Below, in pieces: positions 1 to 64,000 of a stretch of 64,000 bases of DNA. The translations under genes were made by a program, and so were the position numbers. The notes under the pieces are model-generated. The model was not told the origin of the DNA. It saw only the letters and a program-made list of their open reading frames with translations, and did not search any database. The stretch's first letter is position 1. The number at the start of each line of letters is the position of its first letter. The stretch is taken from contig NC_035793.1 in NCBI RefSeq assembly GCF_001653235.2, positions 248,001 to 312,000 on the forward strand, in the 5' to 3' direction. This stretch comes from Pochonia chlamydosporia 170. Its lineage: Eukaryota; Ascomycota; Sordariomycetes; Hypocreales; Clavicipitaceae.

Positions 1-1
1 T

Positions 2-364
2 TCTGCGACCGGTTCAGGAACCAAAGATCATTTGTCTCAAATGCAAGTTGGGCATGGGCCATGGGCTGCAACTCCACCAAATGTTGAATCCTCCACAGAG
101 GTATCGACGAATAGTGATTCGAAGATGGTGAGGAGGGATGGCCCGGTTGCGAGTTTTGCGTCATACGTGGAGGTACTTACGTCGGGGCTTGCGCGGTATG
201 CTCAGCAACAGATGGGAATGGGAGTGATGCCTACTGATAGGATGTTTCAAGATGAGGCGAGGCGGTTGCTATATGGGACGGAAGACGCATGGGACCAAAC
301 TGCTGCTGATAATGGGGAGTGGTTGTCAGACTTTCGGAATAGACATGGATACAAAACGCCTTAG
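2..364 (+). CDS. 3' end of an unrecognised fungal protein, partial at the left edge
   Basis: The reading frame is open from base 2 to the TAG at 362-364, so this is the last exon of a gene that starts outside the window. About 120 residues are visible. The tail contains a segment reading roughly 'arginine-rich, LLYGTEDAWDQTAADN, EWLSDFRNRHG'. I recall a similar 'WNQTAADNxEWL' ending in fungal proteins annotated as zinc-finger or bZIP-type regulators, but no DNA-binding domain is visible here, so the function is left open. There is an in-frame ATG at 41, but the frame runs on upstream of it, so it is probably internal. Confidence 0.6.
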   Translation, partial: SATGSGTKDHLSQMQVGHGPWAATPPNVESSTEVSTNSDSKMVRRDGPVASFASYVEVLTSGLARYAQQQMGMGVMPTDRMFQDEARRLLYGTEDAWDQTAADNGEWLSDFRNRHGYKTP

Positions 365-914
365 TCTTCACAGGCACGTATATATTTGCAGGGTCGGTTA
401 TGTGGTATCATGAAGCAAAGGGTCCACGACGGTGAATTCTGATATTGCGTAAATACATCAATCACCGTCACAGTTTATCTATCAAAAAGAAATTGAGAAG
501 TGCAGCTATCAATTACATTAACGGGATGTTAATTGATCTGATAGTGCCAAAATTCCTTGGGGTTTGGTTCAAACGATAATGACGATACGGTTCATTGCTA
601 AGATCCATTATGACAAGTTCACTACAAATAATGTCTTCATGAGTGAGCGCAACAGGATCGACTATTCCTAGCTGTGAATTGATTCGCCATGTCCTCCTCT
701 GTGCTTAACACTGCAGAACACAGACAAATCACTCAAATATTGCTGGCCGGGGCGAACACCTTCAGGACTATTGTTCAACTTAGTTTTCACAGCGCTCAGG
801 TAACGGTCTAGACTTTGGACGAGACACATACATAATGCTGTTAGTCGACGTTCTGTCAACACAAGCAGTTTGGGCGGTTTTTTGCAACAGTCTTTATCCT
901 AGTCAAGATTCTTT
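365..914. other. Intergenic region, nothing recognised
   Basis: This is about 550 bases between the left-edge gene and the next start codon. It is moderately AT-rich and has only short, non-conserved frames. It must hold the 3' UTR of the first gene and the promoter of the next; no distinct motif stands out. Confidence 0.4.
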
Positions 915-1739
915 ATGACTACCAAGAAAAGCTTGCGTATCAGCATGACGCCCAACACGTGTCTTTCATCAGATAGCCACCCTCCGGAGTCGATCTGCTT
1001 CCCTAGCAAGCCTCAAACAGGAAATCCATCTCCTCAACCGCTCACCACTCGACCTCCTCCCACTCACCAGTCCGACTTCGTCCTCCCTGCCGGTCTTATC
1101 GCTCCCCAGCTTCCGCCGCCGGGACTTCTTCCACCCGGACTTGACGAAAGACTACGTGTCCAAAACAGCAATCACCTCGACGTGGAAGATGGAATCATAT
1201 TGAGCAACCTTCTCTATGTTCCTCAGATGGACTACACGGATTTCTTCACATACACCATCACTCAGCGGGCTATTCGCGAGCTCATCGACAAGGAGCCCAT
1301 CTTTATTCAGTTCAACGAGCTCGGAAGGTACGCCATAAGATGGGGCATCGAGCTTCGCCTGGCAGCTCTCGTGGAATGGGCCAAGCTGCGCAAGTTACTA
1401 GTTAGGCTTCTCCACGAGGAGTGGGAAAGCGCGGTTGATCCTTTGCAGTACCGACTGGGTATGTATCTCTGGCACTTTAACAGAGAGATCGACTTGATCA
1501 TGACGACGCTTAGGGACGAGGCGAAACTCCTTAGCGATAATGAAAAGGTCTACTTTCGCTATATTTGGCGGGAGATGGATCACTGGTGGATGATAAGAGC
1601 GAAAGTGGGAACGGACTTTGAGTTGTTGAACTTGTATGATCCTACGTTTTCTCATCGTCTTCAGTGCAAGTTGGATATTATCGCCAATGAGTTGCAGGCG
1701 TATGATAGGCTGGAAAGCGAGGAAACGGCAAATGGGTAA
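915..1739 (+). CDS. Hypothetical protein, proline-rich N-terminus
   Basis: This is a single uninterrupted frame of 274 residues starting with ATG at 915. Residues 20-80 are rich in Pro and Ser with several PPP runs and look disordered. Residues 90-270 look folded and mostly helical, with many Trp, Tyr, Leu and charged residues (for example YIWREMDHWWM near residue 220). No signal peptide or membrane helix is visible. I do not recognise the family. The frame length, the ordered second half and the lack of a competing frame support a real gene; an upstream or downstream exon cannot be excluded. Confidence 0.6.
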   Translation: MTTKKSLRISMTPNTCLSSDSHPPESICFPSKPQTGNPSPQPLTTRPPPTHQSDFVLPAGLIAPQLPPPGLLPPGLDERLRVQNSNHLDVEDGIILSNLLYVPQMDYTDFFTYTITQRAIRELIDKEPIFIQFNELGRYAIRWGIELRLAALVEWAKLRKLLVRLLHEEWESAVDPLQYRLGMYLWHFNREIDLIMTTLRDEAKLLSDNEKVYFRYIWREMDHWWMIRAKVGTDFELLNLYDPTFSHRLQCKLDIIANELQAYDRLESEETANG

Positions 1740-2476
1740 TGAAGAATTGGGACGAGGAGTATTCTCATTGTCAGGAGATACATGGATGTTTGTGATGAGC
1801 AAGTATGTTTGGTCGGTTTGGTTTGTTTTGGTACGAAGTAATGGCGTGCGTAGTCTTTGTTAGACAGTTAATACTAATCAGCGCAACTTGATCAGTTTAT
1901 GACTGCTTGCTAATGTGTAAAGATAATGACAGCGCTCATGTGTAGCATCAAGCGGATGTCAGATTCCACGGACGAATTGAGGGAGAAGAAAATTAATGCA
2001 CTGTGAAGCGTTGTGCTTCCAGTATAGCCCTGATGCCACTCGAAACTAGGTGAAGATCCTACCAGACGATAGTGGCAACTCTTTCCCAGATCGGGAAGGG
2101 AATTACTCACCGTTCTACGCTTTCATGTAAGAGCAGACACAAGCCAGGTGCCTTCGTTTGTATGTTCAGAGTGGCTAATAGTCATTGTGTTTTATGCCTC
2201 AAGGTGTTTTCTTAACGGTTTGTGTGGTGTTGTTGGACCGTCTCGTAAGAAATATTACGCTCAAAATTAGACGTATATGAAGGGGACATCATTGAACATC
2301 AGATGTGTACTATTTTCTGGTGGTCCATTTGATAAAACCTGGAATATAAGGCCGACGGCTCGTGGCTCTACTCGTACCTTGTCGGGTTTGTTGGGCGACG
2401 ACACCTCAACTTGGGATGTTGTCCTGTACCCGACCTTTGCTACTTTGTTGCAGCCTCAGTCTTCTCCCATTCTACC
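1740..2476. other. Intergenic region, nothing recognised
   Basis: About 740 bases between the hypothetical gene and the broken kinase gene. Only short frames occur on both strands and none resembles a known protein. No repeat or terminal inverted repeat was seen. Confidence 0.35.
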
Positions 2477-4001
2477 ATGGCCTCAACAAGGCTGAGAATT
2501 TTCCGCGGATCAGCATTGCAGCCCGTTGTCAGACCTTTTAGGATAACAGAGACACTTCGTCCTGAGTCCAAGTGCCGTACAATGTCGAGAGGCGTGGTAC
2601 CTGATGCCCCAGTCCTGCTGCCCACGTTAACGCCGATTGAGGAGGAGGAATTGCCCGGCTATGTCGCCGAAGATTACTATCCGACGTGAATAGGACAAGT
2701 ATTCCAATCTCGATATCGCGTACTCTGTAAACTGGGTCAGGGTACTGGGTCGACTGTGTGTGTCGAAAGATCTTTGGTATGTTGCGCCAGAGACCTGGAA
2801 TGAGCAATGCTGGTACTAATTAGACATAGCCATGATCAATATCGCGGACTGAAAATTTGCACAACTTCCAAGAATGGCCGTCTCTTACAGCAGGCCAAGA
2901 ATGAAATCGCAGTTCTGAAGTATCTCAAGTCAGCCCCGGTTCAGCAACATCCAGGCAAACGCTTTGTTCGAATAGTCTTGGACTCATTTGAAGCTTCTGG
3001 ATCCACGGGTCTACATACCTGTCTGGTATATGAACCACTAGGGATGACATTCACGGAGCTGCGAAATCTCCTACCTGAAGGAAGAATCGCTAATCGCATG
3101 CTACAGAGTGCCTTACAGATACTCCTTGTGGCCTTGGATTACCTACACAAGAATAACGTGGTTCATACCGGTAAGAAAGACTTTTTCCACGAAGAAGGTT
3201 AGAGACAGAGCCCACTGATATCGAACATTATGTAGACATTTCCCCAAACAATATTCTTTGTGGTGTTAAGAATCTGTCGCCCTTTGCAGAGCTTGAAAAA
3301 GCGGAGCGATTGCACCCAGTTTGCCCGCAAAGTACTCAGCGATAGAACGATTTACCTCTCACGGCAAACACCCATGACAGAAGGCGAGCCTGTCATCTCG
3401 GATCTCGGATCTGCGAGGTTCGGGCAAGATCAGTACCAAGGAGGTATCATGCCACTAGTGTACCGCGCTCCGGAAGTAATTCTGGGCATGAAGTGGTCAT
3501 CCAAGGTGGATATATGGTCAATAGGTGTCATGGTGAGCTCTATGGCTCATAAGTCGTGGATATTTGCTTACTTTGATGATTAGGTGTGGGATTTGTTTGA
3601 AGGACAACGGCTATTCATGAGCAAAAAGGGCGGTGCTCTGAACGATGAACAGCATCTTGCCGAGATTGTGTCACTGATCGGCCCCCCTCCCCGCGAGTTC
3701 TTGCAACAAAGCGAAAAGTGTGCTACCTACTTCGACGACTCTGGTAAGAATGCCTCGTGACTGCGTAGGATCTTGCTATCGGTCCGTGACTAAAGGCTTA
3801 GCAGGCAACAGGCTGGGATCTATTCCAATCCCAAATTCGTCTCTTGAAGAACGTGTAACACATTTGGAAGGTGATGACAAACAGCTGATGCTTGGTTTTG
3901 CCCGCCGAATCTTGCGCTGGCTTCCAGACGAACGGCCAATAGCTGAGGAACTGGCATTTGATGACTGGTTGATGCAACGATATACGGAATCAAAGCCATA
4001 G
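2477..4001 (+). pseudogene. Broken SRPK-type (SR-protein kinase-like) protein kinase
   Basis: The stretch carries, in order, almost every landmark of the fungal SRPK-like kinase family: an acidic EEEELPGYVAEDYYP leader; IGQVFQSRYRVLCKLGQGTGST (glycine-rich loop); VVHTDISPNNIL (catalytic loop, Asp present); VISDLGSARFG (DFG-like); YRAPEVILG; DIWSIGVM; and a C-terminal RWLPDERP segment ending at 4001. Conventional introns fit near 2776-2830, 3170-3237, 3532-3584 and 3743-3803. The frame is nevertheless broken. An in-frame TGA at 2686-2688 sits where the family normally has Arg, which fits a CGA to TGA change. The frame must shift in the TG run near 2755-2761 to keep the glycine-loop region in register, and it shifts again near 3290-3325 between NNILCGVKN and ARKVLSDRTIYL. 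These three lesions make a full kinase unlikely. Non-standard splicing around them is possible but less likely. Confidence 0.7.
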
Positions 4002-4908
4002 CGGCATCGACCCTGAACACAGGGGGCAAGTCAGATACATGGATAATTATTTGCGTAGGGGTCGTACTAGACTTCTCGCCTCTGGTCAGCCATGAGAAGA
4101 GAAATGAGCCAGCACGAGGCTCAGAAATGGAAGTGTGGATGGTACTGACTTCAAACCCAGATCGTACCGTTGACCTAATTGACGGCTGATAGCTCCAAAC
4201 ACTCTGCAGAAAGCATCATCGACACGTAGTGAATTGCAAAGACGACCGGATTTTGAACCGTGTCCGCGGTTGCTAGCTGAGTCGATCGTTTGCTGTTGAG
4301 TCACACAAATCGGTTTGGAGTCTGGACATGGTGTCAACGAGATCGGAGCCGCCGTTCGTTTGTCAAGCAGCAACAAAAGTAAGAGTAGATCTACCGCCGC
4401 GAGTAAAAACGATTATGAATCTATTTTCGTCATGGCCAATATTGTCGAAGTTTAGTGCATGATTAAGGCCATATATCTAGGCAGTTAAATATGAATTATG
4501 GCCATTCACTGCAAACTAGACCGGACAATAGAAGTGAACATTGAAGGAGAAGAAACGAATCCTAGGCTGGTGACTCTGGTCGCTGCCTCAGGAGTCAGGC
4601 TGGAGTTCAATGTTAAGTAGGATGACATGACGGTGTCAGCATTTGCTCGTCTGTATCAAGCAGTGAATGTCTGGTGAATTGTCATTGTCTGGTAGTCACC
4701 ATTAGGCGGCAAGGTAATGCCTGGTCTTGCTGGCAGCTGTTGAGCACCTCCTTCCTTGTTTGCACATCGCCATCTCTTTCAAGTTTCTTTCCCCCCGTGC
4801 CCCCTCCCAACCCTGGAGCAAATCATCAAACTTTCTTTCGCGCCTAACGACCACCCGCCCTCCTCAAATCTCTCTATCCCAGCGCCTTGACCTTCCGCGA
4901 TTTCGAAC
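4002..4908. other. Intergenic region, presumed promoter of the Dicer gene
   Basis: About 900 bases separate the kinase relic from the Dicer start codon. The last 150 bases before 4909 are pyrimidine-rich (CT-rich, with CCCCC and TCTCTC runs), as is common upstream of fungal start codons. Frames on the minus strand do not resemble any protein I know. Confidence 0.4.
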
Positions 4909-7900
4909 ATGACCCAGGAACTGGAGTCCATGGTGGCCCCTGAGGCCCAGAACCCAGTTGAAATTTCGTCCCTCCTAGTCCATTCCTCAAAATCGACCGA
5001 GGATAGAGATCGGCACGCAACAAATTCAAAAGAAGAGGAAAGTTACCAAAGCGATACTAGTGATGACATGGAGTGGTATCGACTGGAAAGCAAACCTGAT
5101 AAGCCTCCAAAGCAGGCAGCCTGCCAAAACTCCCAACATTCTGCCTTCATGTCTTGGGTCGCGGATACGAATCGCGAGCCTCTGCCGTCGACACACTCAT
5201 ACAAATCTGACATTGAAGCTCTCTCGGAAGATCAAACATCTGCAGCAACACCCCCAAAAATTATACACTCCCCGCGACAATATCAACTCGACCTCTTTGA
5301 GCGTGCGAAGCAGCAAAATACCATAGTTGTTCTTGACACAGGGCTAGGGAAGACACTCATTGCTGCCCTGTTGCTTCAGCATACTATAAATCTTGAGCTG
5401 GAAAGAAGAAGTCGAGGTCAGGCAAAGAAATTTGCCTTCTTTCTAGTTGACAAAGTTGCCCTATGTATACAGCAACATCGATTTCTGGAGCGTAATCTCG
5501 AATATCCTATGGGCCAAATATTTGGAGACAGCCCTGGTATTAAGAAGCAGCAAACATGGGAAAACCAAGTTGACCAGAATATGGCTATTGTTTGTACGGC
5601 GCAGATCCTCTTGGATCTCCTGGGAAGTGGTATTATTCGAATGAATCAGATCAATTTGCTTATTTTTGACGAAGCTCATCATACCAAGAAGAACCATCCC
5701 TATGCTACCATAATGCGGGAGCACTATATGCAAATGAAAATAGACCGCCCTCGCATTCTGGGCATGACTGCTTCTCCTGTCGATGCGAAGACGAAGGACT
5801 TCCAAGCGGCGGCATTTGAGCTGGAAGCAGCACTCTGTAGCAGAATTGCTACTATATCTAACGAAGCATTGAGTCAATGCTTGCAGAAAAAGCAACAAAT
5901 CGAGCGTGTTGAACATTTTGCCCCTCTGGCGAGCCTGGAGGATGCGGAAACTGTCCTCTGTCGCGAACTGTCAAACTTGCAGCTCACAAGTCCAAGCCTC
6001 CAGAAGCATATAGATATAGCCAAGGATGTAGCATCCATCATCGGGCCGTGGGCAGCAGATCAATACTGGAAATTATTTTTGAAGAGTCAAAGAGCATCAC
6101 TGGTAATGCACGAACTTGATGCGGCTGACGTGCATATTTCTGGAGAAGAAGAGGCGTATCATGAACTGGGATCTCAGCTGGACGATATGACGCTTCTCAA
6201 GATTCGAAAGATCGTCAATGCTCACTTTCAGAGGGAGCAGGCCAGCAATATTGGAAGACGCGACAACGACTTCTCCACCAAAGTCCAGACTCTTCACGGA
6301 ATTCTGTGTAATGAATTTGCAGCCAATCAATCAACACGGTGTATCGTGTTTGTGCAAAAGAGATACATCGCGTATCTCTTATCTGAAACGTTTCGACACT
6401 CTGCTTTGCGCATCCCCAAAGTGGAAACGGACTTTTTGGTATGTCCTATAATCCGCAGCACCTAGGTTATTATAGAGTGATTTGGCCTTTTCTAACATTC
6501 TCGCAGGTTGGGTCACAGTGTCCCTCCTCTTCCATTGTGGCGATGTCCATAAGCGCCCAAACCATAGCCTTGAATCGATTTAGTCACGGGCAGACGAAGT
6601 GCATTTTTGCCACACAAGTTGCAGAAGAGGGGATCGACGTCAAAGACTGCGACCTCATAATTCGATTTGATATGTATGATTCGGCAATTCAATACATTCA
6701 ATCCAAAGGAAGGGCAAGGCATGAGAAGTCAACTTATATAAGCATGGTCGAAGAGGGAAATGTACAGGATCACCGCAGAATCATGCAAACAAAGAGAGAT
6801 ATGAACGCGTTGCGTGTATTCTGCTCTTCTCTACCTTCTGATAGGAAAGTGGAAGACGCAGACGAGGCTGAAAATCTGACCGAGCAAGAGGCCAAGAAGC
6901 ATATTATCTTTGAAGTTCCCGAAACAGGAGCTCGGCTGACATTCACTTCCAGTCGACAAGTTCTGGCCAAGTTTGTTTCTGCTGTTTGCAACAGCGCAGA
7001 TGCTCATCCAGAATACGTTACTATACCCAGTGGGAATAAGTTTATCACCACAATTCTCCTACCCGACGCATGTCCTGTGAAGACCTTCATCGGTACTCCT
7101 CAGCGAAATAAAACTCTTGCACGTGGTTCAGCCGCATTCAAAGCATGCATTGAGCTACTCAACCGCAAATATGTTAATGGGCACCTCCAGCCCATATATC
7201 AGAAAGTCGTACACAAGATGCGGAACGCGAGGCTGGCTATCAGTGACAAAAAGAGGTCGGAGTATGGTATGAGGGACAAACCTAGCATATTTTCAGGACC
7301 ATTTGGCACAACCACAGGAATGTTTATGGCCACCTTGGCCATTGAAGGGCTGTGTCCTACAGGAAGAAGAGGACGGCCGCTTTACATTCTAACACGTTCG
7401 GCTTTGCCAGCAATTGCACCGGTACATCTCTACATAGACGGAAGTATTCGCTCAGTAGCCAGGCAGATACAACACAGAGAGCCGCTGGCTGTGACTGAGA
7501 ATCAGATTAGATCCCTAACCAACTTTACACTCACGTTATTTAGTGACGTGTTCAGCAAGGCTTATGAAAACGACCAAGGAAACATTCCTTACTTTCTAGC
7601 ACCATCTACAACACAGCGAGACAACAGTTGTACGAACGAAGTGGAATTTCAGTTCAGTGAGAATGCCTGTGCCCAGCCGGCGATGATTGATTGGAACCTC
7701 ATGGAAACCGTGGGTATCGATGAGATACCAGTTAGCACTATTTGCACTTCACCGCATAATTTCGAAAAAAGATTTGTTTTTGACCCCTGGGATGGGTCCC
7801 GAAAGTTTTTCACCAGTATAGTGAACAAGGAGTACCGCCCTTTTGATCCAGTTCCATCAGATGCACCGGTGCCAAAGAGCCGTAGTTATCAACGAGTAGA

Positions 7901-9639
7901 GCAAAACATTGCGGAATACAGCAACAGTTTGACATTACCATCTCGACAAAGGGTGACTTGGAACTCAGAGCAGCCAGTTTTTGATGCTGAGCTACTCCCC
8001 CTGCGGAGAGACTTGTTCCGCGAGCCGCAGCACGGGGATGTCGCTTCTTCTAGGAGCTGCTGCATTATTTTAGAGCCGTTGACCATATCCACGGTAGGAG
8101 AAGTTGCTTCCCTGTAACTGATTCAGTTCTTGCACTCACAGTTTCTAGATACCTATCGACATTGTCGTCACGGCTCTGACTTTGCCAGTCATCATGCACC
8201 GTATTGAGTCAACAGCCATTGCGATGGATGCTTGTCAGCTTGTTGACTTGTCGGTTGAGCCTCCGTTGGCCCTCGAGGCACTCACACAGACCGATGAAGG
8301 CGCCGACACGGAAGACAACCAAAACTATGAGCGACTGGAATTTCTAGGAGATTCCTTTTTGAAAATGGCCACAACAATATCGTTATTTACACTCCTTCCA
8401 GATGAGAATGAGGCTGGATATCACGTTCAACGTATGCTTATGGTATGCAACCAAAACCTTTTTAACCACGCACTGCACAGGGGAATGCAGGAATATGTAC
8501 GATCCAAGACTTTCGATCGGCGTACTTGGTACCCAGACCTCAAGCTGCTCAAAGGAAAAGCTGCTAAACCAGTCAATACGCACAGTTTGTCGGACAAAGC
8601 CGTTGCAGATGTTTGTGAGGCACTCATTGGTGCTGCATATATGTCACAACCGGAGGGGGTAATGGACTTAGCGGTGAAGGCCGTTACCAAAATGGTAAGA
8701 AGTAAATATCATAAAATGGAAAGGTTCAGTGACTATTACGGCATACATGTCACCCCGGACTGGCAAAGAGCAACTCCAACCGCGAGTGAACGGTTTGCAG
8801 CCGATATGATTGAGAAACGCATTGGCTACAGATTCAACTCTCCCGGTTTACTTCGAAGCGCATTTAAGCATCCGTCATACCCCTTTCACCCAGACATTCC
8901 AAACTATCAAAGGCTTGAATTTCTGGGTGATGCTCTTCTCGACGTCGCCATTGTGGACTTCTTATTTCGGCGCTACCCACAGGCTGATCCGCAGTGGCTC
9001 ACAGAACACAAGATGGCGATGGCTTCAAATCATTTTTACTCTTGTCTCTGCGTAGAGTTAGGACTGCACAGACACTTACTAACAACAAACTCTTCTATGA
9101 TGGGGCATATGGCCGCTTTTGTCGAGAGCGTTGACAAGGCCAAGACCAGGGCCACAGAACCAGGGGACAAGGTGCCGCGATCCAACTTCTGGCTCGATGT
9201 AGAGCACCCTCCGAAGGCACTCTCGGACATATTGGAAGCGGTTGTGGGAGCCATGTTCGAAGATTCAAAGTACGACTATGACACTGTCCGCCGATTTTTC
9301 AGCACGTTCATCTCTCCATACTTCCAGGACATGTCGCTATACGACACGTATACTGCGGACCACCCCGTTTCTAAGCTCACCAAACTTATGCAAGACACAT
9401 TTTGCTGTCGATCTTGGCGATTATGTGTGTCGGCTGTGCCTTGTGGTGTTGAGGAAGGGGCTGCTGCTGTCACAAACGACAATGTGGTTTGCGCGCTGAT
9501 GATACATAAACGAAAAGCAGTACATAGCGTACGAGCGAGTGGAAAGTATGCAAAAGTGGATGTTGCAATGATGGCATTGAGGCAGTTCGGGGATCTGGAC
9601 AAGGACAAGTTTCGGTCTATGATGGGCTGTGACTGCTGA
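4909..9639 (+). CDS. dcl1: Dicer-like protein 1 (RNase III/helicase)
   Basis: This gene encodes an enzyme that cuts double-stranded RNA into small RNAs for RNA silencing (quelling and antiviral defence in fungi). Exons are 4909-6438, 6507-8093 and 8149-9639, giving 1535 residues, the usual length for fungal Dicers. Domains in order: DExD/H helicase with Walker A TGLGKT (145-149) and DEAH box (254-257); helicase C with ATQVAEEGIDV and QSKGRARH; a Dicer dimerisation region; RNase IIIa with ERLEFLGDSFLK (around 1100-1111) and KAVADVCEALIGAAY; RNase IIIb with QRLEFLGDALLD (around 1294-1304), TEHKMAMASN and KALSDILEAVVGA; and a C-terminal dsRNA-binding-like region ending in CDC. Both catalytic acidic sets are present. 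The wording of the helicase and RNase IIIb motifs fits DCL1 better than DCL2. Both introns are short with normal borders, and the gene looks intact. Walker A has Leu where most fungal Dicers have Ser (TGSGKT), which the P-loop pattern tolerates. Confidence 0.95.
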
Positions 9640-10364
9640 GAGGATTTAACTACGCTATGGTGTGCAGGATGGGGTGTGATGGGCCAGTCGAGGATTAAAA
9701 GGCTAAGTGCACATACATATGGCAATCGGAGAATTAGCGATACAAGGTAGCTTGGCTCTAAATTTGAATGCAATTTATAAGAAAGGTCAGCGAGGGTTGG
9801 GGTGCCGCCAATGGTCGTCATGGTGGCCTTCAGCCGACTGTCATCGTTGTCTCTCATGAACAGTAACATCACTCAACGAACTCGATATTCTCCAAACATA
9901 TTGCAAAACAATTGACTTGCGTTTACTACTGGTTGCTGCTTTCTAACAAATATAGATCTATACTCCGTATAGGAATCAGTACCTGCGAGTCAGCTCCTAG
10001 AGTTGTTTGCGATGCATTATGTCACTTTTATGGCCAGCGATGGGCACACAACTCGCCAATTTCACAATAACCCACAGAAACAGGGTAGACCTGCCAGCTT
10101 AAGGCTCAATGGATTAATAATTTCTCACATGCACAGGCAGGGAGCACCACCCAGTGTGATTTTTGGTTCCCTTCGGCAACAGCTGGATCCTGCGGCCCGG
10201 CAATTGTTCCGTTATTGCCGGCGCTCATTCAGGTCGTTCGATCCCCAACATACACATCCGGCCATCCGGCCATCCGGCCATCCACCCAACATCATCGCCT
10301 GCCCCTGATTTGAAGTCAATCTTTAGCTGCTTACCGCAGTACCCATCAGCCAGTGGCGTCAACT
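9640..10364. other. Intergenic region between Dicer and desaturase
   Basis: About 725 bases holding the Dicer 3' UTR and the desaturase promoter. Apart from the short 8-base tandem repeat at 10255-10283, nothing structured was seen. Confidence 0.4.
10255..10283. repeat. Short tandem repeat, 8-base unit, about 3.6 copies
   Basis: The unit CATCCGGC is repeated three times perfectly with a partial fourth copy. It lies about 80 bases upstream of the desaturase start codon, so it is probably in the 5' leader or core promoter. It may be just a microsatellite, although CCGG-containing units could also bind a zinc-cluster regulator. Confidence 0.8.
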
Positions 10365-12041
10365 ATGTCACACAAAAATCGATGGTGGTCTCGACGCGAA
10401 ATCGAAGGATTGATAGCAGATGGGCGAAAGATCATCATATTGGGTGGCCAGGTACTGAAAGTCGACACATGGCTACCATATCACCCAGGCGGAGATAAAT
10501 CAATATTGCACATGATTGGTCGGGATGCCACGGATGAAGTCTCGGCATTTCACTCCAAGGAAGCACAGGACTATATGCAGAAGTATGTGATAGGAGTAGT
10601 AGACGAACCATGGGAAAATTTCTTGCCTCCGATACAGGGAGGAACATTCAGAACGCTGGCATCAAAAGACGACGACGACGAAACGCTATCTTCTGACGAA
10701 GATGTCAACTCATCTGGAAAATCGACGCCACCATCTCCAGTGTTCGAAGCCGAAGAGAAGGCAGGCTCGGCTCGTCAGAGGCGCACGGGCACGGGCACGG
10801 ACACACCAGTTTCGCGAGCTTCGTCATTATTCTCATCAGAACATGAGCAAGAGCATTCCAAATTTACTGAAGCTTCAGTAGCCCACGCGATATCATCAGA
10901 CATCTCAAATTACCCTCGGCTCGATAAAAAGTCGCAAGCTGATGTTGTCTCAAAGTACCGCCAGCTCGATGAAAGACTGCACACCGAAGGACTCTTCGAC
11001 TGCCCATATAGCTGTTACGCCGTCGAGTTCGGCCGATACTTGGTTCTTTTTGCCCTTTTCAGGACGTTTCTCCATTATGAGTACTACATTCTCTCGAGCC
11101 TATGTCTCGGGCTACTCTGGCATCTGCTTGCCTTTACCGTTCACGACGCTGGCCATTTAAGCATAACACATGGATTTCACACAGACAGCTGTATTGGAAT
11201 GTTTGTTGCGGCTTTCCTTGGTGGGCTTTCGGTTGGTTGGTGGAAGCGGAACCACAATGTGCATCACATAGTGACAAACTCTCCTGAGCACGATCCAGAC
11301 ATCCAGCATATGCCCTTTTTCGCCATCTCTTCCCGCTTCTTTGATTCCTTGCGCTCGACCTACTATGATCGCGTCATGAAATTTGACATCGTATCACGGG
11401 TCCTTATCAAATACCAGCATTACCTCTACTACCCCCTGCTCATGATGGGTCGTTTCAACCTGTACCGCCTAGCATGGTCATACCTCTTAGATCCGGCGCA
11501 AGCACCACGTAAAGGTCCAGCGTGGTGGCATCGCTACGTTGAAATGGCTGGCCAGGTGGTTTTCTGGTACTGGTTCGGTTACCGAACGCTATACCTCTCG
11601 ATCCCGACGTGGTCATCCCGTGTCGCATTTCTGTTCGTTTCGCACATGGTCACTGGGGGGTTGCATGTGCAACTCACGCTCAGCCACTTCGCCATGTCTA
11701 GCGCCCATCTGGGCGTTCACGAGTCATTTGCCCAGAAGATGATACGGACGACTATGGATGTTGATTGCCCGCCTTGGTTGGACTTCGTGCATGGCGGTCT
11801 CAATTTCCAAGTTGTGCATCATTTGTTCCCTCGCCTCCCGAGGCACAACTTGCGTCGGGCGCAGAAGCACGTGAAAGAGTTCTGCGACGATGTTGGAATT
11901 CCATACGTGATATTCACATTTACACATGGCAACAAGGAAGTCATTAGCAGACTTGGCGAGGTCGCCGATCAAGTGAAGTTGTGGGAGGAATGCAGAAAGG
12001 TTGCTGCAAAGGATCTGGTTGAAGGTCGCCATTGCCATTGA
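10365..12041 (+). CDS. Sphingolipid delta-8 desaturase with N-terminal cytochrome b5 domain
   Basis: This front-end desaturase is expected to introduce a delta-8 double bond into the long-chain base of fungal glucosylceramides, acting in the ER membrane. It is 558 residues from the ATG at 10365; the frame is also open upstream but there is no earlier ATG. The N-terminus is a cytochrome b5 domain with the haem motif HPGG (40-43). A Ser/Asp/Glu-rich linker follows (about 95-180). The desaturase part has the three histidine boxes HDAGH (260-264), HNVHH (297-301) and QVVHH (482-486); the Gln in the third box is typical of front-end desaturases. Several hydrophobic segments lie between them. No intron is needed. 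The linker contains a small GGGCAC tandem repeat (about 10785-10800). Confidence 0.9.
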   Translation: MSHKNRWWSRREIEGLIADGRKIIILGGQVLKVDTWLPYHPGGDKSILHMIGRDATDEVSAFHSKEAQDYMQKYVIGVVDEPWENFLPPIQGGTFRTLASKDDDDETLSSDEDVNSSGKSTPPSPVFEAEEKAGSARQRRTGTGTDTPVSRASSLFSSEHEQEHSKFTEASVAHAISSDISNYPRLDKKSQADVVSKYRQLDERLHTEGLFDCPYSCYAVEFGRYLVLFALFRTFLHYEYYILSSLCLGLLWHLLAFTVHDAGHLSITHGFHTDSCIGMFVAAFLGGLSVGWWKRNHNVHHIVTNSPEHDPDIQHMPFFAISSRFFDSLRSTYYDRVMKFDIVSRVLIKYQHYLYYPLLMMGRFNLYRLAWSYLLDPAQAPRKGPAWWHRYVEMAGQVVFWYWFGYRTLYLSIPTWSSRVAFLFVSHMVTGGLHVQLTLSHFAMSSAHLGVHESFAQKMIRTTMDVDCPPWLDFVHGGLNFQVVHHLFPRLPRHNLRRAQKHVKEFCDDVGIPYVIFTFTHGNKEVISRLGEVADQVKLWEECRKVAAKDLVEGRHCH

Positions 12042-13916
12042 TCATTATGTCTTTAACTTCCCCAAAAGAAGTCTCTATTTCATTTTCTTTCTCTGGGAAG
12101 GATCATTGTCCTTTAGTCCATGGCACTGCGAAATGTAAGATACCGTTGTTGTGACTTACACACGTTCTCGGGAGAGCTAAATCGGCCCAACAATCTGAAC
12201 CACGACATGAAATGGTGTAAGAGCTAGATTCGGGACTTCCCATCAATCTATCGATCTGGGCGTAGTGTGCGCCTCTCCCGCACAAAGAACGTGGTGTGGC
12301 GCTGGCGCGGACAAGGGACTGGGGAAATAAAGTCTACACTATGAAACAATATGACGTGTAAATCCAAACGCTACATAGATCCCTGCAATATTGAGTATGG
12401 CGTGTTAGGAGTAATGTAGTACCGAGTCATACTTGATAATTGGGTTGGATGTACGTATGTGATCGACTCGTTTCAATATGGAATTCGAGAGTTACGTTGA
12501 TGATTCCAGCAACCAACAGGTTCTTTTGAAGTTTACGCATGGAACCACTGCCGAAGCAGATACCTGCAAGTTTTCTTGTCTTCTCAGTGCAGCTTTGCTC
12601 CCCACAAAGGACGGTACTGACTCCAATGTCGTCAAAAGTGCTCGGTTGCGATGGCATCCATTCGTGAACCATATATGTATGATATATGCATGCTTATCAT
12701 CTACTCAAGTACACCATGACAGGCTATTGCTTGTCTATATTTAATTCTGACCTCTGGATGTTGGATGAAAAAATCTGGTACTAAATAATGTTGGGTCACA
12801 TCTTGTGGATCGACTTGATCATGACATGGTTTGATGTTGTGTTTTACTAGCCCAAGCCATGGGATCACTCATTCTCGCATCCTTGGACTTTGACGCAGGA
12901 TAATTCGCGGTTTGACAATGTATTGCTGCGGGATTGTGTCGATAGCTCGGGGGACAGTTGGATTCGCCGAGAATTGAAGAGCAACATCACAACCTCTCTA
13001 CATTGGGGTCATCAGAGGTCGACACTCCATGGCCGTTGAACGTACTAGACACACGACATTCATCGTGTGACTTGGTGCTTCTGGTTACGCTAGCTGATTC
13101 TAAACTTGAAAGTGCTACCGTTCCAGAAAGATCAATGATCCTTCCCATTTGCGTTCTCACCCCTGAACCTCACACGCTCACTCACACATCGTTTGCGAAC
13201 CCTCTGGATTCTGGAAAGGACTAGCGGTTCAGAGAATAGTAATAATGTTGGCATCACCGCAAAATCGTCATTCTTTTCCTCTTTTACTCCAGGTCTTTGC
13301 TTCGAAAACAACGGTGTTTCAGGTGTTCTGCAATTTCGACTGGAAACGCAAGGCAAAGGAGGAAAAGTCTCGCTAGCTAGTCTACAGCAGCCCTTTACAC
13401 AGGCCACGACAAGGCCTGGCGCCCCGTTAGTGGATGGTCATTCTCGTGTTGGTAGGCTTTGACAACTGGGAATTAAAAGTTGGCAAGGACCTTGTAGAGG
13501 AGTGGTATCGATCGCATATCGTCAAGACAAGGGTGGGTGTCAATTGCTGCTGGAGATCCCAGCGGATTTGGAAGTATACTGGATGTTTATACTCGTGACA
13601 TACATGGAAGAAACGATGGACGCGGACGTGATTTACGAGTATGTTCAACTACAGCGCGTGTCAGACGAAAGCGGGCGGATCCTCCGAGGTCCTTGTCTTT
13701 AATATAATACCACACTCGTTACAAGCTGAGATGCATCATTTAGAATCGTTTTTATGACATCCAGCTCTGCCTTTCTGCTCCCGTCCACAAAGTGTTCGCG
13801 ATTGGCCATCATTGTAGCTTACTTGAACTGTTTGAGAAACGAATGTAACTTGTCAAATCTGCTTGGTTGTTCCTGTTTCTAACTCAACGTACACCGTACT
13901 AGACCGTCTGCTGCAT
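12042..13916. other. Gene-poor stretch of about 1.9 kb
   Basis: Several frames of 60-90 codons lie on both strands between 12430 and 13710, but none has recognisable motifs, and I could not join neighbours into a convincing spliced gene. Both flanking genes end here (convergent), so 3' UTRs account for part of it. No transposon remnants or long repeats were seen. Confidence 0.35.
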
Positions 13917-15081
13917 CTATCCTTGACCGACTGGATGCTTCCACGCCATCCAACCGATCCATATTTGGACACAAGCAAGTACGATGGAAATGATCCCAAC
14001 ACAGATGGAGATAAGCAGCGCCAATAGAGCAACGAAAAGCGCATTGCTCTCACTAGTTTGCCAGCGCAGCCATCGTTCTAGCTTATTCCGAGGTGGCCGG
14101 TTCTTAAGAAGCTCTCGGAGAATTGCCAAGCGCTCTCCCCAGTAAATGTATTTAAAGTCTTCTGGGGGCTCTTGGAAAATTTGGTACCCCTCGTACTCGG
14201 CACACTCGCGATCGAAATACCCGCCGCGTTTGGAAATCAACTTGTCTAAGATTGAGGCAGACTTCGGGTCGATGGGTGGGAAGAGTATAGATTGGATCGA
14301 GTGGAGTGTTTCAACAAGCAACTGCGGTGGCACTGTGCCACTGGAGAATGTAGGTTAGTGTAACAGGCTTTTTAGTCTCTGATTTGTGCAACTTTCTAGT
14401 TTCTCACACTTTTAGACTTTCTAGGAGACTCATTCCGAGTGGTCGGTTGTGGCTGCGGCAATTTTCAAGGTGTGCCTTCAAAAACTTGGCATGGTGAAAT
14501 AGGTATAGGCAATTGCTTTTCGGATCAAACAGCAAGTGTTCGGCCAGGTTATCTGTGCCTCGAAAGCTAATCCCAAGACGCTTTTGTAATTTCCATGCCT
14601 TCATTGACGCTTTATCTTCAACTGTCTCGTCGGCCCTTTTCATCGACAACTCGCAGCCGACGGGGAAAGAACGCTCAACAAAGTCGACGTATTTCTCTTG
14701 TGAGAGCCAGGATATTGGTCGATGGCCGCCAAGGTTGAAATCAGTCGCGTGGTGGCGGTTAGCAGCACAGTCAATCATAACCATGGCCTGAACAGCCAAG
14801 TTAATGATCTTCTCAATTCTAGAAGAGAAAGAAGCTCCTTCGCAAAGGCTTTGAAAGGTCTCATTCTTGGTCATCTGAGGGTTGTGCTTCAGAATATCCA
14901 CAACGTGGAGAATGTTCTTGTATGTGAGTTGGTCTCCAGCATTTTGGTTGTTCAGGCGTAAAAGGAAGTCGTTTTCTTGGCAGAGAAGGTCATCACAGAA
15001 AGCGAAGAAAACTGGCAGATCACCCACCCGACCGAAGAGTCGACGGGCTGCGTCATCTCTCTCTTCTGGTTTGGACTTCAT
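13917..15081 (-). CDS. Conserved fungal protein with C-terminal membrane helix, function unknown
   Basis: Two exons, 15081-14408 and 14340-13917, join in frame (GT-AG, phase 2) to give 365 residues starting with ATG at 15081. Most of the protein looks soluble and helical, with segments like CLYLFHHAKFLKAHL and VETLHSIQSILFP. The last 50 residues hold one or two hydrophobic helices (about residues 315-355, NALFVALLALLISICVGIISIV without the ends) and a short WKHPVG tail. I recall this layout as a widespread uncharacterised family in Pezizomycotina. It is transcribed divergently from the protease-zinc-finger gene, with 350 bases between the two start codons. No function is assigned. Confidence 0.75.
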
Positions 15082-15431
15082 GATCCCCTCCGCAAACCTC
15101 TACGGCTCAGGACGGTATGTAGTAAGAAAGATTTTGGAAGTTGATCTACATATCCCTAGTTGGGTGCATCCCTGGCCATCGAATCTGATTGACCCGGCGG
15201 TGTGCTTGGCTGCCTCAGCTGAGACGCACTGCAGCTGCCACACAAAACAGGGCGGAAACAGAGGTCACTTCGCATGTTCGTTATATCTGGAGTGACAGCA
15301 AATCTACATACTGCAATTGTGCCTTAGGCTTTAAACAGCGGGGCTGTGCATATTTGAATGAAGCCGCTTCTACTTCTACAACCCTACGTGCTGCTTGTTG
15401 TCGACTTTCTCCAACGCGTCACAACGACAAG
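15082..15431. promoter_or_regulatory. Divergent promoter region
   Basis: These 350 bases separate the start codons of two genes that point away from each other (the membrane protein on the minus strand and the protease-zinc-finger protein on the plus strand). They must carry both promoters. No clear TATA box or repeated site was identified. Confidence 0.5.
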
Positions 15432-18250
15432 ATGTCTAGAAGCAGTGGAAACTCAACCCAAATGCATGTTGATAATCCACAATCCGCTGAGCTGTAAGTT
15501 CCTATGCGCTTACATATATTCTTGTAGCATATTACCGTACTCTGCGCTCATACAGGACTTGTAGTGACTTCCATGGAGCGAAGACGAACTATTGTGGCGA
15601 ATCTCTCGGACTTCTGACACCCTGGGCAGAGAGCAAACCTATTAAATGCTTAAATGAAGGCGTAAAACAACCTCCGTGGCGCAAAGTGGTACCTACTGTA
15701 AAGTATCCCACTTCTGGAAATGACACCAGCAACTTTGCGAGCTCATCCAACAGTCCCGAGACAAGTTGCAGAGCACCGGTGTCAACACAGGGAGAGACGA
15801 GTACCAGCACCAATCCGAGTATCGATACGACTTTCACCGGGTCTGTAACAACGCCAAGCACACCATTGACTGTTTCAGACGTTGCCGACTCACAAAAGGA
15901 GAAGTCAACCGCCACCACGACATCGCAGTCCTGTTCCGATCCCACTTCGACTATACTTGGAAGCCCGGAAACAGACAAAAATCTCGTGAATAACAGCATT
16001 CCGCTTCCTGGCAGCCGGGACAAGAAAATATGGTACTTTTTGCCTGTATGCTCTCCACACGTACCACTGGAAGACTACAACTCAAGATTCACATATGTCG
16101 TCCACGAGTTAAAGAGAGCTGTTGATGCACACAGTATTCTAAGGGATCGTACAAGGTTCATCGACTATGACCTTAGAATGGTAGGAGATTCACCACAGTC
16201 AGCGACACCCTCCATTCTCGTCAAATGCAATACGAAAGATGTAACTTCTCTCCGATCTCTATTCAAACACACCGCGTGCCTCCGACTGTGCTATCCCGCA
16301 GAGCCATCGATACGGTCTAGGCTGTTTCATGACCCTGCGCGATCCTCAAAGCCCATGTTCAAGCTCTATTATTTCCCCTCTGATTCGAATCCAACCGTGT
16401 ACATGGCTGGAGAAGAAGCCAATATTATAAAAGTTCCTTCGACTTCAACCATGTGTGGTGCTTTGGTTCAGCATCAAAGTCTCTTTGCAACAATTGGATT
16501 GACTCTTGACATTGATGGGATGGACCGGCTTCTCACTGTCAATCATCTTTTCCGACATGATATACTCGAGGAGCAGGCCAAATCGAAGATAGATGATTTA
16601 CCACTGCCGTTCCCGTCACTGGGCGGGGACGAAGACAGTACCTTAAGCGATCAAGATGAGGCTAACCCATGGTTCAACGACAGTGATGATGACGATGAAA
16701 AACAAACAGGCGAGGACCGTGTGGAGCTCAAGTTCCAGCAGGCTATCCAGCAGGCTATTGCCAATGCAGTGTGGGAGGATGCTATCTGGGGACAGCAGTT
16801 CTCTTCCTCAGAACCCAATGAGCAAGCCGCAAAGTCTGCCACAACGGATTATTCGAGCCCATACTTAGATTGGGCATGCTTAAGAACCAAGGATGAGGAC
16901 TCGATCGGCTCAATGAGGTGCAACTACCTCATCCTAGACAAAAATTCACGCACACTTCTTCAAACAGTCTCGCGCTCCCCTCGCGTTTACGCAACGCCAG
17001 TCTACTTGATATCTGCAATCAGAGGTGTGAGATGCGGTACGTTAATCGCGGCACGGGGCTACCTTGGATCGTTTCCTGGACAAGCCCTTTGCCAAGTATG
17101 GACCGTCGTCATGGATGGAGGCATTGGTAAGCAACAAGATCAAGTAAATCCCTCTTTGCCACCAGTATTCTGACCTCGAGCTATTCTAGGAATTGTACCA
17201 GGCGAGTGCGGTTCAGTCGTTGTGGATCAAGAAACATTTGGTGTCTACGGCCACGTCGTCGGCTCTGACTTGTTAGGGCATGCTCGTGTTGTCCCGTTGT
17301 CAAGCGTTATCGATCAGATAAAAGCTGAATTCAACGCAAGGAGTATTCAGCTGCCAACTACCGCGCAATACGAATACACAACTCACCCATGTGAGACCCA
17401 ATGGCTGAGTCAATATCCCATGTCCCAACCCGAGCATTCTACTTACGACTCTCGTTTCTGGATGCGCCCCTCTGATCTTGGCTTTATACGACCATGGCGG
17501 GATAATGGCGACACTCTAGGATTGCAGAGTGACACCATGTGGCACAGGTTTCCGGCCATAGTATCTCACTCACAGTACACCCGCCTAACCAACTCTAGCT
17601 CATCAAATTGCGATAGTGAAGTTTGTATGTCATCAGAAGACGCGGCTGGCAGACCGGAAAGCGTTTCTGATTACAGTATCGCCGACCAACACGTACTCTC
17701 TACAGACGTGACGAATTGGAGTAGCAGCAGCGGCAAACCTCTTGCTGCAAGTAAATACCGGGGGAGATGGGCTTGCCCCTTTGCCAAGAAATCCGGGCTA
17801 TCTTCTCACCCGTGCTACAAAAGGGCATTCAATGATATCTCAAGAGTCAAGCAACATTTGCAGAGAGAACATTACCACATCGATGGAAATGGTATCAGTT
17901 CAGAACATCTGACAGCTGAGCAATTTGAGAAAATGCGACGCCGTATGCCGGCTAATGACATACAGAGTTGGACCAAGCTATTTCACATACTTTTCCCTGA
18001 AGATAAATTACCAGATGACCCATTTGTTCCCTCGTGTCCCGGCACCAGTCATGGCCAGGGACCAAACGACGCTTACAACATCCAGTCTGAGTATGAGCCA
18101 CAGCACTGGAACAAACTCACGGGTGGGAGCAGTGTGCCCACACTCACTAATACATATGCATCTGCGGCGGAACTCGAAAATTGCGAGTCTGAAGCTTTCA
18201 TAAGCCTTGCGGGCTCCCGCTTCAACAGAGACGATGAGACGGGGAAGTAG
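15432..18250 (+). CDS. Chymotrypsin-fold protease-like protein with Cys nucleophile position and C-terminal zinc finger
   Basis: Exons are 15432-15493, 15556-17126 and 17190-18250, giving 897 residues. After a Ser/Thr-rich region (about 45-125), residues about 310-590 look like a trypsin/chymotrypsin-type domain: His351 in LLTVNHLF (the TAAH position), Asp459 in YLDWACL (the D-[IW]-A-L position) and Cys551 in PGECGSVVVD (the GDSGG position, with Cys instead of Ser). The segments GTLIAARGYLGS and VYGHVVGSD are typical of the fungal branch. Near residues 738-772 there is a zinc-finger-like segment, WACPF then ...PCYK, then HLQREH, of a kind common at the end of fungal proteins. Fungal relatives often occur in NLR-type (STAND) proteins; no NACHT or NB-ARC motif is visible here. 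Proteolytic activity and the role are inferred. The zinc finger suggests a nuclear or nucleic-acid-linked role. Exon 1 is supported only by frame continuity. Confidence 0.75.
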
Positions 18251-18867
18251 TGTTCGATAATACGCACTTGGTCAGTTTGGATGTGGTAGACTCAGGATGT
18301 AAATGTCGGAATGAATTATGTAGAAGTTTAAGTCCAATATCATCTTCAGAGTGATTGTATTTGCATTTGAGATTCGTTTGGAAGATGTCAGTCCCAGCAA
18401 AATCCGTGACCAGACGGGCACGAGCCTAAAGGAGTATGACACGACGCAAGCCAGTTGCCGAGCCTAAAAGCTATACCGTGGACTAAATGTACAATTCTAA
18501 CACATCGAACCAATACAAACTTTGTCTCGGCATGTCAAAGGCTTCACGTCACGCCCAAAGTCGAACATCAACAACTCTTCACCAATTGCGTGTATTGATC
18601 TAAGTGCAAAAATGTCTGTTCACCCTCCCAACTGAACTCATGTAGCCAAGATAATTTCCAAAGACTATCCCAAATACACTACATAGATAACAAAAATACC
18701 AAGATGACTGACATCAGCCAAGACGTATATTCCAAAAGTGACCAATCCGTGAGCTATGCCGATTTCCCTTCCAATCAAGCCTATTCCTAAATAAGCCGTG
18801 ACATATATCCTCTTAGGTTCCTTAGAAATTGGACACAGTCTACCTTCCAACGAGGGAGGTTTGTGCC
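18251..18867. other. Intergenic region between convergent genes
   Basis: About 620 bases between the 3' ends of two genes. A minus-strand frame (18665-18937) overlaps the end of the regulator gene and has hydrophobic residues, but it has no independent start context and no family resemblance. Nothing else was seen. Confidence 0.4.
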
Positions 18868-21167
18868 TTAAAGGCTTGTTGGTGGGGACAGCGTTGAATC
18901 TTCGACTGTAAAGCTCGGCCAGAACGCCTGCAAACATATTAGAGACTCATTCACTACCAAATAACCCAACGAGCAACTTACCGAAGAGTCAAGGTCCAAC
19001 CAATCCGTTAACTGCCAGTCATCCAATATAAGCGGCACTTCCATTGCAAGCGCAGGATCTGGGCCGAGTTGGTCGTTTGATCCCGGCACGGTTCGTTCTA
19101 TAATCGTGATCGGCAAACTGCTGCAATTCTCGCCTCCACCATACGAAGGGGTCTCGGGCGTAATATGCCGTGCAGGATGTCTGTTTCTATCTCCTGGTTT
19201 CTGTCCCCTAGCTTGATTGACAGCCAGCGACCGAAACTCCTCTAGGATGACAGCATACCGTCGACTCGGCGAATTAGATGCTGTAGCCTGAGCAAGGTGT
19301 GTATGACATCGTTCCGCCAGACGCACAAGAGAAGATCTGGCACTCTGCCCACCGTCTTGACTCATTCGGTGATGCTTAATTACCCAGACATAGGTGACGA
19401 CTAGTGCGCAAAACGTGACATAATGCGTCCACCAAAACGCATGAAAGATTGGCCCATCCTTCGCCATGTAATCAACTGTTTCGAGGACACTTTTCGCGGC
19501 TTTGATGCAGTCTTGTATTTGAAGGCTGTACTTGGATACCGGATTTCGGAGGAGGAACAGCCGGTTTGCATGCATGATGGCATGGGCATGTGCTAACTTC
19601 AGGACGATGGCTTGACGGCGATAGCTTGGGATTAGAATAGCCGGGTCGATGCTGCCCAGGTGAATGGGTAAGCTACGGTGCCATTCTTCGACATGCTTGG
19701 TCATTTCACCGGCGGCGATAATTCTGTCATGTTCGGTACTGTGCTTGTATGAGTAGACCTCTCGCGATATCCGTCCAATGATTCTTGCGATTCTACGAAT
19801 ATGAATTAGTACGCCCTCATCACAGTACAACTTCTGAATCCATACTTTGCGTGAAATATTAATGCGTCGGTGTGGCAACCGGATCGATTCTCAGTTAGCT
19901 CACATATTGGACCTGATGGAGTCATCTCTTCATCATTGACTCTGTCAGGCCAATCCTGGTCAATGTCATCGTCGTGAAATACTCGTGGCCGTCCAAATAC
20001 AACGCCCAAATAGTTGTCGATGATGTATGCTGACCAGAACGTCCTCAGACAACATTGTTCATGTATGTAATCTGGTTTGGCGGCCCTCCTTCTCGCGATA
20101 TTAGCTCGCCTCTGCCATCCCAGAGCTGCAATAATGCGAAGAGCATGTCCAAATGTATACCATGCCTGATTGAATCGGGAAGTAGTGAGCAGGTACAATG
20201 TCTGTACCATATGCGCTTGCGCAGATTCCACAACGGGAACTCCAGTCTCCTGGTCTGTCAGCCGCGTAGAGAAGGCAAACAGTTCATCGGTTCCTCGAAG
20301 TGCTTGTGCATCTTCTTCCTGGGCGACGGTGAATTTGGATTTTTCTTGGTGTCGTTTAGCCATGGCGAGCGCAACATACACCACTGCTGCCTTGGCCCGC
20401 CCAATGCTTGTCCAGACTGGGATGCCCTCTTTGACGTTGTTTTGCATTGTTGATAACCATGTATCTACTGAAGGTCGGTGTAGGCATCGGTATGTGGCAA
20501 TGCAAACATCGAAATACAGAGTCATTAATACCTTTGCATCTTCTATGTTGGGAAGGATATCTTGGGTGATGTCTCTGCTTACGGACAAACTCTTATCGCC
20601 GGACATGGTAATAAGATGAGACTCTGAGGATGGTCGATATTCAGTGGCTTCATTCTTGTCCTTCTTTACAGAGAGGCGCTTCCAAGCTCGGTGCAGAAAA
20701 GCGAGACTTGATGTTGGATCAAACACTTGTCCCTGTATTTCTGCCATACCCAGCTCTGGCGATGCCCTTGACGGTCCGGTGCTATCACCGTTAGGGCCAT
20801 GGCTGCTTGTCACCTGCATCGCGCTATTATGGGCATCCAGATCAGTACCATTTCGACCCATGGAAGCTTGTCTTTGGTCTTGATCATATTCCAAGCTGTC
20901 GTCATTCTCAATGCTTATCGTCACTCGTCTGGCAGCATTTGACGGCGGTGGAGTTGTCTTGGTCCCTCTTGTGTAGCTAGCATTGTATAGACACTCGATG
21001 TCTCGGGCAATGCACTTTTCGCAGGGCTGGTCTCCCGTACACTTGGCTTTCTTCAGCTTACACGAGTCGCAGGCTCGTGTTACTTTCCGGATCTTTGGGG
21101 TCGACGGGTCGTTTCCGGAGGCATACTCGGCCACACGCTTTTGGCCTTGCATTGCGAATCCGCCCAT
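18868..21167 (-). CDS. Zn2Cys6 transcription factor with fungal-specific regulatory domain
   Basis: Exons are 21167-19846, 19792-18982 and 18927-18868, giving 730 residues. The ATG at 21167 is the first good start; the frame is open for 26 codons upstream without an ATG. The binuclear zinc cluster CDSCKLKKAKC...PCEKCIARDIEC lies near residues 30-60. The middle homology region (LMTLYFDVCIATYRCLHRPSV through GLRIIAALGW-like helices, about 190-400) matches the fungal_trans domain. The 54-base third-exon intron is a multiple of three and stop-free, so it could be retained; its GTAAGT/CAG borders favour splicing. The gene sits next to an MFS transporter and the NRPS-like gene, so it is the natural candidate regulator of that locus. 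Confidence 0.85.
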
Positions 21168-21836
21168 CAACTCTGGGGACTTTGGCTCCAGTATTCGGAT
21201 TTTATTCCGAGCTTGGCGATGCGGTGGATCAGTCCGGAAAGCCAACCATTTTATTTTACACCGGTCTCGAAGACGAGCGACCGTGAGTCATTGTCTCTCA
21301 GGATCTTTCAAGTATGTCGTTGAAAACAATAGGTCGCTTTTCTTTGTTGAACAGCTGAATTTGGCGAAGCTTGATGGAATATTGTAAGTCTGAAATCCGG
21401 GTGGTTGAGGTTGGAAGGCGGAAAAGCATTTCAAGCCGGAAAAAGACGATTGATTGACCATTTGGGTAATTCCAATTTGCGGGGTTGTGGGGAATCCCTG
21501 CATGTGCAACTCATTTGCATCAGACTAGACTGTTTCAGGGTTAGGGTCTGAGAATAGGGTAGCTGTCCTTTACACTTTTTGCTGGGCATCATTGAATTCC
21601 ATAACCATTCTAAAACGCCATAGGATAGGTAGTTAGCATCTCGGAGTTTGTGAGATGCTTAATACGCAAGACGGAAGTGGTTTAACGTTACTGTTATTGG
21701 GCAGTAAGAAACCGGATTAAAGCAGTTGTAATTCCACAGGTCCTAACGTTGTATGGAATTGGGCATATTATCAAATTAATAAGGAAGATGGGTTGCTATG
21801 ACAGCACCGAAGAAAATTCCTCGTGTCTTACATAAC
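21168..21836. other. Intergenic region upstream of the regulator
   Basis: About 670 bases between the regulator start and the MFS transporter stop; both genes are on the minus strand. It holds the regulator promoter and the transporter 3' UTR. No repeat or clear TATA box was seen. Confidence 0.4.
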
Positions 21837-23526
21837 TTATAGCGTATACTTAAATAAAGGACTCTTGTCACCCATACGCAGCAACTCATCCTCACTATAC
21901 CTAGCCCGAATCTCATCCTCTGGAGTCTTGGCTTTCCTAACATTCCCCCATTTGTAGCTAAGTTCCAACAACAATGCCACAATCACACCAGTTGCACCAA
22001 ACGCCAGAGACAGAGAAAACCCAGTCCAGTACTGGGGTGCCTCTCTATCCAGGTACATGTACGACCCAATGATGCCGCCAATATTGCCGATGCAAATGTT
22101 AAAGGCCACGCCAATTGCTCGACGACTCGCAGGAGCCAGGTTATTCGCAGCCCAACTACTACCAGCTGGTTGCACCGGATAGATGCCCATACAGGTCAAA
22201 ACGAGGGCAAAGTACCCAGGACCGGTATGGCTGCCCTTCAAGTTGCCTTTGAACCCCATTACGATGGAATATCCAATGGCAATCAGGGACAGAGGAACTG
22301 CCACAAACGGCATTCGCCAATGGAAACGGTCGGATAACCGGGCGAAGAAGATGGAAGATAAACCTCCGGCAACGTATGCGGGTACCGTCATCAATTGCGC
22401 GTTGGTGTTGGTGAAGCCCATGCCCTTGACGATGGAGGGCAGCGTAAACTTTGTGCCGTAGGAGCAAGCGGAAATGCAGAGAAGGATGTACGCCTGGCCG
22501 TATAATCTCCAGTTGGTAACCACCATCTTCATGTCGTGCCAGTTGAATTTCTTGTCATTAGTCTCCTCAGCGAATCGTCCACCTTGTTTGATGAATGTTT
22601 GCAGTTCAAGGAAACGGATTTCTTCCGTCGTCAACCATCTGGTGGAGAATCGAGGAGAGTCAATAAGTAGGAAGAAGCATGCGACACCTAAAATGACTGT
22701 CACAATACCCTCGAGAATGAAGATCCATCTCCAACCTTCGTAGCCGCCAACGCCATCCATCTGAGCGATAGCAGCGGCAAGTAATCCGGAAAACGCACCG
22801 GATAGTGCGCTCGTGCAGTAAAAGTAGGCAATTCTGGTTGCAAGGTCCCTTGGCATGTACCAAAAGGTGCAAAGGTACACCGCTCCAGGATAGAAGCCGG
22901 CTTCGAAAACACCCAGCAGGAGTCGCACGGTGAGCAGTCCAGCAAAGTTGTTAACTACACCGTGGAGAGTCATGATGATGCCCCATATAGTGACGAGAAT
23001 GCCGATGTACACGGAGGGTCGGTCAAACTTTTTGAGAAGGACGTTGCTGGGAATTTCTAGCAGGATGTAAGGCACGAAGAAGAGACTCAGAACAATGTTC
23101 CATTCGTTGTCTTTGAGTTTTAAGTCTTCGGCAAGTCCTTCAATTTTCGCATTTCCTTGGCAAAGGTTAGCAATTTTCCGTGTTTCTGAACCTGCTGTAA
23201 CTTACCGATATTGGCACGATCCAATTGCGAAATAAGGTACAAAACCGCCAGCATAGGCACGAGCCGAACATCAACCTGTGAAGGATGGTCAGTCTAATAC
23301 GGCTTGAGAGCTCAGAGCGACGTACCTTTCGAGTGATGCGCTTTCGCTGTTCGGGAGTTACGCTGTTGTAAAACGATGCGTCTTCCGCACTCAAACCCAG
23401 AACCCTAATCTCATCAATCAAGTGGATCTGTCTCGCTTTCTCATCATCGTCTACTGTTTGTGCTCTGTCCAATTCATCCACCATGATGACATCGGGCTTG
23501 TCAGAGCCTGGATTTTGCAACGCCAT
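21837..23526 (-). CDS. MFS transporter, anion:cation symporter (allantoate/nicotinate permease) type
   Basis: Exons are 23526-23326, 23275-23206 and 23155-21837, giving 529 residues. The start ATG is at 23526. Around residue 85-92 the protein reads LDRANIG (the LDRxNIGxA motif of the ACS/Dal5-Tna1 family), followed by about 12 hydrophobic segments, including FYPGAVYLCTFWY and PAGSSWAANN, both typical of this family. It probably imports a small organic anion or an amide- or pyridine-type compound with protons at the plasma membrane. The substrate cannot be named from sequence. It shares a 574-base divergent promoter region with the NRPS-like gene, which suggests co-regulation, either for uptake of a precursor or export of the product. 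Confidence 0.9.
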
Positions 23527-24100
23527 GTTCAACTATTCAAGATACGTGGGGGAGAAAAATGGAGCGAATTTTTGCCAATGTACTAGATGCCAGTCTTGAT
23601 TGTTTGTACGCGGGAAATAGCTGTCATTTATGCAATTTGTAGATTGGCGCCACGTTCATGGGATGCACAGGGGATAACAAGAGTTTACCCCGGATTTTCA
23701 TCACCCTGTTGGATGAAACGCCCGCATTGCCCAGCTACCCGCATGGCTTTGATCACGGAAAGTATGTTTTTACCTCATTTTTTGCGTTTTGTCCCGGCTA
23801 AGTTGCGTTGTGTCTGCCGATGGTGGAATCCGATTCATCGACATGAAATCCGGACGGCGCATCTCCGCATCGGAAAAATATCCGCAAGCCAAGGTTAGGG
23901 GACATCACCGCTCCGGATATCGCTGAATGCGATTCACAAGGGTTAGGTGGTGTATTCCAGAGATCTGGGGTTTGCGATACCGGCCATAAATTGTAAACCA
24001 CTGAGAGATATAAGCTCTGCCATCGGCACATGCACTTGGCGCAGTCTCGACGGCATGAATGTTGAGGGACAGTATACCTCCTCACAGAGTCACAACCATC
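23527..24100. promoter_or_regulatory. Divergent promoter between MFS transporter and NRPS-like gene
   Basis: The 574 bases between two start codons that point away from each other. Two copies of the palindrome TCCGGA occur at 23849-23854 and 23912-23917, and further CCG/CGG triplets lie between them. Zn2Cys6 regulators usually bind paired CGG/CCG triplets, so these are candidate sites for the nearby regulator; the assignment is inference. A TATAAG element at about 24008-24014 lies roughly 90 bases before the NRPS-like start codon. Confidence 0.4.
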
Positions 24101-27100
24101 ATGCCTGCTACTGTTTATGTTCCCGAGCCTCCACGGGAGACTCTCCCTGTTCAAATCCCGGACCAAAATGCCAATAGAGCAGCAGCCGATAAATCTACAA
24201 TCTCGAAGGCTGAGGATGCGACTCTCAAGACTGTAGATAGTCTTATCCGGCAACGTGCGGCAAGATATCCTGACAAGCACATCGTTTCGTATCCACGATC
24301 TGGTGTGCAATATGTCAACTACACCCTGAGACAGCTAGACGTGTTCGCATGGAGGGCAGCCAATTGGTATTCCAAAAGCCTGCCCAGTAGGAAGAGCTCA
24401 TCAGGGAAGCCAAGTGTCATAGCTGTTCTTGGGCCATCCAACTTGGAGTATCTTATAACCCTCCTGGCACTGACCAAACTGGGCCATTCGGTGCTTTTCT
24501 TATCGACTCGCCTTAGTATTCCGGCAGTTGAGTCGTTGATGAAGACCACTTCTGCCAACACTATCATCGGTCATGGTCGCCACTTGAGTACTGCGACAGA
24601 GGCGCAGAAGATTCTTCCTGGCGTTGAGGTCCTGGAGATGTCTGATCGAAGCGATTTTGAGTATCCGATCGAAGCCCATGGGAATACGCAATTGGACGCC
24701 CATCTTGACCCAGAAGTTGAGCAAAACAACATAGCGTTCATTATTCACTCCAGCGGTATGTGAAAACCAGACATAATTGAAGAGGTATGAAAATGCTGAC
24801 AATTTATAGGGTCTACCGGCTTGCCAAAACCAATTTACCAAACTCAAAAGTCCTGTCTGGCCAACTACTCCTTCAGTATGAACATGAAAGCCTTCATAAC
24901 ATTGCCACTGTTTCATAACCACGGCATCTGCAATTTATTTAGAGCAATCTACAGCCTGAAGTCAATTCACCTCTACAACGCTGAGCTGCCCCTGACTCAA
25001 GAATATCTGATCGACATTCTTTCACAGCACCAATTTGAAATATTTTACGGTGTGCCATATGCTCTCAAACTTCTTTCCGAGACACAAAATGGCATTGACG
25101 TACTTCGAGAACTGAAAATCGTCATGTATGGCGGGTCTGCTTGTCCGGATGACTTGGGTGATCTACTAGTTGAGAATGGAGTCAACCTAGTTAGTCACTA
25201 CGGCGCGTAAGTACATACTCCTATATTCGGTGCATTTTATGTAGTTCTGACCCTCTTGAAGCACCGAAATCGGACAACTCATGACCTCCTTCCGGCCAGA
25301 AGGGGACAAGGCATGGAACTATGTTCGCGAAACGGACAAGTTGTCACCCTACCTTTACTGGAAACCTCACGGCTCACATCTGTACGAGTGTGTCGTTACT
25401 GATGGCTGGCCATCCAAGGTTCAATCCAACCAGCCTGATGGATCTTATGCAACCAAAGACTTGTTCGAGGCGCATGCTAGCATTCCCAGGGCCTGGAAGT
25501 ACATTGCTCGTTTGGACGATACCATCGTATTAGTTAATGGCGAAAAGTTCAACCCTGTCGCCATGGAAGGCACAATAAGGTCAAATAAGAACGTTGCAGA
25601 AGCCGTTGTGTTTGGCGCCGGTCGGCCGTATCTGGGAATGCTAATTGTACCTGCAAAGAACATGGCCGGAAAGACGGACTCGGAAATTCTGGACATCATC
25701 TGGCCAGTTGTTGAGTCTGCAAATGAAGCGGCCGACGGGTTTGCCCAAATTTCCAGAGCTATGATCAAGTTGCTGCCACATGATTGCGAGTATCCACGAA
25801 CCGACAAGGGCAGCATCATCCGGCAGGCTTTCTACAGGACATACGAAGCAGAAATTCAGGAAATGTATGATACTGCTGACATTAGCGCATCCGGCGATGA
25901 TTTGCGACAGATGGACCTTCCAGAGCTTCGGAATTTTATTCGTCAACTGGCAAAGGATGCTCTGCAGAGTGTGCCAAGCTTGGCGGATGATGAGGACTTC
26001 TTCACTCTAGGTCTGGACTCTCTACAAGCGATACAAATGAGGAGCGAGATTCTTAAAACTATCGATATTGGAGGAAAGCGACTAGGGCAAAATATTGTTT
26101 TTGAGAATCCCTCTGTCGAAAAGCTAAGCAGATTCCTCCATAGTCTCCGTCTTGGAGATTACCCAGATACGAGCATTTCTGTGGAGAAAGAGATGGAATC
26201 ACTCATTGAGAAGTATACGAACGTTGGTGTTAATATTGGAGACAAAGCGTCTGCTGTGGTGAGTTATTTGGTCGTCGAGGCTTGTTATGAAGGAAACTGA
26301 CAAATCGGCATAGGTGGTGACGGGAGCAACAGGCTCACTTGGAGCACACGTTGTATCTGAGCTCGCGCAGATGAGCAGTATTCACCAAATCTACTGTCTC
26401 GTTCGCGCGGATGATATCTCCCAAGCTATGCGAAGAGTAAGGTCTTCCCTCATACGGAGAAAAGTCTACCATCGCCTCACTCTCACTGCCAGGAGAAAGA
26501 TCGTTGCCCTGCCCTCCGACTTTGCCAAGCCGGAATTGGGTCTCAACGAAACAAGCTATGCAGAGATTACCAGTAGACTCCTTGCTGTGATTCACTGCGC
26601 TTGGTCGGTCAACTTCAACATGCACCTGTCCAGTTTCGAGAAAGGCAATGTAGCCGGTGTCTCTCACCTCCTATCACTTTGTCGCTCTGCACAGCCTCCT
26701 GCGTCGATGAACTTTTGTTCATCAGTGAGCACATGCTCACGGGCGACAGAAACGCCAGTGCCAGAACGATGTCCGGATCTAGAGTGGGCACAGGAAATGG
26801 GATACGCACAGTCAAAGTCCGTTGCTGAACACTTATGTGCGAAAGCTGCCGACCAAGGCATCACCACAAGAGTGCTCCGGGTTGGCCAAATTGTGGGTGA
26901 TTCCAAACACGGTGTATGGAATGCTCAAGAAGCACTGCCTATGATGATGCAGACGGCCCTTACGGTTGGGGCATTGCCGCAACTCAGGGAGACGCCGTCC
27001 TGGCTGTTTGTGGACGTTGTTGGGAAGGCTGTTGTCGAGATTGCGCTCTCGGATGCTGGGAGCGTCTTTGCAAACGTAACGAACCCTCACATGTTCAGTT

Positions 27101-27951
27101 GGATGGACGATCTGCTACCTGCTTTACGCGAGTCTGGCCTTTCCTTTGAAGAAGTCGAGCCGAAGGAATGGGTTCGACGGTTACGCGAGTCGAATCCTGA
27201 TCCGACCGTGAACCCGCCGATCAAGTTGGTGGACTTTTTTGCTTCCAAGTATGACAAGGAGTTGTCCGAATTCAAGCCCTCGAAGTCCTTTGCGACAGAG
27301 ATTGCCTGTTCGTTATCACCAAGTCTTGCTGCGGCGCCTGTCCTGAATCAAGACCTGGTGGATAAGTTCGTGAAATACTTTCTGAATACGGCATGGGCAT
27401 CACAGGTCAGAACAGCAACTTCGAAGACGGTCATTATAGTTGCAGGCCCATGTGGCACAGGGAAAACGACAATTGGCACAAGTCTAGCTCAACAAGCTAG
27501 AGTACCCTTTATTGAAGGTGACTCATTACACACGGAGAGCGCAGTAGCTAAGATGAGATCTGGTATTGCATTGACAGAGCAATATCGCATGTCGTGGCTT
27601 GATCGTATTATACGACACTCTGTAGAAGCTGTCATGGAGCTTGGATACAGCCAAACGGTGGTCAGCTGTTCTGCCTTGACTGTTGAGTTGCGCCGAATCA
27701 TTCGCGATGGGCTGGCAAAGGCGTCCGTCGGTGTCGTGTTTATAGATTTACAGGCAGACCGGGATGTTCTCTTGCAACGAGTCCAAGCTCGTACTGGTCA
27801 CTATATGGGTGATAAAATGGTCGACGGACAGGTCGAGTTGTACGAAAAAGCTGGGGAGAGTGAGATAGATGTTCTCCCTGTTGATTCTGGTGCGGAAAAG
27901 GACGTGGTGCTTTCGGAGATAATGTCGGTGTTGGAAATGATGAAGAATTGA
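24101..27951 (+). CDS. NRPS-like adenylation-carrier-thioester reductase fused to gluconokinase-like kinase (A-T-R-GntK)
   Basis: Exons are 24101-24755, 24810-25206, 25262-26258 and 26314-27951, giving 1228 residues. The adenylation domain has IIHSSGSTGLPKP, SHYGATEIG, YIARLDDTIVLVNGEKFNP and YPRTDKGSIIRQ. The carrier domain has LGLDSL with Ser604 for phosphopantetheine. The reductase domain begins VVTGATGSLGAH (about 684-695) and has GYAQSK with Tyr847 and Lys851. This is the layout of fungal aryl- or amino-acid reductases that activate an acid and release it as aldehyde or alcohol. Exceptionally, the same exon continues without a stop into about 170 residues matching the gluconokinase/GntK family: Walker A GPCGTGKTT (1061-1069, Lys1067), FIEGDSLH, KMRSGIALTEQYRMSWLDRI, VVSCSALT and RVQARTGHYM. 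Both halves look catalytically complete. The natural substrate is unknown. The ATG at 24059 is in frame and could be an alternative start, but 24101 has the better context (ACCATCATG). Confidence 0.88.
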
Positions 27952-28837
27952 ACTGTCTGGTTACACTTAGAATAGGAATGTATCGTTGGAATCGACCCTG
28001 TCTATCTTCACGGTAAAATTAAAATGTGATTCAGATAGCATCGAGCGGTGTAATGCCATTCCGTCGTTGGGATCACCTTCAAACACGATTGACATGCATA
28101 ACGGGCGTTGACGGGTAAATTCACTCGCAATGGAAGCGGTGTCACCAGTAGAAATGTGTCTCCCGAGTTTTCCGTCTTAGTGTTGCCGTTTGCCGATTTT
28201 CCTACCCAACTTCCTGGGTAATTGAGCAACGAACACCTCCGGCCCGCCGATGACGATGATTGATTTGGACTGAAGATGTAAGATAGCCATTAGTTCCCCG
28301 CGCTCGGAATCTATGCCCGCCCATAAGTGCTGTCTCGCCGTATCAAGATGTCTGATAAACGTGTTAGGCTCATGGCTGGCATCCTATGTCCCTGCTAGCC
28401 TCTACAGGTCTACATGGATGTCACCAATTGCCTGTAAAGCCCTGCGGCTTTCCACCCAAGTCAACTTGACAGGGAACAGCTCTCTCTGTCAGCGTGGTAT
28501 TCTCGTGGGAAACATGAACCCAGCTAGAACGCAACTTACCAGCGACGGGTTAGGGCTTCGAATTCTGTATGGAACTAGCTTGTCTTTTCTATAGTAGAAC
28601 TTGTTTTTGCAGCTTAATATTTTATTTCAACATCGGCTACGTGTTCCTGTTCTTGCAGGGTTGCCTCGACTTATTGCTGACGCTAAAGGTCTTTCACCGG
28701 CCATATTCTAATTGGTTCAACCCGGCTACAGGATGATGTATCAATGAACGAAAGCCACATATACCAAGCAATTGCCAATGTAGGCTCTGCCACATGGCTC
28801 TGAAATCACACCAAAACCTAAAAGGTAACTATTCAAC
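27952..28837. other. Intergenic region between NRPS-like and esterase genes
   Basis: About 890 bases with no recognisable coding sequence. A 93-codon frame at 28313-28594 on the plus strand has no motifs and no family resemblance. The promoter of the esterase gene must lie in the last few hundred bases. Confidence 0.4.
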
Positions 28838-30548
28838 ATGTCGAATCTTGCAGCTGCTTGTACCCCTTCCACCTTCACCTCCGGCATCAATGTATTTGGC
28901 ACTCAACTCCTGAACATCGAGGCACATCTCATCACAAACTACTCTCGGTCGGTCCCCAATCTCTACCGCCCGGTCCACCCGTCCGTTGAAGTCCAAAACG
29001 TCAGCTTCTGCAATGTAACTCTGTCATACACCCACACAGGGCAGCATGACGAAGTATTTCTCGAGACATGGCTCCCAATTGGGAACTGGAATGGCATGTT
29101 CCAGGGTATTGGTGGCAGCGGTTGGGCGGCAGGTCGTGTTGATGTGAGTTCGGGAGGGATGGCCGGTGCTGTCGGCGATGGCTTTGCAACAAGTTCGACA
29201 GATGGAGGAACCAAGGGATTAGATGCCGCGGCGTGGGTTCTCAAAAGTCCCGGAAATGTCGACTTGGTAGCCTTGCAAGATTGGAGCGCGGTGTCACTGG
29301 GTGAACAGGTATGTCTGCCTTCCTTCTAGATGAGCGACTCATCTCACGCGGGGTGTATCAGGCCACTATCAGCAAGTCTCTCATCAAAAGCTTCTACGGC
29401 AAAAATCCTAAATATTCCTACTGGATGGGCTGCTCGCAAGGCGGTCGACAGGGCATCATGCTGGCTCAGCGATACCCAGACGCATACGATGGCATTGCCG
29501 CCTGTGACCCGGCCATGTACTTGACTAACATCTTGCCTAATATATTCTGGCCGTATCAAGCAATGGTCAATGCCGGCTCGTTCCCGCACATGTGCGAGTT
29601 CGACTCCATCACTGCTGCGGCCATTGCAGCCTGCGATGAGCTTGACGGTGTAAAGGACGGCGTTGTGTCCAACCCGATGAAGTGTCTAGACACGTTTGAT
29701 CCGTTCAAGGTTGTCGGCCAGACACTCAATTGCTCCAACTCAAAGGACGGCAGTGGTATCAAAGTCTCCCGTGAGGCAGCCCAAGTTGTAAAGGCAACAT
29801 GGAGAGGTTTGGCTAGGAAGGACGGGGAGGTACTCTGGCCAGGTGTGAGCCCGGCGGCGGATTTGACCGGGAACAAGCCTTCATCATTGGGTCTGCCTGG
29901 CGTACTCCTTACTCAATGCAAGGACGGGAAATGCTCGGGGGCTCCGTATGGCCTAGGCGGTGACTGGCTTCAGTACTTTGTGGCCAAGGATCCCAACAAG
30001 GATATAAGTCATCTTAGCCAAACTGAGTTTGATGCCCTGGTGAACCTGGGCGAGCAAGAATACGGTTCTTTTATTGATGCGTCCTACGCCGATCTCTCAG
30101 CGTTCCGGGCCGCTGGCGGCAAGATGATTGTTATGCAAGGTCTTGTAAGTATTTTTTGCCCCATGGTAAGGATGAGTCTTAATATCGCAGCTGACACCGT
30201 ACCCAACCATAGGACGATGAACTAGTACCCTTTCGTAGCACCGAACACTACTACAACTCCGTCTCCAAGGTTGTTCCTCATACCCACGATTTCTATCGCC
30301 TCTTCGAGGTCCCCGGTTTGAGCCACTGCGTCGGCGGTCAGAGCCAGCAGCCCGTGCGACTGTTTGCCCAACTGCGCGAATGGGTTGAGAAAGGAACCGC
30401 ACCAGCCTGGTCGCCGGTGAAGTTGAATGTCACCGGTGGACATGTTCACGATCGTATCATATGCCCTTATCCGCAGACAGCGCGACTTAGTGCGTGTCGG
30501 GACCCTGCGTTGGAGAGGTGTTGGAAGTGTGTAGGGAGGTTGGATTAA
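28838..30548 (+). CDS. Tannase/feruloyl esterase family hydrolase
   Basis: Exons are 28838-29308, 29362-30144 and 30213-30548, giving 529 residues, the normal size for the family. The nucleophile motif GCSQGG has Ser182. The acid residue is Asp419 or Asp420 in the GLDDELVPF segment, which matches the family's GL.D.L.P pattern. The His is 456 in PGLSHC, flanked by the Cys residues that form the family's characteristic disulfide next to the triad. The end, CPYPQTARLS, is also typical. It should hydrolyse phenolic esters (galloyl, feruloyl or similar). Oddly, the N-terminus MSNLAAACTPSTF lacks the hydrophobic signal peptide that secreted tannases carry, so the enzyme may be intracellular, or a short upstream exon may have been missed. 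Its position beside the NRPS-like gene suggests a possible tailoring or release role, but this is inference. Confidence 0.88.
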
Positions 30549-30990
30549 GCTAATAGCGGAGGAGGCTGTAGAAGATGGATTCGCTGGCAAATTGAACAGG
30601 CTCTTGAGCTTGCTGTGCTGTCGACATTCCTGCTTTGATGGTATAGACACACAGGCAGCTATTCTTCTAGGTAATTTGAGAGACTACGAGCCCGTATCGT
30701 CATTCACCCTGGCATAGTCCTTAGGACGACAACTCTTAGAACGAGTTCTGCCGTATTCCCACCATAGTTGGAGCAATCAAAGCTCCCTTGTATTGAAATA
30801 TCACGACTTTACACACACTTTGCGATTTTCCATTCACGCAGAGGCGCGAAAGCAGGCAACGGATTTAAACTTTAGATCCTTCACATCCGCATTTCCAGAT
30901 GCGAAACCAGTGCCCTTACCTACGCACTTGCGCTGTCTGTAGTTATCATTAGAACGGCTCATTGTTTTGACAGGGAATAGATTGACTCAC
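30549..30990. other. Intergenic region, nothing recognised
   Basis: About 440 bases after the esterase gene. It is AT-rich, without long frames or repeats. Confidence 0.4.
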
Positions 30991-31334
30991 TCAAACAGCG
31001 CGCAGTTGTATGACTCTTGAACAGACATGAGAAAGTATATGGGCCTTCACGTTGTTAACAATACACTGAACCTCCTCGTTGCGAGCACATTGTCCGGATC
31101 CTATGGCCGGGACCGGAAAAGCTTACTGGGCTGGACTAAAGTTGGTACAAAGACCGCTGTTGACGGGGAAAATGCTCGTGGTAGACACAAAAGTGGCCTG
31201 TTTACCAAACCAATAATTAATTCATGTCACCAAGGTGATAATAGACAGTGCGACAGCCTCACAGCCTTTTGAGCGAAACTTGTTTGAGCGAAGCTCAAGG
31301 CAAGAACGGCTGGTGTCAGGACAGAAAAGCGCAT
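30991..31334 (-). pseudogene. Possible relic of a small secreted cysteine-containing protein
   Basis: On the minus strand an ATG at 31334 opens a clear signal peptide (MRFSVLTPAVLALSFAQTSFA). After a possible 65-base intron (GTGAGG at about 31262 to CAG at 31198) the frame continues with a Thr/Ser/Cys segment, meets one TAA near 31124, and then stays open in the same frame through a Cys-containing stretch (GQCARNEEVQC, HVC) to a TGA at 30991-30993. A good TATA box lies 64 bases upstream. This could be a decayed secreted-protein gene with one stop, or a short intact 48-residue peptide ending at the TAA. The intron choice is uncertain, so confidence is low. Confidence 0.3.
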
Positions 31335-31397
31335 GGTTGTGATATTGCTGAGATCAAAGGGTGGTAAGATAATCGGAAATTGAGGGGCGTTCTCAGG

Positions 31398-31405
31398 TTT
31401 ATATA
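31398..31405 (-). promoter_or_regulatory. TATA box of the small secreted-protein locus
   Basis: Read on the minus strand the element is TATATAAA, 64 bases before the ATG at 31334. The spacing is typical of highly expressed fungal genes with short leaders. Confidence 0.45.
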
Positions 31406-32741
31406 TCACCAGTATCATGTCGAGACACAGTGGCAGAGAAGACCCATCGGCCAGTTTCGTTCACTCGTATCCATTTTCGTCGTCGCATGCAGTCAGCTCC
31501 AAGACATTGCGCTGATTGCTTAGCTGGATGGGAAACAAATTCCGTCATTCGTTCAGTCTAAGCGAACGGATGCCGTGTAAATGGGGTCTATGGCAAAGGG
31601 TAGCAAACGCTGTTTCAACGCCACCGTTGTCGAGATACAGCCGGTTTCGGGGCCTTCGTGTGACTTGGTGTGTCTCAGGGCAAGCAGAGGACGAACTAGA
31701 GACAGACTGGTATTTCAACAACCGGCACGGGGAGAATATTGGTAACGAGACGCAGAAAGTGCTTATCGACATACACTGCGAATCCACGGCGCCGTCGACG
31801 CTTACTGAAGCCAAGTGGAGGTCGGTGAAGAAACAGGTATAGAATATGGACAAGTTTCCTGGAAAATGCATGTACCCTTATGAAAGAGACAAGTACTGTC
31901 AGAGAGTCGTACAGTTGCTGCGGAGTTCCAGTTCATGTCTCACTGATATGGTACGTCGGACGATTTTTCTTGCCCTGTCGGTGAATTGTACTCGGGCAGC
32001 CGCAGACAGCGTCATCAGTATTTTTCAAGGTAGACGCCGCCGCCAGCCTCTCAATGGATCAGTCCTCATTGTTTTGGAAACCCAAAGTCTTCGTGATTGC
32101 TGTCACCATCTGGAACTTGAGTCCAGGTATAGTATCTGTCTTTCCTCAAGGGTGGTAGTTGTGGGATGTTACTCTCGCTGTGGAAGTAGACTAGCTCTCG
32201 ATAGTAAGAATAGTGGAAGCGAAGTAAAAAGCTTAAGACTGCAGATGATGTTAGCGTGCGTAACTCATATGACATCAATGGTATCTGCACCCAATAAAAC
32301 TTATCACTATCATGGTATAATCCCGGCTGTCGTGCCCAGGAACTAACGTTTTAAAGTTGACATTTGAACTAATCCAAATTTAACAGTGGATGTGCTTGTT
32401 GAAGAGACTTTGTTAAAAAACCAATGGCAAGCCGTTCAGGTTGTATAAGGTTTCCGATCTAGGAACGGCCAAACTTAGTGTTCGACAGGTGATTTTCGCT
32501 TTCCAAAGTGCTGCTTATTCCACATAATCTCTCTTAGTGTAAACGTGATCTGGTATAAAATCATAGCACTGGCATCTAGCGTACACCAATTTAGCTTCTT
32601 GCTACATTCACCACTCACTTTGTCAAATTCCCTCCAGACAGCGCTGGTGAGCAACAACGAACCAGATTTCTTTTCCGCCACGTTGCAAACGTAACAATTT
32701 TCTTTCCAGGTTCGATTTATTAGACAAGTGGAGTCTTTGAA
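31406..32741. other. Gene-poor stretch of about 1.3 kb
   Basis: Frames of 100-166 codons exist here (for example 31846-32346 on the plus strand), but their composition is irregular, with many Arg, Ser and Cys residues, and no motif. They do not resemble any family I know and are judged to be chance frames. The promoter of the cyclotransferase gene lies at the right end. Confidence 0.35.
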
Positions 32742-33215
32742 ATGTCAACTGAACCAAAGCCGCTATTTGTCTATGGAACTCTCTGCGCCAAACAGCTCCT
32801 GGCTTGGGCTTTAACAGGCGAGCAATCCAATGCTGCCGATATCGAATTCATGATCCGTCCGGCGAGAGTCTTTGGATCCGCAAGATATGGAGTATATGGC
32901 TGCGACTATCCAGCTGTGGTTCCTCACAACAGTTCTGACGTCAACGGCTATCTTATTACGTTCCAAAACAACTCGCAAAGAAGAAAATTGGACGATTTTG
33001 AAGGCGAAGCATATAAAGCCGTTGCTACCAAGGCGCACATTCTGGATAACAATGACCAGCCTTGTGGGGAAGAAGTAGATGCTGATATTTATATTTGGAA
33101 TGGTGCCGATGAGAGTCTAACGGGAGAACCGTGGGACTTGCAGTACTTCATTGACGAAAGGCTGGAGGATTGGCTGGACTTATTTGAAGGGATGGAGCTC
33201 ACTGGCGGCGAGTAA
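32742..33215 (+). CDS. Gamma-glutamyl cyclotransferase-like (AIG2/GGACT family) protein
   Basis: This is a single-exon protein of 157 residues. The N-terminal substrate-binding motif is LFVYGTL (residues 8-14). The central DDFEGEAYKAV segment (about 85-95) carries the family's catalytic Glu (E87 or E89). Family members convert gamma-glutamyl-amine or gamma-glutamyl-amino acid compounds to 5-oxoproline and free amine, or act on related glutathione-derived molecules. The length is normal for the family. No membrane or signal sequence is seen, so it is probably cytosolic. Its position between the esterase and a regulator gene does not by itself show which pathway it serves. Confidence 0.88.
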   Translation: MSTEPKPLFVYGTLCAKQLLAWALTGEQSNAADIEFMIRPARVFGSARYGVYGCDYPAVVPHNSSDVNGYLITFQNNSQRRKLDDFEGEAYKAVATKAHILDNNDQPCGEEVDADIYIWNGADESLTGEPWDLQYFIDERLEDWLDLFEGMELTGGE

Positions 33216-33922
33216 CAGCACATCATACAGACTGGACGGGGATAGCAAGTAGACAAAGATACGCAAACGTTAGTATCTCAACGACACATCTAGCTTAACC
33301 CGTCGGCGGTAGGCTTGTTTTGAGATGGAGGGTCTCCCCGTCCTATTCACTCGGATGGAAATGCTGGGTTTGGTTACGGTATTTAGGCGACTTCATGGTA
33401 CGACTGGTTAAACCAACAACATCTATGATTGAGGGTGCAAAACCAGGAGATCAGCTTGGATTGAGATGAATAACGTAGTGGGATTATAGAGAACTTGACC
33501 ATATTAGATTCACGGTGCATTAGCTAGGCTTCTCGATTTATCTTGGGCCGCATGGCAGACAATGCGACGTGCGCTACTCTTTAATTTAAATGTTGTTTAA
33601 ACACTTTTGACCTTCCACTATACGTCTTAACTTTGATGCGAAATGGAGGACAAACATTGAATGACTCCCTGGTCGTGCTCAATACCCACAATCAGCCCAG
33701 TCTGGCAGCATTCTTCCAGTGATTAAGGAATGTCGGCGAATACAATTATTTTTAATTCCGCATCAGCTCCCGAGCGCCCTCTGCTGATTTACATTAAACA
33801 GTCACGTGGATCGTATTTCGTTTCGCAACCTCACTGTCGGGATAAGCCCCCTCACTTATGCTTATGTTCGGAAGTTCCTCTCACCGGCTCAAATTGTGAA
33901 TTCACGACTCATCAACTCGGTC
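33216..33922. other. Intergenic region upstream of the second regulator
   Basis: About 700 bases, AT-rich in the middle (33570-33610 includes TTTAATTTAAATGTTGTTTAAA, partly palindromic). It holds the regulator promoter. No gene was recognised. Confidence 0.4.
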
Positions 33923-35622
33923 ATGGTTGGTGTCCCCGGTCGTACTACTGCATGCAGTACGTGTAGACAACGCAAGAAGAAGGTATGCACTCCAAGATCA
34001 TTGTTCAAGCTATATGTCCGGCGTTGGTATTCCTGCGCTGGGAGATACTCAGTCTTACTAAACGTTTAGTAGTGTGACCGCCAGCAACCTGAATGCAGCC
34101 GGTGTATAAAAGCCGGCCTCACGTGTGGAGGATATGGTAAACCAGGTTTAATCTGGCTGAGTGCCACGGCCAATACGAACAAAGGCAACAGCAATGGAGA
34201 GTCGTCATCTCAGTCACAGCCATGGGCGGTGAGATATATGCGACCGGAATATACCAAGATGCTGATTCGAACTGCACGGGAGCAGCAGCACCTTGGCATG
34301 TTCTGGACGTCGTTTCTTCCTCGGGGCAGGGAGTTCTCCCTCAAAGCCTCCAAAGTCTCCACTGGCGGATGGACGAGAGCCTTGGATAAGCTGTATGATG
34401 CGGAGGCAGCACTGAGAAAGGCATCGCTAGCCTTGAGCGTCTCGCTTTTAGGTGAGAGGACGAAGGACACGGCTACTCGAGTTAGTGGTCTCTTGTTATA
34501 TGATCAAGCCGTGAGAGAGACTTCGAATGCTCTGCAGTCAGCAAAGAGGGCCAAGACCGATGGCGTGCTTGCCGCCGTTCGTCTAATGGCACTGCATGAA
34601 GTACGACAACTTCGAAACCCCTACAAGAATCTACTGCTAAGAAACTTTCATATAGGCCATGTTCAGCCCCCTGGAAAATAGACAGGTGAAGGGTTGGCGT
34701 CGACACAATGACGGCCAACTGGCACTTTTCCTCCTCAGAGGTCCATCCGCCTTTATCTCACAGCCGTCACACCAACTATTTGTAGATGGCCGGCTCAACA
34801 TTGTACGTTGTAGTAGTGTAAACAGACCGTTCTGATCCTCCTGCCTAACTTTGAGCACTGCAGATCATCGCAGCCATCACTCGGAGAACAAAGTCTCCCC
34901 TCTCGGCAAAGGAGTGGCAGACGGTGCCCTGGGAGATACACGAGAAATGCGTCAAAGACAGACTTCTTGATATTATGAACGAAATACCTTGGATCCTAGA
35001 ACAACAGGACAACCTCCAAAACCTGCCGCCCAGCCACCAGAAAGATAAAGTACCCGGTATTCTGCACCAATGCAAGCGCCAGGCCATGGCTCTTGAGAAA
35101 TGGAGAAGACATGACGAGACTGACGCTGTGTTATCTATGTTTGACCTTCAGGACGAGGACGAGCCGCTGCCTTCCCCCAAGGACGAGGTGGAACTTGCTG
35201 GTCTACACTTGACTGGTTTGTATTGGATTGCTGGTTTGTTATTGTACTCTACGCTTTGGACTGTCTCCGATGTTGTAAATGGCGTCCAGCGTGATGAAGT
35301 AAATCAAAAGTCCAAGGTATACGAACGGGCAACCAGAGCGTACGCCAAGAGGATGGCCTACTCCGTGCACCTGTTCTTCGAAGAGTCATCTAGTGAGTTT
35401 GAGAAAAGCACAGGCCTGTATCCGCTCATCATGGCCTCTCAGTTGTATCGCCGTGTGAAACCAGTGCCGGAAGAACAAGGAGCACGCGAGGCTATTCGTC
35501 GTCTTGTGGATGAGGTGCTGCCGGGTACCTATGCAGCAAGGATTTTAGCACAAAAGCTGCCCGAGGTTCATGTGGCGGGTACACATGAGCATGATTTTCC
35601 GAATGCATCTAGATCTGATTAG
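33923..35622 (+). CDS. Zn2Cys6 transcription factor
   Basis: Exons are 33923-33982, 34073-34600, 34656-34802 and 34864-35622, giving 497 residues. The zinc cluster is split by the first intron: CSTCRQRKKK on exon 1 and CDRQQPECSRCIKAGLTC on exon 2, a full six-cysteine set close to the N-terminus (residues 11-40). The rest is mostly helical and resembles the fungal_trans_2-type regulators, with segments such as ALHEA...NRQVKGWRRHNDG and a Tyr/Trp-rich helical C-terminal half (GLYWIAGLLLYSTLW). The four exons keep frame at every border. Its stop codon is three bases from that of the convergent DUF2855 gene. Confidence 0.85.
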
Positions 35623-35625
35623 AGA

Positions 35626-36867
35626 TTATAATGAAACCACCAAACCCTCGCTGGGCTTGACTTGACCGCTTGCCAACCTCTCCCATTTGTCTTTGACATC
35701 TGTCATGCCTGTGCCCCAGTTTATACGCAAGCCTTGTATACCTATCTCTCTGAACGCTTTCCATTTGGTCTCCAGATCAGTGAAGTACTTCTCTTCACCG
35801 ATCATTGCAACAGCTCGGTCTCTCATGTGACTTAGACTTGCTCGGACATGGTAGTCCTTTGGAGTGTCCTGCACCGATGCGAGTACCGCGCTCGACTGTA
35901 CTTGAGATATTTCACCCCCCACAGAAAGGAGCACCAAGTTCCGACAACTGGGCTCAAGTTTAGCTGCCCACTTGTGAGCGATGCCCTCGCGACCTCCAAA
36001 GTCAATAAGCACAAGTTTGTGAAGTTCATCGCCGTGTGACAAAACTTCCAAGATGTCATCATCTGTTGACACAACTCTGTCATATAAGCCTGTTGATAAC
36101 ACAAACTGTTTTGAGAACTCGCTCGATGCTCCAATAATGCTCTTTGGCTTTCCTCCAAGTGTCTTCTCCTGGAGTATATGTGCTAAACACAGGGCTGCCT
36201 TCGACCCTGGAGCAAGATGAATCACTACTGCGTCGTCCAGGTTCGCTTTTTCGGCAGACCATTGGAGCGCATCTAACCCAGGTGCTAATGTATCCTCCGG
36301 GTTTTGTGCAAAGACAAAGTGTCCTAGTAGGTGTGCGGTTTCGAACATGATCCTGATGAGTACGGCGTACGCAACACTCTTGTTCTGAGCGACTTTATCG
36401 TGTTTCAGAGACGCAGGGTAAGCAATATATCGGTTGTAGAACGGCATGTGCTGCCTATTATCACTCGTAACGATGACATGACTTGGTATTTCGCCCTGCT
36501 GGACTCGCACGTCGAATGCTAGCGTCCCAATAGGCACGTATCCGTAGAGGTAGCTCCCCTTGGATACAAATGAGACAGTTGAGTCCAAAACCTCGGCATA
36601 GCCCCATGTAGCTGTTCGGCCATACGTCTTTGGCTCGGAAAGCGGCTCGGGTAGTGAGTCTGGTAGGGGGTATGCTTGCCACCAGTTGAAGAGGAATGCT
36701 ACCTTGGCGACATTGAGGTTGCTGGCACTTAAACCTAGGACTTTGGTTCTTAAGCGAATATATCCTGGTGTCAAACCAGGGTAGGGTAAAGAATCGGGTA
36801 AAGAGACAATATGTTGTGTAAAGTAACGCTCCTTGTCGAGGATTTGTATCTCTGGTATGTTGTCCAT
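35626..36867 (-). CDS. DUF2855 family protein, medium-chain dehydrogenase-like
   Basis: This is a single-exon protein of 413 residues from the ATG at 36867; upstream frame exists but has no ATG. The order of segments (an N-terminal RTKVLGLSASNLNVAKVAFLF, a YGYVPIG element, a Rossmann-like VVIHLAPGSKAALCLAHIL, LVLIDFGGREG and a C-terminal WERLASGQVKPSEGLVVSL) fits the DUF2855 family, which resembles zinc-free medium-chain reductases. The reaction is unknown. A TATA box lies about 90 bases upstream of the start. The gene is tail to tail with the Zn2Cys6 regulator. Confidence 0.85.
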   Translation of the reverse strand: MDNIPEIQILDKERYFTQHIVSLPDSLPYPGLTPGYIRLRTKVLGLSASNLNVAKVAFLFNWWQAYPLPDSLPEPLSEPKTYGRTATWGYAEVLDSTVSFVSKGSYLYGYVPIGTLAFDVRVQQGEIPSHVIVTSDNRQHMPFYNRYIAYPASLKHDKVAQNKSVAYAVLIRIMFETAHLLGHFVFAQNPEDTLAPGLDALQWSAEKANLDDAVVIHLAPGSKAALCLAHILQEKTLGGKPKSIIGASSEFSKQFVLSTGLYDRVVSTDDDILEVLSHGDELHKLVLIDFGGREGIAHKWAAKLEPSCRNLVLLSVGGEISQVQSSAVLASVQDTPKDYHVRASLSHMRDRAVAMIGEEKYFTDLETKWKAFREIGIQGLRINWGTGMTDVKDKWERLASGQVKPSEGLVVSL

Positions 36868-37867
36868 TGTTGTGGTGCTCTGCTGTGAGATTTTGTCTGT
36901 GTGGGTGTGAATACTAACAGAACTTCGAGATGTTCTTGCATCTCTGAACGACTTTATACCACTTTTCAAGAGGATTTGCTGCGTCTTGATGAGTTATTTG
37001 TCACGGTCGTGAGGGATAGAAGCTGCGTGCCATCGCGGTTAAATGTTGCCATAAGAGGTTAGTCTGGCAGCAGCAGGAAGCGACTATTATCTGTATTTAC
37101 ATGAAAGCTGCTTTATCCGCAGGAAATATTCATAGTCGAACCATTTTAGTCATCAGACTCAAAAAGGTATCAACAGTAAATTGATTAGTAGGTCCGGCGC
37201 GGATCCAGAATAGCACACCGCGACGGTTGTAAATCACAGTGCTATCGCCAATAGCATGCCAACGTGGTGTAGTTCCATTTATCACTAGCGTCATCTAATG
37301 TCAAACAGTCAAATCGTCTACACTTGCTGGGACAATGCATTGTCTGTGGTAGCCTTGGCATAACATCCCAGTGCTTAAAGAGACAACATGTCGAACTAAA
37401 ACAATAAGGCCAATCAGTTTACTGGCTCAATTTTGACTTGTGTCAATGACAATGGAGAATGTGGCGAATTTATTGTGCTACCGCACACATTGCGTGGCAA
37501 GGATGATGATGTCGGTCTTAGGTAACATGCACGTCATGCCCATCTTACAATGACTTGGTTGGTGAGATGGGATCATATCCGTCACGCGCAACGGTCCGCC
37601 TGCCTTGTACTAACAGTTTTGGACGCTAAAATAGATTTAGGTCCATTAATTGTGTGTCATATGCTGGCTTGGTTGTAAATCAGGTTTCCGAACCGAATTT
37701 AAGAGTGTCGGGATAGGCGCCGGATTGCTCTAAGTGGTATTAATACACCACAGTTTTGTAATATAAGTCATACGCTTTCAAATGTAGAAACGGCACCCTT
37801 TCAATTTCCTCTTGAAATCTCAGTGTCAGCCATCAAAAGTAGACCATCTGTTTCAACCACAACCATC
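36868..37867. other. Divergent promoter region of about 1 kb
   Basis: This lies between the DUF2855 gene (minus) and the Arg/His/Tyr-rich gene (plus). It is AT-rich with many short direct motifs but no frame of note. A TATAAG element at 37762-37767 is about 100 bases before the plus-strand start codon. Confidence 0.4.
36953..36959 (-). promoter_or_regulatory. TATA box of the DUF2855 gene
   Basis: On the minus strand the element reads TATAAAG within GGTATAAAGTCG. It is about 90 bases before the start codon at 36867. Confidence 0.5.
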
Positions 37868-38497
37868 ATGCCGGGTCGTCACAGGGAAACGTACGCAGAA
37901 TATCACGACAACACAGACTACAGACCATCTCGGTCACCGAGTAGGTTTGATCAATTTGTCCACGCCGTAAACAACAGCCAGTTCCATGAAGCTAAAGACA
38001 TTGCCAAATCCGCAGTGACGCGTCACGGAACCGGTCGAGAAGTAGAGCCTTACGCCTATGACTACTACGACTACCATGAACGACCGACCCGACGCCATCA
38101 TGACGACTATACCTACGGCTCGGGTCATAGACACTCAGACTACTATGATCGAGAGTACCCCAGCCGCAGAGGTCGATCGCTACACAGTGACGACAGACAC
38201 TACAGCAGGAGAGCAGACGACACGCGCCACCATCGACAGGTCCGCGCTCGATCTCACAGCGAAAATCGCATCAAGGAGGCTGCAACGGCGGCAATTGCAG
38301 CTGGTCTCACTGAGGCTGTGAGGTCGCGACACAGTCGTGATCAGTCGAGACGTGCGATTACGGCGGCGGTCGGTGCCGCAGCTGTGGATGCGTTTGTGAG
38401 TAATGGGGAGGATAGGAAGAAGGGACGACATATTGCGGAGAGTGCTGTTAGCGGACTTTTGATTGATAGGCTTGCGAATGGGCGGTCTAAGCATTAG
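37868..38497 (+). CDS. Low-complexity Arg/His/Tyr/Asp-rich hypothetical protein
   Basis: This is a single-exon protein of 209 residues from the ATG at 37868 (context ACCATCATG). The first 140 residues are dominated by Arg, His, Tyr, Asp and Ser (for example YDYYDYHERPTRRHHDDY) and look disordered. The last 65 residues contain two Ala-rich helices (KEAATAAIAAGLTEAVRSR and RAITAAVGAAAVDAFVS) and end with AESAVSGLLIDRLANGRS. Similar Ala-rich repeat helices occur in fungal DUF3824-like proteins. A TATAAG element about 100 bases upstream suggests an expressed, perhaps inducible, gene. The function is unknown. Confidence 0.7.
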   Translation: MPGRHRETYAEYHDNTDYRPSRSPSRFDQFVHAVNNSQFHEAKDIAKSAVTRHGTGREVEPYAYDYYDYHERPTRRHHDDYTYGSGHRHSDYYDREYPSRRGRSLHSDDRHYSRRADDTRHHRQVRARSHSENRIKEAATAAIAAGLTEAVRSRHSRDQSRRAITAAVGAAAVDAFVSNGEDRKKGRHIAESAVSGLLIDRLANGRSKH

Positions 38498-38738
38498 TTA
38501 TGAAGTTATGGCTGTATGAGTAGTTTATTAGCAAATACTTTACATGTAAGATTGTACGGATCACTGGATATCAGTCAATACTTTCATATAGATTCCGGTA
38601 ATTGCTGTGCAGTAAAATACCACGTCGGTGCTTCATGTAACTGTATTACAGAAATGATACGTCGTCGCTACGTTAAGTCTTGTCACTCCCCATGAACAAA
38701 TTGTACAAGAATTCACTGAAGCCGTTTCCCACACTGAA

Positions 38739-39875
38739 TTAACCCCAGATGCTTTGTCTGGTGGGTACATCAGACCTGGAAAACTTCTTCAGAAGTACAT
38801 TCTCCATCTTTCCATGTTTGAGCTTAGACTTGAGCTCCTGTCGCCGTGACCTGTCTATTTGCTTCATCCTGAGCGCCAACATTGACCGAATCTCATGGCT
38901 AGGCAGGTGCTGTAAGCTGGTACGGTCACCCGCACTAAGCCGAGAAAGCTGAGCAGCGATGATAATAGAATCATCAGTCTTTTCTTGAGTCGCAACTTCG
39001 GAGCTGGAACCGGCTTTCGTTAGACTCGATGTAGGAGGAGTAAGAGCTTGCGGTCTCGCCGGACGATTTCGTCGCTCTGCAGGCACACTTTGTTGATCTC
39101 GATGACTTAAGAGTTTACCTGAAGGTAGTCGCAGTGAGTCGTCGTCAGGATGCAGTCGTTTATTCAGTTCTTGGCGGTCGCGGGCAGGGATGTCGTAAAA
39201 GTCTTCGGTGTCTGGGGAAATGTCAAAGCGACAATGTCCCTTTGCCACCATGTGTTGCTGAATGCCTTCAACCGTATTGCTCCGGGAACCGCATGATATA
39301 CACTCTTTATAGCCGTAAATGACTAAATTAAGATACCAAATAAGAGTCTCGAGGTCGACTGCCAGAAACTTTTGAGATGGGATGAAAAAAGTGTGAGCCG
39401 TCGACATGTGTGCCATATTGTCGTCGAATGTATGGCTGGTGAAACCACAGAATAAACAGCGACTTGGCACAAACTCTACCGCCTCGGGATCTTCCGAGTC
39501 GCTTTCCGCGGTGTCTTCGCTTGAACTTGGGGATTTACTCTCTGCGACATCGCGTCTTGTGGCCTTTGCCTTTTGGGTAGTATCGGTGACCGGATTGCGC
39601 TTTGTTGATGGCGGCAAGACAATCGTGCCAGGCTCTGCTACTGAGAGGCGAAGATTATAGACGCTGGTGCAGTTAGGTTAGTCAATTTGACCTGGAACTA
39701 GATAACTATTCTGTCAGGGATCGACTCACTGCCATTCGTCCTTTAAATGTTGCCGCCATGATTCGTTTTCTGATAATGCCCGATCACATATCCTGCAAAA
39801 GGTGGGAGTCTGAGGTTTGTGCTCGCTGAATGGGGCGCTGGTAGTGGTGCTCGTCGTAGCGTCTATTCCGTCCAT
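38739..39875 (-). CDS. Rei1/Reh1-type C2H2 zinc-finger protein (cytosolic 60S maturation factor family)
   Basis: Exons are 39875-39730 and 39663-38739, giving 356 residues. The intron splits a zinc finger: FCRICDRALSENESWRQHLKDEW on exon 1 continues as HVYNLRLSVAEPG on exon 2, which confirms the splice. Two more fingers follow, SRCLFCGFTSHTFDDNMAHM and ECISCGSRSNTVEGIQQHM with GHCRF. The spacing and the phrase 'YNLRLRVA' fit the Rei1/Reh1/ZNF622 family, which removes Arx1 and related factors from late pre-60S ribosomal subunits in the cytoplasm. A basic C-terminus (KSKLKHGKMEN) follows an SER/PRO-rich linker. At 356 residues it is shorter than yeast Rei1 and some linker regions are reduced, so it may be a Reh1-like paralogue. 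Confidence 0.8.
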
Positions 39876-41000
39876 GTTTGTTTTGGAAGCTCTTCTACTG
39901 TTGATAAAACGATTGAACGCCGAGATGTGGCTTGTCTGTACGTTACTGTTGACAGATGAGTTAAGTAAGTTGATTCGGAAAGATGATCGTGAGGGGTCTG
40001 GTATTTATCAAACTCAATTACATGCGCAACACCAAGAGCTTGGATTGCTCTTGCCACATTCTAGCTGACAAGCTCACTAATTGGCCCCTGCTATTGGTCA
40101 ACTGATTGAACATTTTAGTGTCAACGATCAATCCATTCGGGCTGAATCTGAGCAAAAGGCTTGGCTTGGTGTGTGGCACAGTCAACTTGTCAAGTCAGTT
40201 GTGGGGGGATGTGACTCACTAAAATGTTGGCCCAAGATCATCTCCATTGGCTCTGTTTGCCCACGACATGGTGTGATGGCGGGTGAGCAAGTATGAATCA
40301 TTTTGACTAAATTCCAAGCTAACGAAAAGCTTCTAAATCTCCACTTGCTAAATGCACCGACGTTGAAGAATGGCCCGAAACTCACTTAGTGAATGATCCA
40401 CAGCGGATGTAGCATGAATTAGTTGAGCAAAGGGATCTCAAATGTGAACATGAGATTGAAATGAATGATTGGCTCTTGACTCTCTGAGGAAGTTAAAACT
40501 ACATATGTACCAAAATACACGTCCCAGAAGTCATGGCTGATAACATGGCTACAATACCTGCCTCAACTCAAGACATGCTGACACGACATGGAATATCTCT
40601 ACTCTCACTGGCGCTATTATGAAATTTACATTTCGAGCAACTCTCAGGCTATGAACGGTGTAACAGTTTTCATTCTAAAGCATGCCCGACCATGCATTGC
40701 ATTTAGAGCCCGGGATGGCGATTTGCCACAAAAGACAAGTAATCTCGAATACAACCCACGATGGCCAGTTCCTTCGCCAAATCTTCATCACACACGACCG
40801 CGAAACAGTAAACCATGCGCACGACACCTACCCGGCGATCCCTTATTCCTAGGCGGTGACACCTTTGGGAGCGTGTGATGACATTGAACAGTTGTACAGG
40901 GATGAAAACGCGTCTGAGCTTAAAAAGAGAAGGACATGATGATTCAGTCCATCTTCAAATTTGAACCACGGACAACGAAAAGTGTGGTGCAACAACCGGC
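39876..41000. other. Intergenic region of about 1.1 kb, nothing recognised
   Basis: This lies upstream of the zinc-finger gene and downstream of the RhoGEF gene. A 96-codon plus-strand frame (40588-40878) has no motifs. No repeat or transposon end was found. Confidence 0.35.
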
Positions 41001-42196
41001 CTAGCTCGAAGACCCTGGAATCCGATCCCATAGCTGCCGCATCTTGGTACTCCACGACTCCATCATGCCGGCAGATGCGAACAAAATAGTTGTTTTCTCA
41101 ACCCCATCCGCCGACTTCCAATGAACATTCAACCGGTACGGAGGCTCTGCAATACTGTTAGCAAGTCAGACAACAATACTAGTAGGCTCTTAAGTGAAGC
41201 AAGTACCAGACGATGTATCAAAGTCTAGAACATTCTTAAGGAAAATCCGCCCTTTTAAACGAAGAGTTAAACTGACGGGGCTTCCATCGCCGTAGAATTT
41301 CTTTTTGCAGCAGATGAGGACCTTTTCGAAGAGATAGACTTGGAACTATAGTCTTGTCAGCACAAATTATTGCAGATATGCACATGGGAGCCTGAGAGCG
41401 CCTACACTTCTTTCCGATCTTCCGTGGTGTCCAGTTTGGCATCGCATCGTGTCAAACGCTACTAATCTTCCAAATGTGTTTGGCTGAAGACCCTTCCAGT
41501 CCTCTACACGATTCCAAAGCTTCGTCAGCTCGTCATTCAACGACATTTCCATGAGAGCCATTCCAGCCTTATGCAACGTCCGGTGATATGAGGCACTGGT
41601 CGCCTGTAGTGCAGCAAACTTTGTCTCGTCGGCTTGTATTTCATGCAGCAGCTCCTACACCTTGTCAGGTTAAGTTAGATGGCGTGTTTAGTCTTTCGCA
41701 CCTTCAGAAAGCATGAGTATTTAGCAAAGCGAGAATATGGCCGCTGAAAGGTGAGATGAATCATGGCATGGTCCGTAACTTGCTCCAGAACATCAGCAGA
41801 TCCCGTAGCCATCAACATTTTCTGCTGTTCTCGAATCGCTGCTTTGAGATGGCGCTTGTGATTTGCGATGTACGTAATATACACGTCCGCTGCGTCGTCC
41901 AACATGGAAAAGACGACGCTCAAATCTTGCGCTTCTGTGGGAAGCAATGAAACAGATTCTAAACGATCAAGAAATCGTCTTTGGAAGTCGATAAGAGCAT
42001 TCACCTTTCCAAATACCTCGTCGACAACATCCGCTGCTAGGACTCCCTGATCTTGAACCAGGCGTCTCAAGTCTACGAGGCGCTCCAACGCTTGAACATA
42101 TCCGCGCTCTGTTGATACTATCTCAGATACAATTAGGTCGTATTTGGTTGTTCTCGCGGGATTTTGCTCCGTTGGCAAACTGATTGGAGCCCGCAT
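41001..42196 (-). CDS. Short DH-PH RhoGEF, Cdc24-like core
   Basis: Exons are 42196-41702, 41654-41406, 41345-41207 and 41146-41001, giving 342 residues. The DH (RhoGEF) domain starts at about residue 18 with YDLIVSEIVSTERGYVQALERL and runs to about residue 240 (NDELTKLWNRVEDWKGL). The PH part follows: VYLFEKVLICCKKK, LRLKGRIFLKNV, then YRLNVHWKS and a final Trp helix (MMESWSTKMRQLW). The order and wording match the Cdc24 exchange factor for Cdc42/Rac GTPases. However, the N-terminal calponin-like region and the C-terminal PB1 domain of Cdc24 are absent; the protein ends right after the PH domain. All four exons stay in frame. An upstream exon beyond the ATG at 42196 was looked for but not found. 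It is therefore a likely paralogue reduced to the catalytic core. Confidence 0.75.
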
Positions 42197-43032
42197 TCTT
42201 CACTGGTTGTCAGCCTTGCTCAGGGCTGAGTCCAATGCAATTCTCGACGCCGCAAAGAAACTGGTTTGGCTTCGACTAAGGTTGTCGGTCATCTACTCGG
42301 TCAACTAGAAGGCGCAAATTTATGGCCGCAGAGCCAGCTGACACGAGACATGGAATCGTCAGCGCTATCGCGATACCGTAAAACGCTGAAGAAACGGATA
42401 AGAATGGTTTGTGTGCATTTCCGTGCGCCACCTGAGGTAAGACAATATTTGCTCCCAACACGTGATAAGGTGACACATGATGAGCATATTGAAACAGTTC
42501 TATTCAAAACTAACTAATTAAATTATAAATAATCTCCGTATTAACGTTTGGCATCGTCGAGTCATGTACTGAAGGAATACATCGAACTGTGTGAGGAATG
42601 ACGAACATGTAACAAAAACTTGGAGGAGGCTAATGCCACCAAGCCGTTGATTTACTAGAAACCCCACTGTCAAAACATCTCCACTAAGTCAGTTTGCCTG
42701 GCAAAGGGTTAGCAATGGGTAGAGGAGATCATTGTAAACTCACAGACTATTCAAGATCAGATCGGATAACCTATGCGGGTGGCAAATTCCTGTCACCGGC
42801 ATCCAATGAAATGAACTAAGCTAGCAATTCTTCACTTTTACCGGAACCCAGCCCAGAAATGTAAACGTAAATATGACGCCCTAGAGTCACAGCACACGAC
42901 CAATTGACCAATTCGACCCTGTTTTCCAAACGCCACAATTGAGAGCTATTTCAGTGTCACGGTTCCTCATCCTAGACACCTCGTCACAACGGAAAGAATG
43001 TAACATCGTGAATCTCAACTAGGACGACAACC
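42197..43032. other. Divergent promoter region of about 840 bases
   Basis: This lies between the RhoGEF start (minus) and the alpha/alpha-barrel protein start (plus). Short frames occur on both strands at 42266-42517 without recognisable motifs. No upstream exon encoding a calponin-like domain for the RhoGEF was recognised here. Confidence 0.4.
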
Positions 43033-44164
43033 ATGGCCGTACAGGACATCGAAAGCTTCAAGGTGGCCATGACGGCCGTGTACGGCCCATTCGATGAGTT
43101 GACAGGAGACAAGGTGAGGAATTGGATTCCTCCCAGTTCCCCCGGCGCGGGCGGACATCACGGCCGATACTTGTGGACCGACGCATTTGGGGTCATTAAT
43201 TTCTTAACTCTATACAAAGAGACATCAATGGAACACTATCTTCACCTTGCGAAACGCTTGGTCTACACCGTGCACAATGTTCTAGGACGCACGAGAGAAG
43301 GAAGCCAACGGCTGCCGGGGGCTACAGACGACGCTCCTTTGAAGGGAGGTTTGAGAATTGGCAAATTGACCGAGGCAGGGGCTGACTGCGACGGCCAATA
43401 TCATCACTACCTGACTATATGGATGTTTGCTCTGAATCGCGTGTCAGTTGCAACGGGTGACTTAACGTTCAATAACTTGGCGATCGAATTGGCCAAGGCG
43501 ATTCACGACCACTTCGTTATATCGGATGACGTCGGGAACATGCGAATGGTGTGGAAGATCTCAACCGACATGAAGGACGTGCTGGTTCCTTCAGAGGGCC
43601 ATCTAGACGCTGCTACCGGCTTCGCCATCTACAGGCTTTTGCAAAACACCGCAGCGCTGTATGGCGCAGACGACGATACAATCTTGAGTAAAGAGATAGA
43701 AGATTACGCAGCTCTGATGCTACGTCCCGGCAAGCTGGCGCCGACGACCGATTTCTTAGACTTGGGCATGGGTCTGTGGATGTGTCATCTGTGTCATGAA
43801 GAGCCTTGGGCGGATAAGCTGTCCAACCAATCGCTTCAGATGCTGCGAAGTCACCTTGGATCGGCGGAGGGAGCACCACTGCGACGATACAAGGGCCTGG
43901 CGTTTAGGGAGTTTGGCGCATATCTCGGGGCGCGATGTGTCGGGACGGATGACGAGCTTGATGCAAAAATAGCGGCGCTGATTAAGGCTCGGGAAAAGGA
44001 TACGCCGCATGTTGATCGGGATCTGAAACCTATATCGCATGTCATGTATGCGAGTGCTGTGATTCCTGGTGGTAAGTTCATATCTCTTCTGACTGGGAGT
44101 TTGGTCTGACTGGTCAATAGCTTTTCGACGAGATTATTTCTCGAATCCATGGAGTAGAAATTAG
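43033..44164 (+). CDS. Alpha/alpha-toroid (six-hairpin glycosidase-like) protein
   Basis: Exons are 43033-44071 and 44121-44164 (49-base intron), giving 360 residues. The protein has repeated aromatic-rich helical hairpins, for example GRYLWTDAFGVINFLTLYKET, DGQYHHYLTIWMFALNRVSV and DLGMGLWMCHLCHEEPW. This is the pattern of (alpha/alpha)6 barrel proteins such as six-hairpin glycosidases and epimerases. Which reaction it carries out is not clear from sequence; an acidic residue pair suitable for glycoside cleavage was not identified with confidence. No signal peptide is present, so it is cytosolic. It lies tail to tail with the acetamidase gene (185 bases between stops). Confidence 0.65.
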
Positions 44165-44349
44165 GTCTTGCATTTACAAAATGGTGTTGTATTGGGAATG
44201 ACTATGGTATGCAGGTTGTCACAGAATACAACAAGTTTTATATAATTGCTGGATGTAGTTGCTCAGTTGTGTATTCGGAGTTGACAACTATGAAAACCTA
44301 ACAGCTCAACTTGGGCTATAAGTCGATGACATATCTAGTTTTATGTAAA

Positions 44350-46359
44350 TCATAACTTCGGGTTACCATTTGGCCTTGTTTGCCGCTGACCAGAATCCCT
44401 GTTCACCACATCATCTACAACAGCGCTCACAGCGAGCAGACGCTCCTCGTCAAGATTTCTACCCACCAATTGCAAGCCGATAGGAGCACCATGCCATAGC
44501 TCAGGGTCATCTGCACACACGTTAGTTTTCTCTTCTTGTAACAACGGCAGTATGGACGGTCCCATGTGACACTTCTCGTAGCCCACATCGGTATCTAGCA
44601 CTTACATAGCTCATAATTCTCTCTGTCCAAGTCACTGATGGGACGATACCCTGAATCACGAACATCTCTCGTCTTGTCCACAAAGCCGACGGGCAGCACA
44701 ACGCCTGGGTAGTCAAGAAGACTCCATTGAGCAGCATATCCCCACCACCTACGACCAAAGGTTAGCATAGGAGACTGAAAGAGCAGTTATTGGTAGTACT
44801 ATATACGTACGTGAGGTGGTCATGCGGGTAACTTGCACACGGATTAATCGGACAAAGGAGAGCATCGATTGGTCTGCCTGAGATTGAGCTCTGCACCGTC
44901 TTATTCCAATGTCGAAGATATTCTGCCTTGTAGTCGTCTTGTGCAGCATGCAGCTTGTACAACTCGGATGCGGATAACTCCCGTAGGGCCGGATTAGCAC
45001 TCAGTCTCTTAGCCGCCGGTGGCCAAGGCTCTCCTGTCCGGTCTAATAGCACTTGCATCTCGTTACAACCCGTAGCGTAGTATAATGGATACTGTGTAAC
45101 AATACATCAGTTTCACTATGAATAGATGACTCAGAGTTGTTATGATGCGAATAACTTACAGCAATGTTCCATGCTCTCATATGGTCGTGTGGTTCAAACT
45201 CAATGACTTCATGGCCAGCCTCTTTTAGCTTTCGGGCCGCCTCATCCAAGCCTCGCAGAATTGGAGGGTGTGGCATGACAACGCCGTCGAATTTCATAAC
45301 TCCAATGGTTAGTCTGGACGGCACGAGTGGCCTGCTAATCCATGCCTTTCGAATCACATTGGCATCTACATGCCAGGGTTCTGCGTCCGTTACAACCTTG
45401 CATATTAGTTCGATATCCCTGACAGAGTGGCACATTGGTCCAATGGTACCGGTGATTCCTCTTGCACCACGGACATTCGACGTGAGACCTTGGTACGATA
45501 ACCTCTTCATGGAAGGTCTAATGCCGTAGAGTCCATTGAAGGCACAGGGAACTCTAATCGAGCCCGCAATATCGGTACCAATTCCAACAGGTGCACCATA
45601 CATTCCTACAAGAGCACCATCACCTCCAGAACTTCCCCCTGACACCAAAGAGCGGTTGAATCCGCATGTCGTTCTGCCCCATAGCTTGCTCACGGTCTCG
45701 ATGGCCATGCCGGTGACAGGCATTGTTGTTTTCGTAAACACTATCGCACCAGCCTGTTTTAGGGCGTCGACTAAAACGGCATCTTCGGTGGGAATATTGT
45801 CTGCCCATGCGCAGTAGCCCAAGGTGGAACGTAATCCAGCGACATTAACATGGTCCTTGATGCTAATAGGTAAACCATGTAGAGTTCCGACGGGTTTGCC
45901 AGATGACCGAAACTTCTTATCTAGAGACCGGGCCGTTTCAAGTGCCTCTTCAAAGCAAATATCCGTGAGGCAATTCACCTAAGAATAGATGTCAGATCCG
46001 CCTGTTTCTCAACTAGAGGTTCCAATCGTACCAGCTGTTGTGCAATTGCTGCTCGTTTGCAAAACGCCAGGCATACTTGCTCCGCGGTCCATTTCCCAGA
46101 ATGAATATTCTCTAGAATCGCAGTTGCATCATTTGATGTAATATCTATTTCTACCCGGGAAAGAATTCCACACGATGCCGGAATTTTTGAAACGTCCTGC
46201 TGCTTGCTGTCTAGTAGTTGCGGGGGTAGTTGCCAAGCAGGGGGTATCTTTCTTGCGCGTTCGCCTTGAACATGCTTTGCAGCTCCATTAGTTCGCTTGC
46301 TCACTACTTGACACCGCCGTTGAACTTACAAGCGCAATGGCTTCCCAAGAAGCGCTCAT
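44350..46359 (-). CDS. Acetamidase-type amidase (amidase signature family)
   Basis: Six exons (46359-46330, 46274-46032, 45978-45160, 45091-44811, 44748-44606, 44510-44350) give 558 residues, the usual length of fungal acetamidases. The Ser-cisSer-Lys triad is visible: Lys in PISIKDHVNV, Ser in SGGSSGGDGAL and the nucleophile Ser in GTDIAGSIRVPC. The end has ELWHGAPIGLQLVGR, also typical. Exon 1 is only ten codons (MSASWEAIAL), matching the start of the family, so it is accepted despite its size. It hydrolyses short-chain or aryl amides to acid and ammonia in the cytosol. The gene is divergent from a Zn2Cys6 regulator, with an MFS transporter and a RidA-amine oxidase beyond it, suggesting an amide/amine utilisation cluster. 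Confidence 0.9.
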
Positions 46360-46869
46360 CATTCCTCAAAGTGCTGGAGACTATTCAGTACAACGACAAT
46401 GGTGGTCAAATTAGTTGGGCTAGATGTGGGAATCGGTCGTCAAAAATACAGGCCCTTACGGCGAGGTCGGAGAATTTAATTACATAGCCAATGCCCAGAC
46501 TTTACAATGATGGCCTATGGTGCCCCAGTTGCCTGAAAGAGGTAAAGGAGAGCAATTACCCCAAACCTGATGTTGGGGAAACGGATAACTGTCACCCAGA
46601 GTGGGTTTAAACACCAAAACCATTTCTCCACATGTTCCACTAGCGATATTCATCTTGTTCAATGGCTTGGAAGCTGTGGCACACTCCGACAAGACATGTT
46701 GACCTTTAGTGCGAGGGGCATTGAAAGCCACTCGGCCCTTCGGCATTTCGGCCAGTCCTCCTCGTCTGACTCTGTACTCGGTCGTCTTCCCAACTTCAAC
46801 AGTCATGATATATTCACTTATTCTCTTTCAAGACCGAAATGCCGTGTCATAGTCTTCGACATACATGCC
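46360..46869. promoter_or_regulatory. Divergent promoter between acetamidase and Zn2Cys6 regulator
   Basis: The 510 bases between two start codons that point away from each other. It is the natural place for sites of the neighbouring regulator and of nitrogen control. GATA-containing words occur (for example GGATAA near 46581), but no pair with convincing spacing was picked out. Confidence 0.4.
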
Positions 46870-49108
46870 ATGTCTTCCGAAAATCCTAAGCCGTTGCCGT
46901 CAGCCAGTTCGGGGGTAGTTGCTCACCGCCGTCCGACTAGTAAGTCACTCCATGACCAGTAAAGTCCAAACAATGCTGATAGAGTCCATAAACAAGAACG
47001 AGCATGTATTGATTGCCATGCAAGGAAAGTCAAGTGCGATGGTGCCACAAATGGCTTTCCTTGCAGTAATTGTAAAGCTAGCCAAGTACACTGTGCCATA
47101 GCAGAGAAACGAAAGCGCAAGCGACCTGCAAGTTCCCAACATCCGACATCAAGAGAGCTTAACAGCAGATCCAGCTCTGAGTGCCCCGGTGACTCGGCAA
47201 CTTCGGGCAAACACCTCTTCCCATCAACAAAAGACGACAAAGGAAACGCCCAGGCGCAAGCAACGGAGGAGACGGATGATATTGCCAATGCTGGCCATGC
47301 AGCAGAAGATGAACTCGCGAAAGAGCACCTTGTCGAATTCTTCAGCCAAGATCTGCAGGATAACCCCATACAGGCACGTTCGACATATGTGGGCAATGAG
47401 CTTTCGAACCTAAACTACTTGGTGCGCCAACGTTCAGTGAATCAGCGGGTCTATCACTATCCCTGCTCTAATGTATATGTTCCGCGGGTGTTTCGCAACT
47501 CTCAAATCTCCGTCACCCCGAATCTGATACCCAAAGATGCATTTGTCATTCCCCCAAAGCATATATCCGATGTTCTCATCGCAGAATACTTTGAACTTGT
47601 TCACCCCGGCCTACCGATCATTGATAAGGACAGGTTTCTCAGAAACTATCATGATCCAGATTCAGCACCTTCAACATTGTTGTTCCAGGCCGTGTGCCTT
47701 GTTGGTAGCCATGTAACAAGGAAGTTCAAGAATAACCAAGAGATGAAGGCGGCTTTTTTTAGGCGCGCAAAAGTTTTGTTGGAAGGTCGGTACGAAGAGG
47801 ACCGAATGCATGTAGTACAAACAGCTTTATTGCTGACGTGGTTTTCTGATGGTGGCGATGATATCTGCGCTAATTCGTGGTGGTGGATCGGCATCGCTGC
47901 CCGGACAGCCATAGGTCTTGGTATGCATCGGGAAGTCGGACCAAGCAAAATGCCCCAGCAGGATAAGATCATCTGGAGGAAGATATGGTGGTGTGTGGTC
48001 CAATTTGATTGCTTGGTAACGTTGGTCTACGGACGACCCCAACAAGTGTGAGTTTGAACCCCTTTCCATCCCCTGGATCCTAAACTAACTGCCCCGTTTG
48101 CCGCGCAGAAACTTGGATGATTGCGATGTCCCAGATCTGGAGCCGCAAGACTTTGAAGGAGAAGAGGACTCTGTTGAAGTCGACTTTGTTGTGCATCACT
48201 CCAAGTTGTGTGCTCTGATATCTGGCTTAGTAAGGTCGCACTTCTCGGTAAGAGCTGCAAAACAAGGTATTGAGAAAAGAATGGCACTTGACGCCATAGA
48301 TGCAGCTTTGGCAGAGTGGTTGATGAGTTTACCACCGTTAATGGCAAGCAGTTCGGCTCCTGGACCTTGGTCATCGCTGCTTCACTTAACATATAACACG
48401 GTGCTTTTGCAATTCCACCGGTCCGCATCCCATCTCACAGGGAATTCGCATGATTCGGAAAGAACTGGTGATGAAGAAATCTGCTCTGATGCCTCCACCA
48501 ACATCATACAGATATTTGAAACGCTGCACCAAAACTCTTTTCTAAGATCCTGTTGGTTCTCAGGCCCCAGTAGCTTGTTTGCAGCCATGCTTCAGATTAG
48601 TGGACAACTACAGAGTGCAAATCCAATTCTAGCTCTTCGAGCACGTACGAAATACGAGTCAAGTTTGGTAACACTACGCAAGTTAAGCCGATATTGGCTC
48701 TTTGCCACGTCTGTATGGAGACTCTTTCAGTCCAACTCTATTAGAGCAGAGAAGGAAAAGTTACGCAAAAATGGGGAATCTACCGTACCGGCTGCCACGG
48801 ACGAAGTCTCACCACCGCAGTTCTCTCCAGCCGACCTTTCAGTTTCATCAATAGCCGGACCAGGGTCCAACTCTGAGCAAATAATTACAGGAGGAAGCTC
48901 TTATCCAACACATACGCAACACTCCACGGAAATGGATTGGGTCCAGATGCTCTCCTTCAACGATCCGAATCTGACTCTGATGAATGTTGAGAGCAATCGG
49001 TGGCAGAACAATCCGGACCAGTGGAACTCATTGTACTTCAGCGACCCCCTTGCGAATATTCAACTTGGAGACCATTTTGCATACATGCAGTTTCAGGCGC
49101 CTCCGTAA
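46870..49108 (+). CDS. Zn2Cys6 transcription factor, cutinase-factor (CTF1) type
   Basis: Exons are 46870-46939, 46985-48047 and 48109-49108, giving 710 residues. The zinc cluster CIDCHARKVKCDGATNGFPCSNC...VHC sits near residues 30-60, with a basic linker KRKRKRP. Its wording (DCHxRKVKCD, NGFPCSNC) is that of the Ctf1-beta/FarA-like group. The fungal_trans domain is clear: LIAEYFELVHPGLPIIDKDRF (about 185), WWWIGIAARTAIGLGMHREVG (about 300) and RKIWWCVVQFDCLVTLVYGRP. The C-terminus has an acidic, aromatic tail. The CTF1 group includes regulators of lipid and small-molecule use. Here it probably controls the flanking acetamidase, MFS and amine oxidase genes (inference from position). Confidence 0.88.
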
Positions 49109-49712
49109 GACCGATTCGTCTGGATGGAATTCAACACGGAGATTTTTATCAGGTGGCTGTCACAGGCTCGGTAGACTATTGACGCGATGTAGGCATTATA
49201 TTAGATACCCATGTATATTCTACACTATGAAAACAATCAAGAGCATCCACTCAGAAATCTTTCAAACTGCAAATAGTATCTCTACGTTAAAACTTAGTCG
49301 CCAAGATAACACACCGTAGGCTGAACAACACCAACTTGCCCAAAGACCGAATCGCCGGAACTCCAGTTCGGTTAGCGGCGACATAAGCAAGCCACAACAG
49401 CAATAGGCTGATATTGCATGGAGCATTTCACCAACCTGGGGTAGTCGATAGTTATCTTCCCCAGCGTGATAAGCCCACTTCCCCGCGTTGCAAGCCACGG
49501 GAACAGCTGGGGAGTTGGTATTTCCAGCAGACTTGGATGTCTCACACCTCTTGGCCGCAAGTGTACCATGAACGACAACCCCTTGACCATGATAATACAT
49601 TACATTTCCCTATGTATAAGAAGATCCCCACTTGCATCATGCATGGAGAGACGCAGTTGAAGGTGATATTCGAAATTTTGCAAGTAAAGATATTTTGTTA
49701 GCCTATTTCATT
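49109..49712. other. Intergenic region between regulator and MFS gene
   Basis: About 600 bases; the right end is the MFS promoter and leader. Short frames only, with no motif recognised. Confidence 0.4.
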
Positions 49713-51705
49713 ATGACGTCTTTATCCAAGACAGACACCGCACTTGAGCCCTCAGTCGAGACGGAATCGACAACAGAGCATACGACCAAGGGGCAATCCA
49801 CTACTATACAGGCCTCGCTAACTCGTGGTATTGATCCCGAGTTGATTGCTGCTGTCGAGCGGATTTCCCCTGAGAGGCGAGTCGAGATTGAGAAACGACT
49901 GAAGCGGAAAATTGACTGCTTTCTGTTTCCGCTTCTCCTGATATTCTACATTCTTAACTACATAGTTAGCCCTTCTTTGATATCATTCATTCGGCAGGGG
50001 TCTCGCTAACATGGCTTGCAGGATCGAAATGCCCTGGGTTTTGCCAAACTTGTTGGTATCGAAAAGGACCTTGGCCTCACAGACACTGAATTGTACGTCA
50101 AGCCCCAACTCTAACCCCATTTACTGTGGCTAATGTCTGTCTAAATAGTGCAACATGTCTATCCATCTTATATGTGGGCTACTGCTTGGTATGTTATGTT
50201 GGCGAAACCACTTGGCAAAGTTACGCGTCTAACAAGTTTCCAGTTTCAAGTACCGTCCAACTTGATGCTTTCCAAGTCAAAGCCTGCATTGTATCTTGTG
50301 AGTAGGTCCGTCTCCTAGGCCAAACAATCCCTAAACTAATATCACCAGCCCTTCTGGATGGGCATCTGGGGCGTTGTTTCGGGCTGTGCAGCAGCAGTGC
50401 ACAACTACCACGGCCTTGTGACTGTCCGCTTCGTCCTTGGTATTGTAGAAGCTCCATTCTTTCCCGGCGCCGTGTTCCTGTTGTCATCTTGGTATACGAG
50501 GAAGGAGATGGCAATGCGATGCGCCATCCTCTTTGGTGGTAACATGTTAAGCAACGGTAAGTGTGCCACATATCACATCGCTGCCATCAGGTGCTAATCA
50601 TCTGCAGCTTTTGGAAGCCTAATTGCCCTCGGTGTTACCCAGGACTTGGATGGTGTACACGGGCTCGAGTCGTGGCGGTGGTTGTTCCTGATCGAGGCAT
50701 GCATGACGGTTGGCTTTGCCTTGATCAGCGTCTTCTTGTTGCCAAACTATCCACACAATACGCGTTGGTTAAAAGGCGAAGAGCGAACGATTGCAATATG
50801 GCGTCTGATTGAGGATGTCGGTACAGCTGATGATTCAGAGTCTTCGAAATACTCCATGTGGGATGGTTTTGTAATGGCCGTGAAGGATTATAAGACTTGG
50901 GTCCTGGTGGCAAACCATCTTTTGCTAACGACTGGTGCGGGCATTGTTGTCTTCTATCCAACGGTAGTAGGCACATTGAAATTTTCGAGAGGTAAGATTG
51001 AAGAACATACGAGTCTGCCAGTATGCCCGCTAACATGGGAATAGAAATCACATACGCCCTCATCGCCCCTCCATACTTAGTTGGCTTTGCTACAAGCGTA
51101 TATGGCTGCCACCATGCCGATATGAAAAAGGAGAGGACGTGGCACATGGTTGGACCTCTGATTGTGACATTGATTGGCCTCATTATTCTAGCTAGTACCC
51201 TGAATACGGGTGCGAGATACTTTTCACTCTTTCTTGTCACTTGCTTCGTTTACATTGCGTTTGATTGCAATCTCGCGTGGTAAGTCCATCCTTCTCCCAA
51301 GTGTCCCCCAACAGTCGTTTGAGATATGTTTTAGGTATCCGGACTAACCCTTGAACTTTAGGATCCAGAATTGCATTCCTCGTCCAGCTCCAAAGCGCGC
51401 CGCAGCGATCGCACTCGTCAATATGCTTTCACAGCTTGGGTGAGACTCATATATGTATTATCTAAACTGAGTTGAGGCTAATCGCATGCTCTAGAAATAT
51501 CATCGTGAGCTATTGCTACCCAAGTAACCAAAGCCCACGTTTCTGGCTGGCGAGTGTTGTAGAAGGTGTTGCTGTGCTTCTCGCCATATGTTTGACCTTG
51601 ACGTTTAGGGAAATTCTGAAGAGAGAGAACAAGAAGCTGGATGAGAAAGATCGTAGAGAGGGCGTTGACCCAACCGCAGGTAGCACTTTTAGATACATCT
51701 ACTAG
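49713..51705 (+). CDS. MFS transporter, anion:cation symporter (Dal5/Tna1) type
   Basis: The start ATG is at 49713. The gene is broken by about eight short introns (after ILNYI, TDTEF, GYCL, ALYL, MLSN, KFSR, LAW and SQLG), so no single frame covers it; all joins keep frame by eye. The first exon is a Ser/Thr/Glu-rich cytosolic tail followed by PLLLIFYILNYI and DRNALGFAKL (the family's LNYxDRxN motif). Later segments such as FFPGAVFLLSSWYTRKEMAMR, YALIAPPYLVGFA and LVNMLSQLGNIIVSY are typical of the ACS family, as is the total of about 12 membrane helices. It probably takes up a small anionic or amide-type nutrient. It is the second member of this family in the window and again lies beside a Zn2Cys6 gene. 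Confidence 0.85.
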
Positions 51706-52416
51706 ATTACTGGTATTATATAACAATATGAAGAAGCAGTGTGTTTGGTGTTTACGTCGGCATGACTTTTGTTCAAGGAGGCGGTTTAACCCAGTCCATA
51801 GTTTAGTTCATTCAGGAGAAGGAGAAATAGTTTTCTACGTAATTACATTATTTGCTGCTCACGTGTTCATTTGCGCGACTCAGAAGTAATTATACTACAA
51901 CAGAAAAAAAAAAATTGAAGCATACCACTTCTCTAAAGTTCCCATGGTGTCGATACTAGCTTGTCCTAATGACGCTGAATTCCTTTGTACTCTTACCTTG
52001 CCACTCATGCGGTTGCAAATGACCGGGTACAATGAACTGTGATTATCAGTACCAATGCAAATTCCCGGGACTCGGAGCAGCAAGGGTGCAAAAGACTGGT
52101 CGCCCAGTTTGGTGCCACCTTGTGTCTGAAGTCGCCGAAACTCCGAAACACCGCAACCATCAGAACAACTGGCGGGATTGACAACCTCCAAAGCGACTAG
52201 CATGACTTAGTCCACATAGTTTAGTTCTCGAGACCACTGACCGAGTCTGGAGGTGGGACGAGTAGCAAAAGTGTCAGATCGGTCCTGTACCAGCCTGGCG
52301 CTCATGAAATTCCCAAGTATGCCATTCATATAAGTACAAGTTTACAGTTCCCTACTATTCCCATAGCTACAGTCATCATATCGCCTTCTTATCCCATATT
52401 CTCTCTCCACGCCATC
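51706..52416. other. Intergenic region upstream of the RidA-amine oxidase gene
   Basis: About 710 bases with a poly-A run near 51900-51913. A minus-strand frame (51895-52203) lacks any motif. A TATAAG element at 52329-52334 lies about 85 bases before the next start codon, followed by a CT-rich leader. Confidence 0.4.
52329..52334 (+). promoter_or_regulatory. TATA box of the RidA-amine oxidase gene
   Basis: TATAAG within CATATAAGTAC, about 85 bases before the ATG at 52417. A pyrimidine-rich leader separates the two, as is usual in filamentous fungi. Confidence 0.45.
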
Positions 52417-54439
52417 ATGACCCTACCAAAACCGGCCGCCAAGACTCTGAAGCCAACGGCAGTACCCAGCACAGGGCCCTTTGCTCACGTTGGCCACACC
52501 AATGGACCTTCCAAAGTGATCTTCACTTCTGGCATGGTTGGCCAATACCAAGACGGAAGTATCTCGGATTCATACCCCGAGCAAATTAAGCAGAGTCTCG
52601 TCAATATTTCTCATTGTCTTGAAGCTGCTGGTGCAACGCCCAAGGACGTGCTCAAATTGACCTACTACATCGTCAACTACGACCCTAATAATAGGCCGCA
52701 TGCTGCACTAATATTTGAGTGGCTCGAAGGGCATCGACCGGCAACGGCGCTTGTACCTGTGCCTCGTCTAGCCAACCCCAAGTTTCTGTTTGAGATTGAA
52801 GCAGTGGCGGCTGTCAGAGATCCATCATTAGCTGCACCAATACCAGCACCCATGAGCGGAACAGTGACCAACGTTGATGTTGTTGTTGTGGGAGCTGGCC
52901 TCAGCGGTCTTCAAGCAGCATATGATCTTCAACGGGCGGGCATAAGAGCTGTTGTTCTTGAAGCTCGGGATCGAGTTGGTGGCAAGACTTGGACGGTTCC
53001 CACTGCAAATGGTCAGGGGGTCATGGATCTGGGAGCAACTTGGATCAACGACACAAACCAGTCCAAGATGTGGGCTTTGGGCCAGAAACTGGGATTGGAA
53101 TATACTACTCAGACAACCAAGGGTGATACCGTGCTCCAAGATTATGGGAGATTCCCATTCGGCGAGGTGCCACCTGTAAGATCGCCGAATATTGGTTTGC
53201 CAGATCCGTTGCTAACAGTCGTATAGCTCAGTACCAGAGAAGAACAGGAGAATTTCGTAATGTTCCGAGATTTGGTTGAGGATTCGTGTCAACTTATCGA
53301 CATTGAACGTCCCTGGGTAGCGGGGAAAGCTCTTGATTCCATCACCTTTGAGCAGTTCGCGAGACAGTCAGGCTGTCTGCCCAAGACGTTGGAATACGCC
53401 AATCTCTGGGTTCGCGCCATGGTAGGCGTTGACGGCTCTGAAATCAGCGCTTTGTACTTCCTGCATTACTGTAAGAGTGGCGGAGGGTTCAAGCAGATGC
53501 GCTCAGATGGGAAAGATGGCGGTCAATATCTCCGGTGTAAGACAGGTGAGTACAATGTTGACGCCCATCCACGACTCAAACTGATGCAAACTAACGAATG
53601 CCAAAGGAGCCCAAGAGTATGCGAGTGGAATCGCAGCCATGATGACTCCGGGGTCCATCCTTTTGTCCAGCCCCGTCGCATCCGTTCGTCAAATCGGCGG
53701 AACTCGCGGTGAGGTTGTCGTAACAACCAGAAACAACTTGACATTCCGGGCTAAGAAGACAATTATTTCTGTTCCTACGCCACTCTATCGAGACATTACT
53801 TTCAACCCGCCCTTGTCAGGAGCGAAATTAGAGCTCTCCAACAACACACGACTAGGCTACTTCAGCAAAGTTATTCTTGTCTATGCGAAGCCCTGGTGGA
53901 AGGAAGCAGGACTTGCTGGCTTGGCTCACTCACTTAATACGACCGTGAATCTAGGGGGAAGCGAGCCAGACACCGCAGCTGCCAGCAACGGAGCCGGACC
54001 AATTACTCTGATTAGGGATACCTCGCACCCAGAAGATGGTGTTTACGCTTTAACATGCTTCGTTGTCGCGAACACAGGTCGGGCTTGGTCTCAGCTCCCA
54101 GCCGCGCAACGCCGTTCCGAAATTCTTTCACAAGTTGCTTCAATCTACAAAGATATAGATAGAGACGTTGTTTACTCACCTGTGGAGATTTTTGAGCAGC
54201 AGGAATGGAGCAAGGAGGAGTGGAGCAAAGGCTGCCCGTGTCCCGTAGCCGGGCCAGGAGTATTGAGTACAGTTGGTCACGCCATTCGGGAACCCTTTGG
54301 CAATGTACACTTTGTTGGTACCGAAACCAGTGTGGTTTGGAAAGGGTACATGGAAGGGGCTGTGAGAAGCGGCGAGCGTGGTGCCACTGAAGTTGTCGAG
54401 GCTTTGAGAAAGGCTGCGACTCCTACAGCCAATCTTTAG
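52417..54439 (+). CDS. RidA-domain flavin amine oxidase fusion
   Basis: Exons are 52417-53175, 53227-53545 and 53607-54439, giving 636 residues. Residues about 15-135 form a RidA/YjgF domain (VIFTSGMVGQYQDG, ISHCLEAAGATPKDVLKLTYY, FEIEAVAAV), whose family hydrolyses reactive enamines and imines. Residues about 152-630 form an FAD amine oxidase: VVVVGAGLSGLQAAYDL (dinucleotide-binding), EARDRVGGKTWT, GATWINDTNQ and, at the end, FVGTETSVVWKGYMEGAVRSGER, which is the monoamine oxidase signature. The oxidase makes an imine from an amine, and the attached RidA domain could speed its hydrolysis to an aldehyde or ketone. Whether the RidA catalytic Arg is kept is unclear, since HRPATALVPV replaces the usual xRSxV. 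The gene is the last of the amide/amine cluster. Confidence 0.9.
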
Positions 54440-54833
54440 TCTTGAACATGCATTCATATACACTTCAAAATAGACTCCATCTTTCATTCCTGATTTGACT
54501 CGTCATATGGTTGTTACCGAGGGACCTTTTGTTTCTGACATTGCAGGTATGTGCCAACGTGAACACATCGATCAACATCAAAACGCTGAAAGTGAGGCTG
54601 CTTGTGCTACCCGAACTCGAGGCCCAGGACGTATTAGGCGCCCATGCAGATACTTTACTACTCTCTTTAATTTGACGAATATTTGTATCGTTTCCCCCTC
54701 ATCTGTGCTTTCTGTCTCTCTCCAAGGTCATCAAAATTCACAACTGAGCAGTCCCTTCCAACTGAAAGAGTTGAACAATCTCCCTTCATTTACTACAGTG
54801 ACCCCCTTCCTTCTGCAACACTCAGTTCTAGTC
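54440..54833. other. Intergenic region upstream of the DUF7587-like gene
   Basis: The reading frame is open through most of these 390 bases, but its translation is low-similarity and Ser/Thr-rich, so it is read as promoter and leader rather than coding. Long CT-rich runs (54660-54800) fit a fungal leader. Confidence 0.4.
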
Positions 54834-55307
54834 ATGGTCCTACTCTATCGTGTCAGTGACGCCGACGCCCAAGCAAAGCGTCACCCGGGTCAGGGTATCG
54901 TCACTATAGAGGACATGCAGGTCGAAGTAAGACCGTTTTTGGACTGGCGAAAATGCACCCCACGGGAGTACCGGAAATACGCGGAATTGCTGTACGAACA
55001 CATGGACTGGCAATCCGACGCCATGTCTCCATTCATCTCAGCCACGAGGGACTACAACTGGGCGAGAGGCGAAGCCCGCCGGCGAGTGGAACAGGGAAAC
55101 CAAGATGTTGTCATCTACCACATCGAAACAAAAATTTCAAGTGGAAATGTACAGTTCCGACCTATTTTAAGTCTTCTCGAGCGACTGGGAATTGAGGAGG
55201 ACGAGCTCAACTACGGCGCCCAGGCTCTGCTTGACCATGAGTGCCTCTTCTTGCATCAGATACCGGAGGAATCAATCGTGAGGACAGAGCACTTCAGGAG
55301 TCTTTAA
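54834..55307 (+). CDS. DUF7587-like protein
   Basis: This is a single-exon protein of 157 residues from the ATG at 54834. It begins MVLLYRVSDADAQAK and then GQGIVTI, like the N-terminus of fungal DUF7587 proteins ('LYRVxDxxSxxR'). That group has been compared with ADP-ribosyltransferase folds, but I see no decisive catalytic motif, so no activity is claimed. The rest is acidic and aromatic, ending HLQIPEES-like. An ATG at 54495 is in frame and would add 113 residues of unlike composition; the downstream start is preferred. Confidence 0.55.
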   Translation: MVLLYRVSDADAQAKRHPGQGIVTIEDMQVEVRPFLDWRKCTPREYRKYAELLYEHMDWQSDAMSPFISATRDYNWARGEARRRVEQGNQDVVIYHIETKISSGNVQFRPILSLLERLGIEEDELNYGAQALLDHECLFLHQIPEESIVRTEHFRSL

Positions 55308-55740
55308 CCGGGCGGTGCAAGACTTACAGGGTAAACCGGCTGGTGGCTTTGGCTCTGTGAGTTACAGAGGAACCTTGTGTTACGGAAGTATAGGTTTAGA
55401 GTTGTTGTGGACTACGGAACGCAGGCAGACGACCCTAGGCCATAGGATGAGGGACGCTTATTCAGTGTTATTTTAGTAGCCAGATTCAGAGATTTTAGTC
55501 ACAAGGAGTGCTCTTTTGGTCATTGCGGACGTGGGTGTCATGAAATATTCCGACTGACTGATTCAATACACCATCATTAAAACCTGTGTAGACATCTCAC
55601 GAGTAATATCGTACGAAAGCAGTAGGCAAAAAGTATTTGTCAAGATTCGCTGTTGTATTTCAATCTATCTATGTCTACATTTAGAAACTCCAACAGCTAC
55701 ATAATTCATAGATTCCACAACACTGATCTCCATGATTCGT
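55308..55740. other. Intergenic region between convergent genes
   Basis: About 430 bases holding two 3' UTRs. AT-rich; nothing recognised. Confidence 0.4.
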
Positions 55741-58074
55741 TCAGGAGGTATCATCTACTCTGAATAACGCCAGTGATAATGCGTCAGCCAACATATTACC
55801 AGCCGGCTTCTTGTGAACTGTAAGCATGCGACCCAGCGTCACTTCACCCCCAGGGCTAGGAGACCTAGCCCTCGCAGCCGGCTGTCCAGGGACAGACAAA
55901 TTCCTGCTCTGTCGGACTGATTGTGTGGCGTTGCTTCTGCGTAAGCCTGCAGTAACTTGGCTGACTGGCGGAGCTTCGAATCGAGAAGCTGACGGCGATC
56001 GCTCGCGAGTAGCTTCATCAAACCTCGAAGGACTTTTATTTTCCTTTCGACTCTCTTTACTCTTCTCGTCTTTGAGTAGACCCCATAGGTTTTGAAGCCA
56101 TCTCTGCTTCTCTTCCGCCTTCATCGAGCGAATGGGGAGGACTTCAGCGCCACCCATCTCCCTCGTCGGCCAGGGAAAGCTGACAGCCATTTCTCTCAAT
56201 GTAACTGAATCAAGCTGACGCAGCACAATGCGTAGCTGCGGTTCGACGTTTTCAACGACACCATAAGCCCAGTCACTGCGCCTCTGCAGCCTCTCTGCAA
56301 TCTGTGTCATGGCACCCACCAACCACTCAACAGCAACATTATCCGGCACAGTGTTAGCTCTTTGTAAGAGCCAGCCCAGCATTTCTGGTGTTCCAGACTG
56401 GTTGAGGATGGGAATACTGCGCTTGTCATGCTCACGGCCCTGGAGCTTCAAGATGAAATCGTTGTACTCTTTCATGGCATCCAGCGGCATGCCCACAAAC
56501 TTGCCGTTATTCAAGGCGTGAACAAGTTCGTCACCTAACGCGAGACCGGCCTTGATTCCACTATTGAGGCCTCGTCCTGGCCAAAAGTGAACAGTCATGG
56601 CTGCGTCACCTGCCACGGCAACGAGGGCGTGGGGACGGTTCACGGATTGAGAATCCGACGTGGGTAATATTTGGGTGCCTTGTGTCACGGCTTGGACAAC
56701 AATGGGGATTCGCACCACGTTGATGACTTCAGATTCTTTGAATCCAAAGAGCTTTAGTCCGTCTGAGATGGACTTCCACAAGGGGCTGTCTCTATCCTCT
56801 GACGGCGCAAACACTTGGTCCTCCTCGAAGCCGTCAGGTATAGTTCCATCCAATTTCCTTAGACAGCCAGGACGACCAAAATGTACCGGTTGTCCATTGA
56901 CTGCTACCATTTTGTGCCATTCCTCCTCCGTAAGCTGCATGTTCAGGTATCCTCGGCCGTCGTGGTCGCTCGCATTTAGGAGATATCGGGTCTGTCCTAA
57001 CGTAAGGAATACATTGAGTGGCTGTGACCATGGCAAACCAGCTGGTCTATCAAAAGCCAGACCAAGCGCATAACTTCTCCCTCGCTCGTTCTCGAATCCG
57101 TTGAAATATGACCCACGAACCCATGACGCAGCACCGTCTGCTCCGAGGAGTACGTGGAAATCGCCCACTGTGTGTAAACGTTCCCGTGTCATTTCCTCAC
57201 AGTGCAAATGAATAAGATTTTTGAACTCGGGGTCCTGCGCCCGTCGAAGGAAGCGATCTTCCACTTTTCGGATTTGGATGTTAGCGGAAGCCGGCCACAC
57301 TCTTTCTGGTCGACCAGCGAATAAAGCCTCATATGACGGTTTACTTAACAGTGTGGTTACAGAGTCTTGCAGTGTGACAACTTGATCTCGCCGCTTTGCC
57401 GTCGGCGGATAGTCAACGTAGCTAGTTCCATTGGCTGCTTGCTTCTGAACCCATCGCTTCTCGTACATGTGAACCTGTATACTACCTTGTCCCTTCTCCG
57501 CAAGAGATATTGCTGATGCGAGAGCTGTAGGACCACCACCGATAATGACTACTTTCAGTCGCCCAGCGGGATACTTGTAGACAACCACCTCTCCCGGGGG
57601 CAATGGGTTGAGATTTCGCTCCAGAGTAGGGTCGAAGAAGAAGTCTACCACCGCACGCGAGCGATCAGAGAGCATTAAATCCGGTACTCCGGTCTTAATC
57701 AGCATGAACCGAATGCATTGCATCATCGGGGTAGTACTGAATGACTGATGCCGGTCACCAAATATCATGGATTTGACAGCCGCAGCTATCGCTGGAATGG
57801 TGCGATTTGTTGAAGTATTCGACACGATGCCTCGCAACTTTTCGAAAACTGCTGGGTTGGGGTCCATTCTCCCTATTCGAAGCAGAAAGACCCTCGCCCT
57901 TTCAATCTCACCAGCCTTTTCGCTGCCATTCTCAACGGTACCCCAGGCCTGATCATACACCTTGGGGAAGAGAATGTCGTTGAAATCCAGAGCAGCCCCT
58001 ACTTGGCTCTTACTCCGGCGTCGAAACTTGATGTCCGACAACGACTTATCCTCTGGTAGCAGCTGAGAAACCAT
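55741..58074 (-). CDS. Large FAD-dependent monooxygenase, class A (MICAL-like) with extended C-terminus
   Basis: This is a single-exon protein of 777 residues from the ATG at 58074. The order is: an N-terminal helical region (1-170) with no known motif; GGGPTALASAISLAEKG (about 178-195, dinucleotide fold); GADGAASWVR (311-320, the DG motif of class A flavoprotein monooxygenases); and GDAAMTVHFWPGRGLNSGIKAG (489-510, the GD motif with the HFWPGRGLN wording of MICAL-like and related actin- or lipid-linked monooxygenases). A Ser/Arg/Pro-rich tail (about 665-750) looks disordered. The substrate is unknown. The upstream frame runs on without another ATG. Confidence 0.8.
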   Translation of the reverse strand: MVSQLLPEDKSLSDIKFRRRSKSQVGAALDFNDILFPKVYDQAWGTVENGSEKAGEIERARVFLLRIGRMDPNPAVFEKLRGIVSNTSTNRTIPAIAAAVKSMIFGDRHQSFSTTPMMQCIRFMLIKTGVPDLMLSDRSRAVVDFFFDPTLERNLNPLPPGEVVVYKYPAGRLKVVIIGGGPTALASAISLAEKGQGSIQVHMYEKRWVQKQAANGTSYVDYPPTAKRRDQVVTLQDSVTTLLSKPSYEALFAGRPERVWPASANIQIRKVEDRFLRRAQDPEFKNLIHLHCEEMTRERLHTVGDFHVLLGADGAASWVRGSYFNGFENERGRSYALGLAFDRPAGLPWSQPLNVFLTLGQTRYLLNASDHDGRGYLNMQLTEEEWHKMVAVNGQPVHFGRPGCLRKLDGTIPDGFEEDQVFAPSEDRDSPLWKSISDGLKLFGFKESEVINVVRIPIVVQAVTQGTQILPTSDSQSVNRPHALVAVAGDAAMTVHFWPGRGLNSGIKAGLALGDELVHALNNGKFVGMPLDAMKEYNDFILKLQGREHDKRSIPILNQSGTPEMLGWLLQRANTVPDNVAVEWLVGAMTQIAERLQRRSDWAYGVVENVEPQLRIVLRQLDSVTLREMAVSFPWPTREMGGAEVLPIRSMKAEEKQRWLQNLWGLLKDEKSKESRKENKSPSRFDEATRERSPSASRFEAPPVSQVTAGLRRSNATQSVRQSRNLSVPGQPAARARSPSPGGEVTLGRMLTVHKKPAGNMLADALSLALFRVDDTS

Positions 58075-58922
58075 GGTAGCTTCCAACACCAGCCGGTGAT
58101 CAGCCAGCCCGCCAGAAATGACGACTGTAAGCCTTAGTAGCCGGGTATTCCGGGTGATTGGAAGAATATCCAAGGTTTGGAGCCGGGTCTTCTACGCAAC
58201 TGGACGAGCTGAATAGCCGGACGAAATCTGACGGTGGGGGATTCGAAAACTGCTGCGCGGGTGACCGCGTATTATAAGACCCCGCGAGGCGCAATCACAA
58301 TAAATGCACAGATTCAAGGACCCTGAAATAGCACCCATTGTGATTGGCAATCTGTGATTGTTGGAAATGCTGTCCTGTCTTAGCGCTTCCCGCGTGCTAG
58401 TGCTGATATCGTGGCTGACAAAAGGATAGTGCCACCGCCAAAACATCAGCCCTACTCCTATGAACAGGGATAATTTGCATGGCTGACAGGACTAATGGCC
58501 AGGGTGTTCTGCCAGAGACCCTTCGGTGTGCTCCTTCAGTCTTTCTACTCTACGTGGCTCTGAACAAGTCTATGGCAATGCCCCTGGATGGAAACAAACG
58601 AGTCATGTCTACCCATCCCCAGACCAGGCGGCATTTATGCGCTTCGTGTGATATCGGAGTGGGCCATTTATTTGATCGTTTGCAAAATTTCATTCTTATT
58701 GCCGTGTCCAATCTATAGTTAATGCTAGTAGTTCCCTTGTATAATGTTCCCAATCCGTTGTATGATGCAACTCAGTAACTCCGCAATCAAATATCGCAGC
58801 CTTGTCCCAAATGCCCGTCCGTTACTCTTATTCGAATTATCTTGTGCCAATCCCGGGTCGAACACTCTTTCTTTCACCATCGTTCAGCAACGGTCAGCTT
58901 GCTGTCCAACCCGTACCATCCA
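58075..58922. other. Intergenic region, about 850 bases
   Basis: This contains the monooxygenase promoter and, at its right end, the 3' UTR of the next minus-strand gene. Short frames only; nothing recognised. Confidence 0.4.
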
Positions 58923-59624
58923 TTATGAGCGATTATCGGCTATGAAACGCTTGTTCGTCTCTTCGATCGAGTCGGATTCGCCCCTTTGTCTTGAACTCAT
59001 TGCATCAAAGAGAGCGAGACACGTAAGAGTAAGCTGAAGAAGGAACATGGGTATCAAGTTGTATTGCCAGCCTCGCATTATCCGTAGATGCTGCGCAATG
59101 TCATTCCTTTGGCTAGCACTGGCGAGATCTAGCTGTAGAACAGCTGTAAACCAGCCCTGCGGTGTCCAAGTTTCCTTAGTGTATCTGGTATCGACTAGTG
59201 TCGAGGCAAAGGCAACGTCGATAGTTTGCCCCTTGTGACCGTTTGTCACAACAAAGACGTAAGCCAGCGTGGCCAAGGTAAATATCGTGCCTAAAACGGT
59301 AAAAACGAGCCAGGTGCGGTAAAACAGAACGCTCAGTCTACTGTTACGGAAGTTCGATCTGCTTCGGAGCCAGAGGGCCAAAATGCCACCGAGTCCAACA
59401 ATGACAAAAGCCGTTCCCGCGGAGCCGTTGCTCGAATGCCCCTGATCCACCGAGAGATATCTGGGCTCGCCGATTAAATCAAACGTAGAACCGTTGAATC
59501 TGACGGAAAATGTGCCGCTTGCCGTCCTATGTAGCCAGCTGACCATGCTTGTAACAAAGGCTAGCTCGATGATGGAATCCATCATCACCGCACCAAGTCC
59601 GATATAGAGAAACAAGCGGTTCAT
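58923..59624 (-). CDS. Four-helix membrane protein, uncharacterised
   Basis: This is a single-exon protein of 233 residues from the ATG at 59624. Hydrophobic segments are at residues about 5-28 (LFLYIGLGAVMMDSIIELAF), 72-88, 103-128 (WLVFTVLGTIFTLATLAYVF) and 190-208 (IPMFLLQLTLTCLALF). The loops hold Thr, Asn and Gly residues and a Trp/Gln-rich stretch (TPQGWFTAVLQLDLA). Such four-helix proteins are common uncharacterised families in ascomycetes. No transporter or enzyme motif was found. Confidence 0.7.
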   Translation of the reverse strand: MNRLFLYIGLGAVMMDSIIELAFVTSMVSWLHRTASGTFSVRFNGSTFDLIGEPRYLSVDQGHSSNGSAGTAFVIVGLGGILALWLRSRSNFRNSRLSVLFYRTWLVFTVLGTIFTLATLAYVFVVTNGHKGQTIDVAFASTLVDTRYTKETWTPQGWFTAVLQLDLASASQRNDIAQHLRIMRGWQYNLIPMFLLQLTLTCLALFDAMSSRQRGESDSIEETNKRFIADNRS

Positions 59625-60778
59625 CGTGGTGGCTGTTTTGTCCAGGCTTGCAGGATACCGGTAGATCGGGAGAGGTTAGTTGAAACATTTTATGTTTAAG
59701 GTTTTGGTCTTTAAGTAATTTGTTCAAATCGTGGCAAACGCCTCACCGAGACAAGCTGACAATTTCCGTAGCCGTCTAGTGCTGACAAGAGATGACGGGT
59801 TGGGCAATATCCGGCTGTCAGCCAAAAGGTGAGGGAACCTTTTTTTTGCCAGCGATATTTGATTGGCCTGTATCAAGAAATAGGGGAGAATCAACATAAT
59901 CGTCCTGGTGAGAGAACATTTACAGGAAAAGCTTAAATTGGACTGGGTGAGCCTGGTACCCCCAAAAATACGCATACCCATGTAGGTAGACAGACGGTTG
60001 AATCCGGAACATTATTCCCGTGGACAAGGATATATGATCTCAAGCAGGGGTAGAAATCAACTTTACGTATAATTACCAAATTCCACCAAGCAAATCTTAG
60101 AGCGAGGAACCGAAATAGCAATCCTCACACTTGTCCAAGGCTTCAGTAGCAATGGTAGATCTTTGTCAACACAACTATTTTGGTTTACGTACTAAACTCA
60201 AACCGCTCTTAAATTTAGATGGCCCAAAATGCCGACGACCTCTACGTGAACATAGATGTAATTCAGCGTTTGGTTGCTCGTCATAGCAGTAATTCCATCA
60301 GCGTAGGTTTACTTTCAAAAGCTAGAATCAGAACCTCCCACGTCATGAGGTCACGCTGACACAAATTGCAACTAAGTGACGGGTAGTATCGATATTTGCT
60401 TTGTTTTTACACTACAAGCCCGTTTCACTGCAACTCGCATTCTTCCTCCTCCAGCCATATTGATCTGTTTATTCATTTACCAGATAGGACTCGTATCACA
60501 AAGTAGTTTTCACGATAGCAGCAGCAATTTGGAAAGCCAATATAGTATTTATCCGAGGAGTAAATATCAACTAAGAACATAAACCGACTAAAAGAGTGTT
60601 TCTGTCATTCTCAAATCCAATCTGCTACCAATTTCTCAAAGGCTCCTCGCTGGATTGGCCATCCATCACAGCAAATCCGGCCCGTGAGAGATACAGACTC
60701 TTCTCCCCATTGTTGCCAAGTCGGAACCAGATGGCAAAGCTGAAAAGCATCAGTATCTCAGACCTATAATGCTGCAAT
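59625..60778. other. Intergenic region of about 1.15 kb
   Basis: AT-rich with scattered short frames. It carries the promoter of the membrane-protein gene and the 3' region of the small secreted-protein gene. No repeat or gene was recognised. Confidence 0.35.
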
Positions 60779-61105
60779 TTAGCATCCATAGTTGGTGCAG
60801 TTGCAGTAGTCAGCACTGCAGTAGTAGCATCGGTATCTCAGACGCCAGCAAATGTCTGAGCACTGAGGAGGCGTGTACCCTCCGCACCAAGCTTTGGCGC
60901 CAACATCTTCTATGTTCAGTCAGCCTTAGTTCAGGCCACGGATCTATAATATCATCAACTTCAACTTACTAGAGGAAAAGCTGAAAACATCCTTGTTAAA
61001 GGCAGAGACACCACTTTTATCCTCGGAGGCAGCCTTTGGTGCGTCACCAGTCGTGGCGGCGAAGATGCCGTTGGTGAAGAGAGCGAGAACAAGAGTGGGC
61101 TTCAT
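60779..61105 (-). CDS. Small secreted cysteine-rich protein
   Basis: Exons are 61105-60970 and 60909-60779 (60-base intron, GTAAGT to ATAG), giving 88 residues. A signal peptide is clear at the N-terminus (MKPTLVLALFTNGIFA). After a Ser/Lys/Asp spacer, exon 2 encodes eight cysteines in the last 37 residues, spaced as AWC, QC, IC, RC, YC, YC, NC and a terminal GC, with many Tyr residues between. Four disulfides are likely. Such small secreted cysteine-rich proteins act as effectors or antimicrobial or structural proteins in fungi; which one cannot be told here. Exon 2 is below the length at which open frames stand out. A TATA element lies about 110 bases upstream. Confidence 0.7.
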
Positions 61106-63817
61106 TTTGAGAATGATTTGATGAGAGTTTTCTTGAATTGCTTGTTTGATCAGAGTTGGAAAGCTGTTGCTGTTGATGCTGGTAAAACTCTTTTGGAAGG
61201 GGAGGAATGCCAGGTATTTATAAGCCTCTTCTCTCTGTGGCCAGCTCCCCGGTGAGGGAAGATTTCTCATACTGACCGCATGTTCAATAGTTTCATAGGT
61301 TCTACAGATTAGTATCTCCAAGCATATTTTGTGTTACCGACAACATTCTCTTCGGTATGGTCGTGTATGCGAAATGCAGTCTGGGTGTAGTCCATGTAGA
61401 CAGGACCAATATATTGACATGCGCACAGTATTGCGGGTCACGTCCTCTGAACATCCTCAACAATTGGTACCTCGCTACATCTGAACGATGCAACGGTATG
61501 TAAGTAAGCACAGGGATAGTTCGCCCGGCATGCAATCAGACGGACTATCACATCCTACACAGCCCAAAGGGGAAAACGTACTGATCGGCCAAGATCCTTT
61601 CTTCGGGGTATGCTGTCAGAGGACTGGTGGTAGTTTGGCACAAGGTTCACGCGGGCTATTTTCTTACCATCCGAATAAGTTCGGTTGGTCAATGTAAGGA
61701 CATACTGTACGACAAATCTATCTTCTTGTCGTTTGCAACACCAGCGGTGCTTTGTAGCTAGAGGTGCCGAAAGTTACACCTTACAGGGTGAGGATTGACA
61801 TCAAGTATAGACTTCTATCATTTCTGAAATGTCCAAAACTACCTGCCCAAAACTATAACATCATATGATTCGTGGCTATCTTTGTATCTGTGAGGCTCTT
61901 CTTACCTCTAAACAACCATGCTTGGGCAAACCCGCGCCTCAGTCTCGACCCTGGTATACGTTTGTGCAACGCGAGGGCTGGAGAAGCAGTGAAACCTCCC
62001 AGGATGTAAGTGGTACCAAGAAGGCCTAGAACATGAACCCCTCAACGTCCGCTCGACACTCCGCCTTACCAAGATGGATTTATTGCAGGGGCTTTAAGAC
62101 TGGGCAACTTGATGTCGCCAATGCAGTTGTTGAAGGTTGGGAACACCGGTTGTTCACGACTTTTGACGGGTTCTTGTTGCACACGGTAACATGAGATAGT
62201 AGTGTCATCAACACTATGCACCGCATGGAGTTTCAGCCTCACGTTGTACGGCGTAGCTGTCAACAGAGCTGTCCATTCATATCCCCGGTTGAGTTCGTCT
62301 TTCATCCAACCTATTGGTCTATCCTCCCCATCATTGGTTCGGCTGTGTACCACGGCTCGCGGTCTTCGGTTCGGATGCATCTGCCGTAACCGCTACCCCA
62401 TACCATGACTAGACACCCGACTGATGGGTTCTCGTGGGGAATGAGTGGTTTGACTGCGGACTGTCGGACCATGAACCTTGAACGCGGTACCGACCATCTG
62501 CTTTTGAAGAAGTCTGCTTAACCGTCTCACCGTAGCTGGGCGGCAACATTGGTGGTGAGTTGACGCATCGTGCACCCTGTCCTCTGTCCATCCTGTGACA
62601 CCTACCGCTTGGGGTATGATAATTGCCAAAGACCCTGTTGGGGTGACGGGGAAACCGGCCCGTCGGAATAAATCAGGGCCAGTCTCACGTAGCGGGCTGA
62701 GCAACCCTTGGAGTTGCATGGTCGACATGAAATGCTGGGGAACCCTAATCAAGGGCCACTCTGCATACGGATGACGCGCTTGTGTGGGCTATGGTCATAC
62801 ATTTCAGCTCGTTCTCCACCCAGGTTCAGACGAAGGCCCAAACCTATATGGAGTTAGAGGTGAAGGGTCGACGTGTGGAGAGGTCAAACAAAAGAGTGGT
62901 GACGCAAGAGCTTTGCGGCTTTTGCTTTTGGTCACCATGCTTAGGAGCTAATTTACGGGTAATCAGATGTTTGCCGAGATTTGAACGTTTCGAAACACCT
63001 ATTACCGAATGACAAGTCCTGCGAAAGCCCCATTACGTGCCAAGTCCAATCGCTTGGAATACGCGGGAAGATGACGCAAACTCTAACCGCCGAGAATGAT
63101 GATTCGTATTGATCCCAAACTCTGTAGTTGGGCATTCTTCGACAATAATTGCCAAGATTACTGATAGATGAACAGTGGCAATGCAAGACGGTCCAAAGTA
63201 CTCCGTGATTACATCCGAGTGCATTATAAAGCCATGTGTCAAGCGGTTTGTACTACACCAGTCCCCAGACTTGCTGGGCACGGCCATCAAGTTCTCATTC
63301 CTGCCGGTCTGGAAGCTCCATTGATTGGACGCGGTCTTCATGATCTGGGTTGCAACGACGTGCTGCAACTGTCAGCACTATCGTTTAGATGCGTGATGCG
63401 ACTGGCTATGCTCAATTTTACATATTAATGATATCACAGTACGAGCGAGGTGATGGGTAGCGTTCGAGTATTGATGCAAGTTGCCAACGTTCGTTTCAAC
63501 TTACCGAACCCAGTATAATGATTCATAACTTATTCCTTGGCAAAAGCGTCCATGATTATGCGTGGATAGGCTCTCCCCTAATGGCCGTTTTGGTGGGAAG
63601 TCGCAAACAAATGTGGTACTGGGGGCTAAGAAATCGATGATAAAAAGTTAAAGGAATATATGCCCTTATATCAAAGAGAATAAATGATAGTTTAATTGCC
63701 CTGTTAAAGAGAACGCTCCGTGATGCATGTAGAGAGTCTGCTTATATCCGTTTACACCACAACATCGTCAACTTAACCCTTCGCCCCCGGAATCAAAAAC
63801 GCCGAGAACAAACGACA
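61106..63817. other. Gene-poor stretch of about 2.7 kb
   Basis: Frames of 60-119 codons occur on both strands (for example 62393-62752 minus and 62066-62380 minus), but none has a motif or family resemblance and neighbours could not be joined into a spliced gene. Composition is mixed, without a strong AT bias, so this does not look like strongly mutated repeat DNA. The left end holds the promoter of the small secreted-protein gene. Confidence 0.35.
61215..61223 (-). promoter_or_regulatory. TATA box of the small secreted-protein gene
   Basis: On the minus strand the element reads TTATAAATA, about 110 bases before the start codon at 61105. Confidence 0.45.
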
Positions 63818-64000
63818 TCAAACTCTATCAGGCTCCTCATACTCTGGAGGAGGATCCATCACCAATACTTCCAAAGCACAATTCATAGTCTAAGACAAGT
63901 TAATACTGACCTTCTTTGATCAGCACATGACGTACCTGTATTGGCCCATTCAACCCCTTCGATATCCCGGCAACAACTTCCAGAGAATAGGCGAGATTGA
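63818..64000 (-). CDS. 3' end of a gene with a C-terminal PPxY motif, partial at the right edge
   Basis: Two exon pieces, 64000-63936 and 63889-63818, join by a GT-AG intron. Their translation reads NLAYSLEVVAGISKGLNGP, then TMNCALEVLVMDPP, then PEYEEPDRV and a stop. The terminal PPEY is a PPxY motif, a docking site for WW-domain ubiquitin ligases of the Rsp5/Nedd4 type. The beta-rich 'LEVVAGISKG...ALEVLVMDP' part followed by PPxY fits an arrestin-like adaptor (ART family), but only about 44 residues are visible, so this is a guess from the ending alone. Confidence 0.45.

Follow-up and report, generated by a model that had tools for sequence, protein, structure and literature searches.

A carboxylate-reductase-type protein with a built-in gluconokinase-like domain in Pochonia chlamydosporia and other filamentous ascomycetes

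Why should an enzyme that appears built to activate an acid and release it as an aldehyde carry a gluconokinase-like kinase at its C-terminus? The question is raised by a gene within a 64,000-nucleotide stretch of the Pochonia chlamydosporia 170 genome (NCBI RefSeq GCF_001653235.2, contig NC_035793.1, positions 248,001 to 312,000, hereafter the window, in whose numbering coordinates are given), the product of which joins adenylation (A), carrier (T), thioester reductase (R) and gluconokinase-like (GntK) domains. Carboxylate reductases are sought-after makers of aldehydes, and a broad group of the fungal ones bears an unexplained kinase, the substrate of which, once found, would probably show what the whole group makes. 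The fusion is real, conserved, apparently uncharacterised, and already in print as a domain annotation; to this our analysis adds a likely single fusion, an altered substrate region, repeated loss of the kinase, and the loss of a tyrosine from the window's own copy.

Gene structure and domain content

The reading frame runs from ATG to stop through four exons, all introns are GT..AG, and the joined exons yield 1228 codons and one stop. The parts of the gene are:

24101-27951, + strand, whole gene from ATG to stop, 4 exons, 1228-residue A-T-R-GntK protein (reading frame)
24101-24755, 24810-25206, 25262-26258 and 26314-27951, + strand, exons of the fusion gene
24248-25325, + strand, adenylation core (AMP-binding, Pfam PF00501), residues 50-372, spanning the introns 24756-24809 and 25207-25261
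25515-25877, + strand, C-terminal part of the adenylation domain (AMP-binding_C_3, Pfam PF23562), residues 436-556
25935-26138, + strand, carrier (T) domain (Pfam PF00550), residues 576-643
26019, + strand, first base of the codon for the phosphopantetheine Ser604
26314-27951, + strand, last exon, carrying reductase and kinase in an unbroken frame
26317-27030, + strand, thioester reductase (Pfam NAD_binding_4), residues 685-922, with GATGSLG, Tyr847 and Lys851
27031-27429, + strand, C-terminal part of the reductase and short linker to the kinase, residues 923-1055
27430-27930, + strand, GntK-type kinase domain (TIGR01313), residues 1056-1222

Matches to the Pfam families AMP-binding, AMP-binding_C_3, PP-binding, NAD_binding_4, AAA_33 and SKI all exceed their cut-offs, the last two being P-loop families that match within residues 1056-1221. 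A preliminary description of this DNA, made from the sequence, had placed reductase and kinase on one uninterrupted exon, and this is confirmed: the last exon is a single open frame of 545 codons, without a stop between the two domains. The motifs it named also lie where it put them (GATGSLG at 687, YAQSK at 847 with Tyr847 and Lys851, GPCGTGKTT at 1061, GDSLH at 1085, CSAL at 1135), and these motifs, the domain matches and the recurrence of the same order in other fungi establish a four-domain fusion on one chain. That two genes had been read as one through an error of annotation, splicing or assembly is extremely improbable, and we rejected it, since the junction is spanned by a single exon and the identical junction recurs in annotated proteins from many genera.

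The carrier domain matches PF00550 at 36.6 bits, with the phosphopantetheine Ser604 lying within GLDSLQ. In the reductase the GxxGxxG motif and the Tyr/Lys pair are present and the predicted fold is that of an R domain; the thioester reductase profile TIGR01746 scores 213.0 bits, just below its cut-off of 213.35, in a match that extends to residue 1039. AlphaFold2 modelled the reductase-kinase exon with a mean pLDDT of 90.8 and a pTM of 0.90, and Foldseek matched this model to the thioester-reductase domains 4u7w and 8aep. Among solved structures 8aep, titled as the reductase domain of a Neurospora crassa carboxylate reductase, is also the closest to the R domain in sequence. The adenylation domain has SSGSTGLPKP, YGATE and DKG, which we take to be its motifs, and its best solved relatives are distant CoA ligases and similar enzymes. 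With these motifs intact, the A-T-R part appears to be of the carboxylate reductase type and would release an aldehyde. The acid that it activates is probably a non-alpha-amino acid, to judge from binding-pocket rules and from similarity to acyl-CoA-ligase-type enzymes. The window protein has its A, T and R domains in common with the fungal carboxylate reductases NcCAR, AtCAR and PnlA as these are treated in the main text of PMC9605436.

The gluconokinase type of the C-terminal domain, also part of the preliminary description, was upheld by profile comparison: TIGR01313 (gluconokinase, GntK/IdnK-type, NCBIfam) gives 127.1 bits (cut-off 113.75), and shikimate kinase was rejected as the better family, PF01202 reaching 30.3 bits. 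The Foldseek search of the reductase-kinase exon also returned the gluconate kinases 3t61, 1knq, 1ko5 and 1ko4 (TM-scores 0.80-0.89 by target length); gluconokinases are absent from the VIA-align rows, which are occupied by the reductase part, and this is no argument against the kinase fold. Like the GntK/IdnK gluconokinases (1knq, 3t61), whose fold it has, the window kinase contains Walker A, the Asp of GDxLH, the Arg of DxDR, CSAL and the lid Arg and His (Lys1067, Asp1086, Arg1108, Cys1135-Ser1136, Arg1176 and His1179), and all six of the features that we scored are kept. Those enzymes differ in being stand-alone, and in commonly having the Tyr of CSALxxxYR and the Asn of HxxxN, in place of which the window kinase has Leu1142 and Ala1093. 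We refer to the domain as gluconokinase-like and not as a gluconokinase.

Distribution and printed record

The preliminary description knew of no described enzyme of this kind, but neither an undescribed architecture nor one peculiar to this locus is supported by searches of public proteins and the literature. A whole-protein search matched 1461 proteins, and among the best 120 of these 1461, 101 have a precomputed Pfam assignment to a kinase-type P-loop family (PF13671, PF01202 or PF13238). The matches listed include Trichoderma, Fusarium, Colletotrichum, Verticillium, Clonostachys, Alternaria, Bipolaris and Diaporthe, among other genera; of those listed, the nearest is from Conoideocrella luteorostrata (67%). 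A search with the kinase part, which admits only proteins 0.55-1.75 times the length of the query so that shorter or longer partners could not appear, found 56 proteins, every one of them also with adenylation or reductase families, and added Pseudogymnoascus and Neophaeococcomyces. The A-T-R-GntK order is widespread in filamentous ascomycetes. Seiridium P0093 (2096 residues) and P0119 (2050 residues) are annotated as A-T-R-kinase proteins with an added PF09949 domain, which may be a wrongly joined neighbouring gene or part of a real, larger fusion.

The architecture has been tabulated before: Ehrlich and Mack 2014 (PMC4073137), in their Table 2, give Aspergillus flavus AFLA_054270, a protein of 1251 residues in cluster 18, as 'A-T-R-gntK', and in UniRef many members are labelled 'gluconokinase'; with the many fungal matches, this table entry led us to reject a unique or undescribed architecture. 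AFLA_054270, compared by domain table, has the same four-domain order as the window protein and a similar length, and what that source gives for it is a domain annotation and an expression near zero (RPKM 0.1). In the open-licence literature we found no other paper under this gene name and no characterised member of the A-T-R-GntK type, in keeping with the preliminary description. Li et al. 2022 (PMC9605436) include PFICI_12508 among thirteen P. fici A-T-R enzymes, which are given there as without reported biosynthetic or biochemical work. This protein is P0087 in our set and its kinase is intact, although the main text of that paper never mentions a 'kinase'. A parallel is offered by the glycine-betaine reductase ATRR (A-T-R1-R2), which, as PMC11050029 describes it, likewise adds to an A-T-R core a C-terminal catalytic domain acting after the reductase; the added domain of ATRR is a second reductase, whereas that of the window protein is a P-loop kinase, with no second reductase present.

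Origin, divergence and loss of the kinase

The fused kinases cluster next to stand-alone gluconokinases of fungi, which makes one fusion likely. In a careful tree, built from 42 of the 167 rows of a quick tree plus P0134 and with P0138 left out, 25 fused kinases form one group against 18 stand-alone ones (support 94/88, and 97% of 200 bootstrap trees), and this group adjoins five stand-alone kinases, two from Lipomyces, one from Trichomonascus, one from this genome and one other. The sequences thus far point to a single old fusion of a fungal gluconokinase as likely, though not beyond doubt, because the quick tree puts three fused sequences among stand-alone ones: over its 167 rows the fused label needs two changes, with one set of 65 rows (62 stand-alone and 3 fused) and another of 34 (33 fused and 1 stand-alone). 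The three fused rows and the one stand-alone row in question are probably P0135-P0137 and P0138, the last an annotated partial protein of Fusarium avenaceum.

Alignment of 83 intact fused kinases with 62 stand-alone kinases, the latter mostly bacterial or metagenomic and in few cases fungal (Lipomyces, Trichomonascus, this genome), reveals that P-loop, Asp1086, Arg1108, CSAL and lid residues are common to both, and that two other sites set them apart. Site 1093 is Asn in 54 of 62 stand-alone kinases and in none of the 83 intact fused ones (Ala in 69, Ser in 12, His in 2), and Arg1114 is present in all 83 fused sequences vs 9 of the 62. Disappearance of the Asn and fixation of the Arg indicate that the substrate region has changed and point to a changed substrate, which for the fused kinases may no longer be gluconate.

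The state of the kinase was scored across homologues: 136 were examined, 22 less complete ones were set aside, and 114 whose coverage of A, T and R was 90% or more were kept. All six scored kinase features occur in 83 of the 114; 13 keep Walker A and the Asp with another feature missing; 7 have a kinase that is degenerate but still attached; 8 have less than one fifth of the domain (seven have none, and P0108, which may be a truncated gene model, keeps the start of the P-loop); and 3 are truncated models. On an A-T-R tree the degenerate state requires at least 5 changes and absence 4 (3 if P0108 is a truncated model), numbers which, like the direction of loss, are estimates since the tree was built with FastTree, has local support values only and is rooted at its midpoint. 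One clade consists of five kinase-less proteins (two Biscogniauxia, Camillea, Pseudomassariella and another Xylariaceae), which makes errors of gene modelling unlikely in these five; single absences elsewhere may be such errors. The aligned kinase-less relatives end in the linker (residues 923-1055), just past the last helix of the reductase.

The rest of the protein hardly registers these losses. Among proteins with an intact kinase, 413 A-T-R columns are at least 90% conserved; 345 of them are equally conserved in the 15 rows with a degenerate or absent kinase, and only one of the 413 mostly differs. Repeated loss or decay on a nearly unchanged A-T-R core marks the kinase as accessory and probably dispensable for the chemistry of the reductase, which, its core being much the same with or without the kinase, probably takes the same acid either way. 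Kinase-bearing, kinase-degenerate and kinase-less homologues on this core amount to a natural experiment, making the role of the kinase a directly testable question. Fusarium nematophilum has two A-T-R paralogues, P0006 and P0076; the kinase is intact in one of them and degenerate in the other.

The window's copy itself departs from the others. A Tyr that is near-invariant in the kinases compared (143 of 145: 81/83 intact fused and 62/62 stand-alone) is Leu1142 here, and two Asp residues are replaced, by Glu1105 and Tyr1107; in P0002, the nearest relative of the window protein, the equivalent of Arg1108 is lost as well. Mean identity to the window protein across 97 homologues covering all domains is 46% for the kinase vs 66% for A and 65% for R. 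All four active sites had been described as looking intact, which is right for the core catalytic residues but, with Leu1142 in the kinase, slightly too strong. The domain is probably still a kinase, its substitutions suggesting an early stage of erosion, and in the window's lineage it may be altered or on its way to being lost.

Proposed function and genomic setting

Formation of an adenylate, transfer to a carrier as thioester and reductive release of an aldehyde are the established chemistry of these families, and PMC9605436 gives this sequence of steps (acid, adenylate, carrier thioester, aldehyde) for A-T-R enzymes. In the window protein the A domain would use ATP to activate a carboxylic acid, and Ser604 in the T domain would hold this acid as a phosphopantetheine-bound thioester, which the R domain would reduce with NADPH, releasing the aldehyde. 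The C-terminal kinase, putatively derived from a fungal gluconokinase, would use ATP to phosphorylate a hydroxyl group on some small polar compound of that pathway. Its likeliest target would be what the reductase takes up or produces, which phosphorylation would trap or route; the step would be an accessory one, dropped in several lineages with the A-T-R core unchanged. The preliminary description suggested that the kinase could act on a substrate or product of its own enzyme, and we keep that proposal, argued from the ancestry and conservation of the kinase, in a modified form that allows for its several losses and for a reductase that probably does not need it. A carboxylate reductase releasing a non-amino aldehyde, with an attached but dispensable kinase for phosphorylating a substrate or product that bears a hydroxyl, is accordingly a reading to which we give tentative credence, a little short of an even chance. 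A dispensable kinase might also have a substrate unrelated to the reductase. A full-length model of the Trichoderma homologue P0033 (1199 residues, in which window residues 799-826 have no counterpart) reached a pTM of 0.50, so the geometry of any channelling cannot be read from it.

The main rival holds that the kinase still phosphorylates gluconate, the 6-phosphogluconate feeding the pentose-phosphate path and hence the supply of NADPH to the reductase, so that provision of the cofactor is coupled to its use. TIGR01313 above its cut-off, gluconate kinases as the closest kinase folds, the P-loop, Asp, Arg, CSAL and lid residues common with stand-alone gluconokinases, and an adjoining group of five stand-alone kinases (four of which belong to named fungi or to this genome) all speak for it. 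We nonetheless consider it unlikely, as every one of the 83 intact fused kinases is without the substrate-region Asn and fixed for Arg1114, and as two other gluconokinase loci in the same genome mean that gluconate phosphorylation needs no fusion. The genome has six matches to PF23562, and only the window locus has both PF23562 and gluconokinase matches. Improbable to a similar degree is that the kinase of this species is a relic or structural tail on an ordinary carboxylate reductase. The degenerate but attached kinases among the homologues, the eight further cases with under one fifth of the domain (five in one clade), the lower identity of the kinase than of A and R, and a missing near-invariant Tyr, with still more erosion in P0002, would all fit such a tail; the six scored catalytic features that the window keeps, a frame open to its end and a confidently predicted kinase fold would not. 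Our preferred combination of reductase and dispensable kinase also has a bolder variant, in which the fused kinases would be a distinct small-molecule kinase subfamily with a non-gluconate substrate, working on the hydroxylated acid or aldehyde of the reductase to which they are joined and so taking an acid to a phosphorylated aldehyde on one chain. We know of no such enzyme activity, and regard this variant as rather doubtful; if it is true, lineages that lost the kinase would release the free aldehyde instead.

Beside the fusion gene lie:

19809-21287, - strand, Zn2Cys6 regulator with Fungal_trans domain (profile match)
21840-23201, - strand, MFS transporter, main open frame, divergent from the fusion gene (Pfam PF07690)
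28829-30222, + strand, tannase/feruloyl-esterase family gene, two open frames (Pfam PF07519)

Domain matches bear out the presence of these three neighbours, which the preliminary description had named. The esterase frame 29305-30222 scores 156.3 bits, and frame 28829-29326 scores 21.1 bits, below the cut-off of 29.8. A probable first exon of the MFS gene starts near 23532 (- strand), with an ATG a few bases in, so that the gene would occupy 21840-23532 and, being divergent from the fusion gene (24101, + strand), share with it an upstream region of roughly 570 bases.

The second stand-alone gluconokinase-like locus of the genome lies at C10:251633-252173 (- strand; loci L005 and L008), where an in-frame TAG opens the second matched segment, marking either an intron or a pseudogene. 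Elsewhere in the window, a frame at 52225-53223 (+ strand), probably continuing into 53227-55304, has a RidA-type domain (Ribonuc_L-PSP) ahead of the beginning of a flavin amine oxidase, and so joins an imine-handling protein to an oxidase that produces imines.
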